Source of the DNA: Scatophagus argus | Lineage: Eukaryota; Chordata; Actinopteri; Scatophagidae | Reading direction: 5' to 3' | NCBI RefSeq assembly: GCF_020382885.2 | Contig: NC_058496.1 | Location: 786,001 to 850,000 of the forward strand | Length of the DNA stretch: 64,000 nucleotides | In this document: positions 1 through 64,000 of the stretch, piece after piece | How positions within the stretch are numbered: the first letter of the stretch is position 1 | How the letters are laid out: every line of letters begins with the position of its first letter | Translations under genes and position numbers: made by a program | Notes under the pieces: generated by a model | Databases searched by the model: none | The model's input: only the letters and a program-made list of their open reading frames with translations | What the model was told of the DNA's origin: nothing

Positions 1-650
1 AGAAGTCCTTTTGATGGTTGGAACCAGATCAGGTGGTCAGTGATGAGGTTCGGGGAACATGTAGTTGGTTCTTCTGAAGCTGTGAGAAGTTCTGAGGTTC
101 TAATGGACCTCCAGAGCATCTTCACTGGCTACAACCAACAAAGGGACTTCTAGATCCTGGTTCATGACCACCAGAACCCCTAAGCAAACTTTAGAAGCGC
201 TTGGCTGTTTTCTGTTTCTGCCGGAGAAGTTTAACTGAACTGATCTCCAAACAGTCTGAGTTATCTTGAGAAGGAGGGGAAAATGTAAGAAATGCAGAGA
301 AAAGCCCTCGAGACAGACGCCGATTGTCTCTGAGGTCCATTCAGACGGACAGAGTGAGTCCATTCACGCCGCGAGCTGAGTGGGAGACGAAGGTTAAATG
401 TTTCTGATTAGCTCCTCTCTGCTGACTTTAAGGATCCTACAGCCCTGCTTATCAGCCCGCTGCTGCTTTAAACACGGAGCTGCACATGCCTCACACGCCT
501 ACAACACGCCAACCACGACACGCCAACCACAGAGCGCGTCTGTCCGCGGAGAAGACACCTCAGAGAAAACACTGCTACGCCACTTTGTGTTGCTGAACGC
601 TGCTTATCTGACCATCAATGTTACTTCCTGTCTCTGGCTTTGATGCTGCA

Positions 651-652
651 GA

Positions 653-681
<29 letters not shown>
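651..681. repeat. (CA)n microsatellite
   Basis: This is an uninterrupted AC dinucleotide run. It is followed by unremarkable sequence rich in short AAAC and CAAA motifs up to about 910. Confidence 0.95.
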
Positions 682-683
<2 letters not shown>

Positions 684-992
684 GAAGGACGTCCACTGTC
701 CATGTGAATGAGGGACAGATAAACAGACAAATGGACGGTCACCAAACAAACACAACCAAATCCTCCAGCAGCCGAGCGACGAGACGTCCGCCTCTCTGCA
801 TCCTGTGGCCGTGAGGACGAGCTGATTGGCTGCTTTTCTGTCTAACGCACGTATTAACTAACAAATGAACCAAACAACCAAACAAACAAAAAACAAACAA
901 ACAGCTCAGTAATGCCTAAATAACAAACAAACTTGTGTGATAAGTAAAATACTCTCAGCATATTAACTGGTATCAGTACTGTAGACAAGTGA

Positions 993-1041
<49 letters not shown>

Positions 1042-1457
1042 TGCTGGTGTGTGTGCTTGTGTGTGTGTATGTGTGTGTGTGTGTGTGTGTGAGTGCTGGT
1101 GTGTGTGCGTGAGTGCTTGTGCATGTGTGTGTGTATGTGTGTGTGTGAGTGCTTGTGCATGTGTGTGTGTATGTGTGTGTGTGAGTGCTTGTGCATGTGT
1201 GTGTGTATGTGTGTGTGTGAGTGCTGGTGTGTGAGTGTGTGTGTGAGTGCTGGTGTGTGTGCGTGAGTGCTTGTGCATGTGTGTGAGTGCTGGTGTGTGT
1301 GTGTGAGTGCTTGTGCATGTGTGTGTGTATGTGTGTGTGTGAGTGCTTGTGCATGTGTGTGTGTATGTGTGTGTGTGAGTGCTGGTGTGTGAGTGTGTGT
1401 GTGAGTGCTGGTGTGTGTGCGTGAGTGCTTGTGCATGTGTGTGTGTGTGTGTGTGTG
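993..1457. repeat. GT-rich minisatellite with a 36-bp period
   Basis: A pure (GT)n run is followed by GT blocks interrupted at regular places by GAGTGCTTGTGCAT or GAGTGCTGGT. The GAGTGC landmarks at 1147, 1183 and 1219 are exactly 36 bp apart, so this is a true higher-order tandem repeat grown from a dinucleotide. All long His/Thr or Val/Cys reading frames across it are artefacts of the repeat. Confidence 0.95.
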
Positions 1458-1569
1458 CTGCAGGGTGTGGAGCAGCTCTCTCTTTCATCCTCTGGCTGTA
1501 AACACAGGGCAGCAGAAACACTGACATTACTGAGCTGCTGGTTCCTCAGATTGAATTGACTTCAGTCGT

Positions 1570-1592
1570 CCAATCAGACGGAAGCCCCGCCC
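1570..1592. promoter_or_regulatory. CCAAT, ETS and GC-box cluster
   Basis: Within 23 bp there is a CCAAT box (1570-1574), an ETS core CGGAAG (1579-1584) and a GC box CCCCGCCC (1585-1592). This combination is common in TATA-less vertebrate promoters. No convincing first exon was found on either side, so the promoter call rests on motif density only. Confidence 0.3.
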
Positions 1593-2218
1593 ACCTCACC
1601 ACGACGTGGTGCACATGGAGCGAGGGAGCCTGAAGCCACAAAAAGTTTCTAACACCACAAAAGTAAAACACAAGCTGTTAATGTTAGCAGCTGACAGTTA
1701 GCATAGCATCAGCTCAGTACGGTTTAGGTTTTATTTTAAGTAAAAATCAAAAAAAGAAGTTAAGGCCGACGTTGTTGTTAGCTTCAGCCTGTCAGAAGAA
1801 GCAGGACAGACAAAACTACCAAATTCACTCCCAAACTGGAAGTAAGAAGAAGTTACCACGTAGAAAAAACCTAAAACACGAGTTAGTCAGAGCGAAGTGA
1901 AAGAAAAATGCTAACTTGTCAGATTAAAGTAGTCTTTTATGGAATATAAATGAACTTGTTGCAGTAACCTGATCAGGAACCTAATCAGCTGGATTATGAA
2001 AATATAACCTAACCTGAATACTTTTGGATGACTTCAGAATCAAACATTAATATATTAAATACAAAAATATTTCACTTTATACTAAAATAAAAGAAATGGA
2101 TGCAGCCACAAAAATATTTTTTTCAGTGCAGATGAAATTCATTGGTGAGACTTTGTTCACACAGTGTGAATGTAAACAGCGTGTTAGCTCGTCTCCTGGG
2201 GGCAGCAGGGGGAGGAAG

Positions 2219-2253
<35 letters not shown>
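2219..2253. repeat. (GAT)n microsatellite
   Basis: About eleven tandem ATG/GAT triplets. A second GAT array lies at 4919-4955. Neither lies in a supported coding exon. Confidence 0.95.
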
Positions 2254-2256
<3 letters not shown>

Positions 2257-2371
2257 GAGGAGGACAGACGGCTGTTTCCGATTGTTGTGCTGCTGTGGTT
2301 AACATACCATCAGTGTGATAAAGAAGAGGAATTTATGACATCAACAGGTTTGGTCTCCTGATTTAACATTT

Positions 2372-2404
<33 letters not shown>

Positions 2405-2766
2405 GAGGTTCTCAACACACTGAATACACACACGATGAACTCATAAACACAGTGAAAGTTCTGACTCGTGACAGATAGTGTATATTAATCAATAAAAATG
2501 TCTTCATATGCGTATAAACATACATCAGGGTTTATATGGGTGTAAAAGCAGATGTGAAATTTTCTTCATGTGGAAATTCAAACCCATACGTTAAAATATT
2601 TAATCACATGTAAACTAAAGCGTCACTCACACGCGACAAAACACGTTTGTTCTGCGTTTTTTCATTCATACTCCATGTTTGATGTTCTGGACTGTCATAA
2701 ACACACAGCGTGACATCACACTGAGCTCGTCTCACACGGGTTGTGCAGTTAAAGTGAACACAGTAC

Positions 2767-2830
2767 CTTTCTGTTTGTCCATGTCGGTCTGTTGTCTCAG
2801 CAGCTGCTGGTCCTCAGTCTCATGTCTCCG
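2767..2830 (-). other. Exon-like segment of unknown gene
   Basis: On the minus strand a polypyrimidine tract and CAG (ending 2831) precede 64 nt open in one frame. The segment ends in an AAAG/GTACTG donor. The encoded 21 residues are strongly charged and Gln-rich (starting RRHETEDQQLL), as in a helical or coiled-coil exon. A further open stretch with a donor lies just upstream, with an ATG near 3051. I do not recognise the product and found no convincing neighbouring exons, so it may be chance or a relic. Confidence 0.25.
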
Positions 2831-3103
2831 CTGAAGAGTCCAAAGCATGAAACAGACAGAGAAATGGACGTTTTGCTGCCCGGTGGAGTCCGTCTCTCTG
2901 CTGTGTGTGAAGCAGCTCCAGCTCTGATGGTGCAGTCCTGCCCTCACGAGGGAGGAGACACAGGACGGAGGACAACTCCCACCAGAGGGACAGACAGAGA
3001 GTGAAAAACAACGTCCTCACCGCTTCAAATTTGTCTTTAATTAGAAGTCTGGAGAGGTTCAACATTTTTCTTCATGTTCTGACTCAAAGCAGCAGTGAAC
3101 ATC

Positions 3104-3145
3104 CTGTGTGTGTGTGTGTGTGTGTGTGCGTGCGTGCGTGTGTGT

Positions 3146-3190
<45 letters not shown>
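3104..3190. repeat. (GT)n microsatellite
   Basis: A GT run with a few GCGT interruptions, lying directly upstream of the dispersed repeat tail at 3222-3404. Confidence 0.95.
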
Positions 3191-3191
<1 letters not shown>

Positions 3192-3221
3192 CTTCTCTTC
3201 TTCCCCCCTTCACCCAGCCGA

Positions 3222-3404
3222 CTATCAGCAGGATGGTTCTCCCTTGTGAGTCGGGTCCTGCTCAGGGTTTCTTCCTGTTAAAAGGGACTTTTCCTTGCCA
3301 CTGTCTGCTTGCTCGGGGGTTCAGGCTCTGGGTCTCTGGAAAGCACCTGGAGACAGTTTTGATTGTATAAAGTGCTATATAAATAAAATTGAATTGAACT
3401 GAAC
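3222..3404 (+). mobile_element. Teleost dispersed repeat 3' end
   Basis: The segment contains wording I recognise from a repeat family very common in fish genomes: a CCTGTTAAAAGGGACTTTTC stretch, CTTGCCACTGTC, and a final AAAGTGCTATATAAATAAAA leading into a short GAATT-type A-rich tail. It is a truncated copy without coding capacity. The family assignment is from memory. Confidence 0.7.
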
Positions 3405-4918
3405 TCATGTTGTTGGTTTGGTTTGCTCACGAGGTTCGGTGACAATAAGGAAAATGTGGAATAAGAGCAGACTGAGCCTTCACAACTGACAGACTAAAAG
3501 GGGAGGACACACATCGATGTTAGGTTTGCTGTTTTCTCTTTTTATCGCTGAGACATCCTGTCTAACACAGTCACAGAGTGCAGTCAGTGAACGCCTCACG
3601 GCGGCTGTGACAGCCGCTGACAGAAACGCCGACACGGTCTCCTCAAAGCAAATAGAAACACTCTTTATTGTAACTCCTGGCTAATCGTTCACATCACCAT
3701 TCATCTGTTACATCACCTGCATCCACATATGAAAACAACAACAACAATAACAACTTTATTGTCATTCAGTGGTTCAGTATGTACAGCAGCAGGGAGACTT
3801 CACACAGGTGAGCCGCCGCCAACGAGTCCTCTGACCCCGACTGACCCCACATGACCTCAGTGTGACCTCACTCACCTGTGTCCAGTGAGCACCTGAACCC
3901 AGGAACTGCCAGCGTCATTACATAAATAATATTATAAATCAGTTCAATTAAAGGTCAAATAAAAATATGACATCATCATCATCCTGACATCATGTTTGCG
4001 GCAGTTAAAATATGGAACATGTTGACGGTGACACGCCTCTGTGAAGTCGACCTGCGCGTTCAAATAAATCGCTAAAAAAAGAAGAAAAACACTTTAAATA
4101 TACAAAAAGAAAGGGAAAAAAAGTGGAACAATCTTTGTGTCATCATGGTGTTAGTCACAGCAACCCACTTCCTGTTTCTAACTACACACAACCAATCAGA
4201 ACAAAGCGTGAATCCTGTCAGTATCATCAAACAGCGTCAGAATCATTCCTAAAAAGAAGAAAGAATAAAGGAAATCATCTCAACATAAAGTGACCGATGC
4301 TCACTCACACAACAGATCTCACATCTTCAGCCCGTGTTTTCCCAGCGTTTTCTTCCCCACAGATACAGGAAGCATGTGGCGGCGAGGCAGACATGGTGGC
4401 GTGTGATGCAGGACGCGGCGACGGTGATTCTGGTGTTCGCAGTGAGAGTGAATTCATTCTGAGATACGTTCAAACCTCACGCTGAGGTCTGAATTTGAAG
4501 GTGCTGCGAGTCACATTAATACAAAGACAACAGAGCGAGTGAACCACGCGGCCGAACGTTTGCGGCTGGCGGGTTCGTCCTCCCGTCCATCCGTCTGTGC
4601 TGGCAACACAAAATGATCTCCACACGTGTGGGAGAACATTTTCTTTGGTCAAAAAATGAACATAAGGTCACAAGCTAACGCAGTGATGCCAGAGGGCGAA
4701 CTCCAGCGGCTGCCGACGCGCTCAAGTGAGAAGCAAAGATGGACGCCAAGCAGCAGAATTGGGGCAAACAAAAGGCTGTCGGCGTGGACAGGAAGCCGTC
4801 GGTTTCAGTCGCTGTACCTGCATTAATGTGACTCGTTAACACCTGAAACGCTGCACCTTTAATTCGTCGGTTTCATTTGTCCTGCGGCAGACTCAGATTA
4901 TGTGTGTTTGTAGAGACA

Positions 4919-4955
4919 CGATGATGATGATGATGATGATGATGACGATGATGAT
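4919..4955. repeat. (GAT)n microsatellite
   Basis: A run of GAT triplets with one GAC interruption. Confidence 0.95.
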
Positions 4956-5348
4956 ATTAACACTGTTTAGATATATTAACTCTGTGTGCTAAAGCCTTTA
5001 CAGATGTGTGCCGATGGTGAACGTGTCATCAGTTCAGTTTGGTTGAAGTCTGGTGCTGAGGTGAAAAACGTCCTCCAGTTTCCTCCTCGGGTTTGGAAAC
5101 CTCAGGAAAGTCCAGTAAAGTCTGCCTTGTTTGTCTCAACATTCATCTATTGATACAATTCACTTTTTAAAATCATATTACGTTTTCATTTCGATTTTAC
5201 TAACAAACATGCCACTTCTCTGTGTAGGTTAGAAAATAGCTGCACATCATTTGGTCACTAAACAACAAAATGTCTTCAACCTGCGTGTTGGACAAAGCGG
5301 AGACAGTTTCAGCTCCGGTTTGTCTGCACTGAAAATGTCCCTCAGAAG

Positions 5349-5360
5349 TGTGTGTGTGTG

Positions 5361-5397
<37 letters not shown>

Positions 5398-5431
5398 CTG
5401 TGCCTGTGTGTGTGTGTGTGTGTGTGTGTGT
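5349..5431. repeat. (GT)n microsatellite with CCTGTG interruptions
   Basis: GT repeat broken twice by CCTGTG motifs. Apparent reading frames across it are repeat artefacts. Confidence 0.95.
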
Positions 5432-7244
5432 GCGGTGCACTCAGGTAAAACAGGGCAGTGGTGTTTGCTATATTCCAAATAAAAACCAGTGAGGAGACAG
5501 TTTTATCACAGCCAAAGAGATGGACAGCAGCTAACATGTTAAACTAAGATGGCGGTAAACACTATCCCTGCAAAACATCAGCACTGTTAGCATTTTGAGC
5601 TGATGTCAGCATTTAGCTGCCTAAAAACTCACAGAGCTGCTAGCATGACCGGTTTCAAAGCGGCCACATTTTAATGGTGCGTTCCATTTCAACTGGGAGG
5701 TCGGAGCTTTTGAGCACCCAGTCGAGGACTTCAACTCAAACGCCTTCTGAAGAAAAATTTCCAACTTCAAAAGGCAGGAGAAACTCACCAACCCTGAGGT
5801 CAAAATCCAAGATGGCTGCTCTGCACATGAACAGGACCACAGCAGTGAAAGCTGTTGATGTGCAGTTCGTTAGCACTTCAGACTCATTTGTGTCTCATTA
5901 AATCAGACGTTACTGTGCAGCTTCTAACTGCACACACGTTTATATGCTCCGAGTGTCGCGTTGCTATCAGCTGCTATTGCTAACAATGGCTAACGTGGCT
6001 CGAGTAGCTTCTCAACTTCCAGTTTCTGAGGCAACCCGAATGCACCACGAGTTACTGAACTGAACTGAACTTTTAGCTTTTTCCTTCCAAGGCAGCTGAA
6101 TAGTTAGCTGAAAGTAATTTGAATGACAGGTTGAAGTCATAAAACGTAACTGGCTTTCCATTACAAGGTGGACAGGAAGACAAAAATACATTAAATCAAA
6201 CAATCGAACAAAAACGTAATTCAGTTTCATTACCACATGGGTATAAGCTCATTTTCTTTAGTTTAAAATCAGACTGTGATCAAAATGTCTCCTTGGTTTT
6301 CTCTGAGGTGCTGGGAAAGAAAAGCTGTCATTATGACATCATAACTGGCAAAGCCAATAGGAACAATCCTTTTGAAAGGTCGCTCACAGGTCTGTTGCTA
6401 CAGTCAGCATCCAATCTGAACTGAAATCTGACCCAGAGTCAGCAGGAATGTTGTATTAAAGCCCGACCGCAGCTGGAAGCTTCATAATAAAACATTCAGA
6501 GCAAACAGCAGAAATACGTCCGTCTGTAGTTTCATCGTCTGTCGGCCTGTTTAACCTGCTATCCAGAAAGCCTTTAACCTCCAGTGAGTTCAACAGCAGA
6601 ACTGACTTCACTTCCCAGAATACCAAACTACAAGCACACAGCTGAGCTTCACACACGAGAAGCTGCTCGCCATCTTCACGCCGATTCCTGGCTGCTCTTA
6701 TTTCTTATGAGTTTAAAGTCTTCAGTCCAGTGAAAAGCTAACAGACTGAGGTGAGGGTAAATTCATGTGTTTGTGATCACTATGCTAACAAGGCCTCAGA
6801 GCCTGGTGGCTCAGCTGTTCTACGGTGGCTGACAGAGCTCACAAAACCAAAACACACTGAGAAAAGTGCTGCAAATGTGCCCGCAGCCTGCACGTGTTTC
6901 ACTTAGTGTGGCCCTGACCTTCAGGACGACCCTTGACCTCAAGTCAGTTTGCATACAAAACCACGACGGGGCAGGAAGACCCGGGCCGGGACTCTTTGTG
7001 CTTGTTCGGTGGATATTTTGTTGTTAATACATTTTCACAGATAAACTGAAGCTTATTAAACAGCAGTCTGATGCAACAGCTGGTTTCAAACCCTCACTGG
7101 GAATCACATCGAACCTGGAGCCCGAGACGTCTCACTGAGCGTCTCACTGACGCTGAGCTGCTGTGATGAAGCTGATGGCGGCGGTGATGATGATGACGTT
7201 TTGTTCAGACTCCGGGGATTGTGGAAGATGCGGTCCCAGTGGAG

Positions 7245-8107
7245 TCAGAAGAGGCAGACCTTCTTCTTCAGGTCGTTCCTCTTCCAGACAGAGAGGCGGT
7301 CGAAGTCCTCAACGGACATCCCGAAGACACTGAAGAACTCCTCCTGAGACAGGTGTCTCTGCACGGACAAGAGACAGAAGGACAGACAGGTCACTTCAAT
7401 GAAGCCCAGTCGTTCAGTCAGTCAGTGAGTGAAGACGACGGCTTTACCTCCAGCCTGGTTCTGTCCACACCCGGGGGCAGTTTGCTCCGCCCTCTGTGGG
7501 TCACCACCAGCATCTCATAGGGGTAGACCTGAGGAGATCAACCAACCAATCAATCAATCAATCAATCAACCAATCAACCAATCAACCAATCAATCAATCA
7601 ATCAACCAACCAATCAATCAACCAACCAACCAACCAACCAACCAGCCAACCAACCAACCAACCAACCAACCAGTCAACCAACCAATCAGTTCAGACAACA
7701 GGTTCAGAAAGTACATTTCTGTAGCTAAAGGGTCAGATCAAACGGATGATGTGTTTGTGTGGATTGTTCAGAGTAACCTTCAACAGAGTCTGCCTGGACA
7801 GAAACAAACGTGGACAAACCAAATAACAGGACTGTCCAGCAGACAGACGGGAGGACAGCAGTGTGTTTTGATTCAGTGAACTGACCCTTTATTAGTGTGT
7901 GTGTGTGTGTGTGTGTTATGATTCAACTCAAACACAGTGTGGTTACTTTATGTTCCAGCATGCTGGGCAGAGAGTTTCCTCGGTCCATCCTCGAGTCTCC
8001 GTTCTGTCCAACAGACAAAGCGACACGTGTGATCACATGACCGCCAGCGACAGCTGAGTGTCAGTGATTACAAACATGAAGGAATCAGACTGTACCTGAA
8101 GATCTGC

Positions 8108-8148
<41 letters not shown>

Positions 8149-10994
8149 AAAGATCATTTCCAGTACAAATACTTCAGAGTTGTACTTAACTCACAATCCA
8201 CCACTGCAGGTGATGTGAGTAAAGTAAAATAAGCTGGTAGAACATGACGCGACGTCGTACCTGCTGGGGTTTTCTCAGACGAGCTGAACTCTGCCGACTG
8301 CAGCTGAGAACAAACAGAAACACGCTCATCATCATCACCATCATCATCAAGCTCTGCTGTCATTGGACCGCTGCGTCCAGCATCACTCACCCTGGACAGG
8401 CCCGTCTTCGAGGACGCTGGGAAATAAACAGACTTGGAGGCGTTGGACCCTGCAGAGGACGGAAAGTGAGCGGGAAAATATAAGTTGTTAAGTGTTTTCG
8501 GTCTGTTTAAGATTCTGTTCTCAGATTGATTCATTTAGCTGAGATAAACTATCGCACTAAGACGAATTAACTCAAGTGTTTAACAGAGTTTATGTGTTCA
8601 AATGGAGCCACTTCATGCTGTGTGTATTCATCCTGACCACTAGGTGGCACCACAGCTGCACGCAGCAGGTCTGAATGTACCAGCATGTTGGCTGCGGTCC
8701 GGCAGGGAGCGAGTCTTCCTCCTCAGAGGGGCTGCAGATTTGTCCAACTCGTCCTTCAGGATGATTTTGCCCAGATTGGACTGAATCTAAAGAGAAGAGC
8801 AGAAATGAGCGACCGGATCCCCTCAGCGGCAGACGATCGTCGTCTCCTGTCCTACCTTGTTGAGTTCTTGTTTCTGAAGCACTCTGAGTCCCCACAGCTC
8901 GTCGTCCAGCTCTCCATCCTCCTCCTCATCTTCATCCCTCTGCATCTTCTTCCTCCACTCCTTCTCTGCAGAAAGGAGAGGAAACAAGGAGAGGAGAGAG
9001 GAAGAGTCTGTCAGCATTTACGCTTGAAAAGGATTTTCCGATCAGAAACCTGAAAAAGGGGGGGTCGTACCAATGACAGCCATGGAGGGGGGGCAGGGCC
9101 AGTAGTCCGTCTCGATCTTGGAGGGCTCATTGGGGTCTGGAGGCTGAGCTGCTGGGAACTTTGACGATTCAATGATCAGATCCACGATGTGTTTCCCCTG
9201 AGGGACCTGAGAGGACGACACATCTGTTCACACAGACACGCACACACACACACGTATGCACACACACACACAGCGCGTTAAAGCTGATTAAATGCAGTGC
9301 GATCGTGTCTGCGCAGCTGACTAACAGAAAACGTTTCTGCATCTTTTTTCACTCTGGATGAAAAGAGAACTTCTGCAGAACAACACAACACACTGTATAA
9401 CACCTGCAGCGGTGTGGCGTTCACTGACCGATGGACCAGTCACTTCCTTACATGTAACGCACCTTGTTTGTAGATGGGAGGCTTCTTATAGATGTTGGAG
9501 CCGTTTTCTGAAAGAAAGACACAGAAGAAGAGCTGATAGTGAATTACTGACCTCTGAAATGTGAGATATGATTGAGAATTAAAATAAACTATTTTTTCAC
9601 ACATAACTTAAACATTTGTGATAAAGTTCCTTTAAACTTGTTTGAGACATGGACAGAGTGGGACATAAACCCATCCAATCCCTCTCAGCCCCTCCTCAAA
9701 GCAGTGGACGAGCTAAAGAGCAGCTTCAGCAACACACTCATTCAGCCCTGCTGCTCATCTACCTACTGCCATCACACTTTACAACTCATCTACCTGTCAC
9801 AGCCACGATTACACACCTGGACTAAATCTACCTGTCACCTTTTGCACTCCGAAAAAATTTTATATACTGATTATACTGACTTTTTATATACTGATACTGA
9901 TACACAAGTGTCCTTTTGTGTATTTTATCCGATTTCTCTATTCTATTTTTATACTCAGTATTTCATGTCATAGTGTGTTTTATTGTATTCAAGTATACCG
10001 GACTGCTATGACAACCTAACTTCCCCTCGGGGATGAATACAGTAATAAATATCTATCTATCTATCCATCACTGCCCTCTGGTGGACAAACTCTGGTGGAC
10101 ACTCTGATGCTGCACTGAGATGAGATGACCAGAGCTACCAGATCAAAACAAACTTACCGGGCCTGTGGAAGTGCTGCACGGCGCTCTTGCTACCAGCCGA
10201 GTGTGTGTGCGGCGTGTTTGGTGTGTGCGGCGCGGGCGGCGTGTGTGTGCTGTGTGTTCCGCTGGTCTGGACGGTGGAACCAGGGGAGGAACCTCCAGGA
10301 GACCGGTTCTCCAGCCACTCCCTGGACTCCCTCTGGAAACACAGAGAGGACAGCTGCTGCTCATGACGTGCTGGACAGAAACCATCACACACGTAAACAC
10401 TGAAAACCTTAAGATAATCTGTACGATGACGACGGGCGGAGAGGAAGTCTCACCTCTGGGGAGGCAGGAGGAGAGATGGAGCGAGGAGACAAGGACCTCT
10501 GAGGAAAGAGCAGAAAAACAGATTCAGAGAAGAAGAACAACACACACAGAAACAACTGCAAGCTGTGAAGAAGTTCTCTGGGTAAACTGGGACCAGTTTG
10601 TCAAAGTGGGACCAGTTCAATGGGTTTGTGATGTCCACACATCTTCAAACTGTGCAGAACTGCTGGTGACATCATTTGGAGCCAGAGTCTGTGCAGTAGT
10701 GATCGGGAGGTGGAGCCGCGGTATCGAGTTCCCGCCCACACACCCGTCTGAGCCAATCAGGAGCAGTGCTCAGCTGTCAGTCATTACTTTTCAGAGCATC
10801 AAATAACTAATTAAAGAAGACTTAAAAGTGAGTTTTGTAACAACTAAATTCCCTCAGCTGGACACCACAGAAACATGACATATGACATACATGACACACA
10901 CACACACATGCACACACACACACACAGACTCACTCTCACACACAGACTCACGCACACACACAGACTCACTCTCACACACACACACACAGACTCA

Positions 10995-11045
<51 letters not shown>

Positions 11046-11074
11046 TCACTCTCACACACACACAGACTCACTCT

Positions 11075-11105
<31 letters not shown>

Positions 11106-11919
11106 TCACTCTCACACACAGACTCACTCTCACACACACACACACACAGACTCACTCTCACACACAGACTCACTCTCACACACACACTCACACACACACA
11201 GACTCACTCTCACACACAGACTCACTCTCAAACACACACACACACACACACAGACTCACTCTCACACACACTCTCTCTGGGGCTCAGCTGTGGCAGTGGG
11301 CAGCAGACTGATGGTTTATGTTGCAGTCGGACGCTCAGCTAACCGAGCGGCAAACGAGCCGCCTGTCCGACCAGCCGCAGCCTGCTGACTGCTGACTGAC
11401 TGCTTCTCTAACGTGTCGTATGCTAAGCTAAGATAAATTAATCCTCATCCTAAATTAGCCTTTAATGGCTCACAGTCCGCCTGTCAGTACTGTGTGACTT
11501 CCTGTCTGAGGCTCACAGCTCCAAGCTCTTCCTGTTACAGACCTTTAAAACGCCTCACAGATACAAAATACACTTTCATGCTGTGTGTGGTGTGTTCATG
11601 GGGGACTAATTAATCCACGTGGTACTCAAGTGAGTACTTGTATTGTATGTATATTGGATATTCTCCTGTCACAGCAGGACAGATTGACTTTAATGAAGAT
11701 GTGGGACAGGAACAGACCTCCAGTGGGCTGTAGCTGTAGTGCGGCTGGTAGATCATCAGATCTGGTCTCTCGATGTCCAGGATGGCTTTGTCTTTTGGTA
11801 ACGCCGCCAGGTCCTTATAGCCGATCACCCCGTCCTCCACTCTGGCCTGCAGCGAGCGACGGGGGGGAGGGATTACAGATGACTGCCTGAAGATTAATCT
11901 GAAGGATAATATAACTTGA

Positions 11920-11950
<31 letters not shown>

Positions 11951-12092
11951 CTCACCACGATGGCGGCAGCAGGGGATCCTGGGATGCTGGACCCTCTCAG
12001 CGACAACACACTCCCTGGAGACGTCTGAGCCAGCTGCTTCTAACACATACACACACACACGCGCGCACGCACACACACACGCACACACACAC

Positions 12093-12132
<40 letters not shown>

Positions 12133-12929
12133 CAGAGATCAGCCACAAACTGATATGTAGCCAAATGGAAGAAGACGTCAGCTCACAGAGGAATCAATGA
12201 GATCATTTGGTTTGCGCTCAGTGACATCAGCACTCAGAGGCTCGACATTCGTCAGCTCTGAGAGGATCTGACGGTCGAAAAGCTCATTTCCTCAGCTTGT
12301 TTGTATTCCTCTAAACCGGTCACGATGCTGCGACGCTGGTCCTGCTGGAACTTGTTTAGGGTAGACGAGTCGTGGCACTGAAAAGGCTGAATCCCCACAG
12401 AGGACAAGCTATCAGCTGCCAGCAGCTTCACATTCAATTCCAAACAGGTTCCTGAGCTCACACAAACAGCCTGTTTTCAGGCTGGAGGAGGAGGAGGAGG
12501 AGGAGGATTCTCATCTTCATCCTTCAGTTTGTCACGGACACTCAGCATCAGCACATCTGGACACGAACTGAAGCTGCAGTACAAATACTCACCTCTGAGG
12601 TGGAGCGGAGTACAAGTATTTTAGTAAATGTAATTAGTTACATTGCAGTACTGGTGCCATCAGCTTTGAAGTGGGACCAAATAAACTTTGACCACATCTC
12701 GTCATCTCGTCTTTATCAGCTCACCTCTGAGCCAACCTTCAGTCTAAACGTCTCATTTACTCCTCTCAGGTGCCAAAAATAGAAATCTCACAGATTTTAA
12801 GACTCTTCATCCCACACAGTCGACCATCGGAGGCAGAAAGCAGAAGATACACAATGAAACTGCAAACGGTTCAGTCACATCAGTTGAGTATCAAAAGGGA
12901 GTGGAAACAGAGTTTACCTTTGGCATCAT
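7245..12929 (-). CDS. dmtn: Dematin, actin-bundling villin-headpiece protein (14 coding exons)
   Basis: Dematin bundles F-actin and links the spectrin-actin skeleton to the membrane, classically in red cells. Coding exons in transcript order are 12929-12918, 12039-11956, 11846-11718, 10498-10454, 10332-10158, 9507-9452, 9206-9071, 8965-8856, 8786-8681, 8449-8391, 8303-8261, 8103-8096, 7528-7448 and 7358-7245. All phases agree and give 385 residues; the human protein is about 383-405. Recognisable blocks are [20 protein letters not shown], the [10 protein letters not shown] motif, [45 protein letters not shown] and [10 protein letters not shown]. The C-terminal villin headpiece begins at [10 protein letters not shown] and ends in [22 protein letters not shown] and KLPPGVDR favour dematin over the related ABLIM proteins. 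Where the mammalian headpiece has a protein-kinase-A serine, third from the end, this protein has Cys. The first exon codes only four residues (MMPK), which makes the start less certain. Confidence 0.93.
7541..7688. repeat. (CAAT)n/(CCAA)n tetranucleotide microsatellite
   Basis: A mixed CAAT and CCAA array beginning only about 12 bp upstream of the penultimate dematin coding exon on the gene's own strand. It therefore occupies the polypyrimidine and branch-point zone (GATT/GGTT on the transcript). The Asn/Gln-rich open frames across it are artefacts. Confidence 0.93.
8096..8103 (-). other. dmtn: 8-nucleotide dematin microexon
   Basis: Reading the minus strand, a long pyrimidine-rich (CT)n tract and CAG precede ATCTTCAG, followed by a GTACAG donor. 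The preceding exon ends in phase 1 and the next begins in phase 0. Eight nucleotides restore the frame exactly, adding Asp-Leu-Gln before the headpiece. Without it the two exons do not join in frame. The call is made from splice signals and phase, not transcripts. Confidence 0.6.
8112..8147. repeat. (GA)n microsatellite forming a splice polypyrimidine tract
   Basis: On the dematin strand this reads (CT)n and lies immediately upstream of the 8-nt microexon acceptor, so it probably acts as an unusually long pyrimidine tract. Confidence 0.85.
9610..10072 (+). mobile_element. LINE 3' tail relic ending in (ATCT)n
   Basis: The segment ends in ACTTCCCCTCGGGGATGAAT, then ACAGTAATAAA and a short ATCT microsatellite. 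This is the usual ending of Rex-type and related teleost non-LTR retrotransposons. The preceding 400 bp look like the degraded 3' end of such an element. It sits in a dematin intron in antisense orientation. Family assignment is from memory. Confidence 0.6.
10888..11275. repeat. CA minisatellite with CAGACTCACTCT interruptions
   Basis: CA runs of variable length are separated by a recurrent 12-bp block CAGACTCACTCT, at least a dozen times over about 390 bp. It lies in a dematin intron. Like the array at 993-1457, it is a dinucleotide repeat evolving into a higher-order repeat. Confidence 0.95.
11923..11950. repeat. (GT)n run at a dematin splice donor
   Basis: A pure GT run lying just downstream of the dematin exon at 11956-12039 on the transcript strand. 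A second repeat, CA-rich (12047-12128), flanks the same exon's acceptor side, so the exon is enclosed by complementary-type dinucleotide arrays. Confidence 0.9.
12047..12128. repeat. CA-rich microsatellite
   Basis: A CA run with CGCG interruptions. On the dematin transcript it reads as a GU-rich tract directly upstream of the acceptor TTAG before the exon at 12039. Confidence 0.9.
12565..12680. mobile_element. Degraded MITE-like repeat (TACAAGTA family)
   Basis: The segment contains GTACAAATACTCA and GTACAAGTATTTTAG motifs. These belong to a family of short nonautonomous fish repeats recognisable by repeated ACTTTTACTTGTA-type words. Similar degraded copies occur near 15475-15615, 23400-23525, 54763-55075, 56395-56450 and 60490-60560. 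Confidence 0.45.
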
Positions 12930-13299
12930 CCTGACTGCTGATTGGTCAGTTCCTGAGGGAGAGACAGACATCACATGGCTTTATAATTCACACATGTGTG
13001 ACAGGATATTCATTACACCACAGTTAGCTGCAAATAAAAGTGAAGTTAAATGACAGTTCAGTCAGTCAGAACGGCTGAGCCGACGCTGACACAACATGGA
13101 GGACGTCGTCTCATTTGACATGTGGTCTGAACGTGTGGACGTGAAGACCTGCTGCAGTGTGTTCACCTTCGCCTCTCCTGCTCCATGCTGCTGAGTGCAT
13201 TGAAGTGAATGGGAAACTGATCCCAGTTTGGGTAAATCCTGTTGTTCTTCATGATGATGGATATTTGGTGTGCAGTCAGTGCAGTCAGTGCAGACAGGT

Positions 13300-14190
13300 C
13301 ATGTAGCTTAGCTTAGCTTAGCAGCACAAGCAGCTAAGTTGGAAAAACCGTCCAGGTGAGTCTCCTGGTTTATGATGAGGACTTGGAGACATGAGGGGCT
13401 CCTGACAGCCACAGCGTCTCTCGTTTGGTGGAAACAACAGACAAACTGTGAGCCAAAGCTTCCAGTGATGGAAGCTTTGTTTGTGTGTGAGAACACCAGG
13501 TTAGCAGTGGGCTAATCAGTTTGTAAAGATGTGATGCGTGACCTGAATGCAGCATCAGCACCTTTGTTAGCTGAGAGCTCAAACTTCATCGTCTAAGTCA
13601 AAACTTGACAACAGAACGTTGTGGACCCGCAGTAACTGGAAGATTTACAAGCAGCTAACAAAAAGCGGCCAAAATGTCTGCAGACTGTGCAGGTCCAGGA
13701 GCCCCTTTGGCCACCCCTCCCAGGCCTGTGCAACACGTCACGGCTCTGTTGCCTCGGATCGCCGGCGTGTTGTCTATAATCACACACTGGGCGGCCTTAT
13801 GGTGCCGTGGTTTGGTTCACTGCCAGAAACACAGCTGGTGGGTTTGTGTTGCTGCAGTATTACGAGGCCTCTGTTTAAAAAGGGCTCAAATATAGTGCTG
13901 CTACGAGCATCAGAAGGTGATCTGAACCATCAGGAGCAGGAGGAGACCGAGAACACGAAGGCCAAACTCAGTGAGTGTTTGTCAGAGTGCAGAGCTCGGC
14001 TGCAGCCAGCTCTTATTGTCCGATGTGACTGATAGACACAAAGGGATCATTCCAGAGTCCACAGCTTTGTCCCACACACACACACTCACACACACACAGG
14101 TGGAAGTCTGGGTAACAAACGGTCACTGACAGCAAAAATCATGCACACTCACAATGAGATAGTAAAGTGTGTGTGTGTGTATGTTCTCAC
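13300..14190. other. Dematin intron without recognised features
   Basis: The stretch lies between the MMPK exon and the probable untranslated exon at 14191. Short open frames on the plus strand (13619-14032) have no splice context or recognisable motifs. A short CA run lies at 14073-14098. Confidence 0.5.
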
Positions 14191-14244
14191 CTCAGGGAGA
14201 ATAAGGGATCATGTCTGTGTCGGTTTGTCCACCTCACTCAGTAC
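14191..14244 (-). other. dmtn: Probable dematin 5'-untranslated exon with overlapping upstream reading frames
   Basis: The minus strand shows a TGTTTCAG acceptor, 54 nt and a GTGAGAAC donor. A small upstream frame starting with ATG encodes MIPYSP and stops inside the exon. A longer frame entering from the distal exon at 22498-22530 stops at TGA 14211-14209, and that TGA overlaps the second ATG as ATGA. The exon belongs to dematin by strand and order. Its use is inferred from splice signals. Confidence 0.45.
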
Positions 14245-14320
14245 CTGAAACAGTCATGAACCATAAGCTCACACATTTTACAAAAACAACTTTTCACTAT
14301 AAAACACAACTACAGATAAA

Positions 14321-14737
14321 CTACAGCAGGCTAAACTACAGCTAAACTACAGCAGGCTAAACTACAGCAGGCTAAACTATAGCTAAACTACAGCAGGCTA
14401 AACTACAGCAGGCTAAACTACAGCTAAACTACAGCAGGCTAAACTATAGCTAAACTACAGCAGGCTAAACTACAGCAGGCTAAACTACAGCTAAACTACA
14501 GCAGGCTAAACTATAGCTAAACTACAGCAGGCTAAACTATAGCTAAACTACAGCAGGCTAAACTACAGCAGGCTAAACTACAGCTAAACTACAGCAGGCT
14601 AAACTACAGCTAAACTATAGCAAGCTAAACTACAGCAGGCTAAACTACAGCTAAACTACAGCAGGCTAAACTATAGCAGGCTAAACTACAGCAGGCTAAA
14701 CTACAGCAGGCTAAACTACAGCTAAACTACAGCAGGT
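14321..14737. repeat. Minisatellite of alternating 15-bp and 11-bp units
   Basis: About 30 units of two related types alternate. Type A is CTAAACTACAGCAGG (15 bp). Type B is CTAAACTACAG or CTAAACTATAG (11 bp). They occur in a recurrent A-A-B-A-B order, a higher-order unit near 67 bp. The array is intronic in dematin. It is not a CRISPR array because there are no unique spacers. Confidence 0.95.
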
Positions 14738-17700
14738 GTCAACAGGAACCCGTGAAGCGTCTCCCACAGCATTCAGGTTGTTAACGTTTGCAGATTTCCT
14801 GTAGATTTGACAGATTTTGATCAATTCGCAGCTTCCTGCATTGATCTCTGCTGCTGTCGCTGAATCATTATTGCGTTTGACCATTTGACTGTCTCACTGT
14901 GACGGCGAGCTGTGGTCTACGCGGTGATGCTGAACATCTGAACAGCGACATGTCTACAACACGTGTTACATCACCATGACGTGACTCCTGTTACACGCCG
15001 AAATGTGGAGAAAGTTTCAACATAAGTTGTGGTTTGTAGAAAAGCGCCTCGTCAGCATTTATTTGAATCTCATTCAGTGTTCTCGCATGACTTCCTGGAT
15101 ACGTCAATTAACAACATTTCCTCATTATGTGAGCCGAGAAAAGGATCCGGTCAGGTTCACGTGTCCTTCAGACGTTCTGCTGGAGACGGGGCGTCCGTGA
15201 ACGCGGCGTGTCGACACGAGGATCTCTGCGGTTCTCCCTTTGTGATGGATGTCGTTTTAAAATGGCGGCTACACTCTGACAGACTCAAACACCAACCGTC
15301 TGCCTTCAGCACGTTTTAGTGCTGGACTCCAGAGAGGGAAAGAGATACGTGTCGGCCCCCCGAGGCAGATCACTTACAACCTGAAGGCTCGGCCGATCGA
15401 TAAGCCGATCAATAAATCAGGACTCGGGTTCTCCTCTGGACTGTCACACTTTGCTGTTCAGCCTCACTGCCACTGAAGTACATTTACTGGGTACGATTTT
15501 GAGGTATTTTCCACTTCCACTAAGCTGCTGGATACTTAAACTCAAAGTACTCAGATCTTTCAGTCAAAGTTGTACTCAAGTACAACCACAAGTAAAAGTA
15601 CTCATTAGTTTACACTGTTGAGACAGGCTCACTGATCAATGAATGAATGTATTCATCATCACCTCATTGTTGCAGCTGGCAGAAAAGGAACTCATTTTAA
15701 TGACTTTATTTACTGCTGGGTAGTTTAAAGGGGCAGTTCACTCAAACAGAAGCTTTCACCAAAATCCTGCCTTCAGTGTCCTCAGAGCTCTGATGCATCT
15801 AATGACCTCAGTAAACTTAAATGCTATTATTCATATGATTAACTCTTCATTTTGAAATGATTGTTATCCTAAAAGAGAAAAGGCAGACAAAAACACTGAA
15901 CTGAAGACAAAGAAAAAGATCCCCACGAAGCAGACGGACGTCAGAGTTGGGATTCGAGCACGAAGCTGCTGGTCGAAGTCAAACAACAAATAACCACAAA
16001 GCTGAAATGAAACTCTTCTCTCCGAGACAACAGAACGACGTCAGGCTGCGTGAGCGAATCATCGTGAAAATCATGGACAGTTTGGTCAGCAGGACGAATC
16101 TCAAATCACGCTGGAACACTTTGAAGAAGGTGGACTTACATGTTTCAGTGGCGTTTCTGCTGAGCTGGTGTGTGGTGTGGGAGGACAGAAGACCAAACGT
16201 CCTCGTCCTACACAGGCTGACGTCTTCACAGCAGCACCAGAGACTCACAGAGACTCTCCATCAGAATCAGCAGATATCTGAATGGAGTTCTGAACACAGT
16301 CGTCCTCCTCTTGTTTGCTCTGTGCTATTTTCAGATCCATGTTTGATTTCCAGGAAGTCAACGCTGTTGCTAAGCGACCATATTGGCAGGAGTTTGATCT
16401 GAAGACGAAATCTGCTCCATCTGACCAAAAAACACGAAAACGAGGGACGTTCAGGAGGGAGCTGACGTCCACGTTTTAAAGGACTGGATCCTGGATGCTG
16501 ATTGGTCAGCTGGATGGGTGAACTGGTCTTATTTACTGAATGCTGAGGTCAAACACGAGAACGTTTCTGATGTTAGTTAGAGGAGCCGATTTAAACAACA
16601 ATCAAAGCACTGGGTTCACAGCTGGCATTAAATGCATCACGCTGAGTCGCTTCTTTGCTTGCAGAAAGTTTCCCTTTAGCAACAAGACAAGAGGACGACA
16701 TTTTACTGTCGGTTAACATGTTTGAAAGGCAGCTGTGACCCACAGGGGGCAGCGCGTCAGCAGAGCCACCGACTGTGGCTGTGGCTGTAGCTACAGTCAG
16801 CCAGTGACCATGCGCTCTGCACCTTTAGACCTCAACCCACAGGGAAAACACTTAAACCGGTTCAGTCCTGAACACGGACTGTAACTCCCGTCAGGATCAC
16901 CGAGCCATCAGACACAAACTTCTCCTTCAGCGTCTGGTCAGCCTGATGCTGATCAGGTGACTCAAAAGCGCTTGTTCTGCTTCTCATTCAGCAGCTGTGA
17001 GTCTGCCGGGACGGGAGATAACTCAGAGGAACGCTGGGAGATATCTGAACGTTGCTAGGTTACCGCAACCAGCAATCCAATCAGCTGGCAGGAATGTGGG
17101 AGAGACAAAAAGAGAGACGCCGCACTAAAATAGACCTCCCACCATCAGGCCACCCTGACACCAAGTGTCCAAACCACACACACAAACACACACAGGCTGC
17201 ACAGTCTCAGCAAACCCCACCTGGCTGCCACGTCTGAGAGTGTAAAACAAACCCCCCCCTCATGCCCACAGACGTGATGACATGTTGTTCTTATGTTTTT
17301 CCTGTTTTTGTGAATCCTCCGCGTCTGCAGCAATCAGCGATTTCCTGTGTCTCCCAGAATTCCTTTCAGCAGCTCAGACTGAAGGTGCTGCCGGTGTGTA
17401 GGAGGCCAGAAGGAACACACAAACAGCAGGGTGTGTGTAGCAGCAAGCTCACAGCAGAAACATCGGAACGTCATCCGTCAGCACCACGAACACCTCGTTC
17501 GATTAGCGCTGTACATCCAGTAAGAGTAACAGCAACACGTCTACAAATACTCCGAAAATATATGACACAAGTACTTTCAGCCACCAGGCGTCCAGCCGCT
17601 TTCAGACATGTTAACTCGGGTACTTTCCCCGGTGGCACCAGCAGAGGGACGTTCACAGACTGGTTGACTTGTCCTTTGGCCGTCTTCTTCTTCTTCTCTC

Positions 17701-18164
17701 TTTGTGTTTGAATGTGGAGACGTAAATTATCTCATTAATTTCACAGAGGGGGTCGTTAGTACCGGTCACTGCGTCTGCACACACACAACACACACTGAGG
17801 CCCTGAGAAGCTGCAGACCTTCAGATTTATAACACACACACACACACACGCACACATGCACACACACACACTTCTAAATCTTTATAGTTTGATGTCGTAC
17901 AAATAAAATCCGGCCAAGCAGCAGAACTGACACAAACTCCTGTTTTCACTCCTTTGTGGTGCGTTCAAGGACTCCTTGACATCTGTCACTCAGTGTCTAC
18001 ACTTCTTTTATGATGGACTGTTTGCTGCAGTTGTTTTGTTTGTGTATTCACTGTATTTTAAACATAAACTTTTAATTCATATTTTATGCATTTCAGTGTG
18101 ACAGTTTACTGTACTGATGACTTTCATTGTTGTGTTCTTGATTAAAATTGTTTCTCCTTAGCAA

Positions 18165-18312
18165 ATGATTCTTGAAATCCACATCCTGTGTGTTTCACTG
18201 CATGTAATCTGCTGGGTGTTGCATGTGTGTGTTCAGCTGAGGATGGGTCAAATGCAGAAGACAAATTCAGTGTGTGTATGTAAAAATATATATACTGTCA
18301 ATAAAGTGATTC
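18165..18312 (+). mobile_element. Truncated teleost SINE tail
   Basis: The sequence GTGTGTTTCACTGCATGTAA, then GGATGGGTCAAATGCAGAAG and a final CAATAAAGTGATTCTTC match the conserved 3' part of a very common fish SINE. A better copy lies at 51700-51898. The head is missing here. Confidence 0.75.
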
Positions 18313-18928
18313 TTCTTCTTCAAGTTCAAGACTGTCCATTAAAACACCATCGCGGACTGTTTTCAGATCAGTTCTTTCAGCTCAAGGTTTGTTAAACTCT
18401 AGACTCTTAAAGCCCTGAGCTGAACTCAGTGTTAACGTCGTTTTCAGTACTTGATTTTCCAGGTTTGTCTGCAGTCATAAATGTTCCGTTTTGTGTCCAG
18501 GACGCAGCAGGGACGCTCGTCCTGCTGGCCTTCGTGCTGTCTGTCTCATCAGAGCGTCTGCTGAGTCGTGATGCAGTGAAATGCAAAACGCGCTGATGCC
18601 TGAAGCTGTAAGTGGGTCAGAGCCTGAAGAGCGCTGAGTCACAGCTTCGAGCTTCAGCTTCATCTTCACCAGCAGCTCGACACCAAAACATTTGACTGTT
18701 CAGACGGTTAGAAAGACACGACGAGGAGCTGCAGGAGTAACGACGGAGGTGCAGCTGAACGTGAACAGTCCCTGGACCAGGTTCAGTCTGAGAGCTGCTG
18801 CGTCCCACTTTCACAAATACATTAAAGTAAACATGATGCCCGCCAACATGGCCGCCAGTCACTCGTACCTGTTTAGTTTCATTCTCGCTTAGTTACAGGA
18901 AATCACAAGACACAACAGTTACAGTGAC

Positions 18929-18962
<34 letters not shown>

Positions 18963-19549
18963 GCATGTGTGTGTGTGTGTGTGTGACAGGCTTTTATCTC
19001 AGCTCACAGAGATGTGACCACACCCAGCTGGTCTCCGTTAAGGCAGCGGCTGCTGTCATTGGCTGATGCAGACGACATCACGGCGTCTGTGTGACGGCTG
19101 TGAGATGTTTGAGGTGCAGTTTTGATTGACAGAAGCTCAGGGTCATTTCCTGCCTCCTTCACTCGTCTCTTCCTTTCCTTGCATGTGTCCTTGTCTCCTT
19201 CTTATTGTTTCCTTTGCAAGTTTCCCTCTTGCTGCTTTCCTTTCCTACCTCCTTCCTTCCTAACATCCGCTTTTTGCTGTAAATCTGAATCTTAGCTTTC
19301 ATGTGAAGCACTTTATGTGCTTCTTCTTTCCTCCTTGTGTCTCATCACGACACACCTGGACGGGATCCTACAGTCATGTGGGTGTGTCAGAGGTGTGTCA
19401 CATGACTGTTACATGATTGTGCATCCTGGTGCGTTGCTGTGCACAGCGAAGGCTGAATGAAGCTTGTGTTTGTCATATCAGCAAACTTAAAATTCCTGCA
19501 GTGGAGAATCAACTGACAGCTGAAGGCCTGCAGCCAAACATCGCAGTGC

Positions 19550-19551
<2 letters not shown>

Positions 19552-19612
<61 letters not shown>
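19552..19612. repeat. (CA)n microsatellite
   Basis: A near-perfect 60-bp AC run ending in GCGCGC. The open frames across it are artefacts. Confidence 0.95.
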
Positions 19613-20504
19613 GCGCACCGCTGCTGGCCTCATTCCTGCAGCATCAACAGCCCCCCCTCGGCCCCCTGCTGCTCTCAGAGATAAGACCCGAGGCCTCCGT
19701 CTGCTGCAGATCCAAACCACAGCCGTTATTAAAGGCACAATCAGCTTTTTTACAACCTGAGGATCAAAGTGCGTCACAACACGAAGCTTCACACTGGTCT
19801 GAGACCACCTCGGGTCCCGGGTCCAGACTGTCCTCCGGATCCCTGGTGGCTGAACTGAAGGGGTCAGCAGGGAAACAAAGAAGGAGTGAAGAAGCTTTAA
19901 AAGGAAACAAAAAGATGATCATGATGTCAGCCACACCGTCAGACTGGCGAGAAGCAGCAGGCCTCACTCTGTCCAACTACAGTCGTGTCACAGAGTGGAG
20001 CGTCTTCTCCCACAGATGATCTTTGGTTGAGTTTGGACACACACACACACACGCTGACCACAGACGGACTTGACTGTGACTGACAGACTGCAGCTCAGTG
20101 AACCCAGCAGAGTTCAGTACAGAAAGGATCTGATCTCCATCACTTTTCATTTAGCTGACACAATGAAAAGATGCCCACTTATTAACCATAACAGTGACAT
20201 AACAGTCAGCTCTGCTACGTCAGTTAGCTTTTAGCACGGGGCTCCTTCAACTTCAGGCCAGCCCCTGAGTGATGAAGAGTGATCCTCATCCTGGCGTGAG
20301 CTACACAGTCACCTCAGACCTCATCTGGTGAACACGAGGAAGCAGGATTTGACCAGTGAACCCTGGTCAGGACTCCCCTGTGAGTGTGAATCTCTGACAG
20401 GTGGTTTAATTTACTGGACTGTGATGACTGTGGGAACAGCAGCAGTCAGATGAATGTAGTGTAGTAAAAACTAAAAAGTAAAAACACTCGAGTAAAGCAG
20501 AGCA

Positions 20505-20650
20505 CTTGAATAACCCTGGAGAGCCGGACGAAGCTGAGCTCAGTGATGAAAGAAGCATCGGGTGACAGTGAGGGATTTGAACCAGCAACCTCCCGACAGA
20601 AGGACTGACAGACAGAGCTTTAGTCCTGCTTTCTACTCCTGCTGCAGCTG
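20505..20650 (-). mobile_element. tRNA-derived SINE head
   Basis: On the minus strand there is a tRNA-like region with a B-box match GGTTCAAATCC, preceded by GTCGGGAGGTTGCT. This is the usual start of a fish tRNA-derived SINE. No cloverleaf with paired acceptor arms is apparent, so a functional tRNA gene is unlikely. Confidence 0.55.
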
Positions 20651-21839
20651 AGCCTCACTGAGGCAAACTTTCTATTGTATAACACGAGCGAAGATGACTC
20701 ATGTGTCCAGGAAAAGAGGAGGACGCCCACGCAGCGCGGAGACGATCAGGACCTCACAGGACGCCGCCGAACCAAACGCACCGGAGTTTACAGAAACGCT
20801 CGCTGACATTTTGTCCATCACTGCGCCCGAAAAGGGCCGGGAGGAGTCGTCTCTGCTCAGAGGGAATTTCCTGCGAGATCCTCCTCGTCCACTTCGCTGA
20901 CTCAGTGATGAACAAGTTAACATGAAGTCACGGACTAGAGGCTGGCTAACAAAGCTAACAAAGCTAACATCACAGCTCAGCCAAGGAGGACACCATTAAT
21001 GCTTACATCCCTTCCTGTCACGTGCTCGAGTCCCGCCTCCCTCAGCGGATGTGCAGTGATTTGGAAAGAAAAGAGTTCCTGCATCAAAGAGGTGACAACA
21101 ACGGGCCCCCATGAGGACGACTGGTCCTGACAAGGCTGGACTAGAAGAAGTTGGTCCCCACTGGTAACAAAAACACACACAGAGGGGAGGTTGTTTCTAG
21201 TTCCCACAGGACTGAGTCCATTATTCCCAGCTGCAGCAGGTTCAATAGCTTCACCTCTGACAAAAAGGCTCAGGAACAAACAGCTCAGAAAGTCGCATTT
21301 CCAAACTGAACAAATTTCATCACATCCATAAGCAGGAGAGTCTGCTGTTCAGTGTTTCCATGACGACGCCTCCCTCCCACGCAAACCCTTCAAAAACACA
21401 CACACACACTGCCGTGGATCTTCTCCACAGGAACACAAACACCTTCACACAGTCTGCAGCTACAGCAGAGCTATCAGCTACATGCTAACATCCTGATGTT
21501 CACTCTTAGCTTAGCATGTTAGCACGCTAACATCAGCTAACTCAACTAAGTCAAAGTGCAGCTGAGTCTGAGGTGAACGTCATCGGTTCTGCAGGTGTCT
21601 GGCTGTAGACCAAATTAAATGTTGGCCTGAGGATGGCGCTAGAGGTCAGAGATCACAAAGTTATCACAACTCAACATGAAGGTCTGAACAACATTTCAAG
21701 ACGAAACAAAAACTTTCTTTTCTGGTTGTCCAAAAGCATTTGGATAGATATTGTAGTCTTTTATTAGGCTATTCTCGGTATTGTTGTGTAAATTACAGGA
21801 AGTTCGACGGGACCATCACGGGATTTGAGAGTGCAGGCC

Positions 21840-22440
21840 GGCCGGCAGATGTTGTGATGCTGGATGAGGATGGGGAGGATGAGGAGGGGGGTGTTACATA
21901 AAACCATCCTCTCCTTCTTAATCCATCCTCCACCCGTCCTCTCCTCCGCGGTGCGTTCACTTTCCAGCGGTCCCTTACATAACTTCAGCCGTCACACACT
22001 GACCGAACCGTGTCCGATCGGCTCTCCGGGACCTGGTGTTGACACACCGGGTGCTTCTGCGTGTTTTGGGGGTAACGCAGAGACCGGGAGGAGGGAGCGG
22101 GACGTCGGAGCTCCTCCTGCCCCGCCGTGTCACCACGCCGGCTGCCCCGGACAAGGTCGAAGCCAGCGGGGGGAGACTCGGGCCGAAGTCCCGCTAAAAA
22201 CACCCGCATTGTAGTCCTACAGTGTCCGGTGTCTCCTCTGAGGGGACACCGGACAGGACCATTTAATCCGAACTTTACGCTGCAGTTCTGCTGGACATCG
22301 AAGCATTTCGTCTGTAAAACACTAATAAACCCACAGAGTATCCGACAGCGTGTGGCGCGTGCTGAACATACCTGTACGAAAACACAGTCTGCTGTGGTAT
22401 TTCTACTGTATTGTGCACGAGGTCTCGCACCACGGCGGGT
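21840..22440. promoter_or_regulatory. CpG-rich zone upstream of dematin coding exons
   Basis: CpG dinucleotides are clearly denser here than in the surrounding intron, with GCCGGCCGGC, CCGGGACC and GCGGGACG motifs. It lies just inside the probable distal first exon of dematin on the transcript strand. It could be a promoter or CpG island. No TATA box or coding exon was found within it. Confidence 0.4.
22223..22255. other. Strong hairpin (15-bp stem, 3-nt loop)
   Basis: TGTCCGGTGTC at 22223-22233 is perfectly complementary to GACACCGGACA at 22245-22255. Four more pairs, one of them G-T, extend the stem inward to a CTG loop at 22238-22240. It is the strongest short inverted repeat I noticed in the window and lies in the CpG-rich zone. 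Confidence 0.7.
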
Positions 22441-22497
22441 CATTGATCACAGGTGATTATAGGTGATGTTTCAGAGACGACAGAAGGTGGGTCCTAC

Positions 22498-22566
22498 CTG
22501 TTTGTTGGAAACATCCAGCAGGTCCGTCATCAACTGCTCCTCACTGCGCTCAGTCCCAAATATAGT
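22498..22566 (-). other. dmtn: Probable distal first exon of dematin with CArG-like motif
   Basis: A GTAGGACC donor at 22497 follows an open stretch beginning with ATG at 22530-22528 (MTDLLDVSNKQ). Just upstream is CTATATTTGG (22565-22556), one base off an SRF-type CArG box and also TATA-like. Joined to the exon at 14244-14191, the ATG opens a 22-codon upstream frame ending in TGA. It could instead belong to an unrelated transcript. Confidence 0.35.
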
Positions 22567-22571
22567 CCCAG

Positions 22572-22615
22572 TGTGTGTGTGAGTGTGTGTGTGTGTGTGT
22601 GATAGCAGCACTGTG

Positions 22616-22648
<33 letters not shown>
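22572..22648. repeat. (GT)n and (CT)n microsatellites
   Basis: Two adjacent runs, GT at about 22572-22602 and CT at about 22617-22648, lie immediately upstream of the probable distal dematin exon. Confidence 0.9.
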
Positions 22649-22649
<1 letters not shown>

Positions 22650-22650
<1 letters not shown>

Positions 22651-23934
22651 AGCAGTCCATTTACAGCAGCGGGGGGGTTAAACATGACTGTGCAACATGT
22701 CACTGTGTGTGTGTGTGTGCGCGCGCGGCTCTCCTGTAATGATGACACTTGATAATTCACACCTGTGCCACACTGATGAGTCAGGCTGTCACATCCTCTC
22801 AGGTTTATCAGGTGTGTTACAGAGCGTACAGACACAGTGTGAAGTGTGGATGTTGGTGTCATCAAATGTCACATGATCATGATGTTGTGCTCTTGTTTAA
22901 TCAGCTGATGATTTCAGTCACTGCTCCCCTGATTGTTGCTGACACAACCTCAGCGTGCGGCTGCTGGTGTTCAGGCAGCATCCGAGTGTTTTAGTAGAAA
23001 AAGGTTTTAATCTTGGTCAAGCTGCGGTTCACCTGTGCTGCCTGCTGTGCTGTCACACACAGCATGAGGCTGCAGGCTGGGCTCAGCGCTGAACAAAGGA
23101 GGTTCATTCATGTGTCTGGATGTCCTGAGCTGCTGGCCTTAATTCGAGTGAAGAGCAGCTGCATTCAGAGCAGCAGGTCAGACAGGAAGCTTTTGAGCAG
23201 AGAAACACTGGAATCAGGACTGCGACACAGCAGGAAGTAATGTGAAACACACACAAAAACACTCCGAGTGTTTCCATTTTCTGTGTGTGTCAGTAACCAA
23301 CACATAAGTGATGAAGCCTTCACTGATACACATTAATGCAGGAATAATTACAATCCGGTAATAGAATAAACATTACTCTGAAATGGGCCATTCTGCATGA
23401 TGAGTACCTTTACTTTTGGTACTTGAAGTATATTTTGATGCTAATACTTTGGAATGCAGGACACTTTCTGGTAACACAGTACTTTTACACTTTGGTTCTG
23501 CTGGATGTACTTAAAGTGGAAATAAACAACTTTTGTGTTTAAAGTTATTATGAAATCAATATTGAGCGCACAGTGTGATGGCCAGAGCAAAATCACTCGC
23601 ACTGCTTCCCCGTAAGGATCTCAGTATGTAAAGTATGCCATGTCTTATTGTCTTAAGATGTCTTCCACTGTCAGTTTTCCCTAATGGAAATAAAACATGG
23701 CTGACGTTGTCGGTGTGGACGGGAGTCTGCTGTCTCCTGAGTGGCTTAAAGTGTTGACCTGATGATGAAAAGTGAGAGGATCACCAGAGTCATCGGGGTT
23801 CATCCTCTGGGGTCCATCAATAAAAAATATAATGAATGAACATATAATGAATTCATAACGAGTTCATTCATTCATTCATTATCTTATCAGTCGACCCAGC
23901 AGGTGTGTTCGGGAGGTCGGAGGTCATCGGCGTC
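22650..23934. other. Intergenic region between dmtn and rsph14
   Basis: No gene is seen. The stretch contains a degraded MITE-like repeat at about 23400-23525 and a short (ATTC)n run at about 23860-23880. It should hold the rsph14 3' untranslated region and the dematin promoter. Confidence 0.5.
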
Positions 23935-26900
23935 TCAGGGAGTCCAGCTGATGACCCCGACGGCAGTCTGAGCGGCCCGCTTAATGTCCTGGTCCTCCTC
24001 TGCAGCCTCGCTCCTCACCACCAGCAGGGGGAGCTGTTCCAGCAGGAGGCGGCGGCCGTCCGGAGCTTCAGCCAGGGCGGTCAGAGCCCGCAGGGAGTAC
24101 AAGACGAGGGCCTTCATCCTCCTCCTCCTCTCCTCATCCATCTCTTCCTCATCGTCTTCCTTCTTGGACACCAGGTGGAGCAGGACGGGGATGACGTCCA
24201 GATTCAGACACTGCTGCTTACCTGCAGGAGGAGGACATTCACTGACAGTCTGCACCAGGTCTGCACCCTCACACCTGTGCTTCAGCTGCTCTGATAGGTC
24301 AGGTGCATCACATGGTGCGTTTAAGGTTCAGACAGAAGACAGTAAAAGTCCAGATTATCTTCCTCACAAACAGTGATGTGTCACTTCTCTCTCTTCACGT
24401 CTCTGACGGACATAAAACCTGCTGAACCCTCATGTCTCAGAAAATATCTGCTTCTACTCAAAGCTCAAGTACAACTCCCAGAGTGCATCTCACCCACCAA
24501 CATCCAATCACAGAGCTTCACATTCTGCTGTGTGCTAACAGGGAGCTAAAAACATCCAGCAATTTGAATCAGCACAAGTTCTGATTCTGGATCAGTTTGA
24601 GATCAATTCAGTAACCATGACAACAGCTGTTGTTCATCTGCTTCTTTTCCATAGCAACAGCAGCTGAGGCTCATGGGTACTGAAGTGTTTAGGCGCACCC
24701 ACCAAACTGACTGAAAAACACTTCAGCATCAACCTGATGGTGATGTCATCCAGGTGAGTTTCTGAGTTGGCCAACCAAAAGGAGGTCATTAACAGGAAAT
24801 GGTCATTCACAGCGAGGAGGAACACGGCAGCTCGTTGTCTCCCAGTGTGTGCACTTCACTGACAGCTGGAAAACAGAACGTCAGCCTGAGGTGTGTGTTT
24901 GTACCTGCGGTGGTGATCGCCGTGTACATGATGACTCCTGCAGCGTTGGCCTGAACCTCAACATCTTCATCCTTCAGCAAACCGACCAGGACAGGAAGTA
25001 CCGCCTCCTCACACACCTGTCGCTTCCCATCGTCACACACACTGATGGGAGCAGAGACAAACAAACAGTGAAAGTTTGCAGAGCTGAGCGACGAGGAAAC
25101 GCTAAGATGATGACGTTAACCTCAGGGCCATCAGGGCTGCAGCAGCTTCTCGGCGGATGTTCGGCGAGCGATGGCCGAGTTTGTGGCCCAGCAGCGAGAC
25201 GGCGTCAGAGGCCAGAGCCGGCAGAGCGTCCAGCGTGGAGCAGGAGGTGAGGGTGGAGAGGAGCAGCACCTGCACCTCCTCCTCCTCCTCCTCTCTGAGC
25301 TTCAGCATCAGGTGAGGAACCAGAGTGAGGAGAGCCTGAGCACCTGCAGGACGACACCGGACGAGTCACTGACGGTCTGTTCTGAACATCCGTCCTGCTG
25401 CTGAGCTCAGACGTTATGAGCAGCATTCAGTTTGACCTCAGCTCTCAAACCGTTTCACATCCAGGACCACAGGAGTGACACGAACTGGACCCGGTCAAAC
25501 ATCAACATTCACTGTGTCACTTAGTCCCCTGATGCTGGGGCCCCTGGAGCCCTGACAAAGGCCCCTGGACCCGCAGTTAGACGACCCAATAGACGCCGGC
25601 CCTGAGGGGGATTATGTGTGCACACTGCATTAGATATGCTGAAACTTGTTCTGGTCTCACGTTGTGAGGAGGCTGTGCTTACAGTCCGGTGAGGTTTAGC
25701 TACTGGAAACACCTGGTTCGGCTTAGGAAATGCCAGGTTTTGTCACTACAAACACAACTGAAAACTCTCCCTCTCAAACATGGAGGAGTCGGGCGGGTGG
25801 CGGGCTGAAGTGGGCTCAGCAGCGTCTCACCTGGCAGCTGTCGTGCACAGGTGTCACTTTAGTGCAGGTATTACTGCTGCAGAGTGAGCTCTGAGTGTGA
25901 CAACAAACAACATGCTTCATGGTTTAGTTCACATGCAGCCTTTAGATGTCTGCCTTCTACTTTAAAACACATCTGGACAGCATCTGGAAACACAGCAACA
26001 TATGGACTAATGAAAATAATCTGTCTCGAATGATGGCAGCAGGATAACATGATGAGGGTACCTGCAGGCAGCAGACTGAGGTGGTTCAGCACTCGGTGGA
26101 CGTTCTTCCTGCAGGAGGACGAGGGGTCGTCCAGCAGCTGACAGAGAGGAGGGAGGAGGGAGGAGGACAGCAGAGCCTGTCTGCAGGAGGACACACGGAG
26201 AGACACTAATGAAGACAACAGTGTCAGCAGTGTGGCTCAGGCAGACTCACTCACCACAGGTTCACCTGGACGTCTCTGCTGTGTTCTACTGCCACCTGCT
26301 GGTGACACCCAGTACAGCAACATTTCACAAGACTGAGGATTGTCTCCACTTGTCTTGTGTGGATCAACAGTCCTCTGAGAACAGATGGACTGTGTCCTCT
26401 GTCTGACAAAAGGCTGTTTCAGTCTGTCTGTCTGTATATTTACCTGCCGATGTAGTGGGTAGTCAGTGTGTGAAGCAGCTCGCAGGTTTTTGTCCTGACT
26501 GCTGGATTTTCATCTTGAAACAAAACCTTCAACTGCTCCAGAAAACCTGCAGAAGAAGAAGAAGAAGAAGTCGTCAGCACAACAGGAGTTTAAATGTGTC
26601 ACATGATGTCTTATTCCCAGTGGGGGGGTTGGATGTGAGTTTCACAGGTTTATTAAAACTGGGAGAAGAACTTTCTGTTTCAGTGCATAAACACAAAACC
26701 CTTCAAACCGGAGAGGAACATTTTGAGCAGAATCTGCTGTACTGCAGGCCACAGCAGAAGGGAGTGAAGTGTACTCAGATCGTGTACTTCAGTAGCAGGA
26801 CTACAGCGCGTTTTTACAGGAGAAATCACTGAAAACATCATCAATACAGCTGATCAGTGACTGATTGATGGCCTGCTGGAGTTTAATTTAGAACAACAAA

Positions 26901-27205
26901 TTAGGTTTTACAAACTCCTGGTGTGTTTTGAGTGTAAAGTAGGTGAAGCTGGCTGGACTGCAGTTCGGCCTGGACTCCTGGTTCTGGTGTTGACGTGTTG
27001 ACGTGTTGAGTCGGGGTGTGTGTGACTTACCGCCGGTTGCAGCCTGGTAGAGGAGCTCCGGGTTGTGCATCAGGTCGCACAGTGAGTTCAGAGCCGGCAG
27101 TCTGCCGCCCGCCGCCGGCCGCTGCAGCTGCTCGAACAGCTGCGGCACCGCCCGCCGGCCGAAGGCCACCGGAGCCCGGCTCGGGTCCCCCACACGGCCC
27201 GCCAT
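23935..27205 (-). CDS. rsph14: Radial spoke head 14 homolog, armadillo-repeat protein (6 exons)
   Basis: RSPH14 (formerly RTDR1) is an armadillo/HEAT-repeat protein of the axonemal radial spoke, expected in motile cilia and sperm. Exons in transcript order are 27205-27031, 26546-26444, 26180-26062, 25343-25121, 25041-24905 and 24221-23935. Phases agree throughout and give 347 residues, against about 348 in human. Diagnostic blocks are DPSRAPVAFGRRAVPQLFEQ near the N-terminus, the LLKDEDVEVQANAAGVIM helix pair, and ALTALAEAPDGRRLLLEQLP with a terminal VGVISWTP. Two acidic stretches look expanded relative to what I recall for mammals: a Glu run in exon 4, and a Lys/Asp/Glu/Arg-rich loop in exon 6. 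An in-frame ATG 39 nt upstream (27244) is an alternative start. The chosen ATG gives MAGRVGDPSRAPV, closer to the family. Confidence 0.92.
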
Positions 27206-27244
27206 CGCAGTGAAGCTGGTCTGCTGGCGAACACGCAACAACAC

Positions 27245-27971
27245 AGTTGCCTGGTAACCGCACGCACGGCAACACTTCCGGGTTCGTACCGTATTGTAGC
27301 GAATACAGGAGCGTGTGGTTTATAATCCTGTTATTTCTCCTGTAAACAAGTGACTTTCAATCGCATTTTTTTATTTATGAATTCATCAATGTTTTTAAAT
27401 GACGCTCTTTTCGTTTTAGGTTCTTCTGTTAAGTTTCAATATTTGGTAAATCTGATCACTGAAGTGCTCGAGCACGTCGTCCGCCAGCGGAAACAGCAGA
27501 GCGTTGTGATGTCACATCCTTTAAACACCTGAGCTGACCCTGAGGTCCAGTTTGAGCTCCACTCGTTCCAACGGGACCAAACGTTCATTGAACCACTCAT
27601 TTTAATCCCGACGTGCCAGTGTGTTTCTAATAATTTGCACAAATGAAACCCAGAGACGGAGAGGAAGTTTTTACTGAGAGTGAAAGTGAAGGGAACAGAA
27701 TGGAGCAACACAGCGAACGCCATAACACAAACGAGCTCGTCTCTCTGCTGCTGCTCGTGTTTCTGGAAACTAAGTGAGCAGGATTCACAGGTCACAGAAA
27801 ATGTCAAAATCTAAAGAATAAGGAACAGAATTCACCTCCAGCTGAAAGAGTTTCTGTGGTCACAATGACAAAAAACAACAAGCTCAGTGTTTGATTCTGT
27901 CTCAAACTGCTGGAATCAATCACGACGACCTCACAATTAGTTCAAAAAGAAATAAAAAACATTTTCTGGCT
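27245..27971. other. Intergenic region between rsph14 and srp19
   Basis: No gene is seen. The part next to 27205 is CpG-rich and probably holds the rsph14 promoter. The part next to 27972 should hold the srp19 3' untranslated region, with an ATTAAA motif on the minus strand near 27600. Confidence 0.5.
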
Positions 27972-30624
27972 CTATTTCTTCTTCTTCTTGCTCTTCTTGC
28001 CTCCCTCTCCCTGCTGGGAGCTGGTGTCTCCCCCTCCGCTCTTCTGGGTCCGGGTCTTCAGTTTAGGGATCATCTCAGCTACGTAAAACATCACGTCTTT
28101 ACCTGAGGAATAAAACACGGATTTGTCTTTAGTGATGACCAGCAGCTGGTCTGAGGTCAGTTTCAGGAGTCGAAGCTAAAGTCGTGTCGTGTTCAGAAGG
28201 TGAGTTTCAGTGTCTGTGCTGTTGGTGCAGGACTCACGGGAGGAGAATTTCTCCTGACAGAAGCTGCCGTCAGCCTGCTTCACCTGAACCCTGACACGAC
28301 CTCTGAACTGGACGTCCCTGTTCCACTCCCTGGGATGCATTTTGTTCTGGAACGAACGAACGCACGCACACACACGTCATTTAACCCCTGATGAAGAGTG
28401 TGTGATATTTGCTATCATCTTCAGCAACAGCAAAGTTTTTCTTTCACCTCCATGTAGACGTTGAGCCCAGCAGCCGTCAGGACGTCTCTGATCTCAGCAC
28501 AGGACGGGTTCTCAACAGCCTGCAAACACACACACACGCACGCACGCACACACACACGCACGCACGCACACACACACACACACACACACGCACACAAGGC
28601 GTTAGAATATAATTGATAGAGAGAGAACCTTTGCTCATCTGGGGCTGAAACACGACCTTCATTCTGGCCTCAATGGGTTTCAGTTTGATGTGATGATGAA
28701 TCTGCTGTGTTAGCAGGGAGACCAGCTGCATCAAAACAAACGCACCCGATTCCTTTCTGAGCTGCATCAAGTATACACACACTGCACAAAATGAGTGTGA
28801 GGGACACCGGAGTAAAAGGTGGGGAAAGAACACTCTTCTTAGCCGACTTAGACGTAACACCACAAATCAGTGCAACCACCTGCAACATCACAAAAACAAA
28901 CGGTCAGCAGAAATCCAGCGTGGACCTTCTGACCGCAGGGGAGCTCAGCTGTAAGTCTGATCAGTTCTCAATCGTGTTCCAAACACTCAGCTGAAAACTC
29001 GCCCATGTGGTGTTTCAGTGGACGCAGAGACAACATCCCTGCTGATGAAAGTGAATATTTCACTAACATTCCTGCTTACACGCAGCTGAGAGATCAACAG
29101 AGACGTCCTCTTCCATCAGTCTTTGAAGCCATCGACTCTGTCAGCAGCCCACATTTAAATACTCAAGTCAAGCTGCTGCTGGTATTATTCAGAACCAGGT
29201 TTTTATGACCCGACACAGAACATCACTGTGACCCACACATCATGAAGTCATTTTGAACGTGACCTCACAGCAAATCAAACCACACAGTGATGGTGCAACA
29301 TGACGGAAACGCGTCACCTTCTCTGTGGGGATCCTTCGTCCTTCAGCCAGCGTCTTCTTACTGTTGATGTACACTGGATAGATGCAGATGAACCTGAAAC
29401 ACACACACACCGGCAGCTGTCACACTGTGTGTTCGGTTATGAACTCATGTGAAACGGGAGCTGACGGGACGTCTTGTTATCTCAGGATGAAATGTTTTTA
29501 TCATCATGTTCTCTTTCTGTGGTGAAAAGACACTTAGCTATTTTATCGTTTTAATGATCTTTTAATTCTTATGTGACACGTTCCATTTTTACAAATGTAA
29601 ATATTATTAAATACTTTCATAATCTGGCGGTTTTGGATGGAGGGAAAATAAAGACTCACTTGTGCTTTGGAAAATTCTGGTGGGCTTTTCTTTTTTAATT
29701 TTTATTGCTTATAGGCCTATTTGGCCTATTAATCATTAATCATGTAATTGAAAAATCATCCTATCACACAAATTATTGCACGATGAAAATAATACTCAAT
29801 AATACTTCAAGAATTTCCCTCCAGGGATTCAAGAATTTCCCTCCAGGGATTAATAAAGGAATTCTGATTCTGATACTGACCCTCCATGTTAATGTCATCT
29901 CCTCACAGACGCTGGCCTGACCAGCAAATGGCTGTGAAGTTAAACTAACTGACTCTTCATCTGATTCCAACATGGAGAGTTTTGTCCTCTATCGCCTTCA
30001 GCCAGTATACAAGCTGTCCCGTCCTGCAGTCCCGGAGACCTTTTCTACACGTCATGCTAGAGGGCTGCTACGCCACTGTCGTACAGAGAGAGCGGCAGGC
30101 CAAACTTAATGTGAACACTAAACAACTTTAACAGTCTCTGCCTTGGATTTTATACAACATGGTTTTACATGTAACACAGCAGAAAGGGGTCATATTGAAG
30201 TGACATACTGTTAAACAGCTCTTACGCGATTTAGTGACTCGATTTTTGCTGAGAAACTCGATTTAGCCGATACTCAGATACTCTCTGATTGACGAGCTAA
30301 CGTTACTACGTCGATGGTTTCGGCTAGCTGTACACACAAAAAACTACTTTTATTGTTGGATTAAACAACATAAGTCCAATTAAATATTGACCGAATTAAA
30401 GAACTGCCCTTCAAGTTTGACGTCTTTGGAACAGTAAGAACCGGTAAACTACTGAAATTTTCAGATACCAAATGTGTCTGAAATTCATGAATCGTCTATA
30501 TGAGATTTTCAGTGATTGAACGAAGGGCTAAACACTGTTAGCTTTAGCTTAGCGTAGCTAGGCTAACGTGCGAGACAAGAACTCACCTTTCTTTATCAGC
30601 GGGGTTTTGAGTTAGATGGGCCAT
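27972..30624 (-). CDS. srp19: Signal recognition particle 19 kDa protein (5 exons)
   Basis: SRP19 binds helices 6 and 8 of SRP RNA and prepares the particle for SRP54, so that ribosomes making secretory proteins are targeted to the ER. Exons in transcript order are 30624-30587, 29393-29318, 28519-28448, 28346-28238 and 28102-27972, giving 141 residues (human 144). Family landmarks are RFICIYPVYINSKKTLAEG, GRRIPTEKAVENPSCAEI, NKMHPREWNRDVQFRGRVRV and AEMIPKLKTRTQK, then the Lys-rich tail ending in poly-Lys. The first exon codes MAHLTQNPADKE and is separated from the body by a 1.2-kb intron. The gene runs head to head with the PP2A gene. Confidence 0.96.
28527..28592. repeat. (CA)n with CGCA interruptions
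   Basis: A CA microsatellite immediately upstream (on the transcript) of the srp19 exon at 28519, where it replaces the usual pyrimidine tract with GU repeats. Confidence 0.9.
29800..29880 (+). mobile_element. LINE-type 3' tail with local 23-bp duplication
   Basis: The segment CAAGAATTTCCCTCCAGGGA is present twice in tandem and is followed by TTAATAAAGGAATTCTGATT. This resembles the 3' tail of teleost non-LTR elements. It lies in the first srp19 intron. Confidence 0.55.
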
Positions 30625-31743
30625 CGTTTGTTCGTTGGGCCGTTTGTCTAACTGCAGACGGTCGAGTCTTGCCGGTATGTACTAACCCAAACGTTAACAA
30701 GAAAGCGAGTAACGGCACGGTCAGCTTTGTGCCGTAAAACGCACAGCCATACGGCTGCTCCACATGCACATTAACTGACTGTTGACAAGCAGTCGGTGCG
30801 CTCGTTTCACTGTACAGAGTGCGCCGGGGTTACTCTACACTCTGTGGCCACTAGCACGCACCTGGGAGATCTTTTATTAAACCTTTCCAAGTAGATCTGT
30901 AGCGTAAACCCAACCTAAAATACGACTCTTCCGAGGGCCCATCGTGTATTTGTTGTGTCCTGCTTACGTGTGTCTGCAGATTGAATGTCACATTTGAGAC
31001 AAGTGCCGTCAGAAAATGAAGATAGGTGTTTTTTCCAGGTAGATACCTGGATTCGTTTAAGTTTCTGCTGTGAACAAACAGTATTTAAACCCACTTAAGA
31101 GAAATTCTCTTATTTCTAATGACCAATTCCTAATTTGGGAGGTGTAGTGCTGAGCAGTAATGAACACATTTTCTGTTTTTTTTTTCTGTCATTTCGAAAT
31201 CCTGTTTTCAAGTAGGTTAAGGCAGATCATGACGCAACGCGACTGTGTATGTGTTATTTAAAGGGACCTCAAAGAGAACTTTGGTGTTTATTAAATTTTC
31301 AGGTTGTGGAAGAAGAAAAGGGTAGTAATTTCCTAGCAGTGTACTATATGTCCACGCGGTGTCGCTGGTGCGCTGACGCTGGGCGATGCTGAAATGCCCG
31401 GATGTTATTGTAGCTAGCTCTTCTTAGCAAATCGGCTAGCCGCTGCGACGCCGCTGTTTCTTGGCGCTACGGTTTGTCGCATCGGGGACATTCGACCATT
31501 TTGACTCCCCCGTCCAATACAAACTGGTTTTTAACGTTGGTAACTTAACATTGGTAATTTATCATGATAGAAGTTGATTGAACGGCTCGTTAATTTTAGG
31601 TCTTATCGTTGATTTTCCAACCGGTTTGGCGGGACTAGATCGGGTTAACAATACGACAAGCTAAGCAGCTAGCGTTGAGACACAGGCCAGTTTGTTTTTT
31701 CAGGTAGCTAACACAGCTAGCTTAGCAAGCTACCGCTGCTGTC
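30625..31743. promoter_or_regulatory. Divergent promoter region of srp19 and the PP2A gene
   Basis: Two housekeeping genes point away from each other across 1.1 kb. CpG dinucleotides are denser at both ends, near 30640-30740 and 31370-31500. No TATA box was seen at either start. The two 5' untranslated regions must lie here. A T-run occurs at about 31177-31187. Confidence 0.5.
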
Positions 31744-39726
<7,983 letters not shown>

Positions 39727-40013
39727 ATGTCCAAAGCCATCCCTGTCAAGCATCCACAAAGCTCCACCCCCCACCCCTCCCCCACCCCCTCATTTTGGAT
39801 GGAAAGATATGAATAATACTGTACCAGGGAGAATAGAAACAAACGATTGGCTGATGAACCAAGATTTTAAGAAAAAGAAACAAAGAGCGGCCCCCTCTAC
39901 AGTCTTGTTTTCAGTATGCTGTCATTAATGCTGTGCTTCTGGGGAAAAACAACACGTACAACTATGATCTGTTTTCTTTATTTTTTTGTTTATTACATGT
40001 TTGAAAACGAGAA

Positions 40014-40019
40014 AATAAA
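40014..40019 (+). terminator. Candidate poly(A) signal of the PP2A gene
   Basis: AATAAA lies about 290 nt after the stop codon in a T-rich then A-rich 3' untranslated region. Further AATAAA motifs at 40320-40325 and 40342-40347 are alternative sites. Confidence 0.6.
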
Positions 40020-40347
40020 ACTACCAACGTGGACCAAATGTGCCATATTCTGATCCTTTTACAACATGTACTACGCGCAATGTTTCTTTCTTTGGTTTTT
40101 GTTTTGTTTTTTGTTTTTTAGACCAGCACTAAAACCCTTCCTACCTGCCGTCACCACACCTCACATCTCATGGCATATGTGCTTTTTTCTGTTGCAAGAT
40201 AATTTTAAAAAAGAAGAAAAAAAAGGGAAAAAAAGTTTGCTTCAAGTAGTACAGCTGTCAGTTTTAGCTGTCCAGGCTGCAGCCGGTGGTCATCTCAGCA
40301 AGTATATTACTGTAATTTGAATAAAGACAACAGACGTATGAAATAAA

Positions 40348-41934
40348 AATGTCCTATTGACAAACTAGTGGGCCGCGTCTGTGTCATTTCTTCAGCTTCA
40401 CGTATGTTTTATCCAACAGTTGTGAAGAAACTTGAATTCACAAAACTTGTACAAAGCAGATAAACGCGAACCGAAGAGAATCGCGATGGAAACATTTTCA
40501 GGAAGAGACGGAAGTTTCTCTGAGAGGAAGTGACGTTTGGGTTCCGGCTTGTGAGGATTTAAGTGTCTGTAGCGTAAAAAGGTGTGACCTGAACCAAACC
40601 TAAACATTATTGTTACATATAACACGGTTATTTAGAGGCAAGTAGTACGTGAAACCAGAACAACTCAAGCCACACGTCATTCCAACCATCGCGAGAGTTT
40701 ACGTGAAGCACACGACAAACTCCATGTCAGTTGCCGTTTACATTCAAGCTAACTCCCTGGCTGTTCCTAAAGGACCACGAGTCCCTGACAGGTTTGTGGT
40801 TTATGTTATTAAACTGTGCTCGTAGGTGTTAAACTACCTGCTGGGCGTGTTTGCCTGTCGCGCCTCCATCGCAGCCAAGCAGTTTTCTGGCTCGTCAGTT
40901 AGCTTTGTTTAGCTAACAACAGCTAGCCGCTAGCATTACGAGCTAAAAACATTTGCTACCAGTTAACTCCTGAAATGTTCAAATTAAGGATTGTCCAGTG
41001 TGATCAAACGAATTCAACGCATTAAACTGTAGCAGCCCATTAAATCGGTAAAGTATAAATGAAATGCTAATGCTAATGATTACCTTTAACACTACATATA
41101 ACTGTAGTGGATTTAACGTTCCGCTGAAATGAGCGGATTTCTGTACTTCTCTCTTCATAGTCTCATCTTGTTTCAGGCTTTGATTTAGCTGAGTTTGGTA
41201 ACTGTTTCATATTAATCGCGTATCACGGTATTTTATGTTCTGTTATTCAGCTGACATAAGGAGAAAGCAGAGCAGATCTTCAGGAAATGAAATCCAGTGC
41301 CTGGTCTTCGGCTCAAGGTGGCAGCAGTTAATCTAAAACAGGTTTGATTTTTGTGTGTCCGACATTTAGATGCAGTCTGTCATCTCTCCTGTCAGTTTAG
41401 ACTGGAAGCACAAACCGGACTCGGTTAGCGTCTCCTGTTCTACAGTCAAATCACGGAAGATAAGATTAGATTAGATTAGATTGATTGGTCTTTCTTAGTC
41501 CCGCAGTGGGGAAATTCTAAAAATCCCTGAAAACTTCAAAAGATGTTTAACAGCTCACATTTATGATCTCAGTTTCTGATCCTCAAAAAATGTAAAGATT
41601 CTTTTAAACGTGGTTTTAAAAGTATCTGCTTTGTGATTAAAACCATTTCCATCAGTGTAGCATTTTATTTATGTTAAAGGACAGTTTGCACGAGTCAGGA
41701 GTTCATCTCAGTTCAGTTGTGCTGCAGGATGTCTACACTGGATTCTTCTTAAGAGATGATCTGATGCTCAGATGTGCTTTAGTGTTCTTCTTGATCCTCC
41801 AAGGGCTTCACTTTGTCTAAACTGTGTTGCTTCCTGCCATGTTCCCATCATGCGTTGCTCTGTTTAGCTGAAGTGACATCATCATGAGGAGGAGGCGGGT
41901 GGTGCAGTCTGACCTCTGATCTCCGTCCATCTGT
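40348..41934. other. Intergenic region and shld3 upstream sequence
   Basis: ETS-type motifs occur at 40509-40514 (CGGAAG) and 40526-40535 (GGAAGTGACG, an ETS/CRE composite), as in many TATA-less promoters. They may mark the shld3 promoter, which would imply an untranslated first exon. A LINE-tail relic occurs at 41461-41520. No other feature is seen. Confidence 0.4.
41461..41520 (-). mobile_element. LINE 3' tail relic with (ATTAG)n
   Basis: A short ATTAG array is followed by GATTGGTCTTTCTTAGTCCC and GCAGTGGGGAAATTC. This resembles the reverse complement of the tail found in teleost non-LTR retrotransposons. Confidence 0.55.
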
Positions 41935-43546
41935 ATGGAGGATGTGGTTCTGCACTACCAGGCTGGATCAGCTGCTGGGCTCAGCTCTCTGTTGGAGAGG
42001 ACAGAGAAGCTTCTGGAGTCTTTCCCCTGCCGGACTCCCCCGCCCTTCACCCCCTGGTTCCCCACTGCTGCAGACCTCCATCTGCCCATTAGACCTGCCA
42101 GAGCAGCTCCCGTCATCACCTGCTCAGGGGATTTCCTCTGTGAGATCAGGCCACTCACTCACACAGCACTGACCAAACCACAGAATCCTGAGGTTGATGG
42201 ACTTGTTGCTGAAAGACCTCGTGATTGTCTTCATGCAGAAATGACACAACCACCACACGAAAATCCACGAAAACTCAAAGCTGACTTCTCAGAAACCCCA
42301 AAGCATCTCCTCGCAGTCTCGCTCTTTAACCACCCAGAGAGAGACGTCCGCAGACTGTCCCCTGAAAAAGACAAAGATGGCTTCCCTGTCACAGACTCGC
42401 CGGTCAAACGGTCCTGGAGCATCTTTACACAGAAACGAGTTGTGCTGCAGAGCTCCCAGTCCATGTCCAAGCAGTTTCACCACCTGGTGTCCACCCACAG
42501 CCTCCACCTCCGCCAGAGGGCCAAGTGGGTGATCAGTCAGCACAACTGTGGGGCAGCGCGGGACATCGAACAGGTCAGCCAGTCAACTCATTTACAACAT
42601 ATAACACACTCAGCAAAGTGGAAGCTCACACACACACTTATTGTGTTACTGATGTTACACCAGAGCTTCAGTGGTCGCTGCTGGCGTCGCTGCTGCATTG
42701 CATGGTGGGATATTTATCCCAGCATAGTGACCACAGCTCACAGGCTGAAACAGTATGCACTCGTCTCTCAGAAAACTCTCCTCGTGAATCCATGAACTTG
42801 TGACATGAAGGTCTGCTGGGTCCTGCAGCTGTGTGACACTCAGCTGTGTCCACGCAGATCAGAGATCAGCTGGTGGGAATGCAGGGTAAATGCTGACATC
42901 TCCGTTTGGGCTTTGTGTTGCTGTTTCTGTGGATCTTTATCTTGTTTTTCCACTGTGCTCAGGACCTCCTCAGCTGATCTCAGTGTCGACTTACAGCAAG
43001 TTTTATCTGACCTGCTGGAGCTGCAGCCATCAGCGCAGTGACGGAAAATTAAATGAAATGAAATTAGTTAGTATTCTGACAACAGACAAATCATTTAGTT
43101 GTTTTTGAAGGAAAAAATACCAAAAGGCTTTCAGAGTCTCAGAGGTGGAAATAATCGCATACTGAATATTTCTATGAACATTTCTTCTGTTTTATTGTAG
43201 TGAATCAGCTGGATTTTGATGTGTAGCTCGATTTCTCATTTGTAATTCTTTTTTTTTGTGAAACATCATGAATGTGACAGGTGACTGCACACCTTCCTGT
43301 CTCATTTCAACTTTGCTTCATCTTCACCTGCCTCCTCTGCAGGTGTGGCGGGCTGTGAGCCGGGCCGTCCGGAGCTCCAGGTTACCGACGTGTAACGCCA
43401 ACATCCAGAGGGAGCGGGCGGAGGTCTGGGTGTTCTGCGACGTCCTCCACTGCGAGCAGGTGGGACGCCTCCTGAAAGACGAGCTGCAGCTGTCGGGGAG
43501 GATCAGCCTGTCGGTCGTCAGACTGGGAAACATCTTCAGCATGTAG
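41935..43546 (+). CDS. shld3: Shieldin complex subunit 3 (2 coding exons)
   Basis: SHLD3 recruits REV7 (MAD2L2) and bridges 53BP1-RIF1 to shieldin, which limits end resection at double-strand breaks and favours end joining. Coding exons are 41935-42573 and 43343-43546 (phase 0 junction, GTCAGC donor, CTGCAG acceptor), giving 280 residues; human is 250. The N-terminal half matches the family in VVLHYQAG, FTPWFPT and LPIRPARAAPVI, the last lying in the REV7-binding region. The C-terminal exon carries LPTCNANIQRERAEVWVFCD and ends RLGNIFSM, very close to the mammalian C-terminus. The middle is poorly conserved and polar. In the REV7-binding stretch, a proline present in human (PLRPKRSPP) is Ala here (PIRPARAAP). 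Confidence 0.9.
42574..43342. other. Intron of shld3
   Basis: A 769-bp intron with no recognised element. It ends in a T-rich tract and CTCTGCAG. An open frame continues past the donor to 42795, but it has no similarity to the family and the spliced form restores the conserved C-terminus. Confidence 0.7.
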
Positions 43547-44066
43547 AAGATCTGCAGCTGGAAACAGTGTGCGTGATCTCAGGTTTTCAAACATGTCTGC
43601 AGGCCCTGATTGTCCATAAGGAGCAAACATCAACCCCACAGGAGGAATCCCGGTCGTGTTCTGCTCCCAGGCCACTGTTTAGTTAAAGACCAGCTTCAGA
43701 AACCAGGATACTCCAAAACCTGACCAGAACCAGATACCACTGCGCGTGTAAACACACTAAATGTGGAAGTTAGGGAGTGAATGAATGTGTGTGTGGACTT
43801 TTTGTAATCACGTGATGAAACATTTTAACAGAAATTCAGCAAACAGAATTCATAAGCTGATTCTGATTCTGAAAAAGCTGTAAACAGAGTGTACATTTTC
43901 TAAATAGTCTGTGATTTTTACTTCATTCATATTTTATACAAATCATTAATGAACCGATGGAACCATCAAACAGATATATATTTTTTCAGGCTGTAATGTA
44001 TATTTATGAATTTAAGAGCAAGTGGTTGTGTGCGCCTTGAAGATTTTGTCATCAGACTGTGGTGTA

Positions 44067-44072
44067 AATAAA
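44067..44072 (+). terminator. Candidate poly(A) signal of shld3
   Basis: AATAAA lies about 520 nt past the stop codon and is followed by a GT-rich stretch, as expected for a cleavage site. Confidence 0.6.
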
Positions 44073-44213
44073 GGTTGTAATATTTTTAATTGTGTGCTGT
44101 GATGGATGGGCAGTTCTGCATGTGACTTCAGCTTGTTCTGGAAAAGCTGCAGCAGCAGTCACATGATGGAGTCACCCTGCTTTTCACTGACACAGAAAAA
44201 AAAACTGGCGCCC

Positions 44214-44218
44214 ACACA

Positions 44219-44255
<37 letters not shown>

Positions 44256-44337
44256 ACTCACACACTCACACACAGACAGCCATTTTCAAAGACTGCTGCT
44301 TGTGTAAGACCTGAATAAATGAGGACAGCCCCCCACA

Positions 44338-44369
<32 letters not shown>

Positions 44370-44370
44370 T
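44214..44370. repeat. Two (CA)n microsatellites
   Basis: CA runs at about 44214-44274 and 44340-44369 are separated by 65 bp of nonrepetitive sequence. Confidence 0.9.
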
Positions 44371-44876
44371 CTTTTGTTGCCATGGTCCCCTGTCTTGACA
44401 GCCGTACTGCACTGCACTAAAAATCTAGGTTACAGGATGTGACGTCGGTGCCCTGCCTCCCTGCCCAGCTGTAATCGGCTTTAATCTCTTAAATCCTTGT
44501 TTATTGCCTGTTAAGGTATACGAACTACGTAATCTAAAGAGAATGTTTTAGAAAAATTAGAAAGTCGCGTTTAGATTTTTAAGCACCGTTTCCAAATGTT
44601 AACGGAATATGTCGGGGTGCTCTGTACGGCGCATTAATTTTGCAACGCATTTTCCAGAGAGTTTTATTTTGAAAGGTACCTGGAACTTCGGTCTGGTCAA
44701 TTCCTCTTGCTTTCCATTGTTATGTACTGCATTATAGCTCAGGTTTGTTAAAGTAGAATATGTAAAAAAAATGTAACTTGTATGTTTATTTTAACACGTC
44801 GGCATCGTTTAAAGCGAAACTTTGTTTGAATTGTTTGTTTTACACGATAAAACCTACTTTACTGTGACGGTCAACA

Positions 44877-45090
44877 CCGGAAATGCTTGTACATTTTGCT
44901 AGCTTGATGCCAGTAGAGCTGCTGAAATTCAGACGGGCTGAGCCACGAGTGTCTTCATCTTGAAAATAATCGATAAAAATAGCCGAGTATTCCAGTTTGG
45001 AGGACACCTGGACATCGTTTGTGCTCGCTGCTTTACGATGGTGTCCCCTGTTCGCTCCGCTGGAGGTTTTAATCGGTGATAAATTAAAAG
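44877..45090 (+). other. pik3r1: Probable pik3r1 promoter and untranslated first exon
   Basis: An ETS-like CCGGAAAT motif (44877-44884) is followed about 200 bp later by an AAAG/GTGAGTCG donor at 45090. Joined to an acceptor such as the GAGCAGCAG before 47094, it would give a noncoding first exon, as in other vertebrate pik3r1 genes. The transcription start is not determined. Confidence 0.4.
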
Positions 45091-45743
45091 GTGAGTCGTT
45101 GAAGCGAGTGGCACAAGCTAGCAGGCTAAGCTAGCGCTGGCATTCATTGTGGTTTCCCGTTTCCTGGAGGGATTCGGTGTGTCTGGGCTTCATGTCTGTG
45201 CCGTTATGACGCCTTTTTACTACGTTTTGGATTGTTTGCATGACGACTGAGTTTAGAGGAGGATAAAACGCTACGTCCTGCTGTGTTTGTTTCATCGCTG
45301 CAAGTCGGAAAGTACCTCAAATGTTCAATGTGAGCCGTTTTTTCCTTGTTCTGCTTACCGAAAACCTGCTCAAAACTCCGCTTGTTTTCTGTGCAGCTCA
45401 TCAGAAATCAGTAAAAGACGCGTATTTAAAGCTACCGTCTGAGACTCCTTCAGATCACATCCAGTCTGTTTGTCCTGAAACTACCAGTTAATTGTTTTTA
45501 GTTCTGAAAATGAATTAGCTTGAAGTTTGATTATCAATTACTGATTGAAATAGTTTAAAGTCATGTCAGCAACTATCGGTTATTTTAACTGATCCATTTT
45601 TAAAATCGATGATGGTGTGATTAATGAACTCAGCCGTCACTGTTGGGGATTTTGTCTCGAAGCAGCTGATTTCCTGCTGATGGACCGACATGTCAGACAT
45701 GTCAGTCAGGACGGACTTTGACTCTTGCTGCTTCACAGCATGA

Positions 45744-45832
<89 letters not shown>

Positions 45833-47102
45833 CAGATCGAGCACACTAACTGACATCAGACCAGGGAAACATGACGCCTGTGGTCACTTTATGAGGCTCA
45901 CACCAGCTGTACCAGCTGTCGGTCTGCTGATGTTCAGCCTCACGAGTGATTTTGGTTCGTTTTGGGAAAAGTGTCAGTGGGGAAGAGTTTTTAGATGAGA
46001 AGTCAAGCCGTCCTGCTCTTAAGGGAAAAGCCAAACAACCAGTCTGCCTGCTTAATGTTTATGTTTCTTCATGTTCTCTGCTGTGATGTTATCAGCATCA
46101 TATCGCCTGATAAACACCTTTAAAGGAATGTCAGCGTCAGCTCAAAGCGATCCTTTGTGCCCGTAAGACGACGTGCAGGCTGTTGGCTCAGTCCTCTCGT
46201 TTCGCCCAGTGAATGTGCCCGTCAGCATCAGCCGCTGGGCCACCGTGAGCAGACGTGATGAGGAGTGAACGTCAGATTTAATTATTTTTTGTTTGATTCA
46301 GGTCTTAACTTCTCTGGTCTCACTCTGTGACAGCCCTTCATGTCAGACACTGAAGGTTTGTCTCTGACTAACTTCTGGTTTTCTTGGTGTGTTAAGTGTG
46401 TTTGAGTCCTGATCAACAGTCCTGAACCCAAAGACTCTTCGTTGGCTGTTAGAAGCAACAGCAGCAAATCCTGACGTTTAAGAAGCTGCAAAAAGCAGAC
46501 ATTTGACTGAAACTTTTCATCACTCATCAAAGACGATGACGATTCATTTTCTGTTTGGTCAGTCGACTGATGGTTGTCTTGATGAGGGTTGGTGGACCAT
46601 TTGAACCCTTTAGAGCTGCAGTTGTTGATTATTTTTCTTGTTGATTAATGTGATGATTTTTATTCAGTGATGAAAAATGTCCTGTTTTGTCCAAAACCCA
46701 AACTGACGATGAACTGATCGACCCTCCGATGAGCCGATCGCATGTTTCAGCCCTTCATGTTACCTGTCACCTGCTGTTTCCTCCCGCTTGGCGCTAAACT
46801 TTGCCCTACTCTCGTCTCACAGGCCGTCACCTCCACAGATGTGGCCTCTACCTCTTCTGAGACTCCTGTTCATGAACGGCGAGGACACTTCGACTGGGCG
46901 GCTGTGGCTCGGCCTGGAGGGATGACAGGACATTAGCAGACATGGAGACAGGAGAGACACGTAGACGGCTGCACACGTCCGTTAGTCTCAATTCCGCACA
47001 TTAGTTCCACTCAGGACAAGAGAAAATTCTATTTTCTTATTTTTGTATTCAGAGCTGTTATTGTTAGATATTGTGAAGCCATAGTGAGCAGCAGGCGTCA
47101 CG
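45091..47102. other. 5' intron of pik3r1
   Basis: The only clear element is a GT microsatellite with one TTGT interruption at about 45745-45832. A segment with an acceptor-like ACAG near 46823 could be an additional untranslated exon. Confidence 0.4.
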
Positions 47103-57451
<10,349 letters not shown>

Positions 57452-58801
57452 CCCGCCCACTTCCTCCTCATTCATGCTGTCATCGTAGACCTGCAGCAGA
57501 CCCAGTTTACGCCATCACCCCCGCCCCCCACCAGACGGTTCCGCATGCCACCTGATCACATGACACGTTTAAGGCTCTGTGCGATAACATGGCGCAGCAG
57601 CAGCAGCACCTGGACCGTCAGGAGTCTGTCCTGACGGTCTGTCCAGGTGCTGCAGGCCACAGTGGATCCAAAAGCAGTCCAGGACACTGAAGATGAAGCT
57701 CATTGACGAGTTCAGTGCTTTGTCACATCCTGTAATAATGGTTAACATTTCAAACAGATATTTTACTGTGAAAGTCATCACATGGAGCTTCAACTTCCTG
57801 TGAGGCTCCACCCGATAGAAAAGATTCAGAGACTCCATTTAAATTACTGCAGTGAAAAATATCGTCCAGTGATGCCAAACGCAGACATCAGAGACGACTT
57901 GGATGCCTGAGGTCACGAAACAAAGAGCTTCAAGCTAAAACATTCAGATGTTATGCATTTCCTGTTTGGTATCGTTCAGGCTAATTCACCTCGGCGACAC
58001 TTGGAACACGAGCTGCAGCTTCATCAGGAGTTCGCTGCACAGACTGTCAGGTCAGAAGGGCAGCGACACTGAAGACCTGAACCACCATGAAAGCTTCGGG
58101 CTCGTCCCAAACGTGTCCCATGTGATCACGTGACCAACGTGTTCGGGGTTTCCGTTTCCTGCCTGTGGAGAAACGCGCTGCTGAGCTGTCGGACGTCACT
58201 GGAGGTCAGAGCCGGTCTGAGCTGACGAATCAGATCTGGGCCGGACTCTGAGGCTGATGACGATGATGCTGATTGAGTCAAAGGCTGACAATCCAGAGAG
58301 ACTTTTCTTTTGAACACTGTGAGTGACTGAACGAGGTTTAAAAGGAGGGCAAATCGACTGACCCCCGTTTTCATCCAAAGACTGGACCCCCTCGCACCAC
58401 CAGAACCCCATCAGCGGTGTTTTCCTGTTCCCTCAGGTGGATGACTCTTATGTTCTTTGATTTCATTAAACATCCGTCAGCACAAAGTCCATGAAGAATT
58501 GCTCACTGCATCAAAACAAAACCGGATCGACTCAGAATCTGCCTCGAGACGCTCGTCTTTTCTTTGTTTTGTTTTTGTGCTGACACGATCAGATCCAGGA
58601 GGACTGGAGGAAGTCTGATTATTTCACCCGTTGTCATGGTAACCACCCGCTAACTTCCTGAACTTTGGACCCTGATCCGTTTTTTCTCGCTCTTATTTAC
58701 TGGTTTTTCATTCCAACGTTAGTGAACACAAACCAAAATCTGTAATGTTGGATGTTAAGAAGGCATGAACAGCTGACTGTTTAAGAACTCTGACCAATAA
58801 A
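57452..58801 (+). other. pik3r1: 3' untranslated region of pik3r1
   Basis: About 1.35 kb from the stop codon to an AATAAA at 58796-58801. A (CAG)n stretch with a nearby complementary segment (CTGGACCGTCAGGAGTCTGT and GACGGTCTGTCCAG, about 57608-57648) could form a stem. No open frame of interest is present. Confidence 0.55.
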
Positions 58802-58939
58802 ACAGTTTGTCTGAATGTCTGAGGACGTCTTTATGCCACAACAAACCTTTAGTTCAAATAATCCACAGAAAACGTTGAAAAGTTCAGGGAAACAAACAGA
58901 CATTTGCTTCCTTCCTGCAGTGAACAGCTGATCAGCCTG

Positions 58940-58972
<33 letters not shown>

Positions 58973-61479
58973 AGTCATGTCATACTTGAGATTTGTGTAC
59001 TGATGATTCATGTAAGCCCTCAGTTTTGATTGTAAGTTTGTCTCCATTGCTGATTAATCTGTCAATAATTCATCACTTAGAAAGTTTTCAAATCCAAAAG
59101 CAACAGTCAGTCTGTCAGTTATTCTCCCAGTCATTCAAATTACCAGAAAAGGAAGTGAAACATACTTTAAAAAGTTTATTTTTATTCAGAGTAACTGCTT
59201 AAAAAGTGTTTAAATGTGCTGTTGAGCCGCCTGACTCCTCGTGAACAACAGACGGACATCAGCGTCCGCCATCCGTCGTCTGATCCAGCTGATCTCGAGT
59301 GGGGAATTGGTTCAGATCCAACCAAATCAAACAAAACAAACTGACATCAAAGTTCAGTCTGTGGAAACTTCCAGTACAAACAGAACAGAAATGCTCTGAG
59401 AGCCCTGAGGAACTGCAGTTTAAAACCGTCTAACGCAGTTCATGCAGCTGCACCTGAACTCAGTTTAACGTGACGAACAGCTCAACAGTGTGGAAACTGA
59501 TGTGCTTCTCACAGACAAACAAGTAAACACACGACAACCTGCTGTAATCACATGAAATCAGTTCTTATTTGGGGGCATCGTCACTGCATTGGATTCATTT
59601 CAGATGTTCAGATAGATCTCAGGGGGTTTCCAGGTGCTTTCAGCCGTCAGGACCCAAAGCCTGGAGGTGTGGAGCTCATGAAGTTCATCATGCTGGGAGT
59701 CTGAACCCGTTCCCTCTGCACACGGGGATGAGGTCCACTGGATGTTCACCAGAGGTCATCCAACAGGGTTTTCTCCATCACAAATCATTTTTCTGTGTTT
59801 GCTGTACGTTTTTAGATGTGTGTGTGTGTGTGTGTCTGCGCACCGATGGCCCAGAGACAAACAGAAGGATGTTCAGATGAAAGCTGCCTTCGTTCACGTG
59901 GTTCCTGGTGATGATCTCATCGCAGACGTCCACTTGAACCAGTTGTGGGCCACGTTACGTACGTTCTGCAGCGTGGACCTCAGAGGACAGGTAACTGTTT
60001 TCATATGTGGAACTTAGTGAGGTAAGTTTGTTCAATTTCAATTTTTAGACGTGTATCTCAAAAGATGAATATTTGCCAGTAATTTGAATCAACTCAATCT
60101 GCCAAACTCTGTGACCTGAGAGCCCGTCTGGGTGAGACCGGCCCGGGACTCGTCTGTGACGTGTAATGAGGAATGAAACACCTGGTCAAACACTAAACAC
60201 ACCTTAAGGCTGACAAGCGTGATTAGCACATTCGCTCTGCTCGGGTGGAGGGGTCGACTCTGTGAACAGTGAAGCTTTAAATGAGGCACCAACTACTTCA
60301 CCAACATATTAATTAGCTGGTTGGATCAGCTGTTGGAGCTTAGTGGGTTTGCATGACTTGAGCTGAGTGTTTTCACCACCATTTCAGTATGAGGTTTTCA
60401 GCTCGTCTGAATCTGATGGTACTGAACTGGGTCTCCTGCTGCAGGTCTTTGAACAGCTTCCTCCTTTGTCATCGTCACTTATTTTTGAAATTACATTTTT
60501 GTTCTTGGAGAGAGTAAAGTACTGTTGGGTACTTAATACATGACCTGCTACTGCACTTTTACTTCACCAAAAACCGTCAAGAGTCAGTGAGGGAGCGAAT
60601 CTGAAATAAATGTGTCAACACAAGCATTGATTTGAGTGATTTTATTTCCTAATCAATCAAAAGGTTCTTAAAATAATGTGATTTGATATGATTACAAATC
60701 ATTGGAGTGCTGTAACAGTTAAATGAGTGTGGCTACATTGTTAATGTCCAAAATGTTTAAATCAAATCATAACATGATTTTAATAATGTAAAAGTGAAGT
60801 TAGTGTTAAGTAGAAGCTGAGTAGCTTCACGTGAGATGATTATATGTACACATAACTGACTGATAATGTGCAAATTCCAGAAATTTGGCACTTAATTCTT
60901 CAATTCAGTTAAACTCAACAATTTAAATGTCAGTAGATTTGCTGTCTGAAACTGTTCCACAGAGCACATTGGACTGATTGCGTGGCAGGTATTTTGACTC
61001 GTCACTGCAGGAAAAACCAGATGGACAACTGGACTGGACAGCCGGACCTCCGTTAAGTAAAATGCAGCAGTTACGAATTTACCTGTGAGTTTCCTGTTGT
61101 AACGTGTCAAAGTGCCTGTGCAACCTGCTCACTGTGTGCTGGAGCTCCACAGCGACAGCCATGACTCACTGATGATGGACCCAAATCACAAGACGAAGAC
61201 TCAGGACGTGGTCTAAAATCCATCCATTTTCTATACCGCTGGAGCCTATCCCAGCTGACGACGGGCGAGAGGCGGGGTTCACCCTGGACTGGTCGCCAGT
61301 CAATCACAGGGCCAACACACAAAAAATTGCAAACCACATGTGATTAATGAAACAGAAATGACTCTGAGACACCATGTGCTGCAGCGCCACATAACCCTAC
61401 ATGGCATCAGCCATCATGGAAGTGGATTCTGCATCAACTTTTGTTTCCGTTTGTTCCCGTGTCTTCTGTTCCTGTGCCA
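58802..61479. other. Intergenic region between pik3r1 and the RTX-repeat gene
   Basis: The region holds a GT microsatellite (58941-58971), a short GT run (59819-59836), MITE-like words at 60490-60560 and a fish dispersed repeat at 61216-61315. A 38-codon exon-like segment with a donor lies on the plus strand at 59878-59993, but I do not recognise it. It should also contain the 3' untranslated region of the minus-strand RTX gene. No clear poly(A) signal for that gene was seen close to its stop. Confidence 0.5.
61216..61315. mobile_element. Teleost dispersed repeat fragment
   Basis: The words CATCCATTTTCTATACCGCT, GGAGCCTATCCCAGCTGACG and CCTGGACTGGTCGCCAGTCA are a very widespread repeat in fish genomes. 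It lies only about 165 bp downstream of the RTX-gene stop codon, which ties that gene to a fish chromosome. Confidence 0.8.
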
Positions 61480-64000
61480 TTAAAAATGATTTTCTTTGTG
61501 TTTGTAAAATGATAACACAGTGGAAGAGGACAAGACTGATGCAGACAACCAACTTATGGCTAAAGACCAAACTGCTTGTTTCTGTCTGAAGTAACACTGT
61601 TGTAGCAGCCAGTCCACTGACACCTCCACCCCTCTGAAAACCAACTTCAGATGGCCACATTCATTATCATCACTGCTCCAGCCTTCCAGTGCAATTTTAA
61701 GAGTTGTTTGGTCAAATCCAAAGAAAGTCAGAAGAACTCCGTCAGATAAAAGTTGGCAGTCAAATACTGGTGTTGAGCTCAAGTACAAGACGTCTGTGGC
61801 GTTGTCCTTCGCACAGTTGTTAATGGTGACTGAACCGTGGTCAAAAGCCAACAGGTAAATGTCATTTCCATCACCCCCGACCAGGTAATCATCACCTGTG
61901 GACACCAAGATGTCACTGCCGTCCGAGCCTTTGAGAAGAGAACTTTCATAGCCCGACACCAAGATATCAGGATAGATGGTGCCAATGACCGTCTCCACGT
62001 CCTTCAACACGTCCCCCTCGGCATCAGCATAGTGGCCTTGTCCAGTCAGCAGGTTAACATAAACCCCTTTACCAGTGTCATGATCTCCCCGGTACAGAAC
62101 AGTGTCTCTGCCAGGACCTCCATCCACCAGATCAGCCCCTGGTCCAGGGATGAAGACGTCCTGGCCAGAGTTTCCCAACATGGTGTCATTTCCACCTTCG
62201 CCATAAAGAGTGTCGTCTCCCAAGTCACCAATGAGAGCGTCATCTCCACTTCCTCCTATCAGTGTGTCGTCTCCTTCTCCTCCCTCCAAGATGTCATCCT
62301 TCCACCCACCAATTAGAGCGTTGTCTTGAGCGTTTCCCAGTATGTCATTGGACTGAAGGGGACAGCCTTGCACTGTATGGACGTGTGACAGATTGTTCTG
62401 AGAGCTGAGGTCCAAACGGCAGTCAACCTGAGATTGTTTCAGAGTCACTTTGAAAGCTTCAATGTCAACGAAAGGCAAACCTCCGGTTGAGTTTTGTGAC
62501 TTCAGTTTAAAATTCACTCCATCAGAGCTCTGAAATTCCACATGCTGATGCTGGTAACCTTTATTGTAGTTGAGCAAACTCAATTCAAGCTGTTCCCCTT
62601 TTGTTGTGATCATCACATTCAGATCTTCTGTTGATGAGCTGAGCGCGACTTGGCTGCCATCAAGGAAATCCATGTCAACCAACACGGTATCAACACTCTG
62701 ATCTTCTGCAAAGTTATCAATCATTAAGTACTTTCCATATCCATGTTTGATTACGTAAGTGTCCTTTCCTTCACCTCCAAACATCAGCGCCCCTCCGGTG
62801 TAAGGATCGAGCAGATTCTCATTACTGTTCCCGACCATGATGTCGAAACCCGAGGAGCCGTACATTTCTTTCACTGAATCAGCCTTATCCATCATCATCT
62901 CTTTGCCTTGATGGTCGCAAAAGACTCTTTCCTCTTCTGAAACTTTGAATCTATAACTGAAACACCCAAGTGCTTCAGGTTTCTGGTTTCTGTAATCAAC
63001 AGTTAAGGGTAACATTAAAGACTCGCCACAGCTGCTGATGTTGGGCATCAGTCCAGCTGTTATTCCATCGCTGGTTTTGACCTGCAGGTGCTGATGATTT
63101 TTTGATTCAAACCAGTTCTGTAAAGTAACATCTTTTCTGCCGTATACCAAAATGTTGATGTTCTGTCCTTCACAAGTACATGTTATATGCTGATATTGTT
63201 CTTTCAGGAAGAGAACGTCCAAGGCTTGATCTGGCGATTGGTTGTTGATGGTTTTCACTCCTTGTCCTGGTGTGATGACGTACCAGTCCTCTCCTCCTCT
63301 GCCCTGAATGAAATCGTTTCCTCTTCCTGGTACAACAACATTGTGTTCTTTGTTTCCTCTGACGATGTCGTCGAACTCTGAGCCGCGGACCTCCGTCACG
63401 CTGTCAAAAGCCTCGTCCTTCTGGAGGTCTACCACCAGAGGAGACCGGGAGCTGCTGTAGTCGATGCGGTGGCTTTTTATGCACTTGGTGAACGGGTTTC
63501 TCTGCTGGCAGTCGGCCTTGTTGTCTGAGACTGTGAAAGTGATGAGATCTTTTGTGACCACTTGTAAGTGTCTGTCTGCTGGTGATCTGAACCACCTCAA
63601 CAAAGTCACATGGAGGGCAGTACTGCCATGGAAAGCGTTCAGAACAACATTATCATGTTGCACTCTGACTGTAAAAGTGTGAAGATTTGCTTCTATTATG
63701 ACCAGGTCTGTTTTAGTGTCTCTGGAGTAATTTTCAATCAGCACTGAAGACTGCTGCCTGTCTTTCACCATGTATATGTCTTCTCCTTCACCACCGATCA
63801 AACGATCTCGACCTCCTCCTCCATCTATCAGATTGTTCTCTCCGTTCCCGATGAGCACGTCATCATTCCTAGAGCCAAAGATGTTTACCACGGTACTTAG
63901 AAGTGGCTGTGACGTGTCCACAGTCTCTCCTTGTGTCTTGAACATCTTGTTAATTCCTCTGGCCACCAGCTGAACAGAAGAAGCCACCCTGGAGGAAATC
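61480..64000 (-). CDS. Large RTX-type (hemolysin-type calcium-binding repeat) protein, C-terminal part
   Basis: One uninterrupted frame runs from the window edge to TAA at 61482-61480, so the N-terminus lies beyond 64000. Numbering from the GTG codon at 63987 (not a proposed start) gives 835 visible residues. Five clusters of glycine-aspartate nonapeptides of the GGxGxDxLx type occur at residues 38-73, 202-237, 377-412, 549-631 (nine consecutive units) and 669-711. In bacterial RTX proteins such repeats form calcium-binding parallel beta-rolls. Clusters 1, 2, 3 and 5 are each followed by a beta-rich segment ending in a motif like LQNWFES plus HLQVKTSDGI. This resembles the bacterial HCBP-related domain. 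Residues 805-828 are hydrophobic, followed by a basic tail, so a membrane anchor is possible. Function is unknown. Ancient transfer from bacteria is an inference from the repeat type. It could belong to a larger toxin-like fish gene family. Confidence 0.85.
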   Translation of the reverse strand, partial: ISSRVASSVQLVARGINKMFKTQGETVDTSQPLLSTVVNIFGSRNDDVLIGNGENNLIDGGGGRDRLIGGEGEDIYMVKDRQQSSVLIENYSRDTKTDLVIIEANLHTFTVRVQHDNVVLNAFHGSTALHVTLLRWFRSPADRHLQVVTKDLITFTVSDNKADCQQRNPFTKCIKSHRIDYSSSRSPLVVDLQKDEAFDSVTEVRGSEFDDIVRGNKEHNVVVPGRGNDFIQGRGGEDWYVITPGQGVKTINNQSPDQALDVLFLKEQYQHITCTCEGQNINILVYGRKDVTLQNWFESKNHQHLQVKTSDGITAGLMPNISSCGESLMLPLTVDYRNQKPEALGCFSYRFKVSEEERVFCDHQGKEMMMDKADSVKEMYGSSGFDIMVGNSNENLLDPYTGGALMFGGEGKDTYVIKHGYGKYLMIDNFAEDQSVDTVLVDMDFLDGSQVALSSSTEDLNVMITTKGEQLELSLLNYNKGYQHQHVEFQSSDGVNFKLKSQNSTGGLPFVDIEAFKVTLKQSQVDCRLDLSSQNNLSHVHTVQGCPLQSNDILGNAQDNALIGGWKDDILEGGEGDDTLIGGSGDDALIGDLGDDTLYGEGGNDTMLGNSGQDVFIPGPGADLVDGGPGRDTVLYRGDHDTGKGVYVNLLTGQGHYADAEGDVLKDVETVIGTIYPDILVSGYESSLLKGSDGSDILVSTGDDYLVGGDGNDIYLLAFDHGSVTINNCAKDNATDVLYLSSTPVFDCQLLSDGVLLTFFGFDQTTLKIALEGWSSDDNECGHLKLVFRGVEVSVDWLLQQCYFRQKQAVWSLAISWLSASVLSSSTVLSFYKHKENHF
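62095..62343 (-). repeat. Nine consecutive RTX nonapeptides
   Basis: This is the longest calcium-binding repeat block of the RTX gene (residues 549-631). Units such as GGEGDDTLI and GGSGDDALI match the consensus perfectly, so calcium binding is probably retained. At the DNA level the units have diverged and are not a simple tandem repeat. The protein pattern is therefore held by selection and not by recent duplication. Confidence 0.9.

Follow-up and report, generated by a model that had tools for sequence, protein, structure and literature searches.

The last 2.5 kb of a 64,000-nucleotide stretch of Scatophagus argus DNA (contig NC_058496.1; hereafter the window) carry, on the minus strand, a long open frame rich in RTX nonapeptide repeats. 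We consider it probable (about 0.62) that a nuclear gene resident in the fish has its 3' part in this frame, and that it encodes a large protein that is secreted and whose C-terminal region, made of several RTX blocks, is of bacterial ancestry and has since been adapted to the host. RTX repeats are a bacterial hallmark, typical of bacterial secreted proteins, and, according to the initial annotation, are not an ordinary vertebrate domain. Only a small number of bacterium-to-vertebrate gene transfers have good support.

A long open frame converges with pik3r1

The minus strand of 61480-63999 reads as a single open frame of 839 sense codons, from a first codon read at 63999 to a TAA stop at 61480-61482, in line with the more than 835 codons given in the initial annotation. 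None of the other stop-to-stop frames in the window, 58 of which reach 110 codons with this one counted, comes near it in length (the runner-up has 291), and the probability of 839 open codons in random sequence with the window's own stop frequency is ~2e-18. No intron is visible anywhere in these 2.5 kb. Because the frame is not closed at the right edge, the window contains only the 3', C-terminal part of the gene. The encoded 839-residue chain has a net charge of -54, and RTX character is absent from its final ~40 residues, where a moderately hydrophobic stretch is found.

61480..63999, minus strand: 839-codon frame, 3' part of a larger gene (stop-to-stop reading, open at the window edge)
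61507..61563, minus strand: moderately hydrophobic C-terminal stretch, residues 813-831 (mean hydropathy 1.44)

Promoter-like sites, terminator-like sites and tandem repeats near the frame were uninformative, and the poly(A)-type signals 0.7-0.9 kb beyond its stop are too distant to mean much. The second longest frame of the window (41920-42792, plus strand, 291 codons) gave no Pfam match at E 0.01.

The neighbours identified around the frame are pik3r1 and ppp2ca. An SH3 exon of p85-alpha (pik3r1) occupies 47088-47420 on the plus strand (phmmer, E 1.6e-28), and SH2-type motifs at 53938-54084, 54166-54468 and 56976-57170 on the same strand, picked out with motif patterns, presumably extend the pik3r1 exons to ~57.2 kb; the proposed adjacency to pik3r1 was confirmed. 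A catalytic exon of PP2A (ppp2ca) lies at 34756-35097 (E 7.6e-36). Judged by their sequence, the p85-alpha and PP2A exons show the stretch to be an animal locus. Since the RTX frame lies downstream of pik3r1 on the opposite strand, the two genes converge. Positions 61217-61335 resemble what we take to be a very common fish repeat, a 24-base piece of which occurs only once in the window when up to 3 mismatches are allowed, and Rfam and tRNA scans of the window returned no matches. Elsewhere, a 121-codon frame (25874-26236, minus strand) has weak Armadillo (E 3.8e-4) and HEAT (E 4.7e-3) matches and is perhaps an exon of a repeat protein, and two histidine-threonine-rich frames (857-1561, minus; 10848-11385, plus), as would arise from CA/TG microsatellites, are probably not genes.

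The frame encodes five clusters of RTX nonapeptides

By its sequence, the frame belongs to the RTX repeat domain family PF00353. This was the sole family in a Pfam scan of the frame at E up to 1, matching over six stretches (E 1.3e-23) and scoring 83.1 bits against a cut-off of 23, as expected of tandem GGxGxDxUx nonapeptides. Eight NCBIfam families also match, though none comes near its whole-protein cut-off; the best is 'RTX family hemolysin' (E 3.8e-44).

Individual nonapeptide units were counted with a six-point score at thresholds of 3, 4 and 5, with 1000 residue shuffles as controls. The loosest threshold gave 29 units (shuffle mean 17.5, maximum 27), the middle one 24 (mean 4.5, maximum 11) and the strict one 17 (mean 0.55, maximum 5). 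As shuffled chains reach 27, the loose count alone is weak evidence; the strict count is not. Consistent with this, a narrower consensus found eight units against a shuffle maximum of 4, and GGxGxD followed by a hydrophobic residue found seven against 2. Five clusters defined by spacing hold 26 of the 29 loose units (4, 4, 3, 11 and 4), so that the earlier count of at least 25 RTX-like nonapeptides in five clusters is fair if degenerate units are included.

63769..63879, minus strand: RTX cluster 1, four nonapeptides, residues 41-77 (unit score; PF00353 E 3.7e-6 for module M1)
63277..63387, minus strand: RTX cluster 2, four nonapeptides, residues 205-241 (unit score)
62752..62859, minus strand: RTX cluster 3, three nonapeptides, residues 381-416 (unit score)
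62044..62361, minus strand: RTX cluster 4, 11 nonapeptides, residues 547-652, the most regular block (Pfam and unit score)
61855..61983, minus strand: RTX cluster 5, four nonapeptides, residues 673-715 (unit score)

Four modules share one layout

Four stretches of the chain, M1-M4, have a common layout, in which an RTX block is followed by a Y-V/L strand, a glycine turn, 'I-N' and 'D-V' strands and a tail running to about 'HLQV..SDG'. They were delimited by layout, alignment and profile.

63523..63927, minus strand: module M1, RTX block and beta-rich tail, residues 25-159
63043..63468, minus strand: module M2, residues 178-319 (PF00353 E 8.4e-4 when scanned alone, under the cut-off)
62497..62898, minus strand: module M3, residues 368-501 (no PF00353 match when scanned alone)
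61603..62172, minus strand: module M4, segment of residues 610-799, profile match 659-798
61603..62382, minus strand: modelled RTX core and last module, residues 540-799, predicted beta-roll

Pairwise Smith-Waterman scores among the modules were 75-150 against shuffle means of 28-34 (z 6.5-26, 300 shuffles each), the M3-M4 alignment extending over the first half only. A profile built from the four modules covers residues 25-158, 179-318, 368-500 and 659-798, by construction, and in the rest of the window it found nothing beyond one chance-level match (E 0.79). Structure prediction suggests that residues 540-799 form a parallel beta-roll, the fold that characterises an RTX domain. A single-sequence model of the whole frame was discarded (pLDDT 34.6), which left M1-M3 without a confident model. 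Scanned alone, the M3 region gave a weak match to DUF3491 (PF11996; 14.4 bits against a cut-off of 25, E 0.039), which did not appear in Pfam scans of the whole frame or of its other pieces. The single PHROGs match (E 0.064) was also discarded.

Cysteine-bearing linkers and a CpG-poor composition

The frame has 13 cysteines in 839 residues (1.55%), seven of which fall in three linkers, grouped two, three and two.

63481..63510, minus strand: linker cysteines C164 and C173 between M1 and M2 (residue positions)
62917..63030, minus strand: linker cysteines C324, C346 and C361 between M2 and M3 (residue positions)
62362..62421, minus strand: linker cysteines C527 and C546 between M3 and the RTX core (residue positions)

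We compared this share with the segments around the match in genome, plasmid and viral loci, 84 of the 86 fetched loci having a matching frame (segment median length 723, shortest 283). In 64 of the 84 the segment is cysteine-free, and the highest share among them all is 1.47%. The fish frame also contains seven N-glycosylation sequons, which arise by chance as well.

The CpG observed/expected ratio of the frame is 0.49 against 0.57 for the window, 25 of whose 123 slices lie below the frame, and its arginine codons are AGA or AGG in 20 of 27 cases. The median ratio in the 86 fetched loci (79 genome, 5 plasmid, 2 viral) is 1.16, only three of them, from two genomes, being as CpG-poor as the frame. 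The pik3r1 and ppp2ca exons of the window show no depletion (0.94 and 0.82), and low CpG is therefore a trait of the window's background, not of its conserved exons. Given these undepleted exons and the three equally CpG-poor loci, base composition is no proof of long residence.

The relatives found are distant and scattered

Relatives of the frame were sought in genome contigs, plasmids and viruses. Whole-frame scans matched 14 genome stretches and two viral stretches, none of them relatives. With residues 572-701 as the query, 340 stretches of genome contigs matched, of which 195 were relatives; the best 80 of the 195 were kept, corresponding to 79 loci. The top-scoring one, a Rhodobacteraceae metagenome-assembled genome, is 46% identical in its best segment and 43% over residues 543-713, and it is followed, among the best 80 of 195, by Burkholderiales, Sphingomonas, Nostoc, Campylobacterales and others. 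Best-segment identity over these 79 rows ranges from 32% to 60%, the highest values occurring in lower-scoring rows, and identity over long stretches is ~23-29% among the matches listed. The same query matched ten stretches of viral contigs, with two short relatives over 37 and 29 residues. In plasmids, 205 records matched by tblastn, and the best place was below 60% identity in all 205. No protein relative was found in phages by protein-level search, and DNA-level searches of plasmids, phages and E. coli genomes gave no match at the sensitivities used. Near-identity to one bacterial genome, which the initial annotation had named as a sign of contamination or misassembly, was not encountered in any record searched.

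Some of these relatives share the module architecture. The four-module profile matches frames in 76 of the 86 fetched loci at E 1e-3 or better, and 16 matches from four loci include the tail and span 105 or more of the profile's 135 positions. These are RTX proteins of Leisingera, Agrobacterium, Haliovirga and Pseudomonas mangrovi (L001, L003, L004 and L066), which combine RTX block, glycine turn and beta tail as the fish modules do. Six E. coli plasmids match residues 351-475 at 28%. On one of them, a wastewater plasmid (L087, 1489-8182), the match is a protein annotated as 'hypothetical', whose gene is flanked by genes for a toxin-activating acyltransferase and for type I secretion; by annotation this is an RTX-type locus.

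For a module tree, 32 module matches passed the filter and were reduced to 19 at a maximum of four per locus, to which the four fish modules were added. The tree has long branches and one starred branch, and it resolves no donor. The fish modules did not group together: they required three changes, a value reached or undercut in 110 of 500 shuffles, and a single change occurred in 0% of 200 bootstrap trees. Given this poor resolution and the taxonomic scatter of the relatives, no donor can be named.

Origin of the frame

The initial annotation described a bacterial-type RTX gene in a fish chromosome and thought a contaminant unlikely. The first part stands, as true RTX sequence does lie on a contig with animal genes; the second gains from a high number of cysteines, from arginine codons that are mostly AGA or AGG and from a CpG depletion that matches the DNA around the frame, within the limits of base composition given above. 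Bacterial contamination or misassembly within the fish contig would fit the bacterial character of RTX repeats and a frame that leaves the window edge with no visible intron in 2.5 kb. We nevertheless regard it as very improbable, since DNA matches were absent from plasmids, phages and E. coli genomes, no close protein relative emerged from phages, plasmids or the genome scan, CpG and arginine codons differ from those of most fetched loci, and the cysteine share exceeds that of all 84 related segments. An intact remnant of a gene that recently ceased to make protein is also improbable, if slightly less so. The last ~40 residues without RTX character, and a 5' part that lies beyond the window, leave room for such a copy, but an open run of 839 codons is hardly expected by chance, and an unselected frame should have accumulated stops if its present composition postdates the transfer.

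A stronger competitor, still rather unlikely, is that the gene is old in animals or was acquired from another eukaryote, and did not pass directly from a bacterium to a fish. Both the high divergence (~23-29% over long stretches, 43-46% for the top-scoring match) and the cysteine-bearing linkers fit a long eukaryotic history. Against it, whole modules remain recognisably bacterial in layout, although this is compatible with a bacterial origin of any age. We favour a resident, host-adapted fish gene of bacterial ancestry.

Comparison with known systems

The RTX domain of bacterial adenylate cyclase toxin (PDB 7usl, 6sus, 7rah) is among the closest known systems. According to PMC8953716, that toxin has 40-45 repeats in five blocks of 8-10, whereas the part of the fish protein in the window has 26 in groups of 4, 4, 3, 11 and 4. 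The same source describes RTX toxins as lacking cysteine. The 839-residue fish chain has 13 cysteines, and it should not be classed among the type I-secreted RTX toxins. Such toxins are also marked by adjacent genes for an ABC transporter and an adaptor and by a type I signal at the C-terminus, whereas the neighbours identified here are pik3r1 and ppp2ca; the N-terminal pore-forming domain and acylated lysines of the pore-forming RTX toxins would lie beyond base 64000. The toxin is bacterial, whereas the fish frame lies on a contig with animal genes. Large bacterial RTX proteins resemble the fish frame in their modules, which often end near an aromatic strand and a D-G turn, but their identity to the frame is low and most related segments are free of cysteine.

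The DUF3491 delivery region of lymphostatin provides a fold match to the fish frame at 15% identity, with the Pfam match under the cut-off. The DUF3491 members named in the literature consulted are bacterial. RTX and DUF3491 domains co-occur in cifB proteins (PMC12445526). Together with the weak DUF3491 signal in M3, these likenesses make a toxin-like or adhesive upstream part worth seeking, and no more. That fish genomes can keep and express a gene of bacterial origin has been published for an EcKinase-like gene from marine bacteria (PMC4687049). Its protein is unrelated to the RTX frame, and a term search of the main text of PMC4687049 did not find RTX, hemolysin or calcium.

Proposed function and significance

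According to PMC3034196, bacterial RTX repeats are unfolded in the low-calcium cell and fold upon export into calcium; in adenylate cyclase toxin the linker after each RTX block is required for calcium folding (PMC8953716). The fish frame may work like an RTX domain, and the chain, whose 5' end lies beyond the window, would enter the secretory pathway. A vertebrate chain entering the endoplasmic reticulum meets high calcium during its synthesis, so that calcium could drive beta-roll folding there. The beta-rolls would fold on meeting high calcium, either in the lumen or extracellularly, and the inter-module cysteines may pair in the endoplasmic reticulum, locking neighbouring modules. The product would be a stiff, acidic extracellular arm, which might serve as a calcium-dependent binding and spacing arm for the N-terminal part encoded beyond base 64000. 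The likeliest site would be an epithelial, mucus or egg surface, possibly with anti-microbial activity; the protein may have a role in defence, mucus or the egg coat, as the initial annotation suggested.

Two extensions are more speculative. Compatible with a resident, host-adapted gene, the frame could conceivably encode the calcium-folded tail of a host-owned toxin-like effector, with a pore-forming or large-toxin delivery part upstream. We also suggest, tentatively, that a multi-block RTX protein of bacteria was taken up by a fish lineage and became a secreted host effector, with cysteines added between the rolls for folding in the secretory pathway; it would act as a calcium-triggered mucosal weapon or anchor, as in the bacterial original.

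Among the open-licence papers listed, we found no report of an RTX gene in a fish genome. Public protein databases probably contain predicted fish proteins that have RTX, DUF3491 or large-toxin domains, and some of this RTX kind may well be there without a name. If the gene works in a vertebrate, a domain made for unfolded bacterial export and folding in outside calcium would be reusable in the animal secretory pathway. The gene would allow this to be tested directly, by comparing cysteines, sequons and calcium folding between fish and bacterial copies, together with its role in mucosal defence.
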